Assembly: GCA_021801705.1 (NCBI GenBank)
Contig: JAJYXP010000029.1
Location: 1-64,000, forward strand
Length of the DNA: 64,000 nucleotides
Reading direction: 5' to 3'
From: Pseudomonadota bacterium
GTDB taxonomy: Bacteria; Pseudomonadota; Gammaproteobacteria; Burkholderiales; Sulfuricellaceae
The notes under the pieces were generated by a model, which was given only the letters and a program-made list of their open reading frames with translations, was not told the origin of the DNA and did no database searches. The position numbers and the translations under genes are program-made. Below are positions 1 through 64,000 of the stretch, piece after piece (the stretch's first letter is position 1; every line of letters begins with the position of its first letter).

Positions 1-177
1 GAGGGTGCTCGGGCGATAGACTTTGTCGATCAAGCTGAACCATTTGTTTCCTTTGACGCCGTTACCCAGTGCCGCCAACATGCGTTCCGTCCAGATGTTA
101 CGATCTACCCACTCCCATTCGGGTGGGGCAGTTTCAGCTTGTTTAGCCCTTGCAGGCACTTCCGCTTTCTCGCTCAC
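1..177 (-). CDS. Group II intron reverse transcriptase/maturase, N-terminal fragment
   Basis: The frame is open from about 276 to the window edge on the minus strand. It contains WVDRNIWTERMLAALGNG followed directly by VKGNKWFSLIDKVYRPSTL, the N-terminal lead-in typical of bacterial group II intron-encoded proteins just before the RT0/RT1 region. The protein would act as reverse transcriptase and splicing maturase for the intron it sits in. No ATG is available. I chose the GTG at 177, which has an AGAGAG stretch upstream, but a longer N-terminus is possible. The catalytic YADD region lies beyond the window, so activity cannot be judged. The family call rests on about 45 residues but the match is distinctive. 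Confidence 0.7.
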   Translation of the reverse strand, partial: MSEKAEVPARAKQAETAPPEWEWVDRNIWTERMLAALGNGVKGNKWFSLIDKVYRPSTL

Positions 178-697
178 GCTTTCGTTCTCTCTGTCTTTCC
201 CGCTTCCACTTTCCTGCCTCCCTTTCCTCGGCGCGGCTTTCCTATTCCGCGCTTTTCCGGCTGCCTCTGCATGAGTTTAGGCTCCAGGGTTCGCCCCCCA
301 GCATGACGCCAGTTTCCCGGCTGTTTCGCCTTGGTCTGCTTTTCAACCTTGCGGTACTACGAAGGCTCTGACTCCTGCTTCCCGTCACCTCGGGCGGCAG
401 GTCTCCCCGCTTATCTCGTCACACCTTCCCAACGTTTCGCCTCCAACCACGCGGTGCGCCCCGGCATCGCTTTACACGCCAATATCAGCGTGCCGGGCGA
501 GTTTCGGACTTCGCCATGAATGAGCAGGCTCGTCGTCGCACCCCGCCGAATCGAGTTCGTTATCCTGCGGACCGCCAGTTCGCTTCCGGTTGCTCTCCAC
601 CCCTCTTCACAGTGACGCAGTTACCTTCGGCTACGGAGTCTTGGCTTACTCCGACACGGACTTCCACCGTGCAGATGTGACGCCTTTACGGGCGCAC
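1..697 (-). mobile_element. Group II intron, 5' part (runs off the window)
   Basis: Read on the minus strand, the segment begins at 697 with GTGCG, the usual group II intron 5' end. About 420 bp of GC-rich structured sequence without a convincing gene follows, then a reading frame matching the N-terminus of an intron-encoded reverse transcriptase. That is the expected order of domains I-III followed by the ORF in domain IV. The 5' exon is a palindromic repeat whose uninterrupted copy lies at 3109-3253, so the insertion point (after GGAATGA) can be read directly. The 3' part is outside the window and the intron class is not determined. Confidence 0.75.
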
Positions 698-804
698 TCA
701 TTCCGGCGAAAGCCGGAATCCAGAAAAATCAACAACCTGGACACCGGCTTTCGCCGGTGTGACGGTTCAACTCATCCATGCTTTTCACCGTGACTGACTA
801 CTAG
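698..804 (-). repeat. Palindromic repeat element, copy 1 (split by the intron)
   Basis: This is the reverse complement of most of the element at 3109-3253. It has the hairpin TTCCGGCGAAAGCCGGAA, a second hairpin ACACCGGCTTTCGCCGGTGT and the terminal sequence TGACTGACTACTAG at 791-804. The copy is cut after GGAATGA by the intron, and its other end is outside the window. Confidence 0.85.
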
Positions 805-837
805 TTGTCAGTCAACTTAAAATGACTGTACGTTCTT

Positions 838-917
838 TGTAGGTGCGAATTCATTCGCACAGTTGGCCGAATGAATTCGGCCCTACAAGAAAATCACGCA
901 AATTCAACATGACTGAC
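838..917 (+). repeat. Second palindromic repeat family, copy a
   Basis: Two hairpins (GTGCGAATTCATTCGCAC and GGCCGAATGAATTCGGCC) are followed by AAAATCACGCAAATTCAACATGAC. A nearly identical copy lies in reverse orientation at 14277-14354. It ends in TGACTGACTAC, the same terminal sequence as the first repeat family. Confidence 0.8.
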
Positions 918-920
918 TAC

Positions 921-1178
921 TTAGGATGAATTGTAGCGCAACAAGGCCAATTTGGTGGTGCGCGGCAAGCGCTTGACCGCCATCTCGCGCCGGGAGGCGG
1001 CGGCACGGTCCGCATGGGGCTCGGCGTAGACCAGTTGCACCGGCAAACGGCTGCGCGTGTACTTCGAGGCCGTGCCGTTGTTGTGCGCCGCCAGGCGCTT
1101 TTCCAGGTCGTTGGTGATGCCGGTGTACAGCGTGCCGTCGGCGCATTCCAGCAGGTAGCAATGCCACTGCGCCGTCAA
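921..1178 (-). CDS. GIY-YIG domain protein (YhbQ/UPF0213 type)
   Basis: An 85-residue single-domain GIY-YIG protein. It has the CYLLECADGTLYTGITNDL core (the YLL...YTG pair), the conserved Arg/His segment KRLAAHN, and the C-terminal KRLPRTTKLALL typical of the UPF0213/YhbQ family. Such stand-alone domains are predicted structure-specific endonucleases; their cellular role is poorly defined. The start overlaps the end of lnt by 4 bp on the same strand, so it is probably translationally coupled to it. Length fits the family. Confidence 0.85.
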   Translation of the reverse strand: MTAQWHCYLLECADGTLYTGITNDLEKRLAAHNNGTASKYTRSRLPVQLVYAEPHADRAAASRREMAVKRLPRTTKLALLRYNSS

Positions 1179-2737
1179 TTGCGCCGCCCCGGTTTACTCC
1201 TGGCTCGGGCAGACACGGCCTGGCCCGCCAGCCAGTTTCCGGCGAACAACAATCCCAGCAGTCCCAGCACGGGCGCATTACCCCATTGCACATAAGGCGT
1301 CGCGCCGGCAAAGCCCTGCGCCTCGCCTTCCAGCCGGACGGCCGTGAATTCGCGCGCCCGCTTCACCACCTCGCCGCGCTGGTTGATGATGGCGGTAATC
1401 CCCGTATTGGTGGCGCGCAGCATGGTGCGCCCGGTTTCCAGCGCGCGCATCTGGGAAATCTGGAGATGCTGCCAGGGCGCGAGTGTATCGCCGAACCAGG
1501 CATCGTTGCTGACGTTGACCAGCATGGATGCCTGCGGCAACTGGCGTATCATCTCCTCGCCGAACACGTCCTCGTAGCACACCGCCATCGCGACCTTCTG
1601 CCCTGCCGCCTGCAGCAGGGGCTGGACTTCATCCCCGCGGGAGAAATCCGACAGCGGAATGTGCAGCACATGGATAACCCAGCCGAAAATCGGCTTGAGC
1701 GGAATATATTCGCCGAACGGCACCAGATGGTGCTTGCGGTAGACCTGCACCGGCCCGCTGCCGGCGCTGATCACGCTGTTGTAATACGCCCGCTGCCCGG
1801 AATACTCCGGCACGCCGACGAGGACATCGCCGTCCTGCTTGCGCGCTTGCCCCGCCAGCATTTCGAGATAAGGCAGCGGCAACTGATGGAGAAACATCGG
1901 CAGCGCGGTTTCCGGCAGCACGATCAGGCGCCCCGTGCTCTGCAGCGTCATCGAAAGATACGTGTCCAGCGTGCTTTTCGCCTTGTCCTCGCGCCATTTG
2001 AGCTCCTGCGGGATATTGCCCTGGAGCAGGCTGACCTTCACCGGCAAGCCGTCCGGCCTGACCCATTCGACCTGCTTCAGGGCAAAGCCGGCCACGGCCA
2101 GCGCCAATATCAGCGCGGCTGGCAGCAGGTCGCGCCCGCCTCCCTTTTGCCTGCGCAGCCAGGTGTCCGCCACCAGCGCCAGCGCCCCCGCGCATAGCGC
2201 GCTCGCCAGCGACACCCCATACACCCCGAGCAGCGGCGCGAAACCGGCAAGAGGGCTCGCCGGCACCTGGGAATAGCCCAGCGCCAGCCAGGGGAAACCG
2301 GTCATTATCCATCCCCGCACCCATTCCATCAGCACCCACAAGGCCGGAATCAGGAGCAGCGCCCGCCGCCTGGTCGCCCCGCCGGGGCCGGCCTGCAACA
2401 GGCCTGCCAGCGCGGGAAACAGGGCCAGCACGGCACAGAACAGCAGCGTTGCCGCGACCGCGAGCGCCATCGGCATGCCACCGAACTCGTGTATGCTGAC
2501 ATACACCCAGCTCACCCCGGCGCCGAAGAAACCCAGCCCGAAGGCGAAACCGGTATAGGCCGCGGAAAGGCGTGAAGGCGCGTGCGCAAAAAGCAGGAAC
2601 AGCGCCGCCAGCGTCAGCAGGGGCAGGAAGGCCAGGTAATCCGGCGCGAAGCCGGAAACGGTGAGCGCCCCCAGCACCAAAGCGGAGGCCCATTGAACCG
2701 GCCGTTGTGTGAAAAAGGTTTTCCCGGTGAAAGCCAT
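1175..2737 (-). CDS. lnt: Apolipoprotein N-acyltransferase
   Basis: A 520-residue inner-membrane enzyme that adds the third acyl chain to the N-terminal cysteine of lipoproteins. Several hydrophobic segments fill the first ~215 residues, followed by a periplasmic nitrilase-like domain. The Glu-Lys-Cys catalytic triad is visible: Glu in VLPETALP (about residue 275), Lys in VYRKHHLVPFGEY (about 335) and Cys in AVCYEDVFGE (about 390). WFGDTLAPWQHLQ is also conserved. A final hydrophobic segment follows near residue 495. Length fits Lnt. The window also encodes several predicted lipoproteins (Pal and the 27-46 kb cluster) that would be substrates. The next gene overlaps its stop codon. Confidence 0.96.
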   Translation of the reverse strand: MAFTGKTFFTQRPVQWASALVLGALTVSGFAPDYLAFLPLLTLAALFLLFAHAPSRLSAAYTGFAFGLGFFGAGVSWVYVSIHEFGGMPMALAVAATLLFCAVLALFPALAGLLQAGPGGATRRRALLLIPALWVLMEWVRGWIMTGFPWLALGYSQVPASPLAGFAPLLGVYGVSLASALCAGALALVADTWLRRQKGGGRDLLPAALILALAVAGFALKQVEWVRPDGLPVKVSLLQGNIPQELKWREDKAKSTLDTYLSMTLQSTGRLIVLPETALPMFLHQLPLPYLEMLAGQARKQDGDVLVGVPEYSGQRAYYNSVISAGSGPVQVYRKHHLVPFGEYIPLKPIFGWVIHVLHIPLSDFSRGDEVQPLLQAAGQKVAMAVCYEDVFGEEMIRQLPQASMLVNVSNDAWFGDTLAPWQHLQISQMRALETGRTMLRATNTGITAIINQRGEVVKRAREFTAVRLEGEAQGFAGATPYVQWGNAPVLGLLGLLFAGNWLAGQAVSARARSKPGRRN

Positions 2738-2821
2738 TTTATTGTGCTTGAAAAAGGCAAAGCGATGCGTTTGACCGGGCTGATTATACGGCGTAAGGCG
2801 CTGGATTAGACATTATTTAAC

Positions 2822-3112
2822 CTAGAAACCGCGGTTGGACGGGGTGGAGTGTGCGATTTTTGGGGCGCAGGGCAAGGCGCAACGACGCGGAATGGTTACT
2901 CCATTCCAAGGAGTTGCACCCGTAAAGGGCATCCCCGCCGGGAGTGGCAGCAAAGCTGCTCGCTCCGGCGAGACAACGCCGCCATGCGCCGCAAAAATCG
3001 TGCAATCCACCCCGTAGCGGCCTCACCAAACGGGCGAACCCATAACTTACGAAGAAATTTAATATAATCATGGCATTGAGAGTCTAGCGAAGCGGTCAAC
3101 TGCGGTTTCTAG
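2822..3112. repeat. Inverted-repeat (MITE-like) element
   Basis: The ends are CTAGAAACCGCGGTTG (2822-2837) and its near-perfect inverted partner TCAACTGCGGTTTCTAG (to 3112). Internal sub-terminal repeats also pair: GGGTGGAGTGTGCGATTTTT against AAAAATCGTGCAATCCACCC. No credible gene lies inside. The right-hand CTAG is shared with the next element. Confidence 0.8.
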
Positions 3113-3253
3113 TAGTCAGTCACGGTGAAAAGCATGGATGAGTTGAACCGTCACACCGGCGAAAGCCGGTGTCCAGGTTGTTGATTTTTCTGGATTCCGG
3201 CTTTCGCCGGAATGACGAGATTGTCCACCGGTTTCAATATGACTGACTACTAG
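3109..3253. repeat. Palindromic repeat element, copy 2 (complete)
   Basis: This 145-bp element has terminal inverted repeats CTAGTAGTCAGTCA and TGACTGACTACTAG and two internal hairpins of the form CACCGGCGAAAGCCGGTG and TTCCGGCTTTCGCCGGAA. It is the uninterrupted version of the copy at 698-804 and begins in the CTAG that ends the preceding element. The rest of the gap (2738-2821, 3254-3319) shows nothing further. Confidence 0.9.
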
Positions 3254-3319
3254 GTTTATAATGTTATTATGATTTTAGTGACGTAACCCGCCTCGCTCAG
3301 AATCAGAAAGGGTCGATCC

Positions 3320-4138
3320 ATGGCGCACCTGTCCAATGACTGGCTGGCTTTGCTGGCGCTGGTATTCGCGCTGGGAATGAAGCATGGCCTCGATCCCGAC
3401 CATCTCGCCGTGATTGACGGCCTGACCCGCTTCAACGCCGCCGGCGACAGACCGCGTTTGTCGCGCTGGTCGGGTTTCCTGTTTTCCCTCGGCCACGGCA
3501 TCGTGGTCATGGCAGTTGCGGTGCTGGTCGGCATCCTCGCCCAACGCTGGCACGTCCCGGTTTGGCTGGAAGACCTCGGCGCCTGGATCTCCATCCTGTT
3601 CCTGCTGGCACTGGGCGGCGTGAATCTCGCCGCCGTGTTCAAGGCCGCGCCGGGGGAGGTGGTCAGAATGGCCGGGCTCAAGGGCCGCTGGCTGGGAAAA
3701 CTGGGCCAAGCCAGCCATCCGGCACTGATCGCCTTCGTCGGCGCATTATTCGCGCTTTCCTTCGATACGCTCAGCCAGACGGCGCTGTTTTCGCTGACCG
3801 CCTCCAGCATGGCGGGATGGCTCTTTTCGGTCGCACTCGGCATGGCGTTCATGCTCGGCATGATCGCCACCGACGGCATCAACGGCCTGTGGATTTCCCG
3901 CCTGCTCAGCCGCGCCGACAAGCGTGCGCTCGTCGCCTCGCGGGTCATGGGCCTTGCGGTAGGCGGATTGAGCATGCTGATCGGCCTGTTCGGCATCGCC
4001 AAATATTTTTACCCCGGCATCGCGGCCCACAGCGATGGCCACGAAATGGCGCTGGGCATCGCCGTGATCGCAAGCGTGGCGGCCAGTTTCCTGCTTGCCC
4101 TTCGTCTCGCGCGCAGGCAGGCTGCTAAGCCCGTCTAA
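3320..4138 (+). CDS. NiCoT-family nickel/cobalt permease
   Basis: A 272-residue polytopic membrane protein with the signatures of the NiCoT (HoxN/NixA) family. HGLDPDH (H-x4-DH) in the second hydrophobic segment is the metal-selectivity motif. FSLGHGIVV, FDTLSQTA and GMIATDGINGLW correspond to the other conserved blocks. It would import Ni2+ and/or Co2+ across the inner membrane. About seven to eight membrane segments can be traced. An AGAAAGGG ribosome-binding site precedes the ATG. No nickel enzyme is encoded in the window, so the client enzyme (hydrogenase, urease or cobalamin pathway) is unknown. The CorA gene follows 95 bp downstream on the same strand. Confidence 0.88.
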   Translation: MAHLSNDWLALLALVFALGMKHGLDPDHLAVIDGLTRFNAAGDRPRLSRWSGFLFSLGHGIVVMAVAVLVGILAQRWHVPVWLEDLGAWISILFLLALGGVNLAAVFKAAPGEVVRMAGLKGRWLGKLGQASHPALIAFVGALFALSFDTLSQTALFSLTASSMAGWLFSVALGMAFMLGMIATDGINGLWISRLLSRADKRALVASRVMGLAVGGLSMLIGLFGIAKYFYPGIAAHSDGHEMALGIAVIASVAASFLLALRLARRQAAKPV

Positions 4139-4233
4139 ACCGAACGGGAGGTCCTCAGCCATTTCTTGCGCCCACCCCTCGCGGCGAGTATCTTGCCAGG
4201 GCGCCTGAGCGCGCGGAACATCACGGAGAAAAC

Positions 4234-5292
4234 ATGCCGAAATTCGCCAAAAGATCGAAAAAAGCCGGCCTGCCGCCAGGCACGCTGGTTCATATCGGGA
4301 AGAAGCGCAGCGAAAAAATCCGGATCAGGCTGATCAATTACGACGAATCCAGTTTTTTCGACAAGGAAACCGAGGCCGCCGAGGAATACTGCGCCGCCAG
4401 GGCGTCCACGGGCATCACCTGGGTCAACGTCGACGGCATCCACCAGACCGAGCTGTTTCAGAAGATCGGCGACTGTTTCGGGCTGCACCCGCTGGTGCTG
4501 GAAGACATCATGAACACCGACCAGCGCCCGAAAATGGAGGACTTCGGCGATTACGTCTACCTCGTGATGAAAATGCTGTCCATCAACGGCCAGGGTGAGA
4601 TCGCCGCCGAACAGGTGAGCCTGATCCTGGGAAAGAATTTCGTGCTGTCCTTCCGCGAGCAGAAAAGCGACATGTTCGAACCCATCGTGGAGCGCATCAA
4701 AAGCGGCAAGGGGTTCATCCGCAAGGCCGGGGCGGATTATCTCGCCTATGCCCTGCTCGATGCGGTCGTCGACCACTATTTCGTGGTACTGGAAAAGCGG
4801 GAAGAAGAAATCGATGCCCTCGAGGAGGAAGTCGTCATCAACGCCACGCCCAACACCCTGCAAAGAATCCACAAGCTCCGCCGCGAACTGATCTTCCTGC
4901 GCAAGGCCATCCTTCCCTTCCGCAGCGTGATCGGTGCGCTGGAACGCGGCGAATCGCCATTCTTCGAGCAAACTTCGCGGATTTACCTGCGCGACATCTA
5001 CGACCACACCATCCACATCATCGACACGCTGGAAACCTTCCGCGACCTCGCCACCGGCCTGCTCGACATCTACCTGTCCAGCGTCAGCAACCGCATGAAT
5101 TCGGTCATGCGCATGCTCACCGTGATCGCCACCATTTTCATGCCGCTCACCTTCCTCGCCGGCGTCTACGGCATGAACTTCAAACACATGCCGGAGCTGG
5201 AATGGACCTGGGGCTACCCGGCGGTGCTGCTGCTGATGGCTGCTGTAGGCATTTCGATGCAGGTTTATTTCCGCAGAAAAAAGTGGCTGTAG
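4234..5292 (+). CDS. corA: CorA magnesium/cobalt channel
   Basis: A 352-residue CorA. It has a long cytoplasmic N-terminal domain (WVNVDGIHQTE, FGLHPLVLEDI, QRPKMEDFGDYVYLV), a long helical stalk rich in Glu/Lys/Arg, and two C-terminal membrane helices joined by the hallmark YGMN loop (about residues 312-315). It ends in the positively charged RRKKWL. It forms a pentameric Mg2+ (or Co2+) channel in the inner membrane. Placement after a NiCoT permease suggests a small metal-uptake group, but the 95-bp spacing leaves co-transcription open. Confidence 0.96.
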   Translation: MPKFAKRSKKAGLPPGTLVHIGKKRSEKIRIRLINYDESSFFDKETEAAEEYCAARASTGITWVNVDGIHQTELFQKIGDCFGLHPLVLEDIMNTDQRPKMEDFGDYVYLVMKMLSINGQGEIAAEQVSLILGKNFVLSFREQKSDMFEPIVERIKSGKGFIRKAGADYLAYALLDAVVDHYFVVLEKREEEIDALEEEVVINATPNTLQRIHKLRRELIFLRKAILPFRSVIGALERGESPFFEQTSRIYLRDIYDHTIHIIDTLETFRDLATGLLDIYLSSVSNRMNSVMRMLTVIATIFMPLTFLAGVYGMNFKHMPELEWTWGYPAVLLLMAAVGISMQVYFRRKKWL

Positions 5293-5606
5293 ATCAAAAG
5301 CATGGTCTTCTTTAACAGGCTGTTAAACGGCGATTCACCGCTGAGGACGCTGAGAAAACAGGGTAAGCGGGGATGGGCGACTTGTCGCGAGTTGCTTCGC
5401 ATCCCTGCTTGAACCTATTCGCCCAACTCGCAAAATAAGGCATTGCCAAGTTATGCTGAGTCACCCATCAGGTGAGTTTCTTACGTCAAGCATTTGAATT
5501 CCTCCGCGTCCTCTGCGTCCTCTGCGTTTCAATAGATTTTTCTAGGTTAAAGCAACTCTCCGGCCATGCTAGAATTTAGCCCTCTCACTCTTGTTCAAAC
5601 CACCCC
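5293..5606. other. Intergenic region with degenerate inverted repeat
   Basis: There is no gene here. TTCACCGCTGAGGACGCTGAG near 5334 faces CCGCGTCCTCTGCGTCC near 5505, a loose inverted pair of the GGACGC-type repeat seen more clearly at 18132-18219. No terminator or RNA gene was recognised. Confidence 0.5.
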
Positions 5607-6881
5607 ATGCCCCACGATACCCGCAATCTGCTGACGGCATTCTTTTCCGACCTGGAACAAACCACGATCATGTGGCAACTGGCTGTGCTGCTATTCAGCC
5701 TGGCGCTGGCCTGGGGCTTCAACCGCTGGCTGAGAAGCCGCCTGCCCAAGTCGGAAGGCGCAATCAAATTCGGTTTGGGCGGGGTTACCCGGGTGGCTTT
5801 TCCGCTGATCGCGCTGCTGCTGGTGGTAATCGGAAAGACCGTACTCAAGAACTGGCACTCCATTAATCTGCTGAATGTCGCCGTCCCCCTCCTGCTGGCC
5901 TTGGCGCTGGTTCGCCTTGCCGTCTACATCCTGCGCCAAATCTTCGCCCCGAGCGGTTGGCTGCATAATTCCGAACGCTTCATTGCCACCGCAATCTGGG
6001 TCGGGCTGGCCCTGCATCTCACCGGATTTCTTCCCGAAATCCTCGACGCCATGGACGAACTCAGCTTCCATGTCGGCAGGCAGAAAATCTCGCTGCTCGT
6101 TATTCTGAGCGGCATCCTGTCGGTTCTCGTCACCGTGCTGGCGGCGATGTGGCTGGGACGAACGCTGGAAAACCGGCTGATGGCCGCGGAAGATCTGGAC
6201 ATGAATTTGCGCGTGGTGCTGTCCAAGCTGGTCCGCGCCGTTCTGGTCGTGCTCGGCATCATGGTCGCCCTGCCGCTGGCAGGCATCGACATCACCGTGC
6301 TTTCGGTATTCGGCGGCGCGCTGGGCGTAGGCATCGGCTTCGGCCTGCAGAAAATCGCCAGCAACTACGTCAGCGGCTTCATCATCCTGATCGACCGATC
6401 CATCCATCCGGGCGACTCCCTGACCGTGGACGGCCGTTTCGGCACTGTCTCACAACTGACAGCCCGCTATATGGTATTAAAGGGACTGGACGGCACCGAG
6501 GCGATCATCCCCAACGAAACCCTGATCAGTTCCACGGTCATTAACCATTCCTATACCAACCGCCAGATCCGCGTCGGCATCCCGGTGCAGATCAGCTACC
6601 AGAGCGATCTCGAGCGTGCCATGGCGATCATGAAGGAAGCCGCCGTCAAGCAGCCAAGGGTGCTTGCCGACCCGGAAACCAAGGTCTATCTGAAGTCATT
6701 CGGCGACAACGGTATCGACCTGGAAATGAGCATCTGGATCAACGACCCGGAAGAAGGCCAGCTCAACCTGAAATCCGACATCAACCTGGAAATCTGGCGC
6801 AAGTTCCAGGAATCAGGCATCGAGATTCCCTACCCGCAGCGGGATGTGCGCATCATTAGCGGTAGCCTGGATAAAGGCTGA
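5607..6881 (+). CDS. MscS-family mechanosensitive channel
   Basis: A 424-residue inner-membrane protein. Four or five hydrophobic segments lie in the first ~210 residues. The MscS pore helix and beta domain follow: LPLAGIDITVLSVFGGALGVGIGFGLQ (TM3-like, Gly/Ala-rich), then KIASNYVSGFIILIDRSIHPGD and the VDGRFGTVSQL and IIPNETLI segments of the beta domain. A C-terminal alpha/beta domain ends in IEIPYPQRDV, the usual end of the family. It would release solutes under hypo-osmotic shock. It is longer than E. coli MscS and resembles the mid-sized MscS-like (KefA C-terminal type) proteins. Confidence 0.93.
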   Translation: MPHDTRNLLTAFFSDLEQTTIMWQLAVLLFSLALAWGFNRWLRSRLPKSEGAIKFGLGGVTRVAFPLIALLLVVIGKTVLKNWHSINLLNVAVPLLLALALVRLAVYILRQIFAPSGWLHNSERFIATAIWVGLALHLTGFLPEILDAMDELSFHVGRQKISLLVILSGILSVLVTVLAAMWLGRTLENRLMAAEDLDMNLRVVLSKLVRAVLVVLGIMVALPLAGIDITVLSVFGGALGVGIGFGLQKIASNYVSGFIILIDRSIHPGDSLTVDGRFGTVSQLTARYMVLKGLDGTEAIIPNETLISSTVINHSYTNRQIRVGIPVQISYQSDLERAMAIMKEAAVKQPRVLADPETKVYLKSFGDNGIDLEMSIWINDPEEGQLNLKSDINLEIWRKFQESGIEIPYPQRDVRIISGSLDKG

Positions 6882-6935
6882 CAATAAGTGAATGCATAGG
6901 CTGGAATATGCCAACACTTAGCATTCGAGCTGTGG

Positions 6936-6966
6936 CTAGCTCGCCGACCCGGACTCGAACCAGAGA
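6936..6966 (-). other. tRNA 3'-end-like fragment (possible attachment-site remnant)
   Basis: On the minus strand the sequence reads CTGGTTCGAGTCCGGGTCGG, with a T-loop (GGTTCGAGTCC) and a plausible TCTGG/CCGGG T-stem, then GCGAGC. No D-arm, anticodon arm or matching acceptor stem is found. It lies at the edge of the AT-richer patch, as expected for an integration scar, but a second direct repeat was not found. Confidence 0.3.
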
Positions 6967-7120
6967 ACAGGCCGTCCAAAATGCCTAGATATTTTTAGCC
7001 GTGATACCGATAGTGAATTGTGGCTATAATCAATCCAATGTATCCGTAGCCCCCCGTGTTACTTGAACGGGGAAAGTGGCGCCATGCATGCATCATTCGT
7101 AATGTACGAGGGAGATAAAG

Positions 7121-7378
7121 ATGCAAGGAAAGTTTAGAGTAATTGGGATTTTGGACGAATGGAAAAAAGGCGATATGCCAGGTAACCAGATGGTTAACAT
7201 AGTATTGAATGGGCACTTTCGCCTAAATGACGGAAGTGTAGCGCTGACCGCACAACTGGCGACTGATAGTGAGGTCGATTATGCGATAGATCAGCTTATC
7301 AAGGAGCTTGAGATGATTCGAAAAAAGGCAAAAGATAACATTAAAAAGACAAACAAAAAAATCCGAGATTCTTTGTGA
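7121..7378 (+). CDS. Hypothetical protein, 85 residues
   Basis: I do not recognise this family. The protein is soluble-looking, with a beta-rich first half (FRVIGILDEW, MVNIVLNGHFRLNDGSVALTAQL) and a highly charged, Lys-rich helical C-terminus (ELEMIRKKAKDNIKKTNKKIRD). A strong ribosome-binding site (GAGGGAGAT) precedes the ATG. The gene is clearly more AT-rich than its neighbours, and it shares that composition with the ankyrin gene downstream. This suggests both arrived together by transfer. No function is proposed. Confidence 0.6.
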   Translation: MQGKFRVIGILDEWKKGDMPGNQMVNIVLNGHFRLNDGSVALTAQLATDSEVDYAIDQLIKELEMIRKKAKDNIKKTNKKIRDSL

Positions 7379-7465
7379 AATTAACATCTCAGCTTATGCG
7401 ACAAATTCTGCCAACACATACCGTGTTTTTCCCGTCTACGTTCGCTAAGTTGCCGGAGGATTGAA

Positions 7466-8989
7466 ATGTCCGAGTTCTGGTGGGGGGTGGTCGTTATTGT
7501 TGCACTTTGGATTTTCTTTTCCATGCGCTCGAAAACTAAGAAAGGCCGGGCTAACAGAGCATTCAGTGCTTTTGATTTGGCCAAGCCATGGTTTGAAGAG
7601 CATGGCATCGAATCCAGTTCCGTGATGTTCGGAGCCTACGATGACGTAAGCCTTGCCCGTACTCCTGGTGCTACTGTGTTGGTGGGAACTGGCCAGACTT
7701 CTAAGGGCAATAATGTCGGCTTTGCTTTGGAGATTGCTCCAAGCCGAGGCGTTGTAGACCATGAGATCTTGGTGCCCTATGGCATCGCGACGTGGCACAA
7801 GAATGCGTCGATGCAAGCACAAATGCTTGGGCAATCACTAATGGATGTGCTTGTCGCCATGGCGGCAAGTCATCGTGCGCAATTGGAGCCTATAGCCAAG
7901 GTGGATAATTTTTGTCAAATAGACGACTTTGGTTTTTCTGTGCTTCACTCTGCAGCATGGGCAGGAGACAATAACCGCGCTATACAACTGCTTGATGCAG
8001 GCGTGAATGCAAGTGTACCCGTTTCAAAAGCACAGAAAGGTCCAAAAAATAATTGTGAAGGCGCTACACCGCTTCATTTTGCTGTGGTTAACGGGTGCGT
8101 GGATGTCGCGAAAAGCTTGCTTACACGAGGGGCAAGTGTTCGCGCAGTTACAGAGTATGACGAAACTCCACTGCATTGGGCCGTGGGAATATCGGAGTTG
8201 ATTTTCGACGCGATGCTGTCCAGAGGTGCCAACCATCGGATCAGAAATCGTCAGGGCGCAACATCGCTTCATCTCAGCGCCGCAAGCTCATCGAATACAA
8301 GCCAGCGCTGGGGGATATTACGTGACAGCCCAGAAGAGGTCGATTTTGGAGATTTTCGTCCAAACTCGGAAAAAATTGCGAGTTTATGCTTAAGCGCTGG
8401 AATTGATGTTAATGACGTTGATTATCAAGGCAACACTGCTCTGCATTGGGCCTGCATATATAAGAATCGGGGACTTTTGCAACTGCTAATGAAAAAAGGG
8501 GGCAATCTTGAGCAGAAGAGCGCTAAGGGACTTAGGCCCATTGATCACACGGTATTAGAGCTAAATGCGAGTCTTTGCAAGATGCTCATCGATGCAGGTT
8601 CCCCGCTACCATGCCTATCGTCAGAATTTGAAGATGTGGCGCTTTTCTTAAAGTCACGAGCTCGCCACTCACAGTGCAAGGAGTTGGCTGATCTTTTGTT
8701 AGAACATGACTTGTTTCCGAATGAGGGCTCCAGAAGGCAGCTATATGAGGAGTTCCAAAGAATCCAGAACGAAAACACTTTCTCAAGCGTTCAATATGAT
8801 AGTCCCCCCTCGACATTGGATACGGCTCCAGTGATCGAATCAATTGACATGTTACTGAAGTCTGGAGCGAACATAGACGCAATCAGCAAAACTGGCGATA
8901 CAGCTTTGCTTATCGCAGCCGGAGCGGGCGGTATCACGATGCTTAAGTATGGCCGAGGTTTTCGCGATTGCTATTGTCGCCAATATTAA
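7466..8989 (+). CDS. Membrane-anchored ankyrin-repeat protein
   Basis: A 507-residue protein with one N-terminal membrane segment (WWGVVVIVALWIFF, residues 5-18) followed by basic residues, then a domain of about 130 residues of unknown type. Ankyrin repeats come next: GFSVLHSAAWAGDNNRAIQLLDAGV, GATPLHFAVVNGCVDVAKSL, ETPLHWAVG, GATSLHLSAA, GNTALHWACIYKNRGLLQLL, and a last one beginning GDTALLIAAGAG. That last repeat stops abruptly in an unrelated tail (YGRGFRDCYCRQY), with repeat-family DNA just after the stop codon, so the C-terminus is probably truncated. AGGATTGAA precedes the ATG. It likely acts in protein-protein interaction at the membrane; the partner is unknown. Confidence 0.75.
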   Translation: MSEFWWGVVVIVALWIFFSMRSKTKKGRANRAFSAFDLAKPWFEEHGIESSSVMFGAYDDVSLARTPGATVLVGTGQTSKGNNVGFALEIAPSRGVVDHEILVPYGIATWHKNASMQAQMLGQSLMDVLVAMAASHRAQLEPIAKVDNFCQIDDFGFSVLHSAAWAGDNNRAIQLLDAGVNASVPVSKAQKGPKNNCEGATPLHFAVVNGCVDVAKSLLTRGASVRAVTEYDETPLHWAVGISELIFDAMLSRGANHRIRNRQGATSLHLSAASSSNTSQRWGILRDSPEEVDFGDFRPNSEKIASLCLSAGIDVNDVDYQGNTALHWACIYKNRGLLQLLMKKGGNLEQKSAKGLRPIDHTVLELNASLCKMLIDAGSPLPCLSSEFEDVALFLKSRARHSQCKELADLLLEHDLFPNEGSRRQLYEEFQRIQNENTFSSVQYDSPPSTLDTAPVIESIDMLLKSGANIDAISKTGDTALLIAAGAGGITMLKYGRGFRDCYCRQY

Positions 8990-8992
8990 ATT

Positions 8993-9215
8993 GTGACAGC
9001 CCGCGTAGGGTGCAATAACCAGCGGGCATTGCGCCGTATGTTGGAATCCATTCGGCGGATTACGCTACGCTAATCCGCCCTACGCAGGCTAAAAATATCT
9101 AGTGTCGTGTCACGCATCAAATGTCGGGTATAGCCGTTTGAGTTTGACCCGTGCGTTTTCTGTCGTAAATTGCCAGCCAAGTAGGGTGGGCACGTCTTTG
9201 TGCCCACGCGGTCAG
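8993..9215. repeat. Short intergenic repeats after the ankyrin gene
   Basis: Two common repeat types sit side by side. The first has CCGCGTAGGGTGCAATAACC (9001 onward) and CGGCGGATTACGCTACGC..CGCCCTACGCAGG (9053-9087). The second is GTAGGGTGGGCACGTCTTTG followed by TGCCCACGCGG (9181-9211), half of the long hairpin found complete at 61603-61678. The rest of the gap up to 9296 holds the toxin-antitoxin promoter region, with no other gene seen. Confidence 0.6.
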
Positions 9216-9296
9216 CTGAACGCCAAACCGAAAATTGACCCTCACCGCAAGGCGGCGCATAATCACATCATCAATCGCACTATCTGGAGTACGATA

Positions 9297-9572
9297 ATGA
9301 GCACGATTAGCGCCAACGATTTGAAAACAAAAGGGGTCTCAGCCATCGAGGCGGCGCTGGCCAGCGAGCCTGAGGCCGCGATCTCGGTACGCGGCAAGGA
9401 GCGCTTCGTCGTCATGGATGTGGCGCATTACCGCTATCTGCGCGAATGCGAACTGGAAGCCGCTTTGCTGCAAACCCGGTCCGATCTGGCCGAGGGCCGC
9501 TTCGTCAAGGAATCGGCCGATGCGCATCTCGCCCGCATGCAAACCCTGGTCAACCCGAAAACCAGCGCCTGA
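9297..9572 (+). CDS. Type II antitoxin, Phd/YefM family
   Basis: A 91-residue protein with an N-terminal Phd/YefM-type DNA-binding fold (STISANDLKTKGVSAIEAAL, then ISVRGKERFVVMDVAHYRYLRECE). Its C-terminal tail (LEAALLQTRSDLAEGRFVKES) should bind and neutralise the toxin. The reading frame is open further upstream, but the ATG at 9297 fits the family N-terminus. The toxin gene begins 6 bp after its stop, a classic operon. The antitoxin probably also represses this promoter. Confidence 0.88.
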   Translation: MSTISANDLKTKGVSAIEAALASEPEAAISVRGKERFVVMDVAHYRYLRECELEAALLQTRSDLAEGRFVKESADAHLARMQTLVNPKTSA

Positions 9573-9578
9573 CCTGTC

Positions 9579-9854
9579 GTGGCCTACACGCTGGTTTTCA
9601 CGCAGCAATACGACAAGCGCGCAGAGCGCTTCCTGCGCCGCCACCCTGAATTGCTGCCGCTCTACCACAAAACCCTGAAACTTCTGGAAGCCAACCCCTA
9701 CCACCCGTCGCTGCGCCTGCACGCGCTTACCGGCAAGCTGGCGGGGCTGCACTCGGTATCGATCAACCTGTCCTATCGCATCACGCTCGAACTGCTGATT
9801 AATGACCAGGAAATTATTCCGGTCAACATCGGCGACCACGATACGGTGTATTAG
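9579..9854 (+). CDS. Type II toxin, RelE/YafQ-type mRNA interferase
   Basis: A 91-residue RelE/ParE-fold protein: YTLVFTQQYDKRAERFLRRHPELLPLY, HPSLRLHALTGKLAGLHSVSINLSYRITLEL, then IIPVNIGDHDTVY, ending in the family's usual 'GxHDxVY' strand. Such toxins cleave mRNA at the ribosome. It begins with GTG and lies 6 bp behind the antitoxin. A bidirectional terminator separates it from the convergent rpmG. Assignment to YafQ-like RelE rather than ParE rests on the C-terminal IGDHDTVY. Confidence 0.85.
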   Translation: MAYTLVFTQQYDKRAERFLRRHPELLPLYHKTLKLLEANPYHPSLRLHALTGKLAGLHSVSINLSYRITLELLINDQEIIPVNIGDHDTVY

Positions 9855-9878
9855 CAGGAGACCCCGCGCACGGCCAAC

Positions 9879-9905
9879 AAAAAACCCGCCGAAGCGGGTT
9901 TTTTG
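9879..9905. terminator. Bidirectional Rho-independent terminator
   Basis: AAAAAACCCGC-CGAA-GCGGGTTTTTT is flanked by A and T runs on the two sides. It serves the toxin operon (plus) and rpmB-rpmG (minus). Confidence 0.9.
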
Positions 9906-9928
9906 TTGCGCAACACAGGAAAGCCCGC

Positions 9929-10096
9929 TTATTTCAGCTTGGTTTCCTTGTAGTCCACGTGCTTGCGTGCCACCGGATCGAATTTCTTGATCAGCATTTT
10001 TTCCGGCATGGTACGTTTGTTCTTGTCGGTTGTGTAAAAGTGGCCGGTTCCAGCAGTGGATTCCAGCTTGATTTTCTCGCGTCCGCCTTTTGCCAT
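9929..10096 (-). CDS. rpmG: 50S ribosomal protein L33
   Basis: A 55-residue protein beginning [20 protein letters not shown] and ending [11 protein letters not shown]. It is the cysteine-free (zinc-independent) form of L33 that sits near the ribosomal E site. An AGGAGC ribosome-binding site lies before the ATG. It follows rpmB by 11 bp, the usual rpmB-rpmG operon order. Confidence 0.97.
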
Positions 10097-10107
10097 TTTT
10101 CAGCTCC

Positions 10108-10344
10108 TTAAATGCGTTCGCCGCGAGCGCGCAGCTCGGCCAGCACGGCGTCGATGCCGTTCTTGTCTATGGTGCGGAGCGCAGCGTTCGAAAGACGCAT
10201 GCTCACCCAGCGGTTTTCGCTTTCCACCCAGAACTTGCGGTTTTGCAGGTTCGGCAGGAAGCGGCGCTTAGTCCTGTTATTGGCGTGGGAGACGTTGTTC
10301 CCCGACATCGGCTTCTTGCCGGTGATCATGCATACGCGGGCCAT
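10108..10344 (-). CDS. rpmB: 50S ribosomal protein L28
   Basis: A 78-residue L28 protein with the family features [20 protein letters not shown], the basic stretch [12 protein letters not shown], and [18 protein letters not shown]. The expected zinc cysteines of the C+ form are absent; only Cys5 remains. It is the first gene of the rpmB-rpmG pair, with radC just upstream on the same strand. Confidence 0.97.
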
Positions 10345-10434
10345 GGTATTGCTCCAGAAATAGAATATAGAATTGCGAAAAACGCGATTTATACCATATT
10401 TTGCCAGGACAACTCAAGACAAAGTTGTAATCTC

Positions 10435-11109
10435 TTATAGGAGTCCCCGCTCTGCAAAAGACAGGAAACCGCCTCCAGCAACGATGAAATGGTCAAGCAC
10501 CCTGACATCCACCAGCGCCAGGGCATTCTTCAAAGACTGGGTCAGCGACTGGTCGGCATGGCTCGGCTCCGCCACGCCGGAAGGATGGTTGTGCGCCAGG
10601 ATCAGTGCGGCAGCGTTGTGGTGCAGGGCGCGCTTGAGCACTTCGCGCGGATAGACGCTGGTCTGGGTGAGGGTGCCGCGAAACAGCTCCTCGCTGGCAA
10701 CCACGCGATTTTGCGCATCCAGAAATAAAGCCATGAATATTTCATGGGGCAGCCCTTGCAGCCTGAGCCTCAAATAATCTCGCACGGCTTGCGGCGAGGA
10801 CAGGGCATCGCGCTGCGCGATCTCTTCCTGCAACGCGCGCCGCGCCATTTCCAGCACGGCCTGCAACTGCGCATATTTCGCCGCGCCCATGCCGGGAGTC
10901 CGGCAGAATTCCTTTTCCCCGCAGGCGAACAGCGCGGCCAGGCTGCCAAAGCGTCCGAGCAGCTCCCGCGCCAGGTCTACCGCGCTCTTGCCGGCCATGC
11001 CGGTGCGCAGAAAAATCGCCAGCAGCTCCGCCTCCGACAGGCTGGCAGCGCCTTTCTTGAGCAGCTTCTCGCGGGGTCGTTCGTCTTCGGGCCAATCGGT
11101 AATCGCCAT
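10435..11109 (-). CDS. radC: RadC family JAB/MPN domain protein
   Basis: A 224-residue RadC. The N-terminal helical region ([30 protein letters not shown]) with a helix-hairpin-helix-like segment ([20 protein letters not shown]) is followed by an MPN/JAB metalloprotease-like domain. That domain carries the metal-binding ILAHNHPSG and a downstream Asp (SHADQSL). Despite the name, a repair role is not established for the family. It lies upstream of rpmB-rpmG on the same strand, a common proteobacterial arrangement opposite coaBC. Confidence 0.94.
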
Positions 11110-11129
11110 GACAAATGCCTTTTATCCTA

Positions 11130-11266
11130 AAAACCGCTATTATCCACGGATGAACACGGATAAAACAAATGGTTGAGCATAAGCCGTTAGCTACCCAAAG
11201 AGTGGGCCACATACTTTATGTAACAGATTGATAATCCGTGTGTATCCGTGTTAATCCGTGGACAAA
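11130..11266. repeat. Inverted repeat pair between radC and coaBC
   Basis: TATCCACGGATGAACACGGAT (from 11141) and the inverted ATCCGTGTGTATCCGTGTT plus AATCCGTGGA (to 11262) flank about 70 bp. It is a common proteobacterial repeat type within the divergent promoter region. Confidence 0.6.
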
Positions 11267-11306
11267 CTGCTTTTTCCAAGTTTATTTCAAGTAGAATGAT
11301 CAGATT

Positions 11307-12506
11307 ATGACTGATTATGCGAAAAAACGCCTGGTTCTCGGTGTCACCGGCGGCGTTGCCGCCTACAAGGCGGCGGAACTGACGCGCCTGCTGGTGAAGA
11401 ATGACATCGAAGTGCAGGTGGTCATGACCGAAGCCGCGCGCCGCTTCGTCGCCCCGGCCACCTTCCAGGCGCTTTCCGGCAAGCCGGTGCTGACTGATCT
11501 GTGGGACGGCCAGGGCGCCGGCGGCATGGCCCACATCGAGGCCACGCGCGGCGCCGACGCCGTGCTGATCGCCCCGGCCAGCGCCGATTTTCTCGCCAAG
11601 CTCGCGCACGGGGCGGCCGACGACCTGCTCTCCGCCCTCTGCCTGGCACGCGCCTGCCCGATGCTGGTGGCGCCGGCGATGAACCGCGAGATGTGGGACA
11701 ACCCCGCCACCCAGCGCAACGTCACCCAACTGAAGCGCGACGGCGTCATTATCCTCGGCCCGGCGAGCGGCCCCCAGGCCTGCGGCGAAACCGGCATGGG
11801 GCGGATGGTGGAACCGGAGACCCTGGTCGAGGACATCGAATCTTTCTGGCATCCCAAGCTGCTGCAAGGGCAACGCGTACTGGTCACCGCCGGGCCGACC
11901 TTCGAAGCAATCGACGCGGTGCGCGGCATCACCAACCTGAGCTCGGGCAGGATGGGCTACGCCGTCGCCCGTGCCGCCATCGAAGCCGGCGCCGAAGTCA
12001 CGCTGATCAGCGGCCCGACCTGCCTGACCCCTCCCGCAGCGGCCAAAACCCTCTCCGTCACCAGCGCGCAGGAGATGCTCGAAGCGGTCAACAATGAAAT
12101 CCCCGGCTGCGACATTTTCATCAGTGTTGCCGCGGTGGCCGACTATTACGTGCTCAACCCGAGCGAGCAGAAGATCAAGAAAGACGCCCACATCTTCACC
12201 CTCGAACTGGCCCCCAACCCGGACATCGTGGCCAACGTGATGAACCTGCCCAACCCGCCGTTCTGCGTCGGCTTCGCCGCGGAAAGCGAGAACCTCTACG
12301 AATTCGCCGAAACCAAGCGGCGCCGGAAAAATTTACCGTTATTGGCCGCCAACCTGGTGCAGGATGCCATCGGCCACGAAGACAACGAGCTGATCCTGTT
12401 CGACGACGATGGCGCCCACCCGCTGCCGCGTGCGCCAAAAATCGTGCTGGCGCGCCAGTTGATCGAGCGTGTCGCCAAGCTTTATCACAAGGGAAAAGGT
12501 TCATGA
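11307..12506 (+). CDS. coaBC: Bifunctional CoaBC (coenzyme A synthesis)
   Basis: A 399-residue fusion that makes 4'-phosphopantetheine from phosphopantothenate and cysteine. The N-terminal CoaC flavoprotein half shows [14 protein letters not shown], the PAMNREMW motif and the catalytic-Cys loop [13 protein letters not shown]. The C-terminal CoaB half starts near residue 190 with [23 protein letters not shown] and contains the DYYV and KIKKD segments of the synthetase. It is full length for the family. The stop codon overlaps the start of dut (ATGA), the widely conserved coaBC-dut operon. Confidence 0.97.
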
Positions 12507-12964
12507 AAAAAATCCTGAAAACCGTCGACGTCAAAATCCTTGATGACCGGCTCAAGCAGCACCCTCCCAGCTATGCCACCCCCGGCGCGGCGGGCCTCGA
12601 CCTCAGGGCCTGCATCGAGCACGTCATGACCATCCACCCCGGCCACACCGAACTGATCCCCACCGGCATCGCCATCCACCTGCGCGACCCCGGCATGGCG
12701 GCGATGATCCTGCCGCGCTCGGGCCTGGGCCACAAGCACGGCATCGTGCTCGGCAACCTGGTCGGCCTGATCGATTCCGACTACCAGGGCCAGCTCTTCG
12801 TTTCCTGCTGGAACCGGGGCCAGACGCCTTTCATCCTCAACCCGCTGGAACGCATTGCACAGATGGTGATCGTGCCGGTGATCCACGCCGACTTCAAGGT
12901 GGTGGAAAACTTCGAGGAAAGCGAGCGCGGTGCCGGTGGATTTGGCAGCACCGGGCGGCATTAG
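12503..12964 (+). CDS. dut: dUTP diphosphatase
   Basis: A 153-residue homotrimeric dUTPase that hydrolyses dUTP to dUMP and pyrophosphate. All five motifs are visible: [10 protein letters not shown] (1), [10 protein letters not shown] (2), GLIDSDYQG (3, with the catalytic Asp and substrate Tyr region), ERIAQMVI (4) and the C-terminal [11 protein letters not shown]-loop-like motif (5). It is translationally coupled to coaBC by a 4-bp overlap. Confidence 0.97.
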
Positions 12965-12980
12965 GAGATTTCACGTGCCC

Positions 12981-13212
12981 AGTGTAGTGCTTCGTAAATT
13001 GCGATACATGCATCACTGGACGCACCTCCCTCATCCCCATCCCTTCTCCCGAGGGGAGAAGGGAGTTTAAAGCCCCTCCGATCTAACAAGCGCCCCTTGC
13101 GTTTGCTCCTTCTCCCTCCGGGAGAAGGTTGGGATGAGGGAGGGTTGGGGTGAGGGAAACCCGCTTGCAGTTCTCTGCGGCTTAAGTTCCAAACAGAATG
13201 AAGCGCTACACT
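12981..13212. repeat. MITE-like element with terminal inverted repeats
   Basis: The ends AGTGTAGTGCTTCGT (12981) and ATGAAGCGCTACACT (to 13212) form imperfect inverted repeats. Inside are CTCATCCCCATCCCTTCTCC and the inverted GGAGAAGGTTGGGATGAGGG, plus a second TTGGGGTGAGGG tail. Related purine/pyrimidine palindromes occur inside the addB-like gene. The following stretch to 13323 holds only a GC-rich hairpin (GGCGTGTGCCGCC/GGCGGCACGC). Confidence 0.75.
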
Positions 13213-13323
13213 AGCAGTCTGCCCGCCGATACGGCTTGGAAACAAGTCCGGCAAGTCTGGTTATTGATGTCCATTCAGGCGGCGTGTGCCGCCAATCGGC
13301 GGCACGCTGGTTAATTCGGCAAA

Positions 13324-13710
13324 CTAACGGCCTCGCCCTCCGCCTCCCATCCCGCCGCCGGGACCCATGCCACCCCCGCCGGGGCCCATTCCGCCGCCAC
13401 CCGGCCCCATGCCGCCACCCATCGCGGGCGGCATATCCGGCAGGGTAACGCCTTTCTCCTTGGCGCGCACTTTCATCTGCTCGTGGTGTTCGGCGCGGAT
13501 TTTTTCCCGCTCTTCCTGGGTTTTCGCCGCGCGCATTCTGGCACGGTATGCTGTGCGCTCTTCCGGCGTCATCAACTGCGAGCCGTAAATCTGCTCCTGC
13601 TGGCGAGTCTGAACCTGCTTCTGCGTTTGCGCCGGCTCCTCGCCGAAAGCGGCCGGTGACAAAGCCGCGATGCCTGCGGTGAGCGGCAGTAACCATAATT
13701 TCCTGACCAT
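13324..13710 (-). CDS. Exported glycine/methionine-rich protein
   Basis: A 128-residue predicted periplasmic protein. A Sec signal peptide (MVRKLWLLPLTAGIAALSPAAFG) is followed by a Gln-rich stretch and a charged helical middle (MTPEERTAYRARMRAAKTQEEREKIRAEHHEQMKVRAKEKG). The C-terminal low-complexity tail is built from tandem MGPGGGG units. The central MTPEER..YRARM segment resembles small periplasmic proteins with Spy-like charged helices, but I cannot name the family. The ATG at 13710 is chosen over the one seven codons upstream because AAGGAGAACAGT precedes it. Confidence 0.75.
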   Translation of the reverse strand: MVRKLWLLPLTAGIAALSPAAFGEEPAQTQKQVQTRQQEQIYGSQLMTPEERTAYRARMRAAKTQEEREKIRAEHHEQMKVRAKEKGVTLPDMPPAMGGGMGPGGGGMGPGGGGMGPGGGMGGGGRGR

Positions 13711-13778
13711 ACTGTTCTCCTTCGGATACAAAGATACAAAGTTAATCGAACCCCTTTTGAACCATTATAGTTGAAGTT

Positions 13779-14270
13779 ATGGAAACTGCTCCCCGCTGCC
13801 TGTGCGACGTGATGCTGGCGCGGCTGGCCCGCTACCTGCGGGCTGCCGGGCTGGACATCGCGCTGGCCGATGCGGCCGCCAGCGATGCGCAAATCCTGCG
13901 CGAGGCGATCGACGGGCAGCGCTGGCTGCTGACTGCCGACCGGAAAATGATGGAGCACAAGGCCGCCATTGGGCGCACCATCCTGTTGCCGCTCGGCTCT
14001 CTCGACGACCAGGCGGCCGCATTGAGCGAAAAGTTCGGCATCGATTGGCTCGGCCGTGCTTTCACCCGCTGCCTGGTGGATAACGCGCCGCTAAAACCCG
14101 CCTCCCCGGAGCAAGCACGGCAAGTGCCGCCAGACGCCCGCCAGCCGCAGGAAGACCTGCTGGCCTGCCCGGACTGCGGCCGGGTTTACTGGCGCGGCTC
14201 GCACTACAGGCGCATGAGGAAGAAGCTGGAACGCTGGCAGGAAATGGCTCGCAGATTCAATCCGGGCTAG
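13779..14270 (+). CDS. Mut7-C RNase domain protein
   Basis: A 163-residue protein. The first ~90 residues carry a Mut7-C/PIN-like fold (CLCDVMLARLARYLRAAGLDIALAD, LREAIDGQRWLLTADRKMM, with conserved Asp residues in DVML and TADRK). A C-terminal zinc ribbon follows, with one clear cysteine pair in CPDCGRVYWRGSHYRRM. Family members are predicted ribonucleases of unknown substrate; the conclusion here is by family only. It is divergent from the exported protein gene at 13324-13710. Confidence 0.85.
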   Translation: METAPRCLCDVMLARLARYLRAAGLDIALADAAASDAQILREAIDGQRWLLTADRKMMEHKAAIGRTILLPLGSLDDQAAALSEKFGIDWLGRAFTRCLVDNAPLKPASPEQARQVPPDARQPQEDLLACPDCGRVYWRGSHYRRMRKKLERWQEMARRFNPG

Positions 14271-14276
14271 CAGCCT

Positions 14277-14354
14277 GTCATGTTGAATTTGCGTGATTTT
14301 CATGCAGGGCCGAATTCATTCGGCCAAATGTGCGAATGAATTCGCACCTACACA
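14277..14354 (-). repeat. Second palindromic repeat family, copy b
   Basis: This is the near-identical inverted copy of 838-917. It contains GGCCGAATTCATTCGGCC and GTGCGAATGAATTCGCAC and ends toward ATGTTGAATTTGCGTG. No gene was seen in the rest of the 14355-14557 gap. Confidence 0.85.
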
Positions 14355-14557
14355 TCTTGCAGATCACCCATAGTGTGATTCGGCCAACTCGGCCTTTTCT
14401 TCGCCATTGCTTGGCGTCCTTGGCGTCTTGGCGGTTCAACTGCTTTTTATGGGATAATGTCGCTAGACCCGATAACGGACGTTCGAAAAAATCGGATGCA
14501 GAACCGCCATTCGGGAGCTGCCTTTCGCAATCAAGCACCACCAAATAGGACAACAAA

Positions 14558-14731
14558 TTGGCCCAACCTAATTATCAATATGAAAAGCGGCAGAAAGATC
14601 TGGCCAAGAAAAAAAAGAAGGAAGAAAAACAACAGCGCAAATCGGGTAAAACCGAGACCCCGGCTACAGACAATCCAGACCAGCCCCAGAGCACGCCGCA
14701 AGAGAATCCGGGTTCGGCCGAACAAGGCTGA
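14558..14731 (+). CDS. Small Lys/Gln-rich protein
   Basis: A 57-residue reading frame starting at a TTG seven bases after AGGA. The protein begins MAQPNYQYEKRQKDLAKKKK, continues with a highly basic helix (KKEEKQQRKSGK) and ends in an acidic/polar Pro-, Gln- and Asn-rich tail. Similar short proteins beginning MAQPNYQYEKRQKELAKKKKKEEK are widespread in betaproteobacteria as far as I recall, which supports a real gene despite the short length and TTG start. The function is unknown; a nucleic-acid or ribosome contact is only a guess from charge. Confidence 0.6.
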   Translation: MAQPNYQYEKRQKDLAKKKKKEEKQQRKSGKTETPATDNPDQPQSTPQENPGSAEQG

Positions 14732-14794
14732 GACCGTCCCCGGACAAGCAGCAGGATCAAGCCTGCATACTGCCCGGGAACTCAGGCTGCCGGT

Positions 14795-17700
14795 TCACTC
14801 CGGCAACTCGAATACCCCGCCGTTAGCGAACACCAGCACGGCACGCACCGGCTTGGAGGGGAATACTTCCCGCATTGCGGCGCGGTACTCCGCCATTTGC
14901 CCGAGATAGGGCGCGGCGCAGGCTGCCAGGTTGCCCTCCTCCGCCCGTTCGCCAGCCTTGAAATCCACTATCCAGACACTGTCCTCGAACTCGACCAGCC
15001 GGTCGAGGCGCCGGCTTTCTCCCGCCGCCGTATGGTAAGGCAGCTCCTTCCAGGCATGCAGGTAGCTTTCCGGATCGAAAAACCGTCGCAGATGAGGCGC
15101 CTGGGTAAGCCCCACGGCGTCGCGCCATAACGCGTCGAACTCGGCACCGTCCAGTTCCAGCCTGTCCCGCAGACTAGCCTTGTCGAGCACCGGCTCAGGC
15201 GGCGCGATCCATTCCAGCAGTGCGTGCAAGCGGATGCCGTGACGCTGTGCCGGGGTCTGGCGCTGGCTGATGCGTTTGCCGGTCGGAACGGCGGGTCCGG
15301 GGCATGCCAGGAATACGTCCGATGGCACGGCAGAAACATGCCTTTCCCCTCCATGCACGAGCGGCATCTGCCCGAGTTCGGCCGCCGCTCCCCGCTCCCC
15401 GCCCGCCAGCGCGCACAGGACTTTTCCGTGCCAGCTTTCCACTCCTCCGCCGCGTGCGGTCTGGCAGCCGCTTACGATCAGCGCCTGCCGGGCGCGGGTC
15501 ATCGCGACGTAGAGCAGGTTGAGGTCTTCGCGTGCCTCAAGCTGCGACTCGGCGTCGAAAACGGGCTGCCACTGCGCCGCGCGCTCGCCCTTGCCGCCGT
15601 ATAAAAAGAAACTCTGCGGCCGGGCGCTTTCCGGCGGCCAGTCCAGCACCGCCCGATAGCCGCGCTCGTTGCGCGGCGAGGCATGCGCATCCAGCAGCCA
15701 GACGATGGGTGCCTCCAGGCCCTTGGCGCCGTGGATGGTGAGGATGCGCACCGCGTCGCCGGCATCGCCGACGACACCCTCGTCGGGCGCCTCTTCCGCC
15801 CGTGCCCGGCGCAGTTGCTGAAGTTCGCTGATGAACTTGGGCAGGCTGGGATAACGGCCGCTGTCGATGTTCAGCGCCAGCTCCATGAAGGCGTGAAGGT
15901 TAGCCAGCACTGCACCGCGCATCGCCTCGGGTACTGCAGAGATGTAGCGCTGCGGCAGTTCGCCCTCGAAATAGATACGGTCGAGCAGGTCGTGCACCGG
16001 CAGGGTGTCGGTCAGGGTGAGCCAGCCCTGCAACAGGCCGCAGGCGCGTTGCAGCGCCGGGCTGGCTTCCTCCCTCCCGGCCACGGCGTGCAGGCGCGCC
16101 CACCAGGAACCGTCGGTCTCGAGCGCCAGCGCCATGAGATCGTCGTCGCTGCAGCCGAACAGGGGCGAGCGCAGCGCCTGGGCCAGGCACAAATCGGCGA
16201 AGGGGGTAATGAGAAAAGTCAGCAGGGCGATCAGGTCGCGACATTCCAGGGTTTCCAGCAAGCCGCCCTGGCGCGAGCTGACGTAGGGGATGCGGGCGGC
16301 GCGCAGGGCGCGTTCGTAGATTTCCAGGCGGGTGCGGCTGCGCTTCAGCAGCAGGATGTCGCGAAATTCCGCCGGCCTCGTTGCACCGTCTTCTCCGGCC
16401 ACCTGCCAGGTAGCCACGATAGTGCCGATCTTCTCCGCCAGTTGCTGCGCCTCCCGCTCGACGCGCCGGTCTTCCGCCTCCTCTAACGCCTCGGTCAGTG
16501 GATCGCGCAGGATCGGGACGGACGGCTGCACCTCGCCGGAAGCGGCCTCCTTGCTTTCATCCTCGGCCAGGGGCAAGGCCTCGACCCGGCCGGGCAAGCC
16601 GCCATGATGCGCTTCATGCCGTTCGAAGCCGGAGAAGCCCGGCTCTTTTTCGAACAGGCGGTTCACCGCCTCCAGCACCGGCGGCGCGCTGCGGCGGGAA
16701 ACGTTCTGCCGCAGCCGGTGCGCGCCGTAACCCCGTTCCAGAAAATCGGCTGCAATGCCGAACAGGCGCGCATCGGCGCGGCGGAAGCGGTAGATCGCCT
16801 GCTTCGGGTCGCCCACCAGGAACACGGTCGGCGCACTACCCGCGCCGGTCGAGGCATCAAGCCAGGAGCGCATGATCTGCCACTGCAGGGGATTGGTGTC
16901 CTGAAATTCGTCGAGCAGGATGTGCCGGTAGCGCGAATCGAGCTTGTATTGCATGTACTCGGCGTGCTCGGAGCGGTTGAGCAACTGGTGGACGCGCCAT
17001 TCGACATCGGTGAAATCCACCGTCTGCCGCTCCGCCTTGAGCTGCTGGTAGGCCGCGAGCAGCCCCGCGCCGCAGCGCAGGCCCGCGAGGTTGAGGCGGT
17101 AGGCGGCCTGGGCGGCGAGCTGCTGGTGCGCTTCCTGCATGCGGGCAGAGAGCATCCGGTGCAGATCGAGAAAGCGCGCCGCGCCCGCTTCGCCCACCCG
17201 CCCGGCCAGTGCCTTGCTGTATTCCCGCTTGCGCGGCTCGCCTTCGCCGGTCAGAAACACCGCGCTGAACGCCTCGAAATCGCGCCCGGCCAAAGCCTTG
17301 CGCAACTTTTCGGCGTGCTTGAGATCGGTGGCGGTTCCGCGTTCCAGCCAGCCGGCGAATTCCTCGGCATCGATTGCCAGCGCAGCATCGGCAAACAGAT
17401 CGGCCAGTATGTCCCGCTCCGGCTCCACGGCCAGATCGCGGCGCAGGGCATCGGCGGCGAAGGCCGCAGCATCGCCGGCGCCCTCGGTATACGCCCACCA
17501 CTCGGCACGCTTGGCGACGAAATCGAGCAGCAGGCTGCGGGTGTTGTGCAGGCCATGTTCGGCGAACAGGAAATCCAGCGCTTGGGCAGTTTCGGCGTTG
17601 CGGTCGGATTGCAGGTCTTCGGCAAAAAGCTGCCACGCTTCTTCCAGCAGGGCGGAAGTCTGGTCGAGCAGCCCCCAATCGCCCCCCGCGCCGCTCTCCA

Positions 17701-18118
17701 GCGGGGCGCGCTGGAGCAATTGCAGGAACCAGCCATGGAAGGTGTTGATGGTGATGCCGGGCTGGGCGGAAAGAAAGATCTCGAACAGGCTGCGGGCGCG
17801 GGGCAGCAGCGCTTCGACCTCGTGCTCCGGCACTGCCCGTTCGCGCAAAAACTTTCTTACCTCATCATCGGATTCCAGCGCCAGCAGCCGCAGCCAGTCG
17901 CGCAGGCGGGAAGCCATCTCCTGCGCCGCCTTGCGCGTGAAGGTGATGGCCAGGATTTCGGACGGCGCAGCCCCTGCCAGGAGAAGCCGCACGATGCGCG
18001 ACACCAGCAGCCAGGTCTTGCCGCTGCCGGCGCAGGCCTCGACCACCGCCGAAGCGGCGGGATTCAGCGCGGCACGGTTAATCGCACTTCCATCACGATT
18101 CAGCATGGCACGATCCAT
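14795..18118 (-). CDS. UvrD-type helicase/nuclease, AddA-like
   Basis: A 1107-residue superfamily 1A helicase. Visible motifs are Walker A ACAGSGKTWLLVSRIV (about residues 29-44), motif Ia ITFTRKAAQEM, motif II LLDEFQDTNPLQW, motif III FLVGDPKQAIYRFR, motif V TIHGAKGLEAPIV and motif VI LYVAMTRARQALIVSG. A C-terminal RecB-type nuclease follows, with DRLVEFEDSVWIVDFKAGE carrying the D...DFK residues. With the PD-(D/E)XK gene just upstream it forms an AddAB-type double-strand-break resection pair acting like RecBCD. The upstream partner lies 131 bp away across a repeat. Confidence 0.9.
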   Translation of the reverse strand: MDRAMLNRDGSAINRAALNPAASAVVEACAGSGKTWLLVSRIVRLLLAGAAPSEILAITFTRKAAQEMASRLRDWLRLLALESDDEVRKFLRERAVPEHEVEALLPRARSLFEIFLSAQPGITINTFHGWFLQLLQRAPLESGAGGDWGLLDQTSALLEEAWQLFAEDLQSDRNAETAQALDFLFAEHGLHNTRSLLLDFVAKRAEWWAYTEGAGDAAAFAADALRRDLAVEPERDILADLFADAALAIDAEEFAGWLERGTATDLKHAEKLRKALAGRDFEAFSAVFLTGEGEPRKREYSKALAGRVGEAGAARFLDLHRMLSARMQEAHQQLAAQAAYRLNLAGLRCGAGLLAAYQQLKAERQTVDFTDVEWRVHQLLNRSEHAEYMQYKLDSRYRHILLDEFQDTNPLQWQIMRSWLDASTGAGSAPTVFLVGDPKQAIYRFRRADARLFGIAADFLERGYGAHRLRQNVSRRSAPPVLEAVNRLFEKEPGFSGFERHEAHHGGLPGRVEALPLAEDESKEAASGEVQPSVPILRDPLTEALEEAEDRRVEREAQQLAEKIGTIVATWQVAGEDGATRPAEFRDILLLKRSRTRLEIYERALRAARIPYVSSRQGGLLETLECRDLIALLTFLITPFADLCLAQALRSPLFGCSDDDLMALALETDGSWWARLHAVAGREEASPALQRACGLLQGWLTLTDTLPVHDLLDRIYFEGELPQRYISAVPEAMRGAVLANLHAFMELALNIDSGRYPSLPKFISELQQLRRARAEEAPDEGVVGDAGDAVRILTIHGAKGLEAPIVWLLDAHASPRNERGYRAVLDWPPESARPQSFFLYGGKGERAAQWQPVFDAESQLEAREDLNLLYVAMTRARQALIVSGCQTARGGGVESWHGKVLCALAGGERGAAAELGQMPLVHGGERHVSAVPSDVFLACPGPAVPTGKRISQRQTPAQRHGIRLHALLEWIAPPEPVLDKASLRDRLELDGAEFDALWRDAVGLTQAPHLRRFFDPESYLHAWKELPYHTAAGESRRLDRLVEFEDSVWIVDFKAGERAEEGNLAACAAPYLGQMAEYRAAMREVFPSKPVRAVLVFANGGVFELPE

Positions 18119-18131
18119 AACGTCGCTAAAA

Positions 18132-18219
18132 ATCTTTCACCGCAAAGGACGCAAAGGAACGCGAGGTACACCATGAATTTGGTTTCCTTTGCGTACCTTA
18201 GCGTCCTTTGCGGTGAAAA
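18132..18219. repeat. Inverted repeat between the addA- and addB-like genes
   Basis: CTTTCACCGCAAAGGACGCAAAGGAACGCG faces TTTCCTTTGCGTACCTTAGCGTCCTTTGCGGTGAAAAG across a short spacer. It is a long imperfect hairpin. It is symmetrical but lacks a terminal T run, so I call it a repeat, not a terminator. Confidence 0.7.
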
Positions 18220-18249
18220 GCTGTTGATCGAAAAACATCTGTTGTTTCC

Positions 18250-21108
18250 TCATACCCCATCATGCCCACCCTGATAATCCTTGCGGCACAGCCCGCGCAT
18301 CTCGCACCAGGCGCAAGCGGCGGCGCCCCCCTGGGCGGGCAGCGCCGCGCCCCGGTAAATGGCGTTGAACAGGACGCGCAGGCGCTGCCCGGCGGCCACG
18401 CTCAGTGCATAAATTTCTTCCTGCGGCACAGGCTTGACGCTGCCATCCTCATCCACCGGCACGAATGCCGCTTCGACCACCGGCTCTTGCAGCAGCAGCG
18501 CATATACCGGCAACTGCATGTCCTCGCCCGGTGTTTCCAGCTTCTTTTTCAGCCCGGCGCGGCTCTGGGTCTTGTAATCCAGCACGGCGCAGGCGGGTTC
18601 CCCGTCGTCCGAGCGGGTGTCGACGCGGTCGATGCGGCCCTTCAGGGTCAAGCGGCGCCCCCCGTCCAGTTCCAGTTCCAGCGTGCGCCACAGCTCGCCG
18701 TCGTGCCAGCGCCAGCCTTCACGCTCCCGCGCCACCTGCCAGTCGAGATAGGCGGGAATGCGCGCATCCCAGCGCAGCGCCCAGGCGCGGGCAAGGTAAT
18801 CCGCTTCCAGCGCCTGGGCGAACTCTTCCCGGCTGACGTCGCGCAGGGCCTGTTCCGCCTCCGCACGGTCGCAGCCGCCGATAGCGGGGTAACGCTGATG
18901 GAAAAGGTGCAGGATGGCGTGCACGTGCTCGCCGTAATCCTTTTTTTCCAGTGCCTGTTGCACTTCATCCAGCTCGTTCAGGTGCAAGGCGTGGCGCGCA
19001 TAAAACTGGTACGGGCAAGCCACCAGGCTGTTGTAGCCGCTGGCGGAAAGGCTGGCCGGCACCAATTCCGGCGGCAGTGATGGCCTGGATGCCGCAAAAG
19101 CATTCCCTCCCCCTTCCAGGGGGAGGGTTAGGGTGGGGGTTGGAAGCGTGCCCTGCGCTGGCCACTCTACTTCCGCCGCCATTTCCCGGCGCGGCAGTTT
19201 TTCGCCATAGGCGAGCTCGTGAAAGGCTTCCAGCCGCTCTATCCACGGGCTCGCCAGATTGGGCTCGGCGTTTTTCTGCGCCTGCCAGGTGACCAGCATC
19301 GTGCCGCAGCCCGCCAGCAGCGCGGCAAAGTCCCGCTCCATCTGCTTCAGGTCCTGCTCGAAGGTCGGCAGCCCCAGTTGCGCCCGCACCGCCTGGTTGA
19401 AAAAGGCGTTTTCCCGTCCCTGCGGGGGAAAATGCGCGGCGTCGCCGCCGGCGACGATCACGCCTTCGAAGCGGCGCAGGCGGGTAGCGCCGAGGTGGGT
19501 GAACACCACCGTGCTGACAATGCCGGTATCGCGAAAGGTGGCGGTCTCGAGCTGGCCGTCGAGCCAGCGGCGCCATTCGCTCAGGGAGAACACCCCCTGA
19601 TCCTGGCCAAGCTCCCGCTGCAACCGGGCCAGCAACCGCAGCAACTGCTCCCCGGCCAAATCCTGCGCCAAACCCTGGCTCAGTCCGAGCACGTCCAGGC
19701 TTTCCAGCAGGCTGGAAAGCCATGCCGGCAAGGAACGGGCGCGCCTGCTGAATTTGATCTGCGCCTGCTCCAGCCGCTGCAGCAGGCCGAGCACTTCCGC
19801 CGCGCCTTCTTTCTGCGCCAGCGCGCTGTAATGGCGTAACCCCGATATGACGCTGTGGCGTCGCAGCAGTTGCTCCAGACCGTAGACCGCGCGTTTGCGC
19901 GCAGCCATGTCCCAGTCGGCGAAAATCAGCGGGGATTTCAGCAGGTCGAGCAAATCGCGATGATGGAACCCGCTCGCCATGGTATCCAGCCAGCGCATGA
20001 TGGCGGCGCTGGCCGCCACGGTGGAGAAGGTCCAGCCGGTTTCGTCCGCCACCAGGATCTGGCCGCGCTCCAGCAGGGCACGGGCGCGCCGCGCCACCAG
20101 GCGATCCTGGACGATCACCGCAATCGCGGTTTTTCCCGCCCGCAGCCATTCGCGGATCTTTCCGTCCACCGCCTGCGCCTCATCCTCCAGGCTGTTCGCC
20201 TCGAACAGGGTCAGGCGGCCGCTCAGGGGACTTTCCGGGCAGCGGCGGCGGAAATCCCCGGCTCGATCGCGCAGGCACGGCAGCAGGCCGGAACAAGCGT
20301 CGATCGAAACCAGCGCCTCTCTCGCTTGCTCCCTCTCCCGCAAGCGGGAGAGGGTTGGGGAGAGGGAAACGACCGGCGACTGCCAGGCTATTTGCACCAA
20401 CCGGCTCAAGTCATCGGCTGGAACCTCACCGCCGCAACCGAACAGGCGCACCGGCCGCTTCTCCCCGTAGCGGCGGAAAAAGTCCTGCTCCATCGGCGTC
20501 AGGCCGGAAAGTCCTACCGCATATAACGGCGCGGCAGCCGTATCCGCCAATCGCGCCAACCGCATATGGTAAGCGGTGACGCCGTCCACGCGGCCATCGC
20601 CCCCCCGGTTCATGGCATACCACAATTCGTGCACCAGACGCGCCTCGAATTGCAGCGGCGCGCCGGCCCGCGTCTGATAGGCCTGCTCCAGCCATGACAC
20701 GAATTCAGGATAGGAGGCAGGCAAGCTTGCACCCTGGCGGGCAATATCGTCGAACAGATCGAGCAGTTCCCGGCTGATATTCCATAAGTCGGCGTCGCCG
20801 AACCAGTGCCGGGCGCGCAAAGCCTGATACAGCAGCGACGCACGGCAACTGTCCGGGCTTGCGTCACGCTCAACCGCCACCTCCCCCGACCAATCCTCCA
20901 GGGTGGTCATTCTTGGCAGCAGCAATGCAGCGGCACCCGCCGCCTCGCACAGCGCAGCCGCCATCGAACCGGCAGCGTGGAAATTGGGCAGGAGTATGGT
21001 CAACCCGGCCAGGTTGGGCAGGCGCGCCCGCTCCAGCGCGACGATCTCCCGCGCGGCAGCGGCCGGCAAATCGAAATCCGGTACAACACTGGCCTGATGG
21101 TTCCGCAT
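18250..21108 (-). CDS. PD-(D/E)XK nuclease, AddB-like
   Basis: A 952-residue partner of the UvrD-like gene. The N-terminal two-thirds resemble an inactivated helicase (TILLPNFHAAGSMAAALCEAAG, LIVAGGDAAHFPPQGRENAF type segments). The C-terminus is a RecB-family nuclease: LKGRIDRVDT..CAVLDYKTQ supplies the catalytic Asp and D-Y-K residues. Cysteines in VACPYQFYARHAL and in CAWCEMRGLC match the four-cysteine iron-sulfur arrangement known for AddB and related nucleases. Two Pro/Leu/Arg-rich insertions are encoded by palindromic repeats lying in frame (see findings). It starts at an ATG without a strong ribosome-binding site. Confidence 0.85.
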   Translation of the reverse strand: MRNHQASVVPDFDLPAAAAREIVALERARLPNLAGLTILLPNFHAAGSMAAALCEAAGAAALLLPRMTTLEDWSGEVAVERDASPDSCRASLLYQALRARHWFGDADLWNISRELLDLFDDIARQGASLPASYPEFVSWLEQAYQTRAGAPLQFEARLVHELWYAMNRGGDGRVDGVTAYHMRLARLADTAAAPLYAVGLSGLTPMEQDFFRRYGEKRPVRLFGCGGEVPADDLSRLVQIAWQSPVVSLSPTLSRLREREQAREALVSIDACSGLLPCLRDRAGDFRRRCPESPLSGRLTLFEANSLEDEAQAVDGKIREWLRAGKTAIAVIVQDRLVARRARALLERGQILVADETGWTFSTVAASAAIMRWLDTMASGFHHRDLLDLLKSPLIFADWDMAARKRAVYGLEQLLRRHSVISGLRHYSALAQKEGAAEVLGLLQRLEQAQIKFSRRARSLPAWLSSLLESLDVLGLSQGLAQDLAGEQLLRLLARLQRELGQDQGVFSLSEWRRWLDGQLETATFRDTGIVSTVVFTHLGATRLRRFEGVIVAGGDAAHFPPQGRENAFFNQAVRAQLGLPTFEQDLKQMERDFAALLAGCGTMLVTWQAQKNAEPNLASPWIERLEAFHELAYGEKLPRREMAAEVEWPAQGTLPTPTLTLPLEGGGNAFAASRPSLPPELVPASLSASGYNSLVACPYQFYARHALHLNELDEVQQALEKKDYGEHVHAILHLFHQRYPAIGGCDRAEAEQALRDVSREEFAQALEADYLARAWALRWDARIPAYLDWQVAREREGWRWHDGELWRTLELELDGGRRLTLKGRIDRVDTRSDDGEPACAVLDYKTQSRAGLKKKLETPGEDMQLPVYALLLQEPVVEAAFVPVDEDGSVKPVPQEEIYALSVAAGQRLRVLFNAIYRGAALPAQGGAAACAWCEMRGLCRKDYQGGHDGV
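19101..19143. repeat. Palindromic repeat inside the addB-like gene, copy 1
   Basis: CCCTCCCCCTTCCAGGGGGAGGG is followed by TTAGGGTGGGGGTTGG. Read on the coding (minus) strand it gives LPTPTLTLPLEGGGNAF, in frame. Confidence 0.75.
20320..20371. repeat. Palindromic repeat inside the addB-like gene, copy 2
   Basis: CTCCCTCTCCCGCAAGCGGGAGAGGG is followed by TTGGGGAGAGGGAAACG. On the coding strand it gives VVSLSPTLSRLREREQA, in frame. Confidence 0.75.
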
Positions 21109-21341
21109 AAGTTAAGTGGGCGGGGGGAAGACGGAGACAAGGGGATTTTATCCTGAATGAGAGACCGGGCGTAATCGGCGTGCTTCCCTTGCCTGATTTT
21201 TTTGTTTAGGATACAGTTTGAAATATAAATTTCATCCCGGCCCTCTGGCTGAACATAGCCGCTGTTATAGCGCAACAACAAGCAGAACCGTTATTAACAT
21301 CCCATTTCCATAATTCTCTCTTAATTTGGAGCAAGCCACCC

Positions 21342-21668
21342 ATGAGCGAGCACATTCATTACGTCACCGACGAGTCTTTCGAGCAGGAAGTCCTGCAATC
21401 CCCCTTGCCTGTGCTGGTCGACTACTGGGCGGACTGGTGTGGCCCGTGCAAGATGATCGCCCCGGTTCTCGATGAGGTGGCGCAGGAATACGCCGGACGC
21501 CTCAAAGTCGCCAAGCTCAACATCGACGAAAACCAGGCCACACCGCCGAAATACGGTATCCGCGGCATTCCGACCCTGATGATTTTCAAGAACGGCAACA
21601 TCGAAGCCACCAAAGTCGGCGCCCTGTCCAAGTCCCAATTGACCGCATTTATTGACAGCAATATCTAA
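21342..21668 (+). CDS. trxA: Thioredoxin
   Basis: A 108-residue thioredoxin with the WCGPCK redox site at about residues 32-37, the cis-proline [13 protein letters not shown] and the C-terminal [13 protein letters not shown]. It is a general cytoplasmic disulfide reductase. It is followed by rho and rpmE on the same strand, the common trxA-rho-rpmE gene order. The 233-bp region upstream (21109-21341) shows no further gene and should hold its promoter. Confidence 0.97.
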
Positions 21669-21806
21669 AGCCGTTAACCTAGCGCCTGATCACCCGAATA
21701 TTCCACATAACACGGGCTTCAAGACCCGGCGGGCTCAGGCGCAAGTTCCTTCCCGACCCATTACGTTCCACACCACCCTGTCCTTTGATTCATTCCGGTT
21801 TTTGCC

Positions 21807-23066
21807 ATGCGCTTATCTGATTTAAAACACCTACCCGTGACCGAATTGGTCGAAATGGCGATCGCCAACGAAATTGATGGCGCAAGCCGCCTGCGCAAGC
21901 AGGACCTGATTTTTTCCCTGTTGAAGAACCAGGCCAAGAAAGGCGAAAGCATCTACGGCGAAGGCACGATGGAAGTGCTGCCGGACGGCTTCGGCTTTCT
22001 GCGTTCGCCCGACACATCCTACCTGGCCGGACCGGATGACATCTATGTCAGCCCCTCGCAGATCCGCCGCTTCAACCTGCACACCGGCGACTCCATCGAG
22101 GGCGAGATCCGCACCCCCAAGGAGGGCGAGCGCTATTTCGCGCTGGTCAAAGTGGACAAGGTCAACGGCGAGCCGCCGGAAAACGCCAAGCACAAGATTC
22201 TGTTCGAAAACCTGACGCCGCTGTTCCCGACCTCGTCGCTGATCCTGGAGCGCGACATCAAGGCCGAGGAAAACATCACCGGCCGCGTGATCGACATGGT
22301 CGCGCCGATCGGCAAGGGCCAGCGCGGCCTGCTGGTAGCCAGCCCTAAATCCGGCAAGACCGTGATGCTGCAGCATATTGCCCACTCCATCGCCGCCAAC
22401 TACCCGGAATGCTATCTGATCGTGCTCCTGATCGACGAACGCCCGGAAGAAGTGACGGAAATGCAGCGCTCGGTGCGCGGCGAGGTGGTGTCTTCCACCT
22501 TCGACGAACCCGCCACGCGCCACGTCCAGGTCGCCGAAATGGTGCTGGAGAAAGCCAAGCGCCTGGTCGAGCACAAAAAGGATGTAGTCATCCTGCTTGA
22601 TTCCATCACCCGCCTGGCGCGGGCCTACAACACCGTGGTGCCGGCCTCCGGCAAGGTGCTCACCGGCGGCGTCGACGCCAATGCCCTGCAGCGCCCCAAG
22701 CGCTTCTTCGGCGCGGCGCGCAACATTGAGGAAGGCGGCTCACTCACCATCATCGCCACTGCGCTGGTGGATACCGGCTCGCGCATGGACGACGTGATCT
22801 ACGAGGAATTCAAGGGTACCGGCAACATGGAAATCCACATGGATCGCAAGATGGCGGAGAAACGCCTGTATCCGGCGATCAACGTCAACCGTTCCGGCAC
22901 CCGCAAGGAAGAGTTGCTGATCAAACCCGACATCCTGCAAAAGATCTGGGTACTGCGCAAACTGCTCTACCCGATGGATGATCTTGAAGCAATGGAGTTC
23001 CTGCTCGACAAGATCAAGGCCACCAAAAATAATGCCGATTTCTTCGATTCTATGCGTCGCGGATAA
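21807..23066 (+). CDS. rho: Transcription termination factor Rho
   Basis: A 419-residue hexameric RNA helicase. The N-terminal helical domain ([18 protein letters not shown]) is followed by the RNA-binding cold-shock-like domain ([27 protein letters not shown]). The ATPase core has Walker [12 protein letters not shown], Walker [14 protein letters not shown], the Q-loop region [23 protein letters not shown] and the conserved tail NADFFDSM. It terminates transcription at unstructured C-rich RNA. The 138-bp leader after trxA could carry autoregulatory signals, but none was recognised. Confidence 0.98.
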
Positions 23067-23163
23067 CCCCGGACTTGATAACAGGCGATTATTAGGGGAT
23101 AATCCCGTTTTTTTACGAATTAGGCCCTAAAAAAAGCCGCCAGATTCCCCGAGGATTTAAGCC

Positions 23164-23367
23164 ATGAAACCGGAAATTCATCCCGAGTACAACGAAATCG
23201 ACGTGACCTGCAGCTGCGGGACCAAGTTCAAGACCCGCTCCACCATGAGCAAAGCGCTGAACATTGAAGTCTGCTCGATGTGCCACCCGTTCTACACCGG
23301 CAAACAGAAGATCGTTGACACCGCCGGCCGTGTCGAGAAATTCCGCCAGAAATATGGCATGAAGTAA
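23164..23367 (+). CDS. rpmE: 50S ribosomal protein L31 (zinc-binding form)
   Basis: A 67-residue protein with the zinc-ligand cysteines of the C+ type: CSCGTKF near the N-terminus and [13 protein letters not shown] in the middle. It ends [12 protein letters not shown]. It bridges the ribosomal subunits and acts as a zinc store in bacteria that keep this form. It is the last gene of the trxA-rho-rpmE group and is followed by a good terminator. Confidence 0.97.
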
Positions 23368-23390
23368 GCTTCGACACATCGCAGCGACAT

Positions 23391-23419
23391 AAAGGCAGCT
23401 TGAAGCTGCCTTTTTTGTT
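23391..23419 (+). terminator. Rho-independent terminator after rpmE
   Basis: AAAGGCAGCTTGAAGCTGCC is followed by TTTTTT. It is a strong hairpin with a T run directly after the gene. Confidence 0.9.
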
Positions 23420-23555
23420 TGTGTCTCGCTTGGTTTAAAATACCCGTCATGAGATTCTCGCGCGCATCCGGATTGTTTTCCGCCCTGTTCTGCCTGGGCC
23501 TGCGCACCAATTGCCCTTGGACCAGAATGCCGCGACCGACCCAACCCAACATGCC

Positions 23556-25214
23556 ATGAACCCTACCTTGAACGACCATCCCGAAGCAAGCGGCCGCATG
23601 GGCCTGGCTCTGCTGGCCATGATCAGCCTCGCCTGGATCCTGCCCGGCCTGGTCGGCCACGAACCGTGGAAGCCCGACGAGGCCTACAGCTTCGGGCTGA
23701 TCTACCACATCGTCCAGAGCGGCGACTGGATCGTCCCGGCTCTGGGCGGCGAGCCGTTCATGGAAAAACCGCCGCTTTATTACATCACCGCAGCATTGTT
23801 CGCAAAAACCTTCTCTTTTGCGCTCCCGCTGCACGACGCCGCGCGCCTGGCAACCGGCTTCTTTATGGCGATCACGCTGCTGCTTACCGGGCTGACCGGC
23901 AGGGAACTGTGGGGCAAGGGCTATGGCCGCATCGCCATGCTCACCCTGATCGGCTGCCTGGGACTGCTGCTCCGCGGCCATGAGATGATCACCGACACCG
24001 CACTGCTGGCCGGATTCGCCATGACCCTCTATGGCTTTGCCCTGAGCCCGCGGCGCGCCCTGCCAGGCGGTTTCCTCGTCGGCACCGGCACGGGCATCGG
24101 CTTCATGTCCAAGGGGCTGATCGCGCCGGGGATTATTGGCCTGACCGCGCTACTGTTGCCGCTCGTATTCCGCCACTGGCGCAGCAGACATTACGCGCTT
24201 GTCCTGCTGGCGGCATTCCTCGCCGCGCTGCCCTGGCTCACTATTTGGCCGGCCCTGCTTTATCTGCGTTCGCCGGAACTGTTCATGGAATGGTTCTGGA
24301 TCAACAATCTGGGGCGGTTCTTCGGCTTCGTCAGGCTGGGCCCCAGCAGCAACCACTGGCATTATTTCGAGATCCTGCCATGGTTCGCCTGGCCTGCGCT
24401 GCCAATTGCGGCTTGGACACTATGGCACGGCCGGCGTACGGCCTTTGGGCGCCCAGGGATCCAGCTTGTGCTCACAGCTTTCCTGGCGATGCTGGCGGTA
24501 CTCAGCATGGCCGCCGACGCCCGCGAACTGTATGCCATACCGATGCTGCTGCCCCTTTCCCTGCTTGCCGCGCCGGGCGTCACTACCTTGCGCCGGGGGG
24601 CAGCCAGTGCACTGAACTGGTTCAGCATCACGACTTTCGGCTTTTTTGCCGGGGCGTTCTGGTTCTCCTGGTTTGCCATGCTCACCGGCCACCCGGTCAA
24701 ATGGGGAATGCATCTGCGCGAGCTGCAACCCGGCTACATCCCGGCATTCGAGCCGTTGCTCTTCGCGCCCGCCCTGCTGCTCACCGTCGCCTGGCTGGCA
24801 CTCCTGTTCCGGGGAAAACGCATTCCCCGCAATCCGCGCGCCGTGCTCAACTCCGCCGCCGGCATCACGCTGGTCTGGATCATCATGATGACGCTGTGGC
24901 TGCCCTGGTTCGATGCCGGAAAAAGTTACCGCTCCATGATTTCTTCCCTGCAGCAAACCTTGCCCGCACAGCACGCGTGCATTTCCAGCAGCAAGCTGGG
25001 CGAACCGCAGCGGGCGCTGCTGGAGTACTACGCCGGCATCCTTACCCGGCGTACGGAGGTTCACAAGCGGATCGAGTGCGATCTGTTGCTGATACAGGGC
25101 AGCGCCAGCAATCCAGAGGCAGCCCCCGGCCCGGAATGGCGCAAGATATGGGAAGGCAACCGGCCCGGAGACAGATCGGAACGTTATTGGCTGTTCCGGC
25201 GCACCCCCTCCTGA
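23556..25214 (+). CDS. Glycosyltransferase family 39 (ArnT-like) membrane protein
   Basis: A polytopic inner-membrane protein of about 552 residues with 10-12 hydrophobic segments and the GT39/ArnT N-terminal signature. That signature is HEPWKPDEAYSFGLIYHIVQSGDWIVP, holding the catalytic Asp-Glu, followed by EPFMEKPPLYY. Such enzymes transfer a sugar from a polyprenyl-phosphate donor to lipid A, a glycan or a protein on the periplasmic side. The acceptor cannot be told. I chose the ATG at 23556, although the frame is open back to a TTG at 23511. A 36-codon reading frame (23449-23559) overlaps this start by ATGA but has no independent support. Confidence 0.85.
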   Translation: MNPTLNDHPEASGRMGLALLAMISLAWILPGLVGHEPWKPDEAYSFGLIYHIVQSGDWIVPALGGEPFMEKPPLYYITAALFAKTFSFALPLHDAARLATGFFMAITLLLTGLTGRELWGKGYGRIAMLTLIGCLGLLLRGHEMITDTALLAGFAMTLYGFALSPRRALPGGFLVGTGTGIGFMSKGLIAPGIIGLTALLLPLVFRHWRSRHYALVLLAAFLAALPWLTIWPALLYLRSPELFMEWFWINNLGRFFGFVRLGPSSNHWHYFEILPWFAWPALPIAAWTLWHGRRTAFGRPGIQLVLTAFLAMLAVLSMAADARELYAIPMLLPLSLLAAPGVTTLRRGAASALNWFSITTFGFFAGAFWFSWFAMLTGHPVKWGMHLRELQPGYIPAFEPLLFAPALLLTVAWLALLFRGKRIPRNPRAVLNSAAGITLVWIIMMTLWLPWFDAGKSYRSMISSLQQTLPAQHACISSSKLGEPQRALLEYYAGILTRRTEVHKRIECDLLLIQGSASNPEAAPGPEWRKIWEGNRPGDRSERYWLFRRTPS

Positions 25215-25219
25215 AACCG

Positions 25220-26173
25220 TCACCGCCGCATTTTCTTTTTGATCTGCGCCAAGGTGCCCCTGGCAACAGCCTGTTCCGGGCCACCCAGCCTGACAGCCCG
25301 ATTCGCCGCAGCCAGCGCTTCAGCATAGCGCTTCTGGTCGGCAAGCGTTTGTGCGAAATTATTGAAGGCAATGGCGGATTCCGGGTGATCCAGCGTCGCC
25401 TGCCGGTAGGCCTGTTCCGCTCGCTTCAAATCGCCCAGGGCATAGGCTGCGTTGCCCAGGCCGATGCGGGCGGTGAGATTGCGCGGCCAGCGTTTGAGTG
25501 CCGCCTCGTACGCCGCTGCCGCACTTTTTGGAGATTCTGCCGCCTTCTCCAGCGCCATGGCCGCGGGAATATAGCCGGCCTCGGTCGCGGTGCGGGGCAT
25601 CCTGCCCGGCGGCAAGGCGAGCATGGCCCAATACCCGGCGCGTTCCCAGGTGTGCTCGAATGTCGTAAAAGGCAGCACCTGCCGCCGCTCCAGACCGGAA
25701 CGCAGGATAATTTCCTCGCGCTTGAGATCGTAGCCCACCACCACCGCGTAATGCCAAACCGGATACCAGCTTAGCGCCAGGTTTTGCAGCACGATCACCG
25801 GCGAACCGGCCGCAATTTCCGCCAGCAAATCATCCAGCTTCGGCGCCAATTCATAGGCGAACAGGCCGTTGCGCCGTGCTGCCGCAAGCATTTCCACCTG
25901 CAGGCTGCCCTCGCGCCCGGGCAGATATACCTGGGCTGTGAGGTCCTGCGGCGTAACCGGGGCACCAGCGGCATTCAGCAGCATGGCAAGCGAGGCGGGG
26001 CCGCACTGGTGGGTTTCCTGAGGATAAAACGGCACCTTGCTCAGTTCAATCCGTTGCGGCAGTTCCCTTGAATTCGAGTGGAGCAGAGCCTGGGTCTGCG
26101 GGGTGGCGCAGCCGCCCAGCCAGATCAAAAAGAAAACGCCCGCGATTAGGCGGGCGCATGTTCGGAGAAACAT
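25220..26173 (-). CDS. PA2778-type C39-like cysteine peptidase lipoprotein with TPR
   Basis: A 317-residue predicted lipoprotein (lipobox LGGC at residues 19-22). The N-terminal half is a papain/C39-like peptidase: catalytic Cys in HQCGPASLAMLLNAAG and His in WHYAVVVGYD. The C-terminal part (about residues 205-300) has tetratricopeptide-like repeats (AAYEAALKRWPRNLTARIGLGNAAYALGDLKRAEQAYRQAT and more). It matches the PA2778 family, normally encoded beside a PA2779-type protein, as here with only 9 bp between them. The processed substrate is unknown; location on the periplasmic side is inferred from the signal. Confidence 0.85.
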   Translation of the reverse strand: MFLRTCARLIAGVFFLIWLGGCATPQTQALLHSNSRELPQRIELSKVPFYPQETHQCGPASLAMLLNAAGAPVTPQDLTAQVYLPGREGSLQVEMLAAARRNGLFAYELAPKLDDLLAEIAAGSPVIVLQNLALSWYPVWHYAVVVGYDLKREEIILRSGLERRQVLPFTTFEHTWERAGYWAMLALPPGRMPRTATEAGYIPAAMALEKAAESPKSAAAAYEAALKRWPRNLTARIGLGNAAYALGDLKRAEQAYRQATLDHPESAIAFNNFAQTLADQKRYAEALAAANRAVRLGGPEQAVARGTLAQIKKKMRR

Positions 26174-26182
26174 GGTTCGGAT

Positions 26183-26578
26183 TTACTTGATCGAGCGCGT
26201 AAACGGAAACACTTTGGTGAAGCCCAGAATATCGGTCACCAGCAGAATCACAAAAATGGTGAACAGGATGCCGAGAATGTCGCCGCCAGCCGGCATCTTG
26301 TCCAATCTGCCCGCAACCTTCTCCACTTCCGCATCGGTCAGCGCATCCACACGGGCTTGGGCGGTATTGGCATCGATGCCTTGCTGCTGCAGCTCCTTGC
26401 GCACGTCTTCACGGTCGAGGAAGGAACGAATACGCTCGCGCTCGGATTGGGACTGAGCGGACACGGCCACCTTGTCCGTTCCCACCAGCCCGGCATAAGA
26501 CGACTGGAGCGGCAGGCCAAGGCCCAAAACGCTGGCGATCAGCAAGCGGCTGGTCATGCGCATGAAACGTGAATTCAT
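26183..26578 (-). CDS. PA2779-family membrane protein
   Basis: A 131-residue protein with an N-terminal signal-like segment (MTSRLLIASVLGLGLPLQSSYAG) and a charged helical middle (SERERIRSFLDREDVRKELQQQGID..ARVDALTDAEVEKVAGRLDKMPAGG). A C-terminal hydrophobic helix (ILGILFTIFVILLVTDILGF) is followed by basic residues. The GG before the hydrophobic tail and the linked C39-like peptidase make it look like a cleaved or sorted partner, but that is inference. The ATG at 26578 is preceded by AGGAGAAATAAT. It is probably the first gene of the two-gene operon. Confidence 0.8.
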   Translation of the reverse strand: MNSRFMRMTSRLLIASVLGLGLPLQSSYAGLVGTDKVAVSAQSQSERERIRSFLDREDVRKELQQQGIDANTAQARVDALTDAEVEKVAGRLDKMPAGGDILGILFTIFVILLVTDILGFTKVFPFTRSIK

Positions 26579-26665
26579 TATTATTTCTCCTATAAATTTG
26601 CAGGCAACCAAGCGGCATATGCTACCACTAGTACCCGGTTAAATAGCCAATAAATCCAGTAAATC

Positions 26666-26742
26666 AGAGATGTAGGTTGGGTTAGGCGCGGCTTTTGTAC
26701 CGTAATCCAACCTACATATGTACCGTAATCCAACCTACATAA
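26666..26742. repeat. Short repeat with duplicated arm
   Basis: GTAGGTTGGGTTAGGCGCGG is followed by two copies of GTACCGTAATCCAACCTACAT. It is a common intergenic repeat related to the GTAGGGTG..CACCCTAC type. Confidence 0.6.
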
Positions 26743-26782
26743 CCAGTTTAAATATGGTACACAAAACCGTTTTGCACAAGGA

Positions 26783-26905
26783 TTACCCTTTATTAATTTT
26801 CAACTCACCCTTGGATTTTCGATGCAAAAGGTAACCATGCAAGAACCAACCTAAAAGAAATCCGATCATCAATGTGAAAAATTTTGGTTCCATTTTCAAG
26901 CCCAT
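26783..26905 (-). CDS. Candidate small membrane protein, 40 residues
   Basis: A short reading frame reading MGLKMEPKFFTLMIGFLLGW then FLHGYLLHRKSKGELKINKG. It has one hydrophobic helix followed by a Lys-rich tail, the usual topology of small inner-membrane proteins. No strong ribosome-binding site is visible and I know no homologue. The region is AT-richer than its surroundings. The rest of the 26743-27021 gap shows only a C-run/G-run hairpin near 26964-26994. Confidence 0.3.
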   Translation of the reverse strand: MGLKMEPKFFTLMIGFLLGWFLHGYLLHRKSKGELKINKG

Positions 26906-27021
26906 TCATATCGCCGAAAAATAAATCCGCAATTGATTGACAGAGCAAATGAACAACGTCGCACGGCCCCCTGAAGCAGATGCAGGGGGGGGCCGTCCGA
27001 CGACGAGCCGATCTACTGCGG

Positions 27022-27336
27022 TCACTTGATCCGCATATCATTCTTGACCGACGTCACGCCCTTGACGCTGCGTGCAACTTCAACGGCTTTGCTTTCAGCG
27101 GCGCGGGAACTCACAAAACCGCTCAATTGAACCACTCCTTTGAAAGTCTCAACATTGATTTCAGCGGATTTCAAGGAAGGCTCATTGAATATGGCCGCCT
27201 TGACCTTGGTGGTGATGACGCTATCGTCGACGTATTCACCGGTGCTTTCCTGCTTCGAAGTGGACGCGCAACCCACAACAGACACCAGCGCAACGGCCAG
27301 GAAAAGTGCGGAAAGATACTTGCTAAGTTGTTTCAT
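27022..27336 (-). CDS. BON-domain lipoprotein, copy 1
   Basis: A 104-residue predicted lipoprotein (MKQLSKYLSALFLAVALVSVVGCAS, lipobox VVGC) with one BON domain: DDSVITTKVKAAIFNEPSLKSAEINVETFKGVVQLSGFV ... VARSVKGVTSVKNDMRIK. BON domains bind phospholipid surfaces, and such proteins (OsmY/DolP-like) guard envelope integrity. The start at 27336 is preceded by a GGAGAATTTAATC stretch. It is nearly identical to 35891-36205, and their upstream regions are also related, so this is a segmental duplication. A palindrome of the shared type lies at 27467-27482, about 130 bp upstream. Confidence 0.9.
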   Translation of the reverse strand: MKQLSKYLSALFLAVALVSVVGCASTSKQESTGEYVDDSVITTKVKAAIFNEPSLKSAEINVETFKGVVQLSGFVSSRAAESKAVEVARSVKGVTSVKNDMRIK

Positions 27337-27466
27337 GATTAAATTCTCCAAAAAAATACGAAAACGAAACAGAGTTACTTGCGATCAAAAGGCTGTTCCT
27401 GCAAATGCCTGCTCGCCTTCCGGCCGATCCAGCAAGGCAATGATGACCCTGTAGCCAGGCACCGTC

Positions 27467-27482
27467 TGTACGGTGTCGCACA
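27467..27482 (-). promoter_or_regulatory. CRP/FNR-like palindrome, site 1
   Basis: On the minus strand it reads TGTGCGACACCGTACA, then GACG. It lies about 130 bp before the BON lipoprotein gene at 27336. Confidence 0.55.
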
Positions 27483-27549
27483 TAAGCCAGACAGTCTCCA
27501 AGTCCGTTTCGGCGATCATTTGCACATGAGCCAGCTGACCCAATATCCC

Positions 27550-27695
27550 TTAAACCTGGTGAGGCGTTTCCTGTTGCCAGCAACGACACAGCCGCCAGTC
27601 GTCAATTGAATCGGCGCGTGGAAATCATCCTCTCCGACGACAACGGCAACATCGCTCCACGCCAGGTGTCTGCGGAAATCTATGCTATACAATAA
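27550..27695 (+). pseudogene. OmpA-family C-terminal remnant
   Basis: The frame reads KPGEAFPVASNDTAASRQLN, RRVEIILSDDNGNIAPRQ, then a stop. This is the typical last ~45 residues of an OmpA/YiaD-type peptidoglycan-binding domain (the NRRVEI element). Nothing of the rest of the gene is upstream; instead there is the duplicated BON leader region on the other strand. It is a broken gene. Confidence 0.75.
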
Positions 27696-27737
27696 ATTAA
27701 GGTAATTATTTTAGGTGGCATCACAAGGAGAAACGAA

Positions 27738-27896
27738 ATGTCATTGGGAACTATTTTATTGATCATAGTGTTGTTGATGCTGATCGGTGCGATTCCTGCC
27801 TGGCCACACAGCAGGTCGTGGGGTTATGGCCCGAGCGGAGGGCTCGGGCTGGTATTGATCATCCTGCTCATTCTGTTGCTGCTGGGACGATTGTGA
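27738..27896 (+). CDS. DUF3309 small membrane protein
   Basis: A 52-residue protein: hydrophobic helix (MSLGTILLIIVLLMLIGAIP), a central AWPHSRSWGYGPSGG and a second hydrophobic helix (LGLVLIILLILLLLGRL). This pattern is typical of DUF3309. AAGGAGAAACGAA precedes the ATG. DUF3309 genes usually sit among stress-type envelope genes, as here. The function is unknown. Confidence 0.85.
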   Translation: MSLGTILLIIVLLMLIGAIPAWPHSRSWGYGPSGGLGLVLIILLILLLLGRL

Positions 27897-27919
27897 TCTC
27901 GAAAAAAGTCTGCTCGATA

Positions 27920-27935
27920 AGTGCGCTAGCGCACA
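27920..27935 (+). promoter_or_regulatory. CRP/FNR-like palindrome, site 2
   Basis: AGTGCGCTAGCGCACA is followed by GAGCG. It lies 98 bp before the lmo0937-type gene at 28033. Confidence 0.5.
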
Positions 27936-28032
27936 GAGCGATTTTGAAAAGAAGCGGATTATCATTGAACGACCGATGAAGCTCGTAGACTCGAGCAGTA
28001 AAATCTGCTCGTCTTACTCAGGAGTAGCAAAA

Positions 28033-28179
28033 ATGCTCGGAACTATTGCGGTTATCTTGATCATCCTCTGGTTGCTTGGCTTGGTCTCTTCCTACACCAT
28101 GGGCGGATTCATTCACATTCTCCTGGTTATCGCGATCGTGGTGATATTGCTGCGTGTCATTCAAGGTCGACGCCTGTAA
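28033..28179 (+). CDS. lmo0937-family small membrane protein
   Basis: A 48-residue, two-helix membrane protein (MLGTIAVILIILWLLGLVSS, then YTMGGFIHILLVIAIVVILL, ending RVIQGRRL). This matches the lmo0937/DUF5670 family closely. The frame extends upstream, but TCAGGAGTAGCAAAA before the ATG at 28033 fixes the start. Members are small stress-associated membrane proteins of unknown role. Confidence 0.87.
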   Translation: MLGTIAVILIILWLLGLVSSYTMGGFIHILLVIAIVVILLRVIQGRRL

Positions 28180-28301
28180 CGAACCTGGAAATTTTTCTAT
28201 GCAGCGAGGTGGTCGAGTAAAGCGATCCAGTTGTTCACGGTTTCTGTTTTACCAGACTTCCCCGTCGCCAATACAAATGCATCTCTAGCGGAGAAGACAA
28301 G

Positions 28302-28514
28302 ATGAACGCAAACAAAATGTTGGCAATCGTGCTGATCGTGGCCGGCGGCCTGGCGTTGGCGTATGGTGGTTTTACTTACACCAAGGAAACGCATCAGGCC
28401 AAACTGGGTCCGATAGAGCTGTCGGTCAAGGAGACACAGACAGTAAACGTCCCAATCTGGGCCGGCGTGGGGGCGATAGTGACGGGGGTGATCCTGCTTT
28501 TTGTGCGCAAGTAG
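28302..28514 (+). CDS. Small two-helix membrane protein
   Basis: A 70-residue protein: membrane helix 1 (MLAIVLIVAGGLALAYGGF), a periplasmic or cytosolic loop of about 25 residues (TYTKETHQAKLGPIELSVKE), and helix 2 (VPIWAGVGAIVTGVILLFV), ending in RK. I recognise the type (a conserved hypothetical common in proteobacteria, in the same gene neighbourhoods as DUF3309) but no function. The ATG follows AGCGGAGAAGACAAG. It is on the same strand as the two preceding small membrane protein genes. Confidence 0.7.
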   Translation: MNANKMLAIVLIVAGGLALAYGGFTYTKETHQAKLGPIELSVKETQTVNVPIWAGVGAIVTGVILLFVRK

Positions 28515-28668
28515 AATCAGTTCCTCCTGATTGATGTAACAAAATTGCTGCCAGCCGTAATGAGTTTTTCCGCCGAATGAAATAATGACAATCCAATGAA
28601 TTAATTGGGTATTTCAAATTTTTAACGGTTAAACAACTAACTAAAACTATAGGAATCCACCGGATATT

Positions 28669-29511
28669 TCATGAATTCGCGTGATGATCGCGCATGATCT
28701 CGGTAACGTCCCTGCCCACTCCGCGATAACCGGTAAAGCGGCCGGATGCGTCGAACATCGGCTCCCCGCTCACCTGTAAATATTGATGCGCACCATTGGC
28801 ATCGATCCGGCTGTAGACGAAATCCAGGAACGGCCGCCGCGCCGCTATATTCGCTTCGAGCGCCACGCGCTCGGTCTCATTCCAGCGCGCCCCCTGATTA
28901 TTCCTTGTTTTGCCCAGCGCGTCATCGACCTGGATTCCGAGCATTTCAAGCACCGGGCCGAAAGTCTTGGTGAAGTTCCCGTTTTCGTCCTGTTCCCAAT
29001 ACCAGTCGGACGACAGCTCAGTCAGGCGGCGAAAACGCGCTTCGCTTTCACGTAGTTCGGCGGTCCGTTCCAGCACCGTCTGTTCCAGCGCCTTGTTGGA
29101 ATTCTCGAGTTGCTTGTACAACAGCCGCACTTCCAGCATGTTATGGATACGCGTCTGTACCTCGACCAGATCAAACGGTTTGCTGACGAAATCTTTCGCG
29201 CCGGTGGCGAGCGCACGCAGCTTGTGAGCTGGTTGGGCAGTGATCACGAGTACCGGAAGGTAGCCATCCGTTTCGATTTCCTTCAGACCTTCCATCACCT
29301 GGAATCCATCCATGCCGGGCATCTGCAGATCGAGCAAAATCAGGTCGTAGCGGTTTTTGCGATGCAGCTCGCAGACCGCATAGGGATCTATCGTCGACGC
29401 AATGCAGGCATAGCCGGCATCACGCAGCATGTCCCCAAGCAGAAGCACATTGGACTGCTGATCGTCAACGATCAGAATGCTGGCGTTAAGAATTTCTTGT
29501 TCGCTTATCAT
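28669..29511 (-). CDS. Response regulator with PAS domain
   Basis: A 280-residue protein. The N-terminal receiver domain (SILIVDDQQSNVLLLGDML, phospho-acceptor Asp in LILLDLQMPGMDG, conserved Lys in DFVSKPFD) covers residues ~10-130. A short coiled-coil linker (LYKQLENSNKALEQTVLERTAELRESEARFRRL) leads to a PAS/PAC domain (WYWEQDENGNFTKTFGPVLEMLG..GYRGVGRDVTE). There is no output domain such as HTH, GGDEF or kinase, so it is probably an intermediate in a relay. It overlaps the upstream hybrid kinase gene by 4 bp, which points to a joint operon. Confidence 0.88.
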   Translation of the reverse strand: MISEQEILNASILIVDDQQSNVLLLGDMLRDAGYACIASTIDPYAVCELHRKNRYDLILLDLQMPGMDGFQVMEGLKEIETDGYLPVLVITAQPAHKLRALATGAKDFVSKPFDLVEVQTRIHNMLEVRLLYKQLENSNKALEQTVLERTAELRESEARFRRLTELSSDWYWEQDENGNFTKTFGPVLEMLGIQVDDALGKTRNNQGARWNETERVALEANIAARRPFLDFVYSRIDANGAHQYLQVSGEPMFDASGRFTGYRGVGRDVTEIMRDHHANS

Positions 29512-31262
29512 CGTATTTGTCCGGTTTCATTTTCGTTAACCAATTCCATTTCAGAGAATTTCAGTGCATCGTCCAACGCGTTCATAAATTCATTGATCTT
29601 GATGGGTTTGGTGAGATACCGGAAGAATCCAGCCTCTAGCCCCTTCTCGATATCGCGGAACATGGCATTGGCACTGAGGGCAATGACAGGGATGTGCGCC
29701 GTTGCCGGGTCTTCGCGCAGGATTTTCAGCGCCTGGATACCGCTGATGCCAGGCAGATTGATGTCCATCAGGATCACATCCGGGAGATGGGCGCGCGCAA
29801 GCACTATGCCGAGAATGCCATCGCGCGCGCTCAGCATGCGCACATGGGGGTGGCCCTCAATGATTTGCTCGACCAGCATCAGGTTGGCCGGATTGTCTTC
29901 CACATAGAGCAGGGTGCGCAGCGCCGTGTTTCCCTGAGCTTGCGGCGCAAGTTTTGCGGGCATGGCATGTCCAGCGGCAAGTTGCGGCGTATCATCCCGG
30001 ATCAGTTCGATCCAGAATTCGCTGCCTGCCCCGACGGTGCTTTCCACGCCGATGGTGCCTCCCATCAGTTCGACCAATCGCTTGGTGACCACCAGGCCGA
30101 TGCCCGTCCCCTCTTCGGTGCCGGCCTCTTGCCCGAGACGATTGAACGGCTGAAATAGCTGCGCCAGATTTTCCGGAGGCAATCCCGCACCGCTGTCTTT
30201 GACGCTGATGCGTATGTGTTCCGGGGTGCTCGCTGTGCATTTCACCTCGACCGTTCCATGCTCGCGGTTGTATTTGATCGCATTGGAAAGCAGGTTGATC
30301 AGCACCTGCTTTACCCGGGTCCGGTCGGCATTGGCAAACCAGGTGCTGTCGAGGGGGCGAAAGTTTAGCTGGATGCCGCGTTGTTGCGCCTGCGATTCGA
30401 CCATGGCTTGGCATTCGCGCATGACATCGATCAGCGACACCGGTTCTCGCGACAGCGATAACCTGCCGGACTCGATCACCGCAAGATCGAGGATCTCGTT
30501 AATCAGTTCCAGCAGATACCACCCTGCCTTGGTAATCTGATGCAGCCTTATAGCCTGGGCGTCCGTTGGCGGTGGCGAACCGACCTCCAGTAATTGGGCG
30601 AAGCCGAGGATGGCATTGAGCGGGGTGCGCAGCTCATGGCTCATGCTGGAAAGGAAATCCGATTTGGCGAGGTTGGCTTTTTCCGCCACGAACCTGGCGC
30701 TCTCCAGCTCGGCGTTCTTATCCTGCAGCGCCCCATAGAGTTGCGCCCGCTCTGCTTCCACCCGCTTGCGCGCGGTATTGTCAGTGCCAATCAGCAGATA
30801 GCCGATAATTGCGTTTTGAGCGCCGCGCAGAGCCGTGACCGACACCACCGCCGGGAAGCGGCTCCTATCCTTGCGAATATAGGTCAGCTCGTAGATGTCC
30901 TCGATGCCGCGCGATGCCTTGAACACCAAGGCCTCGAAGCCCGGTGCAATCGGGGTTTCAAGCTCGACGCTTAGTGCTTTCGCACGCGCGATCACTTCCT
31001 GCGGATCGGAAATGTCGGCCGGCGTGATCTTGTTCAGTACGTCGGCGGCCGCGTAGCCCAGCATGCGCTCGGCGCCGACGTTGAAGATCTGAATCACGCC
31101 CTTCTCATCGGTGGCGATACTTGAGAAATTGGCGCTATTGAGGATCGCATTCTGCAAGGCCCCGGTTTTAAGCAAGGCCTCCTGGCGCCGGACCTCGGTG
31201 ATGCCTTCCGCCGTGCCAGCGGCGGGGTTGAGAATGGCGGGATCGCAGATTTCTTCGAGCAT
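29508..31262 (-). CDS. Hybrid sensor histidine kinase (PAS-HisKA-HATPase-REC)
   Basis: A 584-residue soluble kinase. Its N-terminal PAS domain(s) cover FSSIATDEKGVIQIFNVGAERMLGY and YIRKDRSRFPAVVSVTALRG. HisKA follows with the phospho-His in DFLSSMSHELRTPLNAILGF (about residue 215). The HATPase domain shows N box NLLSNAIKYN, G1 DSGAGLPPENL and G2 GTGIGLVVTKRLVELMGG. A C-terminal receiver domain has Asp in VILMDINLPGISG. No membrane segment is present, so it senses a cytoplasmic cue. The response regulator overlapping its 3' end is the likely next relay step. It lies beside three Crp/Fnr genes, but a link is not shown. Confidence 0.93.
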   Translation of the reverse strand: MLEEICDPAILNPAAGTAEGITEVRRQEALLKTGALQNAILNSANFSSIATDEKGVIQIFNVGAERMLGYAAADVLNKITPADISDPQEVIARAKALSVELETPIAPGFEALVFKASRGIEDIYELTYIRKDRSRFPAVVSVTALRGAQNAIIGYLLIGTDNTARKRVEAERAQLYGALQDKNAELESARFVAEKANLAKSDFLSSMSHELRTPLNAILGFAQLLEVGSPPPTDAQAIRLHQITKAGWYLLELINEILDLAVIESGRLSLSREPVSLIDVMRECQAMVESQAQQRGIQLNFRPLDSTWFANADRTRVKQVLINLLSNAIKYNREHGTVEVKCTASTPEHIRISVKDSGAGLPPENLAQLFQPFNRLGQEAGTEEGTGIGLVVTKRLVELMGGTIGVESTVGAGSEFWIELIRDDTPQLAAGHAMPAKLAPQAQGNTALRTLLYVEDNPANLMLVEQIIEGHPHVRMLSARDGILGIVLARAHLPDVILMDINLPGISGIQALKILREDPATAHIPVIALSANAMFRDIEKGLEAGFFRYLTKPIKINEFMNALDDALKFSEMELVNENETGQIR

Positions 31263-31354
31263 GGCTTACCTTCGTGCAAATCGTAAAATGGTTTGGAGCC
31301 GGATCACGCTGTGGTAACTTAATACGCTAATCCTGCCACAAACATATCGTTGTA

Positions 31355-32185
31355 TTAGCGTTCCCGGAACGACTTGACTCCATGATTAATTGGAAGGCTC
31401 TTGGCGGCTCCTGCATCGCAGAGCAAGCGATGGAATTCTTTCTTGACCACGTTGTAGCATTCACAAGCGTGGGACTCCAATCCCGATCGATCAAGGACTG
31501 TGATGTGACCACGGCGGTAACTGATCAAACCAGCGCGCTGCAAATTCCCGGCGGTTTCCGTGATGCCTTCGCGGCGTACGCCGAGCATGCTGGCAATCAA
31601 TTCCTGTGTCATGGTCAATTCATTCGAGGGCAATCGATCGAGGGTCAGCAACAGCCAGCGACACAGCTGCTGCTCCACCGAATGATGCCGATTGCAGACC
31701 GCAGTTTGGGACATCTGTGTAATCAGCGCCTGGGTGTAGCGCAGCAACAAATGCTGCATCACCCCGCCGCGATTGAATTCCTCCATCAGCAACCGCGCCT
31801 TCAGTCGGTAGCCATAACCGCCGGTCTGCACGATGGCCCGGCTGGGCGTGGTATTGCCGCCCATGAAAAGTGAAATTCCGAGTACGCCCTCATTGCCCAC
31901 TCCCGCGATTTCGGACGATGCGCCATTCTCCATCACGTAGTGCAGGGACACGATGGCGGTCGTCGGAAAATAGGCGTGCTGCAACTGGCCGCCGGATTCA
32001 TAGAGGACTTCGCCCAGCGGCATCGCGACCAACTCCAGATGGGGAGCGATGCGCTCGAATTCAGCCGTGGGCAGGGCGGCGAGAAGATGGTTTTGCTTGG
32101 GGCTCTGCGGGATATCTATAATGCGGTCTCCGAATGATCGCCTAAGCGGCCTGAACGTCACGCGTAGAGCATACACGCTTTGCAC
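31355..32185 (-). CDS. Crp/Fnr-family regulator, copy A
   Basis: About 270 residues. The cyclic-nucleotide-binding-like barrel spans LLAALPTAEFERIAPHLELVAMPLGEVLYESGG to RAIVQTGGYGYRLKARLL. A winged helix follows: TMTQELIASMLGVRREGITETAGNLQRAGLISYRRGHITVLDRSGLE. The canonical cAMP phosphate-binding cassette of CRP is not evident, so the ligand is unknown. It is very similar to copy C (33360-34217). The start is uncertain: only GTG codons are available (32185 used) and the position matching copy C's ATG is ATT/ATA. A transposase remnant lies immediately upstream, so the native 5' end may have been disturbed. Confidence 0.82.
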   Translation of the reverse strand: MQSVYALRVTFRPLRRSFGDRIIDIPQSPKQNHLLAALPTAEFERIAPHLELVAMPLGEVLYESGGQLQHAYFPTTAIVSLHYVMENGASSEIAGVGNEGVLGISLFMGGNTTPSRAIVQTGGYGYRLKARLLMEEFNRGGVMQHLLLRYTQALITQMSQTAVCNRHHSVEQQLCRWLLLTLDRLPSNELTMTQELIASMLGVRREGITETAGNLQRAGLISYRRGHITVLDRSGLESHACECYNVVKKEFHRLLCDAGAAKSLPINHGVKSFRER

Positions 32186-32195
32186 CCTAGTCTTA

Positions 32196-32311
32196 CTGTG
32201 CCATTAAACTGAGCGACACCCGCCGAATGCTTCCCCTTCTTCGGAAATTCCGTGTCGTCGATGATCCCGAAACACCCGCTCTCCAAGCCCAGCTTCGGCA
32301 GGGATGTAAGA
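32196..32311 (-). pseudogene. DDE transposase fragment (IS701/IS4-like)
   Basis: The minus-strand frame reads LPKLGLESGCFGIIDDTEFP, KKGKHSAGVAQFNGTV. The IIDDTxFPKKGKHSxGVA core is the catalytic-Asp region of IS701-type transposases. Only about 35 residues remain, wedged between two Crp/Fnr genes. No inverted repeats were found. Confidence 0.7.
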
Positions 32312-33088
32312 CTAGCCATGCAAGATACGGTCGTACGTTTCCTTGTCGGCCCGGTAACAACTGCAGGATGCGACTTCCAAGCCAGCGATGTCGCGAATCT
32401 TGATATCCCCCCGGCTATAGCTGATTAGTTTTTTATTCTGCAGCGAACCCGCGGCTTTGGTGACACCCACGCGGCGCACGCCCAGCACCTGGGCAAGTAA
32501 TTCGTGGGTGATATGGAACTCCTCTGAGTGCACCCGGTCTCGAGTCATCAGGAGCCAACGGGCAAGGCGCTCTTCTACTACATGGAAGTGGGTGCAAGCG
32601 GCTGTTTGCGCCAGTTGGCTCATCAACACGTAGATATAGCGGTTCAGTTCCTGTTGCAGTGCAACGCTGTATTTGAGTTCGCTGTGAAACCGTTCAGCAT
32701 CCATTCGCCATGCAGAGCCTGAGCCCTGCACCACGGCATGCAACGGTGAAACATCCACCCCAAGCATGAGGGGAATCCCGTACATACCTTCCCTGCCGAC
32801 CAGGGCCACCTCCAGGCTACCGTGACCGTCGGTTGGAGTCACCAATGAAATTAAACTATTAGTGGGAAAATAAACGTGGCGAATTGTCTCCCCAAGCTCG
32901 CAGAGAATATTTCCAGAAACCAACTTGACTTGTTCGCAGCCTGACAGCAAATGTTGACGATCTTTGCGAGGAAGGGCGGCAAGCAGACGGTTTCCCGCAG
33001 GGTCATGTACCGCAGATGGCACTCGACTCTCCTGAGTGTTGGGGGTCATTGAAGCATCCGAATGCAGTCCTATAACCTGAAGTGACAT
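32312..33088 (-). CDS. Crp/Fnr-family regulator, copy B (divergent)
   Basis: About 258 residues. The barrel spans LLAALPRKDRQHLLSGCEQVKLVSGNILCELGE to HAVVQGSGSAWRMDAERF. The winged helix is HITHELLAQVLGVRRVGVTKAAGSLQNKKLISYSRGDIKIRDIAGLE. It is clearly related to copies A and C but far less similar than they are to each other; the recognition-helix region (VRRVGVTKAAGSL) is nonetheless close. The start at 33088 is preferred (GAAGCGTC before ATG); 33049 is possible. Its stop lies right at the transposase fragment. A sequence-specific DNA-binding role is secure by family; the signal is unknown. Confidence 0.82.
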   Translation of the reverse strand: MSLQVIGLHSDASMTPNTQESRVPSAVHDPAGNRLLAALPRKDRQHLLSGCEQVKLVSGNILCELGETIRHVYFPTNSLISLVTPTDGHGSLEVALVGREGMYGIPLMLGVDVSPLHAVVQGSGSAWRMDAERFHSELKYSVALQQELNRYIYVLMSQLAQTAACTHFHVVEERLARWLLMTRDRVHSEEFHITHELLAQVLGVRRVGVTKAAGSLQNKKLISYSRGDIKIRDIAGLEVASCSCYRADKETYDRILHG

Positions 33089-33359
33089 GACGCTTCGGCT
33101 TCGCACAGTGCAACGTTTTGACAAGCGTAAGCTGAAGTGCCCGCCAATTCTGTACGCTGGCGAACATAGCGCGTAATTTTTTCACGGAACGACATGGTCG
33201 GTGGTGATATTGAACCCAGATTTTTTGGGGAGGTGTGAGGGGGGAATCGGCTTCATGGGCACAAGCTATCCGCCTTGGGTTCGATACAGTCCTTTTTCGA
33301 CTGCCGTAGTGGTCAAACCTTTTTTGAGCCCCGGCACAATCAAGGTGCAATACGATGCC
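33089..33359. other. Gap between the Crp/Fnr genes
   Basis: There is no convincing gene. It contains a short T-rich/G-rich stretch (TTTTTTGGGGAGGTGTGAGG near 33220) and CCTTTTTTGAGCCCC near 33318, which might be degenerate terminator or insertion debris. I could not assign either. Confidence 0.4.
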
Positions 33360-34217
33360 TCACCTCATCTGGCACGACGGGACGAAACGCATGTTTGTGT
33401 TGAGGGGGCGCGATGCGGCAGCTCGCTTCTCGCCCCGCGAGGCGGCGAGGTAGCCCCCCCCCATGCAACGGGGCTCAACGGTTTGCGTAGCAGTCACAGC
33501 GGGGAGCAGACGATCGAATTCCATTTTGACTACTTGGTAACACTCGCAGGCCCGTTTCTCCAATCCAGATCGATCAAGCACAGTGATATGACCACGGCGG
33601 TAACTAATCAACCCAGCGTGCTGCAACTTACCGGCGGCTTCCGTGATGCCTTCGCGGCGCACACCCAGCGTACTGGCAATCAATTCCTGCGTCATGGTCA
33701 ATTCATTCGAGGGCGATCGGTCAAGACTTGACAGCAGCCAGCGACACAGTTGCTGCTCCACCGAATGATGTCGATTGCAGACTGCGGTCTGGGACATCTG
33801 TGTAATCAGCGCCTGGATGTAGCGCAGCAACAAATTTTGCAATGAGCCGGAACGGCGCCCCCCACCACGATTGAATGCATCCTTCAGCAACTGCGACTTC
33901 AGCCGATAGGCATGACCCGCGCACTGCACCATGGCTCGATTCGGCATGGTTCCGCCGCCCATGAAGAGGGCGACACCGATAACGCCCTCGTTGCCGACCC
34001 CGGAGATTTCGGCTGACGCGCCATCCTCCATGACGTAAAGCAGTGACACGATGGCGGTCGTGGGGAAATAGACGTAACGCAACGCGCCCCCGGACTCGTA
34101 AAGAACGTCGCCGAGCGGCATCTGGACCAGTTCAAGATGGGGGGACAGGCGCTCGTATTCGGCCGCGGGCAGTGCGGCGAGAAGGTGATTTTGTCGTGGG
34201 GCAGGCGAGTCAGGCAT
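33360..34217 (-). CDS. Crp/Fnr-family regulator, copy C
   Basis: About 285 residues. The barrel spans LLAALPAAEYERLSPHLELVQMPLGDVLYESGG to NRAMVQCAGHAYRLKSQLL. The winged helix is TMTQELIASTLGVRREGITEAAGKLQHAGLISYRRGHITVLDRSGLE, near-identical to copy A. It has an extra ~40-residue Arg/Ala-rich C-terminal tail absent from copy A. The ATG at 34217 is preceded by GGGAGGTTCAT. The gene is divergent from a glycine-zipper lipoprotein gene, with the best copy of the shared palindrome between them, the layout expected for an autoregulated local regulator. Confidence 0.88.
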   Translation of the reverse strand: MPDSPAPRQNHLLAALPAAEYERLSPHLELVQMPLGDVLYESGGALRYVYFPTTAIVSLLYVMEDGASAEISGVGNEGVIGVALFMGGGTMPNRAMVQCAGHAYRLKSQLLKDAFNRGGGRRSGSLQNLLLRYIQALITQMSQTAVCNRHHSVEQQLCRWLLSSLDRSPSNELTMTQELIASTLGVRREGITEAAGKLQHAGLISYRRGHITVLDRSGLEKRACECYQVVKMEFDRLLPAVTATQTVEPRCMGGGYLAASRGEKRAAASRPLNTNMRFVPSCQMR

Positions 34218-34310
34218 ATGAACCTCCCACACCAGTAAAAAAGCTCAGCCCTGAAGCAGGGTTAAGAAAAACAGATTATCAAAATCCAGTATAGATCATT
34301 CACTGAATTA

Positions 34311-34326
34311 TGTGCGGCACCGCACA
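34311..34326 (+). promoter_or_regulatory. CRP/FNR-like palindrome, site 3 (perfect copy)
   Basis: TGTGCGGCACCGCACA is followed by GACG. The two 7-bp arms are perfectly inverted. It lies between Crp/Fnr copy C (94 bp from its start) and the lipoprotein gene at 34378 (52 bp). Confidence 0.65.
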
Positions 34327-34377
34327 GACGACATTTTATTTTGCGACTAACCTTCAATCATCAATTCAGGAGGTTTT

Positions 34378-34833
34378 ATGAAAACGCCAAAAATAGTTAT
34401 CGCAACTTTTCTCAGTGTAGCAACCCTGATGAGCGGCTGCGCGAGTACCGATACTCGTCCCGTGTCATCCTCGTCATCCTATTCCCACGCTGCTTATGGC
34501 GTGATTGACGCGATTGAAATCACTCGCGAGAGCGGCGGCGGGATAGGCGATAGCGGCATAGGTGCTGGCGCCGTCATCGGCGGCGTCGTAGGCGGAGTAC
34601 TCGGACATCAGGTCGGCGGTGGCACCGGCAAGGACATCGCGACCGTGGCCGGTGTGGTCGGGGGCGCCATGGCGGGCCACCAGATCGAAAAGAGCACCAA
34701 GCAGCAAGATGCCTATCGTATACGGGTGCGGCTTGACAACGGGGGGTATCAAACCGTGACGCAGCAAAGTATTGCCGATTTGCGCGTCGGAGACCGAGTC
34801 CGTATCGAGAACGACCGCGTATCGCGCTACTAA
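34378..34833 (+). CDS. Glycine-zipper 2TM lipoprotein (SlyB/Pcp-like)
   Basis: A 151-residue predicted lipoprotein (MKTPKIVIATFLSVATLMSG then C21). It has the glycine-zipper pair GAGAVIGGVVGGVLGHQVGGGTGKDIATVAGVVGGAMAGHQIEK and a C-terminal beta domain (RIRVRLDNGGYQTVTQQSIADLRVGDRVRIENDRV). This is the outer-membrane SlyB/Pcp layout. AGGAGGTTTT precedes the ATG. It is divergent from Crp/Fnr copy C with a shared palindrome between, so it is a likely direct target. Confidence 0.9.
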   Translation: MKTPKIVIATFLSVATLMSGCASTDTRPVSSSSSYSHAAYGVIDAIEITRESGGGIGDSGIGAGAVIGGVVGGVLGHQVGGGTGKDIATVAGVVGGAMAGHQIEKSTKQQDAYRIRVRLDNGGYQTVTQQSIADLRVGDRVRIENDRVSRY

Positions 34834-34915
34834 CCAGTAATGCCATTGCCGGCGGCCTGCTGTGCTTTGGATTTATAGTTTCAAACTACTCAATGATTAA
34901 CAAAGGGGAAAAAAC

Positions 34916-35611
34916 ATGAAAACTTCACGACTCGTTCTAAATATGCTTGTTATGGCTTCTTTAACCTCAGTGGGCATTGCTTCCGCACATGAAGTCACCA
35001 AGGAAGGTTATCTGATCGATACCCGCGGTAATCTGGTCAAGAACAACTACAACGAATGCTGGAGAACCGGCTACTGGACACCGGCCATGGCGATTGCGGA
35101 ATGCGATCCGGATCTGGTGAAGAAAGCTGAGCCCAAAGTGGCAGAGACCAAGGCACCCGCTGCTGCGCCTGCGCCTGTTCCTGTCGCCGGACCGGAAAAA
35201 GCAGCTTTCTCACCCATCACCCTGCAAGCTGAAACACTGTTTGACTTTGACAAATCGGTCATTCACGCTAGTGGCAAGAAACAGATGGATGATCAAGTTG
35301 TCAGCAAGATGAAGGAATATCCGCAAGTTGAAGTGATACTGGTGACTGGCCACACTGACCGCATCGGCACCGATGCCTATAATCAGAAGCTATCCCAGCG
35401 GCGTGCAGATGCCGTGAAGGCTTACCTGGTTGCTCAAGGTGTTGAAAGCAAACGTATTGAAACTGCTGCCAAAGGTGAATCCGAGCCGGTCGTTTCCTGC
35501 GATGACGTGAAAGGCAAAGTCAGCGGCAAGAACAAGAAGCTGGTTGAATGCCTGCAACCCAACCGCCGCGTAATGGTGGAAGTAAAGGTTCAGAAGCCAG
35601 TTCAGAGGTAA
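34916..35611 (+). CDS. OmpA-family protein
   Basis: A 231-residue exported protein. The signal peptide ends near SVGIASA. A short conserved N-terminal domain (YLIDTRGNLVKNNYNECWRTGYWTPAMAIAECDPDLV) with two Cys and an Ala/Pro-rich linker follow. The C-terminal OmpA domain (ETLFDFDKSVIHASGKKQMDDQ, VEVILVTGHTDRIGTDAYNQKLSQRRADAVKAYL, NRRVMVEVKV) binds peptidoglycan. No N-terminal beta-barrel is present, so it is a periplasmic or outer-membrane-tethered wall-binding protein. AAAGGGGAAAAAAC precedes the ATG, and a terminator follows. Confidence 0.92.
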   Translation: MKTSRLVLNMLVMASLTSVGIASAHEVTKEGYLIDTRGNLVKNNYNECWRTGYWTPAMAIAECDPDLVKKAEPKVAETKAPAAAPAPVPVAGPEKAAFSPITLQAETLFDFDKSVIHASGKKQMDDQVVSKMKEYPQVEVILVTGHTDRIGTDAYNQKLSQRRADAVKAYLVAQGVESKRIETAAKGESEPVVSCDDVKGKVSGKNKKLVECLQPNRRVMVEVKVQKPVQR

Positions 35612-35643
35612 CCTTCAGCTCCTCAATACGTTCCACAACAAAC

Positions 35644-35681
35644 AAAGGCCAACCCGTTAATCTTTGGTCGGCCTTTTGTTT
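35644..35681 (+). terminator. Rho-independent terminator after the OmpA gene
   Basis: AAAGGCCAACC and GGTCGGCCTTT pair with one wobble around a 10-nt loop and are followed by TGTTTT. Confidence 0.75.
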
Positions 35682-35741
35682 TAAGGAAGCGCAGGTTAAA
35701 CAAATGATCGCCGAAAACGAACTTGGAGACTGCCTGGCTTA

Positions 35742-35757
35742 TGTGCGACACCGCACA
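35742..35757 (+). promoter_or_regulatory. CRP/FNR-like palindrome, site 4
   Basis: TGTGCGACACCGCACA is followed by GACGG. It lies 134 bp before the second BON gene, the same position as site 1 before the first. Confidence 0.6.
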
Positions 35758-35890
35758 GACGGCGCCCGGCTTCAGGGTCATTATTAAACTGCTTGGATGG
35801 GATGAAAGGCAAACAGGCATTTGCAGGGAGCCCTTCGATCGCAAGTAATTTTTGAGTTTTATTTTCGTATTTTTTTAGGGGAATTTAATC

Positions 35891-36205
35891 ATGAAACAAC
35901 TTAGCAAGTATCTTTCCGCATTTTTCCTGGCCATTGCGCTGGTTTCTGTCGTGGGTTGCGCGTCCACTTCGAAGCAGGAAGGCACCGGCGAGTATATCGA
36001 CGATAGTGTCATCACCACCAAGGTCAAAGCTGCCATATTCAATGAGCCCTCCTTGAAATCTGCTGAAATCAACGTCGAAACTTACAAAGGCGTTGTTCAA
36101 TTGAGCGGATTCGTCAATTCCCAGGCCGACATCAGCAAGGCGGTTGAGCTTGCACGTAGCGTCAAGGGCGTGACTTCGGTCAAGAATGACATGCGTCTCA
36201 AGTAA
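35891..36205 (+). CDS. BON-domain lipoprotein, copy 2
   Basis: 104 residues with lipobox VVGC and one BON domain, differing from copy 1 (27022-27336) by about a dozen residues by my count (for example FVNSQADISKAVELARS against FVSSRAAESKAVEVARS). Related DNA extends about 190 bp upstream (ATGATCGCCGAAA.., the palindrome, GCATTTGCAGG..), showing the promoter was duplicated too. It is followed by a strong terminator. It is a probable envelope-protecting lipid-binding lipoprotein. Confidence 0.9.
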   Translation: MKQLSKYLSAFFLAIALVSVVGCASTSKQEGTGEYIDDSVITTKVKAAIFNEPSLKSAEINVETYKGVVQLSGFVNSQADISKAVELARSVKGVTSVKNDMRLK

Positions 36206-36216
36206 GCGAGACTGCC

Positions 36217-36261
36217 CGCGGGCCATTCCCGGGCATCACGTCCGGGAGTGGCCGTTTTTTG
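36217..36261 (+). terminator. Rho-independent terminator after BON copy 2
   Basis: CGGGCCATTCCCGG and CCGGGAGTGGCCG pair and are followed by TTTTTTG. The possible upstream TTG start of the next gene lies in this hairpin and is therefore rejected. Confidence 0.85.
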
Positions 36262-36306
36262 TTCTTCAGTAAGGTCGATGAGCCCAGTTGCACTGCGAGG
36301 AAGCCC

Positions 36307-37254
36307 ATGTTCCGCGGATTCGTTGATCGCATCGCCGATGCCACGCCCCACTGGGTAAAGTGTCTGAAGATCGTTCTGGTCGAATCGCTGACATCCTGGA
36401 TTGACCACCGCGCATCCAGCAAAGGCGCAGCCCTGGCTTTCTATACCGTGTTCTCCATGACACCCATCCTGGTGCTGTCCATCGCGTTCGCCGGCTACGT
36501 CTTCGGCGCCGAAGCGGCCCAGGGCGAGATCGTTGCCCAAGTGCAAGGTCTGGTAGGGCCGAATGGCGCGCAGGCGATCCAGGCACTGCTGGCAGCCGCG
36601 CGAGATCCTGACTCCGGGCTAGTGGCGACGCTCGTAGCGAGCGTCCTGCTGCTGTTGGGTGCCACTAGTGTCTTCACCGAGTTAAAGGGCAGCCTGGATG
36701 AACTTTGGGGCATCGACAAGCCTAGTCAGCCGGCCTTCAGCGTGAGATTTTTGAGAACCCGGCTCCTGTCCTTTGGAATGGTGCTTGTTCTGGCTTTCCT
36801 GCTGCTCGTCTCGCTCGTCATCAGTGCCGCACTGGCCATGCTTGAACGCTATGCACACGGGGTCATGGGCAGTTCCGCAGTGGTTCTCGCGACGACCTCC
36901 TCCCTCATTTCGTACGGCGTCATAGCCTGCATGTTTGCAGTCATCTACAAAACCCTGCCGGACGCACCGCTATCGTGGCGCGACGTCTGGATCGGCGCTG
37001 CCTTCACGGCAGGACTGTTCAGCCTGGGAAAATATGCGATCGGTTTGTATCTGGGCAACAGCGGCGTAGCATCGAGCTTTGGTGCCGCCGGTTCATTAAT
37101 CGCGTTATTGCTATGGGTGTACTACTCGGCACAGATTTTCTTTCTCGGGGCGGAGTTCACGCGGCAATACGCACTGTGGTTCGGCAGCCTGCAGCATGAG
37201 AGACTGTACTTCGAGGAAATGGAGCGCCTCGCCACGCGAACGGGAGCCGAGTAA
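36307..37254 (+). CDS. YihY/virulence factor BrkB family membrane protein
   Basis: A 315-residue inner-membrane protein with about six hydrophobic segments and the family's conserved blocks: RASSKGAALAFYTVFSMTPILVLSIAF, the GATSVFTELKGSLDELWGI segment, YKTLPDAPLSWRDVWIGAAFTAGLFSLGKYAIGLYLG and VYYSAQIFFLGAEFTRQYA. The biochemical role of YihY/BrkB proteins is unsettled. The ATG at 36307 is chosen because the upstream frame runs through a terminator hairpin. Confidence 0.92.
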   Translation: MFRGFVDRIADATPHWVKCLKIVLVESLTSWIDHRASSKGAALAFYTVFSMTPILVLSIAFAGYVFGAEAAQGEIVAQVQGLVGPNGAQAIQALLAAARDPDSGLVATLVASVLLLLGATSVFTELKGSLDELWGIDKPSQPAFSVRFLRTRLLSFGMVLVLAFLLLVSLVISAALAMLERYAHGVMGSSAVVLATTSSLISYGVIACMFAVIYKTLPDAPLSWRDVWIGAAFTAGLFSLGKYAIGLYLGNSGVASSFGAAGSLIALLLWVYYSAQIFFLGAEFTRQYALWFGSLQHERLYFEEMERLATRTGAE

Positions 37255-37291
37255 GCCGCATGGAAGGAGTCCCTGCACGACTGGGGTCATA

Positions 37292-37307
37292 CGTACGGCA
37301 CCGTACA
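37292..37307 (+). promoter_or_regulatory. CRP/FNR-like palindrome, site 5
   Basis: CGTACGGCACCGTACA is followed by GACGCCG. The arms are perfectly inverted except at the outer base. It lies 123 bp before the AI-2E family gene at 37430. Confidence 0.55.
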
Positions 37308-37429
37308 GACGCCGCCTGATCGCCCTACTATGCTCTACACCATGCTGTACCTCTGTCATCCAACCCCGGCGGATGGTCGGATACCGCTCACGCAATTCAC
37401 ATTAACCACAAACACTGAGGTTCGTCCCG

Positions 37430-38617
37430 ATGGCAGCAATCGCAACTCCCGCATCGGAATCTCCGGCAGGCGATCAATACCCCGCAGCGCAGGTATCCGA
37501 GACTACCCATCCCTTAACCGTTCACGTGCCTGTGGATGCGCGAGGCTTGGCGCTTGGCATACTGGCGACAGTCGCCCTGGTGTTCGCGCTGGACTGGATG
37601 CAGAAGTTTTTTGTTCCCCTGTTGCTCGGCATTTTCCTGACTTACACCCTGAACCCCCTGGTTGTAGGGTTGGAACGGATCAAGATTCCGCGCGTGCTGG
37701 GTACCAGTATGGTGATGGTGGCTGTTGTGTGCGCACTCGTGCTGGGCACCTACTCGTTGCGTGGGCAGATGCAGTCGATACTCGCGCAGTTGCCCGAAGC
37801 AGCGAGCAAACTGTCTGCGGGGTTTGCCAGTATGCGGGACGATCCGAGCGGCAACATGCAGAAAGTGCAAACTGCCGTCGGAGCAATGGAAAAGGCGACC
37901 AGCCAGATTGCCGGCATTCCGCCAGGCCCCAGGCAGCGCACGACTCACGTCGTCATCGACACACCCGGGTTCAAGCTTGGCAATTTCATGTGGGCTGGCT
38001 CCATGGGTGCTTTGGGCTTTATTGGTCAAGTGACCATGGTGATCTTTTTGGCCTTCTTTCTCCTGGCGGGTGGCGACACCTTCAAACGCAAGCTGGTACG
38101 ACTCGCGGGGCCGACGTTATCGCAGCGGAAAATCACTATTACCATCCTTAATGACATCAACGATTCCATCCAGAAATATCTGTTCATGCTGTTGATGACT
38201 AATCTGCTGCTAGGATTACTCACCTGGATCGCGTTCCACTGGATCGGCCTGGAAAACGCGGGAGCGTGGGCAGTCGCTGCGGGCTTGCTGCATGTCATCC
38301 CATACGCCGGTCCGATATTCACTGCGGCCGCTACCGGGATGGCGGCTTTCATGCAGTTCGATTCGTTTTCGATGGCGCTGTTGGTTTCTGGGGCATCATT
38401 GGCGACTGCTACGGTCGTCGGCACCTTTGTAACTACCTGGATGACCGGTAAAATCGCCAAAATGAATGCCGCGGCTGTATTTATCTCGCTGCTGTTCTGG
38501 GCATGGCTGTGGGGGGTGTGGGGCATGCTGCTCGGCATTCCGATCATTGTCATCCTGAAAGTGGTGTCCGAGCATGTGGTGCAATTGCAGCCTGTGGCGG
38601 AGTTGCTGGGAGACTAG
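37430..38617 (+). CDS. AI-2E family transporter
   Basis: A 395-residue inner-membrane protein of the AI-2E/PerM family with about eight hydrophobic segments. These start FVPLLLGIFLTYTLNPLVVGL and include IGQVTMVIFLAFFLLAGGDTFKRKLVR, the characteristic GLENAGAWAVAAGLLHVIPYAGPIFTA and a C-terminal WGVWGMLLGIPIIVILKVV. Despite the name most members are exporters or ion/proton antiporters of undefined substrate. The N-terminal ~35 residues are polar. A second, damaged family member follows at 38818-39870. Confidence 0.9.
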   Translation: MAAIATPASESPAGDQYPAAQVSETTHPLTVHVPVDARGLALGILATVALVFALDWMQKFFVPLLLGIFLTYTLNPLVVGLERIKIPRVLGTSMVMVAVVCALVLGTYSLRGQMQSILAQLPEAASKLSAGFASMRDDPSGNMQKVQTAVGAMEKATSQIAGIPPGPRQRTTHVVIDTPGFKLGNFMWAGSMGALGFIGQVTMVIFLAFFLLAGGDTFKRKLVRLAGPTLSQRKITITILNDINDSIQKYLFMLLMTNLLLGLLTWIAFHWIGLENAGAWAVAAGLLHVIPYAGPIFTAAATGMAAFMQFDSFSMALLVSGASLATATVVGTFVTTWMTGKIAKMNAAAVFISLLFWAWLWGVWGMLLGIPIIVILKVVSEHVVQLQPVAELLGD

Positions 38618-38817
38618 AAACCTGCCAGGACGTGGCTGCAATGGCTGGCCTGAAGATTACCCATCACTAATTCAGTGAGCGAAAAACATACGCAAAGAAC
38701 AAAAATTATTGTTGTTTTTCGCCTACCTGCTGCTTATTTTCCAGCGATGATCGGAGATACAGGCGCAGGCTTGTCAAATCCAGCCATAAACTGTCCTTAC
38801 CTTCTGATGGAGTAACC

Positions 38818-39870
38818 TTGGACTTCTACCGCAAGAGCTTCGTGATTGTCGTCGTGGCCCTCTTCGCCCTCGCCCTGTACTGGATGCTTGCGCCCTTCTG
38901 GGGTGCGCTGGCCTGGGGCATCTGCCTCGCCTTCCTGCTGGCGCCAGTGCATGGCTGGCTGATGCGCAAGCTGAAGGGACGCGCCAACCTGTCGGCGGGG
39001 ATCATCACCGTGCTGGTGCCTGTCGCGCTCGCGGGTCCGCTGGTCAGCCTTGGCGCGGCTTTAGCGAATCAGGTCGCGGACCTGGTCACGCTCCTGCAAC
39101 AACAGTCGCTGCGTTTCGACGCCAGCCTGATCGCGCAACTGGAGCCTTACCCCTTCATCGGCAGCCTGGCCGGATAGCTGCGCCAGAATCTCACCGCCAC
39201 GACCGAACAGCTCCAAGGCTGGCTGGTCAGCGGCGCTCAGACGCTGCTGCATTCGCTGGCGGCCAAGGGCGGCAACTTCGTGCTCAGCGCCCTGGGCACG
39301 ATCATCCACTTCTTCATGATGCTGTTCCTGCTGTTTTTTTTGCTGCGCGACGGCCGCCAACTGCTCGACCGCGCGATGCGCCTGGTGCCTATGGAACCAC
39401 AGCGCAGGGGTGAGTTGCTCAAGCTGGTTGGCAATACGACACGCGCCGTGGTCTACGGTACCGGCTTGACCGCTCTCGCCCAAGGCACGCTGATAGGCAT
39501 CGGCTTCGCCATCGCGGGCTTGCCCTCAGCTGTTGTGTTCGGCGTACTGACGGCGGCTATGGCGCTGCTGCCGGTTGGTGGCGCAGCTATCGTGTGGGTA
39601 CCCGCGATCGTCTATTTGGCCGCCACTTCACAATGGGGCTGGGCGTTCTTCATGTTGATCTGGGGCACGTGCGTATCGGTCTCCGACAATCTGCTGCGGC
39701 CGTTGCTGATTTCGAGCCAGGCGCCGGTGTCGATACTCGCCGTATTTATCGGCGTCATCGGCGGCATCTCGGCCTTTGGCATTATCGGCGTGATCATCGG
39801 GCCGGTGCTGCTGACCGTCATCTCTGTGCTGCTGCGTTTCCTTGACGATACGTTGTCGCGCCAGCCCTGA
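38818..39870 (+). pseudogene. AI-2E family transporter interrupted by one in-frame TAG
   Basis: A single 351-codon frame encodes a complete AI-2E/PerM protein (start TTG after GATGGAGTAACC). It runs MDFYRKSFVIVVVALFALAL .. LEPYPFIGSLAG, then TAG at 39175-39177, then LRQNLTATTEQLQGWLVSG .. ISAFGIIGVIIGPVLLTVISVLLRFLDDTL in the same frame. Both halves look intact, with no frameshift, so the lesion is one codon (perhaps GAG or CAG to TAG). The short product of 119 residues would lack the conserved core, so I call it a recent pseudogene. Readthrough or a sequencing error is not excluded. Confidence 0.8.
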
Positions 39871-39921
39871 CTCGGGCCTTAGAAGCTGATTCGCGAAATA
39901 CAAGCTCACATTGCTCCTCAA

Positions 39922-39937
39922 TGTTCGTTAACGCACA
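39922..39937 (+). promoter_or_regulatory. CRP/FNR-like palindrome, site 6
   Basis: TGTTCGTTAACGCACA is followed by GACC. It lies 98 bp before the start of the glycine-zipper repeat protein at 40035. Confidence 0.45.
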
Positions 39938-40034
39938 GACCGGTTTGCCGGGGTGGACTATCTTGCAACGTGGAACATTAATAAATGTCGATGAATTCAT
40001 TCGAATTGATCGTATCAATGAACAGGTGAAACTC

Positions 40035-41108
40035 ATGAAAATTACGCACAAATTCCTCGCCGGTGTGATCGCAATGTCGGCACTGATGCCGCTGTCACTG
40101 CTGCCCATCCAGGCACAAGCACAACAATACAGCCAATCCCAGGCAACGCCACGAATTGAAGGCTTCAGTGTCGATGAGGTACGCCGTCTGGATCCTGGTG
40201 TCGAACTCGATTTCGCCATATACGGCACGCCAGGCGGCCAGGCGACCTTGCGCATTGCCGGCGCGACGCGCAATCTGACCCTGGTTGAAACTGAAGCCGG
40301 CCTGTATGAAGGCACCTACATCATCAGCAGTCGCGACAGGATTGAAGCGCGCAGCCCGGTAACCGCCAATCTGCGTGTAGGAAATCAGGTCTCCAGCGCA
40401 GTTCTGAATGAATCCCTGCAAGTCGGCGTCGGTTACCACAGTGATAAAGCCATGCCGGGGCCGCAGCCAAGAATCGAGAGCTTCGATGTCGAGCCGGTTG
40501 CTGACTTGAGCGGCGGTAATGATTTGCGGTTCACGGTACTCGGCACCCCCGGTGGCAAAGTGGATCTTGCCATCAAGGGCGTCAAAGGCAAGGTTCTTTT
40601 GCCAGAAGTGAACAGCGGCGAATACGCCATCACCTACACGATCAGGAATCGCGACCGGATCAAATCGAACAGCGTCGTGACGGCCAATCTGCGCGTGGGT
40701 GAGCGGGTTACCAGCGTTACCCTGGGCAAAGCCTTGCAAAGCGCCTCCGCACCAGTGCGCGCCGCCCGCATCTGCAATAACTGCGGTACGGTTGAAGCGG
40801 TCAATCTCGTCGAAGTCAAAGGCGAAGGAGGCTATCTTGGCACGATCGGCGGCGGTGTCGTCGGCGCTTTGCTGGGTAGCCAGATCGGCGAAGGCCGTGG
40901 TCGTACCGCAGCTCAAATCGCCGGCGCCTTAGGCGGTGCGTATGCGGGTCATACCATCGAAGGCAACGTGCGCAAATCGAGTCACTATGAAGTATTGGTT
41001 CGCCTGCAAAATGGCGCGACGCAAACCGTTAGCTTTGCAGCCGAACCTGGCTATCGGGTTGGCGATAAAGTTAAAATCAACGATGGCGTAATCGTGCGCA
41101 ATCCCTGA
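40035..41108 (+). CDS. Exported protein: two Ig-like repeats plus glycine-zipper domain
   Basis: A 357-residue exported protein (signal ends LPIQAQAQQ). Two tandem ~95-residue repeats begin PRIEGFSVDEVRRLDPGVELDFAIYGTPGGQATL and PRIESFDVEPVADLSGGNDLRFTVLGTPGGKVDL. Each ends with a Y-T/I-I..RDRI..S.VTANLRVG motif, a beta-sandwich-like unit. A CxxC (ICNNCGTVEAV), a glycine-zipper 2TM segment (GTIGGGVVGALLGSQIGEGRGRTAAQIAGALGGAYAGHTIE) and a SlyB-like C-terminal domain (YEVLVRLQNGATQTVSF..GDKVKINDG) follow. The frame is open upstream to 39921, but AGGTGAAACTC sets the ATG at 40035. It is a probable outer-membrane-associated protein. Confidence 0.85.
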   Translation: MKITHKFLAGVIAMSALMPLSLLPIQAQAQQYSQSQATPRIEGFSVDEVRRLDPGVELDFAIYGTPGGQATLRIAGATRNLTLVETEAGLYEGTYIISSRDRIEARSPVTANLRVGNQVSSAVLNESLQVGVGYHSDKAMPGPQPRIESFDVEPVADLSGGNDLRFTVLGTPGGKVDLAIKGVKGKVLLPEVNSGEYAITYTIRNRDRIKSNSVVTANLRVGERVTSVTLGKALQSASAPVRAARICNNCGTVEAVNLVEVKGEGGYLGTIGGGVVGALLGSQIGEGRGRTAAQIAGALGGAYAGHTIEGNVRKSSHYEVLVRLQNGATQTVSFAAEPGYRVGDKVKINDGVIVRNP

Positions 41109-41258
41109 ATCAAGATGCCGCTGACGGCGTGAAAGTTTCGCGCCGCGAAGCTCGACTTTGCGATATCGGCATGAGCGTCACTCGGGGCGGCATCGCCCGC
41201 AAGGTATGAGTTTTCGGCAAACACAGGCCATAAGTTCACAAATGTCCAAGGAGATAAC

Positions 41259-41414
41259 ATGAACATGACTTTAAACCTCGCCCCGCTGGTTTCGCTGATC
41301 GCTGGCATTCTCATTCTGCTTGTGCCGCGTCTGCTTAACTACATCGTCGCAATTTATTTGATTATTATCGGCTTGATCGGGCTGTTCGGTGGGAGCGGTT
41401 TTCATATCCGGTGA
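41259..41414 (+). CDS. DUF3096 small membrane protein
   Basis: A 51-residue, two-helix membrane protein: LAPLVSLIAGILILLVPRLLNYIVAIYLIIIGLIGLFGGSGFHIR. The LVPRLLNYIVAIYLIIIGLIGL core is the DUF3096 signature. AAGGAGATAAC precedes the ATG. The function is unknown. It lies among stress-type small membrane protein genes on the same strand. Confidence 0.85.
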   Translation: MNMTLNLAPLVSLIAGILILLVPRLLNYIVAIYLIIIGLIGLFGGSGFHIR

Positions 41415-41478
41415 GCGGGCGCCTAAGCTCGGCTTAGACAAGCTGCTCCGAAGCAGTCTAAATTAAGGATCCCACGCC

Positions 41479-41700
41479 ATGAAACAAGGTAAGCATCTCT
41501 CGATGATCCGCAGTTTCCATCTCGCGGACTGGTTTACGTTAGGGAATGCAGCCTGCGGCGTCGGTGCGATTTTCGCCGTGATGAGCTATTTGCAGAGCCA
41601 GGACGTGCTCGCATGCGGTATAAATGGATATGATCATCGCACCCTAAGCCAAACACTTTCGAACTTCGGCAGACATCGTTTCATTTTATCGAAACGATGA
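41479..41700 (+). pseudogene. Truncated pssA (CDP-diacylglycerol-serine O-phosphatidyltransferase)
   Basis: The first ~45 residues, MKQGKHLSMIRSFHLADWFT then LGNAACGVGAIFAVMSYLQS, match the N-terminus of PssA-type phosphatidylserine synthases. The DG(x)2AR(x)8G(x)3D(x)3D catalytic motif never appears. The frame instead runs into unrelated sequence (GYDHRTLSQTLSNFGRHRF) and stops at residue 73. It is a 5' gene fragment, not a functional enzyme. Confidence 0.75.
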
Positions 41701-41725
41701 CTACGAATCACAGGGTTTATATAAT

Positions 41726-42658
41726 CTACTGGGCCGCCTGCTGACGCTGATGCTCCTTACGTTTCATTTCGAGGTAATCATCCCGCTCTAGTTCATGCAA
41801 CTGGCGGGCATACTGATCTGTGGCGTTATACCAATACTGCAACCGTTTCTCTAACTGATCCTTAGGTCTTGTGGCCAACGCGGCAAGATAAGCATCGATA
41901 GCCAGATAATAGCGCATGGTGTTGCGCTCCACCACTCCGCGTATCCCTTTAATATAGGCAGGCTGGCCATTAGGCAGTTTGCCGGTGACGGTAAACCCGA
42001 CCTTGCCACTGCCGATTGTTGCCAAGTAGCCTTGCATGGCGAGGCGACCAGTCAAACCAAAGGCGTAGGCATAGGTGACATGCAGAAAGGTGCGCCCATT
42101 TTGAACCGGTGTGGCTTCAAGCCAGATGCGATAGTCACGGGTGCTCAAGGGTCCGTTCTCGGCATTGAGTTCCAATGCAAAATAATCCGGCGTCGTGATC
42201 ACTCCGCGATAATTGAACTCGAGACGATGGGCATCCGCCAGCGGCTGATAGTATTTCCTGCCGAGATTCACGGTGAGCACCGTGTCGGCCTGGTTGCGGT
42301 AAGCATGGCAGTATTTAACATTCATGTGCAGTATCAGCACATCACACCAATGCGCCGGGTTGTTGAGCGCCACATTAACGGCGGCAAACGGATAATCAAT
42401 CACGGCATAGATTTCGCCCTTCAAATCGTGCGAGGATTCCATAGAATTAAGATAGAGCGCACGTTGAAACTGATTGTTGCGTAGCTGCTTGCCCAATTCC
42501 GTGTACTTGGCGCGTAGCGGCACGTTGGATATATCTGACTCGGCGCCAAAAGACCTCTCGATGGCGAACCCTACACTGCAGATAAGCACAAAAACCGACA
42601 TCCATCGTAGCGACCTTGCCTTGAATGCCTGGCTAAAAAAAATATGCTTTATCCTCAT
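41726..42658 (-). CDS. Exported protein of unknown function
   Basis: A 310-residue protein. An N-terminal signal or anchor (RSLRWMSVFVLICSVGFAIERSFG) is followed by a soluble domain with recurring aromatic residues (YPFAAVNVALNNPAHWCDVLILHMNVKYCHAY, TVLTVNLGRKYYQPLADAHRLEF, YRIWLEATPVQNGRTFLHVTYAYAFG). The C-terminus is basic and helical (QLEKRLQYWYNATDQYARQLHELERDDYLEMKRKEHQRQQ). I do not recognise the family; the beta-rich middle is reminiscent of START/SRPBCC-like lipid-binding folds, only by eye. It starts 37 bp after the phospholipase-D-like gene, probably in one operon, which would fit a role with lipids. Confidence 0.65.
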   Translation of the reverse strand: MRIKHIFFSQAFKARSLRWMSVFVLICSVGFAIERSFGAESDISNVPLRAKYTELGKQLRNNQFQRALYLNSMESSHDLKGEIYAVIDYPFAAVNVALNNPAHWCDVLILHMNVKYCHAYRNQADTVLTVNLGRKYYQPLADAHRLEFNYRGVITTPDYFALELNAENGPLSTRDYRIWLEATPVQNGRTFLHVTYAYAFGLTGRLAMQGYLATIGSGKVGFTVTGKLPNGQPAYIKGIRGVVERNTMRYYLAIDAYLAALATRPKDQLEKRLQYWYNATDQYARQLHELERDDYLEMKRKEHQRQQAAQ

Positions 42659-42695
42659 TACAAAAACCCGGTTTGAATCAGCACATGCTGACGGA

Positions 42696-44090
42696 TTACA
42701 ACCAGCGTGCCCACAAACGCGCCGCCCTTTCCTTGATGAGGGAGACGATCGAACGATTTCTCCAAGCTTCGAGCGTAACGAGTTTGGACGATGCCAGGTC
42801 TTTCTCGAACAGGGCCTGCATTTGCGCACCGAAATCCTGCCCCAGCATGACTGCGTTGATTTCCTGGTTGTGGATGAAGCTACGCCAGTCGAGATTGGTT
42901 GAGCCTACGGTTGACCAGACACCGTCTATGAGCGCGGTTTTGGCATGCAGCAATGCATCTTGCCGCTCATAGATTTTTACGCCGGCGCTCAGTAGCTCAT
43001 CGTAATAAGAACGCGATGCGTAATACACCAGTACCGAATCTATTTTTTCGGGCAACAACAGCCTCACGTCTACTCCACGCTGAACCGCCTCCTTCAGTGC
43101 GGCAAGCAGTTGCGGGTCGGGGACAAAATAGGCATTGGTCAGAAGAACCTGGGTTTCCGCACTATTGATGGCGGAGAGCAAGGTTGCATAGATCTGGCTG
43201 TAAGCCTCCTCGGGCGAACTTCCGATGGCACGAACCACCTCATTGCCCTTGCTACCCGGCTCAGGGAAATAATTTCTAGACGCCAATGGCTCGCCTTTTT
43301 GCTCGCTCCATGTCGCCATAAACAGTTTCTGGAATTCGCTGACAACTGGTCCCGCCATACGCAAATGGGTATCGCGCCATGGCGGATTGTCTTTGGTCGG
43401 TTGGGATCTGCCGAATGACCCGCTGGAATATACGCTGCTGATATTGATACCGCCGACAAAGGCAATCTGCCCATCCACTATCAATAGCTTACGGTGATCA
43501 CGCCGGTTGACTTGCCAGCCCTTACGCGCCAGAAGAGGATTAATCGGATTGAATTCCAGAACATTCACGCCGCTTTCCTGCAGCGGTTTGAAGAACTCCT
43601 TGGGCGTGTTGAGGGCTCCCACGCTATCGTAAATAAGGTTTACCTGCACACCGCTGCGTTGCTTGCTGATCAATAGCTCAGCAAAACGCCGCCCGATCTC
43701 ATCATCTTCGATGATGTAGGTCTCCATATTGATATGATCCTTCGCATTCTTTATGGCTGCGAACATGGCGTTATAAGTTGTCGGACCATCGACCAGGAGC
43801 TCAACTTTGTTGCCCACCACCAGCGGGCTGCCGACAATCTCCGCTTCCAGTGCCAGATGTTTATCGAAGATATTGGTATCTGCGCCATCACGCTTAAGTC
43901 TGGCGAGAATCGCCTTGCTCTGCTGGGCAGTCAGGGGGCCATGCGCACCATCGAGCTGCACAGGATGCGATGGCTGCATCGCCATGTCGGGCACCAGGGT
44001 GGGTATAGTGCCACAAGCTGCGAGCAGCGCCAGGCAAAGCGTTGCTGCAAGTTTTGCAATACTCACATACCCAATTTTCTGTATGACCAT
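42696..44090 (-). CDS. Phospholipase D-like lipoprotein (cardiolipin synthase type)
   Basis: A 464-residue predicted lipoprotein (MVIQKIGYVSIAKLAATLCLALLAAC, lipobox LLAAC). It has two HKD motifs: HRKLLIVDGQIAFVGGINIS and HAKTALIDGVWSTVGSTNLDWRSF. NAMFAAIKNAKDHINMETYIIEDDEIG is also typical of ClsA/ClsB-type enzymes that exchange phosphatidyl groups to make cardiolipin. A lipoprotein signal in place of two membrane helices is unusual for Cls and suggests a periplasmic-side enzyme. The ATG at 44090 is preceded by GGAGGAGAGGCTG. Palindrome site 7 lies 133 bp upstream, between this gene and csbD. Confidence 0.87.
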   Translation of the reverse strand: MVIQKIGYVSIAKLAATLCLALLAACGTIPTLVPDMAMQPSHPVQLDGAHGPLTAQQSKAILARLKRDGADTNIFDKHLALEAEIVGSPLVVGNKVELLVDGPTTYNAMFAAIKNAKDHINMETYIIEDDEIGRRFAELLISKQRSGVQVNLIYDSVGALNTPKEFFKPLQESGVNVLEFNPINPLLARKGWQVNRRDHRKLLIVDGQIAFVGGINISSVYSSGSFGRSQPTKDNPPWRDTHLRMAGPVVSEFQKLFMATWSEQKGEPLASRNYFPEPGSKGNEVVRAIGSSPEEAYSQIYATLLSAINSAETQVLLTNAYFVPDPQLLAALKEAVQRGVDVRLLLPEKIDSVLVYYASRSYYDELLSAGVKIYERQDALLHAKTALIDGVWSTVGSTNLDWRSFIHNQEINAVMLGQDFGAQMQALFEKDLASSKLVTLEAWRNRSIVSLIKERAARLWARWL

Positions 44091-44222
44091 CAGCCTCTCC
44101 TCCAAGCCGTTATCATGATCTTCCCACTCATTGAAGAATGGACAAATCTGCATAAGCAGTTAGCAGGTATCCAGTGTTACCGGGGCAAGTTCAATATTAA
44201 TCCTGCCAATCCACTTTTGTTT

Positions 44223-44238
44223 GTTCGCCAGCGCACAG
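44223..44238. promoter_or_regulatory. CRP/FNR-like palindrome, site 7
   Basis: TGTTCGCCAGCGCACA is followed by GACGCG. It lies in the divergent gap between the phospholipase-D-like gene (133 bp) and csbD (120 bp). Confidence 0.45.
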
Positions 44239-44358
44239 ACGCGACAAGACTTCCGCGATAATCTGAGCACCATTGAGGCTGGGAGGTGGCCATGCCGCAG
44301 CACCATTCTGTGCAGGGTGGCCAGTCGCAATACTCAATTCACGATAAAGGAGACAAAA

Positions 44359-44571
44359 ATGAACTGGGATCAAATCGAAGGAAATTGGAAACAATTGAAG
44401 GGCAATATCAAGCAGCAGTGGGGCAAGCTGACCGATGATCATCTGGATGTGATTGCAGGCAAGCGAGAACAACTGGCCGGAAAGATTCAGGAAGTCTACG
44501 GCACCACTAAAGAGGAAGCAGAAAAGCAGATTTCCGAGTGGCAGGCCAGCCAGAAAGACAAACCTCACTAA
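44359..44571 (+). CDS. CsbD family stress protein
   Basis: A 70-residue, highly charged helical protein: MNWDQIEGNWKQLKGNIKQQ, WGKLTDDHLDVIAGKREQLA, GKIQEVYGTTKEEAEKQI. This is the classic CsbD family (general-stress proteins in Bacillus and many proteobacteria), whose molecular role is unknown. AAAGGAGACAAAA precedes the ATG. It is probably cytoplasmic. Confidence 0.95.
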   Translation: MNWDQIEGNWKQLKGNIKQQWGKLTDDHLDVIAGKREQLAGKIQEVYGTTKEEAEKQISEWQASQKDKPH

Positions 44572-44646
44572 CGCGATGCGTGTTTGCACGCAAATACCGA
44601 CGTCAATCGCTTCACCATAACCAGACAATTTAACGGAACCATCATC

Positions 44647-45258
44647 ATGAATAAAATCAATCTCAGTGCGATCGTGCTGGCAATCAGCCTTGCGTATAGC
44701 GTTAACGCCATGGCGCAAAACATGTCGAAGAGCGAATACAAGGCTGCCGAGAAAAGCATCTCGGCCGAGTACAAGTCCGCCAAGACGAATTGTGGTTCAT
44801 TTTCCGCTAACGCCAAAGATATCTGCATGGCTGAAGCAAAGGGCAAGGAAAAGGTCGCGAAAGCCGAACTCAACGCGCGCAACAAGCCTTCTAAAAAAGC
44901 GGACTATGAAGTCAGTGTTGCCAAGGTAGAAGCAGATTACGCGGTCGCCAAGGAAAAGTGCGATGACAAAGCCGGCAACGACAAGGACGTCTGCGTGAAA
45001 GAAGCCAAGGCCGCCCTGGTGAGCGCAAAAGCCGACGCCAAAGCACAGTTGAAATCCTCGAAGGCAAATGCAACAGCCCGCGAAGAGACCTCCGAGGCCC
45101 GCATGAAGGCGCAAGAAAAAGGCAGCGAAGCGCGTCAGGACGCAGCCGCGGCCAAGCGTGACGCGGATTATGCAGTAGCGAAAGAAAAATGCGATGCAAT
45201 GGCGGGAACCGCCAAGGAAAGTTGTGTGGCCGATGCAAAGAAGCGCTTCGGCAAATAA
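44647..45258 (+). CDS. Exported Ala/Lys-rich coiled-coil protein with paired cysteines
   Basis: A 203-residue protein with a signal peptide (NLSAIVLAISLAYSVNAMAQ) and a long Ala/Lys/Glu-rich helical body. A unit of the form ADYxVAKEKCDxxAGxxKxxCVxxAK occurs twice (VEADYAVAKEKCDDKAGNDKDVCVKEAK and DADYAVAKEKCDAMAGTAKESCVADAK), with a related earlier unit (EYKSAKTNCGSFSANAKDICMAEAK). Each unit has two Cys about 10-11 apart, well placed for a disulfide across a helical hairpin. I do not know a function; similar proteins occur near csbD in betaproteobacteria as far as I recall. Confidence 0.72.
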   Translation: MNKINLSAIVLAISLAYSVNAMAQNMSKSEYKAAEKSISAEYKSAKTNCGSFSANAKDICMAEAKGKEKVAKAELNARNKPSKKADYEVSVAKVEADYAVAKEKCDDKAGNDKDVCVKEAKAALVSAKADAKAQLKSSKANATAREETSEARMKAQEKGSEARQDAAAAKRDADYAVAKEKCDAMAGTAKESCVADAKKRFGK

Positions 45259-45312
45259 ACTACCGGGCAGGAATTTCCCTGGCACCGGATGTTAAACATG
45301 GAGGTATTCCAA

Positions 45313-45528
45313 ATGAACACGATACATAAATTAGCAGTGAATGCGGTAATTGTAAGCATACTGTTCGACCTGGGTGGTTGTGCCGGAATGTCGACGCAGG
45401 ATAAAAATACTGCGATCGGCGCCGGTGTCGGCGCTGTGGGCGGCTCCGTCATGACCGGCGGCAGCGCCGCCGGCACGGTGGGTGGCGCGGCGGTAGGCGG
45501 CGTTATTGGCCACGAAATCAGTAAATAA
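45313..45528 (+). CDS. Small glycine-zipper lipoprotein (OsmB-like)
   Basis: A 71-residue predicted lipoprotein (MNTIHKLAVNAVIVSILFDL then GGC). A glycine-zipper domain makes up almost all of the mature part (NTAIGAGVGAVGGSVMTGGSAAGTVGGAAVGGVIGHEI). This resembles OsmB-type osmotic-stress lipoproteins. The start at 45313 is supported by GGAGGTATTCCAA; the upstream ATG would place the signal too far in. Confidence 0.83.
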   Translation: MNTIHKLAVNAVIVSILFDLGGCAGMSTQDKNTAIGAGVGAVGGSVMTGGSAAGTVGGAAVGGVIGHEISK

Positions 45529-45617
45529 CACGCTTCATTTATGCAACAGATGCAACCAGCCCAATGGGTGCGGGCGCGGCTGTATGCATAGCCCATGTGT
45601 GGCCTGCTATCGCCTTA

Positions 45618-45633
45618 TTTGCGATACCGCACA
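45618..45633 (+). promoter_or_regulatory. CRP/FNR-like palindrome, site 8
   Basis: TTTGCGATACCGCACA is followed by GAAG. It lies 121 bp from its left end to the gene start at 45739. The left arm is degenerate and the right arm matches the best sites. Confidence 0.45.
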
Positions 45634-45738
45634 GAAGTGCCTGGGTAAGCGCAGGAAGTATGTAAAGAGTTAGCGTTGGCGTCGCATTCCGATGACAACC
45701 ATGACGCCGACTTTGGTTATCGAACTGGAGGTCACAAA

Positions 45739-46551
45739 ATGCTGAAAAATCGCCACGTATTCATTGTGCTCGGGATGCTGTTGTCCTCAGTGGCTTCTGC
45801 TGCTGTTCAGGTGAGCATCGGCATCGGGCTTCCAAACGTAAGCATCGGGATCAACCTGCCGGCATACCCGCAACTTGTCCGCGTGCCAGGTTACCCGGTC
45901 TATTACGCGCCTCGACTGGAAGCGAACTTCTTCTTTTACGACGGTATGTACTGGGTTTACCAGAATGATGAGTGGTACGCGAGTTCCTGGTACAACGGAC
46001 CCTGGTGGCTTGTGGGTCCGGAGGCTGTGCCGGTGTTCGTCCTGCGAATTCCTGTGCGCTACTACCGCCAGCCACCCGCATACTTCCGCGGGTGGCGGCC
46101 GGATGCGCCACCACGCTGGGGCGATCACTGGGGCCGTGATTGGGAACAGCGCAGAAGCGGTTGGGACAGATGGAACCGCCGCGCCGTCCCGCCGCCCGCC
46201 CCGCTGCCTGCCTACCAGCGGCAATATTCAGGGGATCGCTATCCCCGACAAGTGGAGCAGCAGCAGGAGCTTCACCAGCAGCGTTACCGTTACCAGCCGC
46301 GTGACCCCGTAGTGCGGCAACACTATCAGGAGCGGGCAGTGCAGGGAGCGCCTGAAGATAGAGGTTCCAGGCAGCAGGATATCCAGCGTTCTACTCCACG
46401 CCAGCAGGGTGGTCCAGCTGTCCAGCGCGAGCAGCAGATGCAAAGATCGCAGGACCGGGAAGAAAGGCAGCAAGGCAAGGACGCCACACGCGAGCAGAAA
46501 CGGATGGGTCAAGGGCAAGAACAGGAGCGCGGTCGGGATCGCAATGAGTAA
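45739..46551 (+). CDS. Exported aromatic- and Gln/Arg-rich protein
   Basis: A 270-residue exported protein (signal MLKNRHVFIVLGMLLSSVASA). The first mature part is rich in Tyr/Trp/Pro (VSIGIGLPNVSIGINLPAYPQLVRVPGYPVYYAPRLEANFFFYDGMYWVYQNDEWYASSWYNGPWW), the pattern of YXWGXW/DUF3300-like envelope proteins. The last ~110 residues are a low-complexity Gln/Arg/Glu tail that is probably disordered and strongly basic. ACTGGAGGTCACAAA precedes the ATG at 45739. The mature N-terminus resembles that of the next gene. The function is unknown. Confidence 0.75.
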   Translation: MLKNRHVFIVLGMLLSSVASAAVQVSIGIGLPNVSIGINLPAYPQLVRVPGYPVYYAPRLEANFFFYDGMYWVYQNDEWYASSWYNGPWWLVGPEAVPVFVLRIPVRYYRQPPAYFRGWRPDAPPRWGDHWGRDWEQRRSGWDRWNRRAVPPPAPLPAYQRQYSGDRYPRQVEQQQELHQQRYRYQPRDPVVRQHYQERAVQGAPEDRGSRQQDIQRSTPRQQGGPAVQREQQMQRSQDREERQQGKDATREQKRMGQGQEQERGRDRNE

Positions 46552-46657
46552 TACAAGCTGAGCCGATCTCAGCGAACTTAAATACGTAACGACAGGAAAG
46601 TCATCGGCTCATGTCTTCGTGCGTTAATCAAGAACCACTAACAACAGGGGATCCAAC

Positions 46658-47107
46658 ATGAAACATTTTCTGATCGCAGCTGCAGTAGCGGTAGCCGTTG
46701 CCACCGTCACCATCCCGGCACTCGCTGCCGACGTTGGAGTCTCGGTCAGCATCGGCCAACCCGGCTTCTATGGCCGGCTCGACATCGGCGGCTATCCGCC
46801 GCCACAAGTGATCTATCGTCAGCCGATGGTCATCGAACGGGTACCGATGGACCGCCCGCCGATCTATCTGCGCGTACCTCCCGGCCACGCCAAACATTGG
46901 AGCAAGAACTGTCACAAGTACAACGCCTGCGGCGAGCGGGTCTACTTTGTGAAAGATAATTGGTACAACCGCGAGTATGTTCCGCGTTACCAGGAAAAAC
47001 ATCGTGACTACAGGGATGACCGCCGCGACGAGCGCGGGGATGATCGTCGTGGGAAGCAAAAGAACGACCGCCACGGCAACGGTCAGGGCCAAGGTCGTGA
47101 TCGCTAA
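46658..47107 (+). CDS. Exported basic protein of unknown function
   Basis: A 149-residue exported protein (signal FLIAAAVAVAVATVTIPALA). A short conserved region (VGVSVSIGQPGFYGRLDIGGYPPPQVIYRQPMVIER..YLRVPPGHAKHWSKNCHKYNACGERVYFVKDNWYNREYVP) holds two Cys and matches a type of small periplasmic protein common in betaproteobacteria. It ends in an Asp/Arg/Gly/Gln low-complexity tail. Its opening resembles that of the preceding gene, so the two may be distant relatives. The function is unknown. Confidence 0.75.
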   Translation: MKHFLIAAAVAVAVATVTIPALAADVGVSVSIGQPGFYGRLDIGGYPPPQVIYRQPMVIERVPMDRPPIYLRVPPGHAKHWSKNCHKYNACGERVYFVKDNWYNREYVPRYQEKHRDYRDDRRDERGDDRRGKQKNDRHGNGQGQGRDR

Positions 47108-47200
47108 GGCATAGTCCACCTGTTTCCCCCGTCGCGTCCCCCGTCAACTAGGCGGCAGACGAGAGACTTGCTAACATCTGTTCATTCCGGTTAACCATTG

Positions 47201-47815
47201 ATGAACAGCCCCGCAGTGACTAACGAACGATTAAAGATTAGCGCCGTTATTCTGGCCGGAGGCCGGGCACGGCGCATGGGCGGCACCGACAAGGGGCTGG
47301 CGCTCCTGAACGGCCGCCCCCTGATCGCCTGGGTGCTGGAACGCATTGCGCCACAGGTCGATGAGCTGTTCATCAGCGCCAACCGCAACCTCGACCAATA
47401 CCGCCTCTTCGGTCACCCGGTGCTGCCTGACGCATCCCCCGACTTTCAGGGGCCGCTCGCCGGAATGCTCCGCGCCATGGCCGAAGCCGCCCATCCGCTG
47501 ATTCTAAGCGTGCCGTGCGATACCCCTTTTCTGCCTGACGATCTGGCTGGGCGATTGACTGACGCGCTTGAGGAAAGCGGCGCCGACATTGCCATCCCGG
47601 TTGCGGATGGGCAGGTTCACCGCGCGGTTTGCCTGTGCCGGCGGACACTCCTGCCCGGCCTGGAAAATTTTCTCGGCCAGGGCGGCCGCCGCGTCGGAGA
47701 ATGGCAGGCGCAGTTGAATCGCGTCGAGGTCGCGTTCAGTGATGCACAGGCATTTCTCAACCTCAACACACGGGAGGAGCTGGATGCCAGCGCAGAGAAT
47801 CCCGATGCGCGCTGA
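47201..47815 (+). CDS. mobA: Molybdenum cofactor guanylyltransferase
   Basis: A 204-residue enzyme that attaches GMP to molybdopterin to form the guanine-dinucleotide cofactor. It has the nucleotide-binding signature AVILAGGRARRMGGTDKGLALLNGRPLIAW at residues ~15-45, FISANRN, PDASPDFQGPLAGMLRAM and the metal-binding VPCDTPFLP. The ATG at 47201 directly follows a TTG that would add one residue. Its presence implies a molybdenum enzyme of the DMSO-reductase type elsewhere in the genome. Confidence 0.93.
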   Translation: MNSPAVTNERLKISAVILAGGRARRMGGTDKGLALLNGRPLIAWVLERIAPQVDELFISANRNLDQYRLFGHPVLPDASPDFQGPLAGMLRAMAEAAHPLILSVPCDTPFLPDDLAGRLTDALEESGADIAIPVADGQVHRAVCLCRRTLLPGLENFLGQGGRRVGEWQAQLNRVEVAFSDAQAFLNLNTREELDASAENPDAR

Positions 47816-47880
47816 CGCTTGTAATCAGGCAATATTCGGCCTAAGCTTGCGATGATTTATCTTATAGGTGAGTTAAAAAA

Positions 47881-49119
47881 TTGGAAGCTTCCGCATCACT
47901 CGAGTTGGCCAAGCATACCCTCCTGGTATTCGGCATCCTGCTTGCCGTGGGCACGTTCTCAGGCCTGTTGGCACGTTTGGCGAGAGTGCCCGATGTAGCT
48001 GTGTTCCTTCTGATCGGCATGCTGCTCGGGCCCGGCATGCTCGGACTGGTGGATATCAAGACGGATTCGGCGGTCAACCAGCTGATTCTGATCTTCGGCT
48101 CCAGCTACATCCTGTTTGACGGCGGGGCATCCATTCGCCTCAAGGTGCTCAAGGAGGTGTGGATCACCATTGTCGTCATCGCCACCATCGGGGTGCTGAT
48201 CACTGCCGCCATTACCGGCGCGGCCGCTTATTACATCCTCGGCGTTCCCTTCATCGTGGCGCTTCTGCTGGGCGCCACACTCGCCTCCACGGATCCGGCC
48301 ACCCTGGTGCCGGTGTTCAAGCAAATCAGGATCAAGGACCGCGTGGCACAGACCGTCATGAGCGAATCGGCCTTCAACGACGCGATGGGTGCAATCGTCA
48401 CCTTCGCCGTCCTGGGTGTGGCGATGGGGGCGGGCGAGTTTTCTCCCGGAGACGCGGTCATGGACCTGATAAAACAATCGGTGTTCGGCATCGTCATCGG
48501 GGGGGTATTGGGTTATCTGGCCGCTTTCATGATTTCGCACGAAAGGTTCGGCTTTCTTGCCGAATATGCACCAGTAGTGACCTTGATGGCCGTAATCGGG
48601 GCCTACATGAGCGCGGACGGGCTGCATTCCAGCGGCTTCATGGCGGTGTTCGTCTTCGGCATCATGCTGGGCAACCAGGAGTCACTCGGTTTCAGGCGCG
48701 TCCACCACGACGAGACCATACTCGAAGACTTTATCATGACCACCGCGCTGATCATGCGCATGTTCATCTTCATCCTTCTCGGCTCGCAGGTGGATTTCGC
48801 CCTGATGAACAAATATCTGCTCGGCGGCGTAGCAGTAGTGACGATTTTCATGCTGGTAGCGCGGCCGGCCACGGTGTTCCTGTGCGCTCTTCCGGACCGC
48901 CGTGCCAGGTGGAGTTTCAAGGAAATGCTGTTCATGTGCTGGACGCGCGAAACCGGCGTGATTCCGGGCGCGCTCGCCGGCATGCTCCTGGGCATGAAAG
49001 CGCCGGGCGCGCAGATCATCGCTTCCGTCACCTTCATCGCCATATTGATGACTATCCTGATCCAGGCCACAACCACCAAGTGGCTGGCGAGAAAGCTCGA
49101 CCTTCTGGTGGAGCAATAA
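47881..49119 (+). CDS. CPA1-type cation:proton antiporter
   Basis: A 412-residue polytopic membrane protein with about 12 hydrophobic segments. Key blocks are VPDVAVFLLIGMLLGPGMLGL, LILIFGSSYILFDGGASI, LLLGATLASTDPATLVPVFKQI (the conserved TDP region of TM4/5) and VMSESAFNDAMGAIVTFAV (paired acidic/Asn residues for ion binding). It fits the NhaP/NhaP2 group exchanging Na+ or K+ for H+. It lacks the C-terminal RCK/TrkA_C domain of NhaP2. It starts at TTG after TAGGTGAG. A strong terminator overlaps the stop codon. Confidence 0.9.
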   Translation: MEASASLELAKHTLLVFGILLAVGTFSGLLARLARVPDVAVFLLIGMLLGPGMLGLVDIKTDSAVNQLILIFGSSYILFDGGASIRLKVLKEVWITIVVIATIGVLITAAITGAAAYYILGVPFIVALLLGATLASTDPATLVPVFKQIRIKDRVAQTVMSESAFNDAMGAIVTFAVLGVAMGAGEFSPGDAVMDLIKQSVFGIVIGGVLGYLAAFMISHERFGFLAEYAPVVTLMAVIGAYMSADGLHSSGFMAVFVFGIMLGNQESLGFRRVHHDETILEDFIMTTALIMRMFIFILLGSQVDFALMNKYLLGGVAVVTIFMLVARPATVFLCALPDRRARWSFKEMLFMCWTRETGVIPGALAGMLLGMKAPGAQIIASVTFIAILMTILIQATTTKWLARKLDLLVEQ

Positions 49120-49149
49120 AAAAGCCCGGCTGCTCCGCCGGGCTTTTTT
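49118..49149 (+). terminator. Rho-independent terminator after the antiporter
   Basis: AAAAAGCCCGGC-TGCTCC-GCCGGGCTTTTTT is symmetrical enough to work from both sides, serving the convergent pbpG gene too. Confidence 0.93.
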
Positions 49150-49164
49150 GGACTTGGGCGAGGG

Positions 49165-50169
49165 TCAACTGCCCGAAGCGGCGCTCACCGCCACAGCCGT
49201 TTTCCACCCATTTCCTGGTGTGCTGAGGATCGCCGTGCGATGCTTGGCGCCGCGGCTGCTTTCCATCCACTTCTTGATGCGCTGGGCATCGCCGATGCGC
49301 GATAGCTTGCCCCATGAGTCGAGCAGTACGATAACCATAGGCTGATTGGCGATGTTCGCCTGCATCACCAGGCAATGGCCAGCCTCGTTAATAAAACCGG
49401 TTTTGGAGACACCGATATCCCAGGATTTGTTCCTTACCAGCTGGTTGGTGTTCCTGAACTGGACACGCCGCGGTCCACCGCGCATGGCCACATCATAGGA
49501 ACCCGTCGTGGTGATCTCGCGGATCAGGGGGTAGGTGTAAGCGGCGTTCACCATCTTGACCAGATCCTGGGCCGTTGACGCATTATTGCTGTTGAGGCCG
49601 GTGGAATCGACAAAGTGGGTATGCGCCATGCCGAGACTAGCCGCCTTGCGGTTCATCGCGCCGACAAAGGCCTGAACTCCGCCCGGATAGGCACGGGCCA
49701 GGGCAGCGGCAGCGCGGTTCTCTGAAGACATCAACGCCAGTTGAAGTGCCAGGTGGCGGCTGAGCGTCGTACCCACTTTCAGGCGGGAATGTGTGCCCTT
49801 CAGGGAATCCCTGTCCTCCTTGCCTATGGAAATTTTCTCTTCGAGCGGCAGTTCCGCATCCAGCACCACCATTGCCGTCATCAGTTTGGTGATGGAGGCG
49901 ATCGGCATGAGCGCATCGGTGTTCTTGGCGAGCAGCGTGCGACCGGTTTTCTGATCCACCACCATCGCCGACGAGGAACGCAGATTGAGTCCGGAATTGC
50001 GTAAGGAAGTAGACACCCTGTCGTTCCCGATCCGTGACTCGGCCTGGAGGGCAATGCCCGCAGCCCGATCGGTCTGAGTCTGGGCCAGGGTTTGCGCCGA
50101 TCCAGTCTCGCCGGCCATTGCTGCCGACGCCAGCCAAAGGACACATCCCGCTATCCAGTGTAATTGCAT
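49165..50169 (-). CDS. pbpG: D-alanyl-D-alanine endopeptidase (PBP7/8)
   Basis: A 334-residue exported penicillin-binding protein of the S11 family (signal MQLHWIAGCVLWLASAAMAG). The catalytic motifs are ASITKLM (SxxK, about residue 90), SSEN (SxN) and SKTGFINEAGHC (KTG). The lack of the C-terminal domain of PBP5/6 and the overall length fit PbpG, which cleaves peptidoglycan cross-links. The ATG at 50169 is preceded by GGGGAGGAAGC. Confidence 0.92.
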   Translation of the reverse strand: MQLHWIAGCVLWLASAAMAGETGSAQTLAQTQTDRAAGIALQAESRIGNDRVSTSLRNSGLNLRSSSAMVVDQKTGRTLLAKNTDALMPIASITKLMTAMVVLDAELPLEEKISIGKEDRDSLKGTHSRLKVGTTLSRHLALQLALMSSENRAAAALARAYPGGVQAFVGAMNRKAASLGMAHTHFVDSTGLNSNNASTAQDLVKMVNAAYTYPLIREITTTGSYDVAMRGGPRRVQFRNTNQLVRNKSWDIGVSKTGFINEAGHCLVMQANIANQPMVIVLLDSWGKLSRIGDAQRIKKWMESSRGAKHRTAILSTPGNGWKTAVAVSAASGS

Positions 50170-50455
50170 GCTTCCTCCCCAGAGATCAGGATTGAAAAAT
50201 TCAGGTTCCAGTGTAAACCATTTCCTTGAAAAATGTAAAACCATTTTCTAATGATTATGGCTTATCCCCATAATTTATTTGAATAATTACGGCAGAAACC
50301 CTGCATATTCCATGCCAGAATCCCCGCTACCGCAAGCTTCTCACGAGACGCGAGCGCCATAAGCCGGCGTTTTCTGCTGGCATTCTCAAAACAACATGCT
50401 AATAATTAACTAATGCCTTTTTGCGATTCCGCATACTACCAGGCAGAAGAAAGAC

Positions 50456-50626
50456 ATGACGGAGCCCGACTATCCCGACATTCAAATCGGCCTGCAATCC
50501 GGTCAGGCCGCCATTCTGCTTGAACGGCTGGAAACCCTCCGCAGCGAGCTGGGGGTGATAGGCGAGGAATTGATCATGCTGCTGCGAGGCGCCGGCGTAA
50601 CGCCGCCTTCCGAACCCGGCCAGTAG
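50456..50626 (+). CDS. Candidate small protein, 56 residues
   Basis: The frame reads MTEPDYPDIQIGLQSGQAAI, LLERLETLRSELGVIGEELI, MLLRGAGVTPPSEPGQ. It has an acidic, helical, leucine-zipper-like pattern in the middle, with codon usage like that of real genes here. The ribosome-binding site is weak (AGAAGAAAGAC). I know no homologue. It lies in the 286-bp gap upstream of pbpG (divergent), and a palindromic repeat follows its stop. Confidence 0.45.
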   Translation: MTEPDYPDIQIGLQSGQAAILLERLETLRSELGVIGEELIMLLRGAGVTPPSEPGQ

Positions 50627-50700
50627 GTCGGGCTTCAGCCCGACATGTCGGGTTAAAACCCGACCTACGACGGCGGCATTTCATGTTGACTGACTACTAG
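50622..50700 (+). repeat. Palindromic repeat with the TGACTGACTACTAG end
   Basis: GTAGGTCGGGCTTCAGCCCGAC plus GTCGGGTTAAAACCCGACCTAC are followed by CATGTTGACTGACTACTAG at 50682-50700. The end is the same terminal sequence as the repeats at 791-804, about 909-924 and 3240-3253. Confidence 0.75.
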
Positions 50701-50704
50701 CTCG

Positions 50705-51943
50705 CTACATCCGCTCTATCATCGCCTGACCAAAGGCCGAACAGGGAATCTGGGTCGCCCCGGGCATCAGGCGGGCGAAATCATAAGTCACTTTTTTAGC
50801 CGCAATCGCCTGTTCCATGGCCTTGATGATCAGATCCGCCGCCTCGACCCACCCCATGTGGCGCAGCATCATTTCGGCCGACAGGATAATCGAACCGGGA
50901 TTGACGTAATCCTTGCCGGCATACTTCGGCGCGGTGCCGTGGGTTGCCTCGAACATCGCCACGCTGTCGGAAAGATTGGCGCCCGGCGCAATGCCGATGC
51001 CACCCACCTGGGCCGCCAGGGCGTCCGAAATATAGTCGCCGTTGAGATTAAGGGTGGCGACCACGTCATACTCGTCGGGACGCAGCAGAATCTGCTGCAG
51101 GAAGGCGTCGGCGATCACGTCCTTGATCACGATGCCGTTGGGCAACTTCATCCACGGCCCGCCATCCAGCAACTCCGCGCCGAATTCGCGTTGCGCCAGT
51201 TCGTAGCCCCATTTCTTGAAGCCGCCCTCGGTGAACTTCATGATGTTGCCCTTGTGAACCAGGGTAACCGACTTGCGCTTGTTGTCGATGGCGTACTGGA
51301 TCGCCCTGCGCACCAGCCGCTCGGTGCCTTCGACGGATACCGGCTTGACGCCGATGGCCGAGGACTCGGGGAAACGGATTTTCTTGATGCCCATTTCGTT
51401 CCGCAGGAAGGCGATCACCTTCTTCGCGCCTTCCGAATTGGCTTCCCACTCGATGCCGGCATAAATGTCTTCGGTATTCTCGCGGAAGATCACCATGTCG
51501 GTTTTTTCCGGTTCTTTCACCGGGCTGGGCACGCCCTGGAAATAGCGCACCGGCCGCAGGCAGACATAGAGATCGAGCATCTGGCGCAGCGCCACATTGA
51601 GCGAGCGAATGCCGCCCGATACCGGCGTGGTCAGCGGTCCCTTGATCGACACCACATACTCTCTCAGCGCCTGCACCGTTTCATCCGGCAGCCAGGTATC
51701 GGGATCGTAGACCCTGGTGGCTTTCTCGCCCGCATAAATCTCCATCCAGGCAATCTTGCGCTTGCCGCCGTAAGCCTTATCCACAGCGGCATCCACCACT
51801 TTGCGCATGACCGGGGTAATATCCACGCCCGTTCCGTCGCCCTCGACAAAAGGAATGATCGGATTGTCCGGCACATTCAGGGTGGCATCGGCATTCACCG
51901 TGATCTTGCTGCCTTGCTGCGGCACTTGATATTTCTGCGTCAT
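50705..51943 (-). CDS. icd: NADP-dependent isocitrate dehydrogenase
   Basis: A 412-residue dimeric TCA-cycle enzyme converting isocitrate to 2-oxoglutarate with CO2 and NADPH. It contains the substrate/phosphorylation loop [17 protein letters not shown] (regulatory Ser), [27 protein letters not shown], the catalytic [17 protein letters not shown] and the metal/coenzyme region [27 protein letters not shown]. Length and motifs fit the E. coli-type Icd. It is divergent from rluE. Confidence 0.98.
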
Positions 51944-51976
51944 GTTTACTCCGGGCTGGTCCTATATAATGTCTTC

Positions 51977-52522
51977 ATGAGCCGCCTCATCCTGTTCAAC
52001 AAGCCTTACGGCGTCATCACCCAATTCAGCAGCGATGGCAAGCATGCCACGCTGAAAGATTTCATTCCGCTGCCCGGGATCTATCCGGCGGGACGCCTGG
52101 ACACCGACAGCGAAGGGCTGCTTATTCTAACCGATGATGGCGCATTGCAACACCGCATTAGTCACCCCCGCCATAAATTAGCCAAAACCTACTGGGCACA
52201 GGTAGAAGGTGTTCCCGGCGAGGCGGCCCTGGAGCAACTGCGCCGTGGCGTGGACCTGGGCGACTTCATCACTCGCCCTGCCCATGCGCGCATCATCGAA
52301 GAGCCCGCCGGACTGTGGCCGCGCACACCGCCTATCCGCTTTCGCATGCACATCCCTACCGCCTGGATCGAGCTTGTCATCCAGGAAGGCAAGAACCGGC
52401 AGGTGCGGCGCATGACGGCCAAGATCGGATTCCCCACCCTGCGCCTGATTCGCTGCCGTATCGGCGACTGGAATCTTGACGGTCTGGCACCTGGAAACTG
52501 GCGTGAAATCACGTCCGCATAA
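51977..52522 (+). CDS. rluE: 23S rRNA pseudouridine synthase RluE
   Basis: A 181-residue RsuA-family pseudouridine synthase without an S4 domain. The catalytic motif YPAGRLDTDSEGLLILTDDG contains the essential Asp, and IQEGKNRQVRRMTAKIGFPTLRLIR is the conserved C-terminal motif. Absence of S4, size and the start RLILFNKPYGVITQFS fit RluE, which modifies U2457 of 23S rRNA. The ATG at 51977 lies only 33 bp from the divergent icd start, so the promoters overlap. Confidence 0.92.
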   Translation: MSRLILFNKPYGVITQFSSDGKHATLKDFIPLPGIYPAGRLDTDSEGLLILTDDGALQHRISHPRHKLAKTYWAQVEGVPGEAALEQLRRGVDLGDFITRPAHARIIEEPAGLWPRTPPIRFRMHIPTAWIELVIQEGKNRQVRRMTAKIGFPTLRLIRCRIGDWNLDGLAPGNWREITSA

Positions 52523-52642
52523 AAATAATCGAATAATTTCTATGTCACTGTCAACCTCGCCACGGATCAGTCGTTATTGGAACTGGCGCGGCTCCCCGTG
52601 TCGCTTGAATTTAAAACTTAACCAGTTAACAAAGGAAATAAA

Positions 52643-52855
52643 ATGAGCAAACTCTTGTCCGCCCTGATCGCCGCTGCTTTCGCCGCCGTTACCTTCTCCG
52701 CTGTTGCTGCTGACGCTGCCGCGCCCGCCGCTCCTGCGGCTGCCGAAGCGCCTAAAGCTGAAGCCGCCAAGCCAGCCAAAAAAGCCAAGCACAAGAAAGC
52801 CAAGAAAGCCAAGAAAGCTGAAGGTGCAATGGAAGCCGCTCCTGCTGCCAAGTAA
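52643..52855 (+). CDS. Exported Lys/Ala-rich peptide
   Basis: A 70-residue protein with a signal peptide (MSKLLSALIAAAFAAVTFSA, cleavage near AVAA) and a mature part of almost only Ala, Pro, Glu and Lys (KPAKKAKHKKAKKAKKAEGA). The composition resembles acid-shock/histone-like exported peptides (Asr-like). AAAGGAAATAAA precedes the ATG and a strong terminator follows, so it is a well-formed single-gene unit. The function is unknown. Confidence 0.75.
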   Translation: MSKLLSALIAAAFAAVTFSAVAADAAAPAAPAAAEAPKAEAAKPAKKAKHKKAKKAKKAEGAMEAAPAAK

Positions 52856-52868
52856 TTCCAGCGTGAAA

Positions 52869-52904
52869 TAAAAAAGGCAGGGGCAACCCCTGCCTTTTTT
52901 ATTT
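52869..52904 (+). terminator. Bidirectional Rho-independent terminator
   Basis: AAAAAAGGCAGGGG-CAA-CCCCTGCCTTTTTT lies between the Lys/Ala-rich peptide gene and the convergent DUF1854 gene. Confidence 0.95.
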
Positions 52905-52958
52905 GCGCTTGCGCCCACAGCAGGAAAGCCACAGCATGGTTTTTCCCCGTGGGTCAAG

Positions 52959-53429
52959 CTACAGGAAGCGATCCAGCAGCTTGCGGCTGGCCTTGTCCAG
53001 CGCATGCATATCGCGGATCAGGAAGTGGATGCCATAGCTGTCGGCAATAAGCAGGGTAGAAGGAGTAAGCCGGCGGATATCGTCTTCCCCCTTGAGCATG
53101 AATGCAGTGTGACCACGGTCGGTTTCCACTTCCCATACACTGGGCGTGGCAAAACTGGAAACGCGGTGGATTTGGCGAATTTCCGGCATGAATTCCCGCT
53201 GCGCCAGTTCCTCCTCCAGAAGAATGCGCGTGTCGTCGGGCAGATCCGTCAAACGGTCTATCCAGACGAGTTCGTGCCCGTCGGCGGTCACCAGCGCAAG
53301 GCCCTCTGCGGGGGCCGTGACGGGAAAAGCCTGCACGGGCACGACCCCGTCATGCAGCTCGCCGTCAGCGCCGGCAAAAACCAGCCTGCCGAAGGGATTG
53401 CGTTTCAGTTGGAAGTCAGGCAGCGGCAT
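52959..53429 (-). CDS. Cyanophycin-associated DUF1854 protein
   Basis: A 156-residue soluble protein of the DUF1854 family: FQLKRNPFGRLVFAGADGELHDGVVPVQAFPVTAPAEGLALV, LVWIDRLTDLPDDTRILLEEELAQREFMPEIRQI, WEVETDRGHTAFMLKGEDDIRRL. The gene overlaps the end of the ABC transporter gene by 14 bp and is thus coupled to it. In other genomes DUF1854 genes travel with this ABC transporter and with cyanophycin synthetases, which are 2.9 kb away here. Its role is unknown; a regulatory or accessory part of the transporter is my inference. Confidence 0.88.
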   Translation of the reverse strand: MPLPDFQLKRNPFGRLVFAGADGELHDGVVPVQAFPVTAPAEGLALVTADGHELVWIDRLTDLPDDTRILLEEELAQREFMPEIRQIHRVSSFATPSVWEVETDRGHTAFMLKGEDDIRRLTPSTLLIADSYGIHFLIRDMHALDKASRKLLDRFL

Positions 53430-55728
53430 CGGTCGTGAGCTTTCTCATGCAGCGTTCCCCTCGATTTCGGCTGTCGTCCATGTCGGTATCCACGTTGCGC
53501 GCCTGTGCCTGGTAGAGGCGGAAGTAGGCGCCCTCGCGTGCCATCAGCTCATCGTGGTTGCCCACCTCGACGATCCGCCCGCGATCGAGCACCACCAGCC
53601 GGTCGGCGCGGCGCAAGGTGGAAAGCCGGTGCGCGATGGCAATGGTGGTTCGCCCCTGGACCAGATTATCGAGCGCTTTCTGGATTTCCTTCTCGGTGGT
53701 CGAGTCGACCGACGAGGTGGCTTCGTCGAGAATCAGAATGCGCGGATCGATGAGCAGTGCACGCGCTATCGAGATGCGCTGGCGTTCGCCGCCCGACAGG
53801 GATTGGCCGCGCTCGCCGACCAGGGAGTCGTATCCCTGCGGCAGGCGCAGGATGAACTCGTGGGCGTGTGCCGCGCGGGCGGCGGCAACAATTTCCCCGC
53901 GGCTGGCGTCCGGTTTGCCATAGGCGATGTTTTCCGCAATCGTGCCAAAGAACAGAAAGGGTTCCTGCAGCACCAGGCCGATGTTGCGCCTGTATTCGGA
54001 CACGGGAAGGGAGCGGATATCCACCCCGTCGAGACGAATCGAGCCCTCGGATACATCATAGAAGCGGCAAATCAGATTGACCAGGGTGCTCTTGCCCGAT
54101 CCGCTGTGTCCCACCAGGCCGATCATCTCGCCGGGAGTGATCGTGAGGTCGACGCCCCGGGTGACTGAGCGGTTGCCGTAGCGGAACCCCACATTGCGCA
54201 GCTCGATGCCTCCCCGCACCTGTTCAAGGTGAACAGGACTGGCTGGTTCGGGAACACTGGAGACGTGGTCGAGGATGTCAAAAATGCGTTTTGCGCCGGC
54301 GGCCGCCTTTTGCGTCACCGAGACGATGCGGCTCATGGAGTCGAGCCGCGTATAGAAACGGCTGATGTAGGCCAGGAAGCCCACCAGCACGCCCACCGTG
54401 ATCTCATTGCGCGATACCTGCCAGATGCCGAAAGCCCACACCACGAGCAAACCAATTTCAGTCAGCAGGGATACGGTCGGGGTGAACAAGGACCAGATTT
54501 TATTTAGCCGGTCATTGACGGCAAGGTTATGCCGGTTGGCCTCACGGAAGCGCGCCGCTTCGCGTTGTTCCTGCGCAAAGGCCTTGACCACCCGGATGCC
54601 GGGGATGGTGTCGGCCAGCACGTTGGTGACTTCCGACCAGACGCGGTCAATTTTTTCAAAACCGGTGCGCAGCTTGTCGCGCACCACATGGATCATCCAG
54701 GCGATGAAGGGCAGCGGGATCAGCGTTACGAGCGCCAGCCAGGGGTTGATCGAGAACAAAATCGCCGCGGTCATGATGATCATCAGCACGTCGGTGGCGA
54801 AGTCGAGCAGATGCAGCGACAGGAAGACACAGATGCGGTCGGTCTCGGAACCGATGCGGGCCATCAGGTCGCCGGTGCGCTTGCCGCCGAAATACTCCAG
54901 GGAGAGCCGCAGCAAATGATCGTAGGTGGTGGTGCGAAGGTCGGCGCCGATGCGCTCGCTCACCAGTGCGAGGATATAGGTGCGCGCCCAGCCAAGACTC
55001 CACGCCAGCAGGGCGGATCCCAGCAGGCCCGCGAGCAGGAGCGTCACCATGCCGGAATCGATGGGTGAGCCGTTCTGGTAGGGAATCAGCACCTTGTCCA
55101 TCAGGGGCATGGTCAGGTAAGGCGGCACCAGCGTGGCGGCGGTGGACGCCAGCGTCAGCAGAAAGCCGGCAAGCAACTGTCCGCTGTAGGGTTTGGCAAA
55201 GCGCCACAAGCGGAAAAGCGTCCAGGTTGAGGGCGGGGTGTGGATTTCCTTGGTGCAGACGGGGCATTCTTCCTGACCCGGCAGCAGCGGTGCCTTGCAG
55301 TTGGGACAGATTGCTTCTGTCTGGCGGCTGACGGGATGTCCTGCGACAAAGCCGGCAAGCTGCTGTTCGAAATGGTCGGCCAGCCGCATGGCCGCCGTGT
55401 TGCGGCCCAGGGTGTAACGCCAGCAGGCGAGGCGGGCCTCGGTGTCATGCAGTTCGAGGATGCCCACGCCGGCATGATCGTGGCGCCGGAGAACGAGCCC
55501 TTTTGCGTAACTCCAATCACGCCACGCCGGCTCTTCGATACCCTTGGACAACAGCCGGCGGTTGGTTACGACCGCCAGGCCACGGGTAAAATGAAGCCGC
55601 TCATCGAGGTCCAACTCCAGCCACGCCAGGACTTCCTCCCCGTCAGCCAGTTGCGGTTCCAATTCGGCACGCCAGACATCGGGCAAGGACTTGCCTGCTG
55701 CCACTGAAAGGAAGGTTTCGGTTTTCAT
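53416..55728 (-). CDS. Cyanophycin-associated ABC transporter (fused permease/ATPase)
   Basis: A 770-residue ABC half-transporter. The N-terminal ~150 residues form a soluble domain related to the DUF1854-type context (WLELDLDERLHFTRGLAVVTNRRLL). A zinc ribbon (CPNCKAPLLPGQEECPVC) and a six-helix type I exporter domain (FLLTLASTAATLVPPYLTMPLMDKVLI onward) follow. The ATPase has Walker A GHSGSGKSTLV, signature LSGGERQRISIARAL, Walker B ILILDEATSSVD and H-loop IAIAHRLSTL. The zinc ribbon and N-terminal extension are unusual for exporters. The ATG at 55728 is chosen because the upstream part of the frame lies in a repeat. The substrate is unknown. Confidence 0.9.
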   Translation of the reverse strand: MKTETFLSVAAGKSLPDVWRAELEPQLADGEEVLAWLELDLDERLHFTRGLAVVTNRRLLSKGIEEPAWRDWSYAKGLVLRRHDHAGVGILELHDTEARLACWRYTLGRNTAAMRLADHFEQQLAGFVAGHPVSRQTEAICPNCKAPLLPGQEECPVCTKEIHTPPSTWTLFRLWRFAKPYSGQLLAGFLLTLASTAATLVPPYLTMPLMDKVLIPYQNGSPIDSGMVTLLLAGLLGSALLAWSLGWARTYILALVSERIGADLRTTTYDHLLRLSLEYFGGKRTGDLMARIGSETDRICVFLSLHLLDFATDVLMIIMTAAILFSINPWLALVTLIPLPFIAWMIHVVRDKLRTGFEKIDRVWSEVTNVLADTIPGIRVVKAFAQEQREAARFREANRHNLAVNDRLNKIWSLFTPTVSLLTEIGLLVVWAFGIWQVSRNEITVGVLVGFLAYISRFYTRLDSMSRIVSVTQKAAAGAKRIFDILDHVSSVPEPASPVHLEQVRGGIELRNVGFRYGNRSVTRGVDLTITPGEMIGLVGHSGSGKSTLVNLICRFYDVSEGSIRLDGVDIRSLPVSEYRRNIGLVLQEPFLFFGTIAENIAYGKPDASRGEIVAAARAAHAHEFILRLPQGYDSLVGERGQSLSGGERQRISIARALLIDPRILILDEATSSVDSTTEKEIQKALDNLVQGRTTIAIAHRLSTLRRADRLVVLDRGRIVEVGNHDELMAREGAYFRLYQAQARNVDTDMDDSRNRGERCMRKLTTDAAA

Positions 55729-56340
55729 CGTAAAAAGCACTCCGGGCTGTACCCGTAAAGGGCATCCCCGCCGCGGCAAGCCGCTGCAATGGCAACAGCA
55801 GGCGAGAAAAGCCGGGATCCGGGAAACTCGCGGTGACTATATATGTGTGCCAATATTCTGGTGGAGCGGGTTGCTGTGTCCATAAACAGGGTACTTAGAA
55901 GCGGGACTTGGATGCCAAACCGCTCAGGTTTTCGCAATTATACCCCGGTCTTTGCACGAGAGGCCCCGCTTAACTTCGTGGCGGAGTTTACTTGCCCTGA
56001 ACGCAAGAGTACAGCATCAGCCACCCGACTGCCTGCAAGAAATTCTTCACTTTCCGGTAAACTGATAACCGCATGCTGCGTTTATTTAGAGACAAACCGC
56101 CTGTTAATTAAATTGCCTTCGACACGCCTCAAATTCACATCCATTCCAGCAGATCCGAGGTCATGCCACAGAACGTGCCATACCCCAGGGGCGCCGCTGT
56201 TATTTTCCTGGCCTGTTGCGAGCGACAACGCAATGTGCTCAAATCGCTTTATCCTTCCGGGTCCGCCAAAGAGCGCGTCTGCCGCGTCGTTCGGCTCGTC
56301 AATGACCCGGAATCCACCGAGAGGCTCTTAAGTATTTTTT
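55729..56340. other. Gap upstream of cphA with a repeat fragment
   Basis: At 55750-55772 ACCCGTAAAGGGCATCCCCGCCG repeats a piece of the element at 2822-3112 (2928-2950). Reading frames between 55843 and 56331 have no recognisable content. The promoters for the divergent ABC and cphA genes should be here, but none could be named with confidence. Confidence 0.5.
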
Positions 56341-56360
56341 ATGGCAAAGAAAAACATTGA
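56163..56360 (+). CDS. Doubtful small gene overlapping the cphA start
   Basis: A 65-residue frame (MPQNVPYPRGAAVIFLACCE, RQRNVLKSLYPSGSAKERVC, RVVRLVNDPESTERLLSIFY). It begins four bases after CCGAGGT and overlaps the first cphA gene by 20 bp. The amino-acid composition is plausible and the overlap would suit coupling, but I know no homologue and it may be chance. Confidence 0.25.
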   Translation: MPQNVPYPRGAAVIFLACCERQRNVLKSLYPSGSAKERVCRVVRLVNDPESTERLLSIFYGKEKH

Positions 56361-58977
56361 ATTTCTCCAGCTCATGTCTCTGCGCGGGCCGAATATATGG
56401 ACCTATCGCCCGGCTCTCGAAGCGTGGATCGACATCGGAGACCTGGAGGATGCGCCTTCCAATACCATACCCGGTTTCTACGAACGCCTGTCGTCATGGC
56501 TGCCCGCGCTGATCGAACACCGGTGCGGCGTCGGCGAGCGGGGGGGGTTCCTGCAACGGGTGCGGGAAGGCACCTGGCCAGGGCACATCCTCGAACACGT
56601 TACGCTTGAGCTGCAGAATCTGGCCGGCATGAAAACCGGCTTTGGCAAGGCGCGCGAAACCTCGACGCGCGGGGTATACAAGGTTGTCGTGCGGTCACGG
56701 CACGAACAGGTCAGCCGCGCCTGCCTGCATGCCGCCCGCGATCTGGTCATGGCGGCGATCGAGGACCGGCCTTTCGATGTGCCGGCCACGGTCGAGCGAC
56801 TCCGCGCCATGGCCGACTCGCTTTGCCTCGGCCCCAGCACGGCTTGCATAGTCGACGCAGCGACCGAGCGGCACATACCGTCGATCCGGCTGACCGAAGG
56901 CAATCTGGTGCAACTGGGATACGGCGCCCGGAGCCGCCGCATCTGGACAGCCGAAACCGACCAGACCGGCGCCATCGCCGAGAACATCTCGAGCGACAAG
57001 GATCTGACCAAGAGCCTGCTGCAGGCTTGCGGCGTGCCCGTGCCCGAGGGGCGGCTGGCCGACAGTCCGGAAGACGCGTGGAAAGCCGCTGAAGAAATCG
57101 GCGTTCCGGTCGTCGTCAAACCGTCTGACGGCAATCACGGGCGCGGCGTATCCACCGAGCTGATGACGCGCGACGAGGTCGAGGCCGCCTACAAACTGGC
57201 GCTCGAGGAGGGCAGCGAGGTCATCGTCGAACGCTTCGTCCGCGGTAACGAACACCGGCTGCTGGTCGTGGGCGGGCGCCTGGTGGCTGCGGCTCGCGGC
57301 GAGTCGGCGACGGTGGTGGGCGACGGCCGCTCCACCATCGCCGAACTCGTCGACCGCCAGATCAATACGGACCCGCGGCGCGGCACCACCGAGGATTACC
57401 CGCTCAACCTGATACTTCTGGACGAGGACCCGGCAGTCAGGCTCGAACTCGTGCGCCAGGGCTACACGCCCGGCTCGGTTCCAGCCGAAGGCAGGCAGGT
57501 TCTGATTCAGCGCAACGGCAACGTCGCCTTCGACGTCACCGATCTCGTCCACCCGAGCGTCGCAGACACCGTTTCGCTTGCCGCCCGCGTGGTGGGGCTC
57601 GACATCGCGGGCGTCGATCTGGTCGCCGAGGATATATCGCGTCCGCTCGATGAACAGCGCGGCGCAATCGTCGAAGTAAACGCAGGTCCCGGACTGCTCA
57701 TGCACCTCAAGCCGGCGTCGGGTGAGCCGCGCCCTGTTGGCCGCGCAATCGTCGACAGCCTTTTTCCCGCGGGAGAGAGCGGCCGCATCCCTATCGTCGG
57801 CATTACCGGAACGAACGGAAAGACCGTGGTCGCACGGCTTGTGGCATGGCTGCTCCATCTCAGCGGCAAGCATGCCGGGCTCACCTGCAGCGACGGGCTC
57901 TATCTCGATCGACGGCTGGCCGAGAAAGGCGATCGCGCCACGTGGGCGGCCGCCCGCAAGGTACTGGTGAACCGTGCGGTCGAAGCGGCGGTCTTCGAGA
58001 CCGGCAGCCGCACCATCCTGAGCGAGGGACTCGCCTATGACCGTTGCCAGGTGGCGGTGGTGACGAACATCGATCAGGCCGACCATCTCGGAGACTACTA
58101 CATCGAATCGCCCGAGAAGATGGTCGACGTCATGCGCACCCTGGTGGACGTGGTGCTCCCCGAAGGGGCGGCGGTGCTCAACGCCCGCGACCCGCTGGTG
58201 GCACAGATGGCACCGCTTTGTGACGGCGACGTGATCTTCTTTGGCCTCGACCCGGAACTCCCGGCCATCGCCGAACACCTGGCCCAGGGGAAGCGCGCGG
58301 TGTTCGTACGCGGCGGGCGGGTCATACTGGCCACGGGCAGCGGCGAAGTGCCGCTCGCCGAGACGGCAGCGATCCCGTTGACGTGCGGCGGAAAGGTTGC
58401 CTTCCAGCTCGAAAATGCCCTGGCGGCGACGGGTGCGGCGTGGGCGCTCGGCATTTCCCACGACGTGATCCGAGCGGGGATCGAGACCTTCGATGTGGGC
58501 CAGGCGGATGCCCCGGGGCGATTCACCCTGTTCGGGCTTGAAGGCGCTCAGGTTGTGGTTGACAACGCCCACAACGCCTCGGCCCTGGAGGCGCTCACCG
58601 CAGCGCTCGACCAGTGTCCTGCCGGCTACCGCAGCATCGTCTACGCCGCCGGCGCCGACCGCCGCGACGCCGACTTGCTGCGCCAGGGCGAATTGCTGGG
58701 GGGCGCGTTCGACCGCGTGACCCTGTACGATGATGCCACGGTCGTGAGCGCACGCCCCGATGGAGAGGCGCGCGCCCTCTTGCGCCGGGGCATGGCAAAA
58801 GGTGGGCGCGTCGCTGAGATCGTGGATCATCAGGATCACCGGACAGCGATCGAGGCGGCGCTCGCGCGTATCCAGCCCGGCGAGCTCCTGGTTCTGCAGT
58901 CCGACGAAGGAAGCACGGGACCGGTGCTAGACCTCGTGCGCCAGCGCATCGGTCAACAACAGGAAAGCGGCATCTAA
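56341..58977 (+). CDS. cphA: Cyanophycin synthetase, first copy (altered ligase motifs)
   Basis: 878 residues in the cyanophycin synthetase layout. The N-terminal domain (LQLMSLRGPNIWTYRPALEAWIDIGDLED) is followed by an ATP-grasp domain adding Asp to the backbone (AIAENISSDKDLTKSLLQACGVPVPEG, VVKPSDGNHGRGVSTEL, VEVNAGPGLLMHLKPASG). The Mur-ligase-like domain adding Arg has P-loop GITGTNGKTVVARLV. In that domain the usual ETARGGILREGL reads ETGSRTILSEGL, TNIGxxDHLG reads TNIDQADHLG, and the late DYGHNP motif is DNAHNA. The second copy keeps all three canonical forms, so this copy may have altered or lost the Arg-adding activity. Confidence 0.88.
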   Translation: MAKKNIEFLQLMSLRGPNIWTYRPALEAWIDIGDLEDAPSNTIPGFYERLSSWLPALIEHRCGVGERGGFLQRVREGTWPGHILEHVTLELQNLAGMKTGFGKARETSTRGVYKVVVRSRHEQVSRACLHAARDLVMAAIEDRPFDVPATVERLRAMADSLCLGPSTACIVDAATERHIPSIRLTEGNLVQLGYGARSRRIWTAETDQTGAIAENISSDKDLTKSLLQACGVPVPEGRLADSPEDAWKAAEEIGVPVVVKPSDGNHGRGVSTELMTRDEVEAAYKLALEEGSEVIVERFVRGNEHRLLVVGGRLVAAARGESATVVGDGRSTIAELVDRQINTDPRRGTTEDYPLNLILLDEDPAVRLELVRQGYTPGSVPAEGRQVLIQRNGNVAFDVTDLVHPSVADTVSLAARVVGLDIAGVDLVAEDISRPLDEQRGAIVEVNAGPGLLMHLKPASGEPRPVGRAIVDSLFPAGESGRIPIVGITGTNGKTVVARLVAWLLHLSGKHAGLTCSDGLYLDRRLAEKGDRATWAAARKVLVNRAVEAAVFETGSRTILSEGLAYDRCQVAVVTNIDQADHLGDYYIESPEKMVDVMRTLVDVVLPEGAAVLNARDPLVAQMAPLCDGDVIFFGLDPELPAIAEHLAQGKRAVFVRGGRVILATGSGEVPLAETAAIPLTCGGKVAFQLENALAATGAAWALGISHDVIRAGIETFDVGQADAPGRFTLFGLEGAQVVVDNAHNASALEALTAALDQCPAGYRSIVYAAGADRRDADLLRQGELLGGAFDRVTLYDDATVVSARPDGEARALLRRGMAKGGRVAEIVDHQDHRTAIEAALARIQPGELLVLQSDEGSTGPVLDLVRQRIGQQQESGI

Positions 58978-59020
58978 TACACGGTCGCGAAGACGACCGG
59001 CTAATACAGGGAACAAGTTC

Positions 59021-61591
59021 ATGGAAGTATCACGTATCCGCGCACTGCGCGGCCCCAACCTCTGGAGCCGGCATACGGCTATTGAAGCCATTGCGTCCTG
59101 CACCGGGGCGGAGCGCTCCATTGCCGGCATACCCGGCTTCGAGGTTCGGCTTCGGGCACGGTTCCCCGAAATTGGCGCCATGCAACCGGCGGGGCATGAA
59201 GATACCATTTCCATGGCACATGCCCTGGAATTCGCCGCACTCGGACTCCAGGCCTATGCAGGATGCCCCGTCACGTTCAGCCTCACGGCACCGACTGTTG
59301 AACCCGGCCTGTATCAGGTCATCGTCGAATACAGCGAGGAGGCGGTCGGCCGGCTCGCGCTCGAGCTCTCCGAGGCGCTTTGCCGCGCGGCTCTCGAGGA
59401 TACGCCGTTCGATCTCGCCGCTGCGCTGGCCCGTCTGCGCGAACTTGACGAGGATGTGCGCCTGGGCCCGAGCACCGGCGCCATCGTCCAGGCGGCGGTG
59501 GCACGCGGAATCCCCTATCGGCGCCTGACGGACGGCAGCCTCGTCCAGTTCGGCTGGGGCAGCCGTCAGCGACGCATCCAGGCCGCGGAAACCGATCGCA
59601 CCAGCGCGATTGCAGAGTCCATCGCACAGGACAAGGAACTCACCAAGATGCTGCTCGATGCGGCCGGGGTGCCGGTGCCTGTTGGCCGGTCGGTGTCGGA
59701 TGCGGAGGACGCCTGGGCGGCCGCGTGTGAAATTGGCCTTCCGGTGGTGCTTAAACCGCGGGACGGCCATCAGGGGAGGGGGGTGACCGTCAATATCGTC
59801 GCCCGTGACCATTTCATGGTGGCCTACGCGGCAGCCGCCGAAATCAGCTCCGAGGTCATGGTCGAGCGCTTCATCCCCGGTCATGATCACCGCCTGCTCG
59901 TGGTCGGGAACAAGCTTGTCGCCGCGGCGCGCCGCGACCCGCCGCATGTGATCGGAGACGACATCCATACCGTTCGCGAGCTCGTCGACCAGGTCAACAG
60001 CGACCCCCGCCGCGGGGAGGGGCACGCCACCTCCCTCACGAAAATACACTTCGACGATATCGCCATTGCAAGGTTGGCCGTACAGGGTCTTACCGCCGAC
60101 TCGGTGCCACCGAAGGGCGCACGCGTCGTCCTGCGCAACAACGCCAACCTGAGCACCGGCGGCACGGCAACCGATGTGACCGACGATGTGCACCCGGAGC
60201 TGGCCGCACGCGCCGTGGCAGCCGCGCAGATGATCGGACTCGACATCGCCGGCGTCGATTTTGTGTGCGACAGCGTGCACCAACCGATCGAGGAACAGGG
60301 CGGCGCCATCGTCGAGGTCAATGCCGCACCCGGCTTGCGCATGCATCTCCATCCCTCGTTTGGCAAGGGGCGCGCGGTGGGTGAGGCGATCGTCTCCACC
60401 CTGTTCGCCGAGAGTGACGATGGCCGCATCCCGGTGGTGGCCGTGGCCGGAACGAACGGAAAAACCACGACCGTGCGCCTGATCGCCCACTGCCTTGGCC
60501 TCAGCGGCCGGCGCGTAGGCATGACCAACTCGGACGGCGTCTACATCGAGCGCCGCCGCATCGATACCGGGGACTGCAGCGGACCCAAGAGCGCCCGGAC
60601 CGTGCTGCTTCATCCCGACGTTGATGCCGCCGTGCTCGAAACCGCCCGCGGCGGCATTCTGCGCGAGGGGCTTGCGTTCGACCGCTGCAACGTGGCGGTT
60701 GTCACGAACATAGGTTCGGGTGATCACCTGGGTCTCGGTTTCATCAGCACGGTCGAGGGCTTGGCCGTTGTGAAGCGGGTCGTCGTCGAAAACGTCGCGC
60801 CGGACGGGGTCGCGGTTCTCAACGCGACCGACCCGATAGTGGCCAGAATGGCCGACGCCTGTCCGGGTTCGGTGACGTTCTTCAGCAGCGACCACCAGCA
60901 CCCGGTCATGGCCACCCACCGTGCAAGGGGCCAGCGCGTCGTGTATGTCGACGGCGATGCGGTCGTGGCGGCCGCCGGCAGCCTGGAACAGCGCTTCCCC
61001 TTGGCGGAGATCCCCATCACCCGGAACGGCACGATCGGCTTCCAGGTTGAAAACGCGATGGCCGCCCTGGCCGCTGCCTGGGCCTTGGGGCTCGACTGGG
61101 AAACCATCCGCACGGGTCTTTACACCTTCATCAACGATGCCCAGACCGCGCCCGGCCGGTTCAACCTCTTCAATTATCACGGCGCAACCCTGATCGCCGA
61201 CTACGGGCACAACCCCGACGCAATCCTCGCTCTCGTGCGCGCCGTCGACCATATGCCGGCGAAGCGCCGGATTGTCGTGATCAGCGGCGCGGGGGACCGG
61301 CGCGATATCGACATCAGCCAGCAGGCCCAGATACTGGGAGACGCCTTCGACGAGCTGATCCTGTACCAGGACCAGTGTCAGCGCGGCCGCGCCGACGGCG
61401 AAGTGCTGGCTCTCCTCCAGCATGGATTGAAGAATGCCGGACGCGCCTCTGCGATTGAGGAAATCCGCGGCGAATTCCTGGCCATCGACACCGCCCTGGC
61501 ACGTGTCGAACCCGGCGACCTGTGCCTGATTCTCATCGACCAGGTTGACGAGGCGCTGGCCCACATTGCGAAGCGGATTGCCGAAACCTGA
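59021..61591 (+). CDS. cphA: Cyanophycin synthetase, second copy (canonical motifs)
   Basis: 856 residues. The N-terminal domain (ISRIRALRGPNLWSRHTAIEA with an initial MEV) is followed by ATP-grasp (AIAESIAQDKELTKMLLDAAGVPVPVG, VLKPRDGHQGRGVTVNI, VEVNAAPGLRMHLHPSFGKGR). The Mur-ligase-like domain has P-loop VAGTNGKTTTVRLIAH, ETARGGILREGLAFDRC, VVTNIGSGDHLG and DYGHNPDAILAL. It polymerises Asp and Arg into cyanophycin, a nitrogen and carbon reserve, with ATP. It begins 43 bp after the first copy and both are surely one operon. No cyanophycinase gene is in the window. Confidence 0.93.
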   Translation: MEVSRIRALRGPNLWSRHTAIEAIASCTGAERSIAGIPGFEVRLRARFPEIGAMQPAGHEDTISMAHALEFAALGLQAYAGCPVTFSLTAPTVEPGLYQVIVEYSEEAVGRLALELSEALCRAALEDTPFDLAAALARLRELDEDVRLGPSTGAIVQAAVARGIPYRRLTDGSLVQFGWGSRQRRIQAAETDRTSAIAESIAQDKELTKMLLDAAGVPVPVGRSVSDAEDAWAAACEIGLPVVLKPRDGHQGRGVTVNIVARDHFMVAYAAAAEISSEVMVERFIPGHDHRLLVVGNKLVAAARRDPPHVIGDDIHTVRELVDQVNSDPRRGEGHATSLTKIHFDDIAIARLAVQGLTADSVPPKGARVVLRNNANLSTGGTATDVTDDVHPELAARAVAAAQMIGLDIAGVDFVCDSVHQPIEEQGGAIVEVNAAPGLRMHLHPSFGKGRAVGEAIVSTLFAESDDGRIPVVAVAGTNGKTTTVRLIAHCLGLSGRRVGMTNSDGVYIERRRIDTGDCSGPKSARTVLLHPDVDAAVLETARGGILREGLAFDRCNVAVVTNIGSGDHLGLGFISTVEGLAVVKRVVVENVAPDGVAVLNATDPIVARMADACPGSVTFFSSDHQHPVMATHRARGQRVVYVDGDAVVAAAGSLEQRFPLAEIPITRNGTIGFQVENAMAALAAAWALGLDWETIRTGLYTFINDAQTAPGRFNLFNYHGATLIADYGHNPDAILALVRAVDHMPAKRRIVVISGAGDRRDIDISQQAQILGDAFDELILYQDQCQRGRADGEVLALLQHGLKNAGRASAIEEIRGEFLAIDTALARVEPGDLCLILIDQVDEALAHIAKRIAET

Positions 61592-61602
61592 GTGCTGAGG
61601 GA

Positions 61603-61678
61603 GTAGGGTGGGCACGTTTTTGTGCCCACGCGGAGAACCTTCGCTGACCGCGTGGGCACAAAAACGTGCCCACCCTAC
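61603..61678. repeat. Long perfect hairpin after cphA
   Basis: GTAGGGTGGGCACGTTTTTG plus TGCCCACGCGG pairs fully with CCGCGTGGGCACAAAAACGTG plus CCCACCCTAC (31-bp arms, 14-nt loop). It lacks a trailing T run. Half of it recurs at 9181-9211. It lies between convergent cphA and queE and could end both transcripts. Confidence 0.85.
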
Positions 61679-61692
61679 CAGACTCAGGACGG

Positions 61693-62349
61693 TTACTTCC
61701 CGCGCCCCTCACCCCACAGCAGCTTGTGCAACTGGATTTGCAGCCGCACCGGCAGATTGTCGCGCAAAATCCAGTCCGCCAGCGTAGCCGGATCGAGCTG
61801 GCCTTGGGCAGCCGAAAACAAAACCTGACAGCGGTCGGCGACATGCTTCTGATTGAGCACCTGTTTCGCCCATGCGTAATCCTCCTCGCCGCAGAGCACG
61901 AATTTCACTTCATCCTGCGCTGTAAGCCATGCCAGGTTTTCCCAACGGTTTTTTTTCTCCTCGCCCGAAGCCGGTGTCTTGATATCCAGGATTTTTGAAA
62001 CACGCGGGTCGACTTTTGAAATATCCAGCGCCCCGCTGGTTTCCAGAGAAACCGAATACCCGGCATCGCAAAGCTGCCGCAACAGTGGCAGGCAGTTCTT
62101 CTGGGCCAGGGGTTCTCCGCCGGTCACTGTGACGTAGCGGGTTTTAAATTGCGCCACCTTGTCGAGAATTTCCGCCAGGGAAAGCGTTTCTCCCTCCTGG
62201 AACGCGTAGCTGGTGTCACAGTAAGTGCAACGCAACGGGCAGCCCGTCAGACGGACAAACGTCGTGGGCAAGCCCGCACGGCTGGTTTCGCCCTGCAGGG
62301 AGTAGAAAATTTCGTTGATGCGCAGCGCCGGGCTATCTGGAGGGGGCAA
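61693..62349 (-). CDS. queE: 7-carboxy-7-deazaguanine synthase
   Basis: A 218-residue radical SAM enzyme of queuosine synthesis. It ring-contracts 6-carboxytetrahydropterin to 7-carboxy-7-deazaguanine. It has INEIFYSLQGETSRAGLPTTFVRLTGCPLRCTYCDTSYAF with the CxxxCxxC cluster motif, then VTVTGGEPLAQ and SLETSGALDI. The start is uncertain. The TTG at 62349 gives the usual length and overlaps the cpoB stop by 17 bp; ATGs at 62376 and 62400 would add a basic extension read from the cpoB coding region. Gene order tolB-pal-cpoB-queE is typical of proteobacteria. Confidence 0.92.
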   Translation of the reverse strand: MPPPDSPALRINEIFYSLQGETSRAGLPTTFVRLTGCPLRCTYCDTSYAFQEGETLSLAEILDKVAQFKTRYVTVTGGEPLAQKNCLPLLRQLCDAGYSVSLETSGALDISKVDPRVSKILDIKTPASGEEKKNRWENLAWLTAQDEVKFVLCGEEDYAWAKQVLNQKHVADRCQVLFSAAQGQLDPATLADWILRDNLPVRLQIQLHKLLWGEGRGK

Positions 62350-63118
62350 GACGCTTCTTCGCCAGTTCCGCCGCATTGCTGAGCGGATATTTCGCCACAA
62401 TGCCTTCCAGGGTTTTTCTTGCCGCAGCCGCTTCGCCCATCCCCTGCTGGCAACTAGCGATATTCAACAGGGCATCGGGCACCTTGGCACTGCCCGGATA
62501 CTGGCTGACCAGTTTCTGCTGGCTGGCGATCGCATTCTTGTAGTCGCGCAGGTTGAAATAGGAATTGCCGGTCCAGTATTGCGCACTGGGCGCCAACTGG
62601 CTGTTGGGATAGGTGCTGACGAAGCTCTGGAAGCTGGCGGCAGCCCCTTGATAATTCCCGGACTTAAACAGATTCAGGGCGGCATCATAGACTTTGGCCT
62701 CATCGGCAGCGCTCGGGCCGGCAGCCTGCCCCTGGTCGGCGGAAGCAGGCTGGGCTGTCTCCGCCTGCGTTTCGGCGGCAACAGGGACGGCGGCGCGTTC
62801 CAGCTTGCGCAGACGGCTGTCGAGGTCGACATAAAGGTCACGCTGCCGCTTTTGCGTGGTCTCGATGTCGTGGGCATGCACCTCGATCTGCCCGCGGAGC
62901 GTAGCCAAATCGGACTTGAGCACATCTATCTGCGCCAGCAGCCCCACACCCTGAGAGCGCGCCGTGTTTTCCATTTGCGCGACGCGCTCTTCCATCGCCT
63001 GAATTTTCTGCTGCAGCGCGGCTATCTTCTGGTGGGCCTCGTCGTCAGAAAAAATGCCCGCGGAACACCAGGTAGCCCAGCCCAAAGACAGGGTCAGGAA
63101 AAGCGCAAGTCGGCGCAT
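62333..63118 (-). CDS. cpoB: Tol-Pal system coordinator CpoB (YbgF)
   Basis: A 261-residue periplasmic protein. The signal peptide is MRRLALFLTLSLGWATWCSA. A trimerising coiled coil (EAHQKIAALQQKIQAMEERVAQMENTARSQGVGLLAQIDVLKSDLATLRGQIEVHAHDIETTQKRQRDLYVDLDSRLRKLE) leads to an Ala/Pro/Gln linker and C-terminal TPRs (AKVYDAALNLFKSGNYQGAAASFQSFVSTYPNSQLAPSAQYWTGNSYF and so on). CpoB links peptidoglycan synthesis to Tol-driven outer-membrane constriction. The frame is open 52 codons further, but that part has no signal; the ATG at 63118 does. Confidence 0.93.
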   Translation of the reverse strand: MRRLALFLTLSLGWATWCSAGIFSDDEAHQKIAALQQKIQAMEERVAQMENTARSQGVGLLAQIDVLKSDLATLRGQIEVHAHDIETTQKRQRDLYVDLDSRLRKLERAAVPVAAETQAETAQPASADQGQAAGPSAADEAKVYDAALNLFKSGNYQGAAASFQSFVSTYPNSQLAPSAQYWTGNSYFNLRDYKNAIASQQKLVSQYPGSAKVPDALLNIASCQQGMGEAAAARKTLEGIVAKYPLSNAAELAKKRLAPSR

Positions 63119-63284
63119 GCCAAAGGGCCTGTAAACGAATAACCAGAACATTCTGGCCGCGCCGGCAAGGCACGCTGCGGCGTTTCCGGTCGCTTGCATG
63201 GAATGGCCATGCGGCGCGCCCGGTGCCTTGCATCGCACCTTGCCGGCACACCCATAATTGTCCAGCTTATTCATTCACAGCCCC

Positions 63285-63803
63285 TTATTCGCCCTGGTAA
63301 ACGATGTCGGCGCGGCGGTTTTCCTTCCAGCAGGACTCTTCATGACAGGTGGCGCGGGGTTTTTCCTCGCCAAAGCTGACGGTCTCGATCTGGCTGTCCG
63401 GCACGCCCAGCACATTCATCATTTTCCGCACGCTGTCGGCGCGGTGGTTGCCCAGTGCGATGTTGTACTCGCGGCTGCCGCGCTCGTCGGTATTGCCCTG
63501 CACCGCCACCTTGGCAGCCTTGTGGCTGGCCAGATACTTGGCATGTGCCTCGACCATCGGCTTGTATTCGCCCTTCACGTTCGACTTGTCGTAGTCGAAA
63601 TACACACTGCGCTTGGAAAGGATATTATTGGGATCCTTCAAGGGGTTGGCTTCTACCCCGGTCTGACCCATCGGCTGGGCAACTGCTTGCTGCTGCGCCG
63701 CGCCTCTGTCCTCAACCGCCGCCTTGGGCTGTTCCTTCACATCCTGTCCGGCGCAGGCTGCCAACAGACTGACCAACATCGTACTGAGCAATACTTTCTT
63801 CAT
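63285..63803 (-). CDS. pal: Peptidoglycan-associated lipoprotein Pal
   Basis: A 172-residue lipoprotein (MKKVLLSTMLVSLLAAC, lipobox LAAC) with a linker and an OmpA-type peptidoglycan-binding domain: SVYFDYDKSNVKGEYKPMVEAHAKYLASHKAAKVAVQGNTDERGSREYNIALGNHRADSVRKMMNVLGV. The TDERGS and NxxLGxxRA segments bind the stem peptide. It is the outer-membrane anchor of the Tol-Pal complex. AAGGAGAAGAGT precedes the ATG. It lies between tolB and cpoB. Confidence 0.97.
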   Translation of the reverse strand: MKKVLLSTMLVSLLAACAGQDVKEQPKAAVEDRGAAQQQAVAQPMGQTGVEANPLKDPNNILSKRSVYFDYDKSNVKGEYKPMVEAHAKYLASHKAAKVAVQGNTDERGSREYNIALGNHRADSVRKMMNVLGVPDSQIETVSFGEEKPRATCHEESCWKENRRADIVYQGE

Positions 63804-63827
63804 ACTCTTCTCCTTAATTACTGGTTA

Positions 63828-64000
63828 TTACTGGCTTTTTAACAAAGGGCCCCATTCCGGTTCCCGTACATCCCCCGACTGGGTGGATAGCCGCTGCCTC
63901 ACACGTCCATCGCTGGAAACAGCAGCCAGGATTCCGCGCCCGCCTATCTCGGTGGCATAGAGTAACATTTTGCCGTTGGGCGCGAAACTGGGAGATTCAT
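63828..64000 (-). CDS. tolB: TolB, C-terminal fragment (runs off the window)
   Basis: The frame at the window edge reads ESPSFAPNGKMLLYATEIGG, RGILAAVSSDGRVRQRLSTQ, SGDVREPEWGPLLKSQ, then a stop. This is the last beta-propeller blade and the usual GDVREPxWGP C-terminus of TolB, the periplasmic partner of Pal. The stop lies 24 bp before the pal start on the same strand. The N-terminal part is outside the window. Confidence 0.95.
   Translation of the reverse strand, partial: ESPSFAPNGKMLLYATEIGGRGILAAVSSDGRVRQRLSTQSGDVREPEWGPLLKSQ

Follow-up and report, generated by a model that had tools for sequence, protein, structure and literature searches.

In-frame palindromic repeats of the BoxC/PIT/TM_ECO class in an addB-like nuclease gene, and repeated occupation of AddB linkers by different repeat families within one genus

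An addB-like nuclease gene from a bacterium related to Nitrosomonadales and Gallionellaceae carries two palindromic repeats that, judged by their sequence, both belong to the BoxC/PIT/TM_ECO class (hereafter TM) and that keep the reading frame of the gene. It is very probable that copies of the TM class have inserted into addB as part of a broad insertion over the genome, and that selection retains the copies that are in frame in flexible linkers. The gene lies in a stretch of 64,000 nt, called here the window, which belongs to a 2.84 Mb assembly of 79 contigs. The nearest named relative is FK1.bin35 (L080, 87% identical), and the other relatives found are mostly named Gallionellaceae, Gallionella, Nitrosomonadales or Nitrotoga.

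The addB-like gene and its two inserts

The host gene, its nuclease domain and the parts of the two inserts are located as follows in the window.

18250..21108, minus strand: addB-like gene, host of inserts 1 and 2 (952-aa ORF; PF12705, TIGR02786, Foldseek 3u44_B)
18283..19053, minus strand: PD-(D/E)XK nuclease domain of AddB (PF12705, residues 686-942, E 2.9e-34, coordinates converted)
20331..20366, minus strand: insert 1, palindrome together with a third arm rich in G (its plus-strand reading fits the TM_ECO/BoxC consensus without mismatch)
20303..20330, minus strand: insert 1, conserved tail of 28 nt (similar tails adjoin other copies in the genome)
19105..19143, minus strand: insert 2, TM-type palindrome (residues 656-668, PTPTLTLPLEGGG; one mismatch to the consensus)

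The ORF list of the window shows no interruption of the addB-like frame over its 952 aa. The top AddB model for the encoded protein is TIGR02786 (E 1.4e-49), yet the match lies under the equivalog cut-off of this model. Sequence searches retrieved no solved AddB relative at E values up to 1; a fold search succeeded, the top Foldseek match and closest solved fold (3u44_B, E 3.0e-26) being AddB of the AddAB complex. Outside the linkers, dN/dS is 0.19, 0.22 and 0.22 in comparison with three congeners (L010, L011 and L013, respectively), the range over four comparisons being 0.15-0.22, and the catalytic and cysteine positions of the nuclease are retained. AddB is under purifying selection and, from these features, the gene looks functional. 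A preliminary description of this DNA had stated that repeats entered the gene without killing it, which these values and residues support at the level of sequence; it had also given the frame as preserved at both palindromes, as the intact ORF confirms, and had translated both correctly.

Insertions of mobile DNA often go along with gene decay, and this general association is the argument for regarding addB as a decaying gene whose inserts mark a pseudogene. The long open frame, the complete nuclease domain, the dN/dS values and the intact catalytic and cysteine positions make such decay very improbable.

Read on the plus strand, insert 1 has the form CCCTCTCCC N6 GGGAGAGGG N3 GGGAGAGGG. The consensus of BoxC/PIT/TM_ECO in the accessible text of Holder et al. 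2015 (PMC4666352) is CCCTCNCCC N3-6 GGGNGAGGG N3 GGGNGAGGG, from which insert 1 differs by 0 mismatches and insert 2 by one. Together with its tail, insert 1 amounts to 64 nt (residues 248-269) and matches a 64-nt repeat unit of the genome end to end at 88%; the extent initially proposed for it was too short, as it left out the conserved tail. Insert 2 sits in the linker immediately ahead of the PD-(D/E)XK nuclease domain, and its variant resembles, by eye, genome copies on contigs C9 and C77. In computed secondary structures, insert 2 forms the hairpin, and insert 1 plus tail has another fold whose energy is lower. The 36-nt core is open in all six frames; shuffles of the same composition are equally open, so the idea that the repeat is unusually open for coding was dismissed.

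An AlphaFold model of AddB (37 sequences, mean pLDDT 82.3) has pLDDT under 50 in segments 1-9, 247-258, 264-273, 645-676, 710-721 and 925-952. Insert 1 is inside these segments except for residues 259-263, and insert 2 lies entirely within segment 645-676. Modelling, which had been proposed as a way to see whether the inserts fall in loops, thus places them in, or mostly in, low-confidence stretches and, low pLDDT being a mere proxy for disorder, both are probably in, or mostly in, disordered linkers.

Evidence for insertion from orthologues

The AddB of the window (REF) was aligned with 26 orthologues and with 13 more from named records; L036, L037 and L038 (fragments or remote) and L089 (below the length filter) were left out, and most comparison genomes are multi-contig assemblies. 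REF has extra residues at both sites, including at site 1 a block of 28 residues that is absent from most relatives. Both segments are insertions, as orthologues from 11 congeners among those aligned attest and as had been suspected, the sites of congeners being empty or otherwise filled. The DNA identity of addB between REF and its sister G009, calculated over 120 nt at a time, is 0.87-0.99 save for two dips (0.55 and 0.42), which coincide with the two insert sites.

Insert 2 is common to REF and L011, with similar flanks, and may therefore have been acquired by recombination or inherited, not newly inserted. It was also observed that REF is closer to L011 than to sister G009 over nt ~600-840 and 1861-2040 of addB, which suggests either that lineages have exchanged linker regions or that G009 has undergone a loss.

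The repeat family and its spread

In the same genome, the core pattern AACCCTCYCCCN{3,25}GGGRGAGGG has 29 occurrences (0 in the reversed control), and the 64-nt consensus unit has at least 57 BLAST matches (40 of 84 candidates scored). Among the matches listed, pattern and BLAST matches merge into 67 copies at 51 sites. A search for the TM motif with at most two mismatches gives 67 places, 43 of them with 0 mismatches and 17 with one. Of 397 genomes examined in the phylum, 76 contain the core CCCTCWCCCYAACCCTCYCCC (reversed control, 0), and all 12 genomes of the genus contain a shorter repeat head. No GTAG or CGTC tag shared by the 29 copies was seen by eye, L049 alone having GTAG just ahead of the head.

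The window also contains an intergenic element made of related repeats.

12981..13212, no strand assigned: intergenic element (two related hairpins in inverted orientation; complete or partial copies elsewhere in the genome)

The preliminary description related the addB palindromes to the core of this element, and the relationship is borne out by a repeat head at 13140-13156 (minus strand) and by its two related hairpins. The element is MITE-like, with ends that by eye resemble an inverted repeat; three further contigs carry relatives of nearly full length, and pieces of its ends occur at other places. Farther along the window, positions 61603-61678 hold a copy of a GTAGGGTG-type palindrome family, which has 62 matches in the genome.

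Since linkers are frequently of low complexity, the two segments might be ordinary Pro/Gly-rich linkers that look like repeats by chance. They match, as DNA, a dispersed unit of 36 to 64 nt for which the pattern searches gave 0 control hits, and sister G009 differs at exactly these sites, so that a chance resemblance is barely credible.

In-frame copies in other genes

A codon-usage model trained on the window was used for a survey of the whole genome, sites being taken as in frame when the frame is open and the flanks are coding on both sides. In total, 15 of the 51 sites, spread over 13 ORFs, are in frame in coding sequence. The search for the same repeat in frame in other genes, advised at the outset, therefore adds 12 ORFs to addB and its two sites. 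By family match, these ORFs encode MetRS, Mpl, heptosyltransferase II, GatB, LeuRS, MurF, HypF, an ArnT-like glycosyltransferase (under the model cut-off), an Eco57I-type methylase, an MmeI-type methylase and a DEAD/DEAH helicase with two sites, which we take to resemble HrpA; one ORF has no family match. None of the 11 matched ORFs belongs to a repair family. Repair is not singled out among the hosts of this genome, which corrects the preliminary description, and a special targeting of repair genes in this genome is not supported.

Alignments place the MurF insert between positions 195 and 196 of the E. coli enzyme (1gg4), the GatB insert between 335 and 340 of 4wj3 and the LeuRS insert between 235 and 252 of 6q89. 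The LeuRS linker is empty in sister G009 and holds a separate TM-type copy in L170 (in this set, remote L176 falls under the filter, L173 and L177 are fragmentary, and several of the loci are one gene shown twice). The insert of the MmeI-type protein separates the target-recognition domain from the C-terminal one; of the two helicase inserts, one separates the DEAD domain from Helicase_C and the other falls within DUF3418. The 1294-aa ORF of this helicase on contig C72 (L064, L101) shows, besides the two TM sites, more repeat-like peptides by eye near residue 890 and beyond. On contig C3 (9110-9146), a TM copy is in frame ~20 nt from the end of a 378-aa ORF and may code for a C-terminal extension.

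A test of 240-nt flanks, which relies on an author-made codon-usage model and on thresholds set post hoc, is passed by 12 of the 15 in-frame sites and failed by three, and none of the remaining 36 sites has two open coding flanks. If one insertion in three were in frame, 12 of 12 would be expected by chance with a probability of about 2e-6 (thresholds chosen after seeing the data). Some of the 36 other sites have a high-scoring flank that contains a stop. At the 12 of these 36 sites with the strongest flanks, no split gene was found, the repeats lying between different ORFs or at ORF ends. One of them presumably lies between the ORFs for ATP synthase gamma- and beta-like subunits. Four of the six frame classes are used, unevenly: of the 14 motif places that could be assigned, 11 are in sense frames (5, 5 and 1) and the other 3 share an antisense frame, and three of the 15 sites gave no frame.

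Repeated occupation of AddB and AddA linkers in the genus

By eye, site 2 harbors five palindrome families in six of the 12 genomes of the genus: the TM repeat in REF and L011, a GTAGGGTGCG palindrome in L010, GTAGGAGCGGGC in L013, GTAGGGTGAGCACC in L017 and GTGGGTCAGGCTTCAGCC in L024, L019 being scored as having no palindrome though a worn one may exist. Several of the non-TM palindromes start with GTAG. TM-type copies occupy site 1 in four of the 12 genomes (REF, L012, L014 and L017, the last of which starts at a contig end, inside site 1), and L024 has a long extra stretch upstream of site 1. On an AddB tree of 20 rows, several inner branches of which are weak, at least six changes are needed at site 2 and at least four at site 1.

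These palindromes belong to families that are themselves repeated, with the proviso that one palindrome can match on both strands and hence count double: the L017 type has at least 81 matches in G004, where 40 of 79 candidates were scored, and 62 in the genome of the window, the L013 type 43 in G002 and 46 in G004, and the L024 type, at up to two mismatches, 107 in G001 (control, 0), and of the L010 type, half-elements alone recur, with 10 matches each in G003 and G006. In G002, the L013 family is present once more, at 97% identity, farther upstream within the same addB gene. The outgroup L029, from a sister genus, has CCCTC-type palindromes that keep the frame elsewhere in AddB, at two positions close to REF residues 289 and 747; one of these palindromes is inside the nuclease-domain region.

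The partner subunit gives a comparable picture.

14795..18118, minus strand: addA-like gene, next after addB (profile matches; no visible insert here, inserts in congeners)

Comparison of AddA from 10 congeners (rows L156, L159 and L164 being incomplete) reveals in-frame inserts in several of them: after REF residue 280 in L155, L157 and L161, after residue 517 in L156 (with a listed match to the L013 family), after residue 664 in L160 and in the region after residue 906 in L156, L158, L161 and L163. Those of L155, L157, L156 and L158 at 280 and 906 are of TM type by eye. In L161 (AddA of G004), a stretch coding for VGCQKLRALHH-like peptides is in frame at two places.

Possible source of mobility

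Eleven Y1-transposase loci were found in the genome of the window. At none of them does a TM repeat appear within 700 bp (for one, situated at a contig end, a single side is visible), and mobilization of the TM repeat by RAYTs is therefore not supported. GTAG palindromes are present on both sides of four of the 11 loci, and three of these (GTAGGAGC, GTAGGTCGGGCTTCAGCC and GTAGGGTGGGCAC) resemble types found at AddB linkers of congeners. In the accessible text of Holder et al., likewise, no mobility genes were found beside the TM motif (PMC4666352).

A model for the retention of the inserts

The following model can be drawn. Copies of BoxC/PIT/TM_ECO, which would be mobile, insert widely, aiming at genes being improbable. 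A copy would survive inside a gene when its net length keeps the frame, when it has no stop in the frame used and when it falls in a flexible region of the protein. As the AddB linkers would be flexible, successive repeat families would keep landing or being retained there, including GTAG-type palindromes like those beside transposase genes of the genome. The inserts would be translated in the cell and be neutral, the peptide that derives from the repeat having no sequence-specific role.

Alternatively, the inserts might be selected because they tune AddAB, either through the length of the helicase-nuclease tether or through ribosome pausing at an interdomain RNA hairpin. Linker inserts recur in both AddA and AddB, and an insert lies ahead of each nuclease domain (before residue 686 in AddB; after residue 906 in AddA, where PF12705 starts from residue 952). 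Furthermore, two Xanthomonas species have different REPs at nearly the same place in recB, according to the consulted text of PMC3733652, which also includes the speculation that REPs in repair genes give rise to mutator strains. However, repeat families and frames vary, six of the 12 genomes have no palindrome at site 2, insert-free congeners retain the gene, and the other in-frame ORFs of the genome are non-repair (11 of 12) or unmatched (1 of 12). Such tuning is considered unlikely, and broad insertion with retention in flexible linkers is preferred.

Relation to known palindromic elements

The principle of in-frame palindromes is already known, from REPs in 2013 and from Rickettsia earlier. 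The intrastrand-triplex motif TM_ECO was earlier named BoxC and PIT, and 3610 copies are reported from 262 proteobacterial genomes in the available text of PMC4666352. Like these elements, the repeats described here are wide in Proteobacteria, form inverted pairs and show no association with a transposase. One hundred CCCTCTCCC..GGGAGAGGG palindromes are mentioned for Enterobacter sp. 638 in the consulted part of PMC2869309. In E. coli MG1655, the TM motif is stated by Holder et al. to be always intergenic (PMC4666352), unlike the 15 of 51 sites found here in coding sequence; an intergenic location is treated as a description of the class, not as its defining feature.

Intragenic GTAG and CGTC REPs, many of them in repair genes including recBCD, are described from several bacteria in the main text of PMC3733652, where a linker explanation and the mutator explanation are both offered and where neither CCCTC nor addB appears. 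The TM repeats resemble these REPs as short palindromes inside ORFs of many genes; they differ in lacking a shared GTAG or CGTC tag, and orthologues from 12 genomes of one genus provide here a record of serial insertion. Other palindromes of AddB linkers are GTAG-like, as are those that flank four of the 11 Y1 loci, and recall REPIN/RAYT systems (PMC3116915), unlike the TM repeat, which was seen beside none of these loci.

The parallel drawn in the preliminary description with Rickettsia palindromic elements holds for palindromic DNA in frame within conserved proteins (PMC2229807, PMC3733652), but not for the sequence class, which is BoxC/PIT/TM. According to the part of PMC2229807 consulted, Rickettsia elements are 105-146 bp long, in comparison with 36-64 nt for the unit of the Nitrosomonadales/Gallionellaceae-related host, and one is tolerated in a tested enzyme. 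Among the best-ranked 10 to 20 papers of each search in a literature made up mostly of openly accessible papers, at the level of their main texts, none was seen to report BoxC/PIT/TM elements in coding sequence or repeats in addB. As far as these searches show, two things are new: the triplex-motif family as protein-coding insertions, and the recurrent presence of different repeat families at the same AddAB linkers.

Implications

A broader proposal is that palindromic mobile repeats favor the linkers of AddAB/RecBCD-type nucleases, nuclease tether included, as landing places under functional selection, and that the repeats would tune the processing of double-strand breaks. This is regarded as quite unlikely; if true, repeat structures, which can stall replication, would make work for the very AddAB/RecBCD-type enzyme that hosts them.

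With these data, BoxC/TM triplex repeats join the Rickettsia elements and the GTAG/CGTC REPs among the palindromes embedded in proteins, and the inserts give proteins such as LeuRS and MetRS repeat-derived stretches. Two linkers of one protein, five repeat families and 12 sister genomes, with some congeners free of inserts, constitute a natural experiment. Owing to this record of serial insertion in sister genomes, it is now directly testable whether such repeats target repair genes or are merely tolerated by them, as was asked in 2013.
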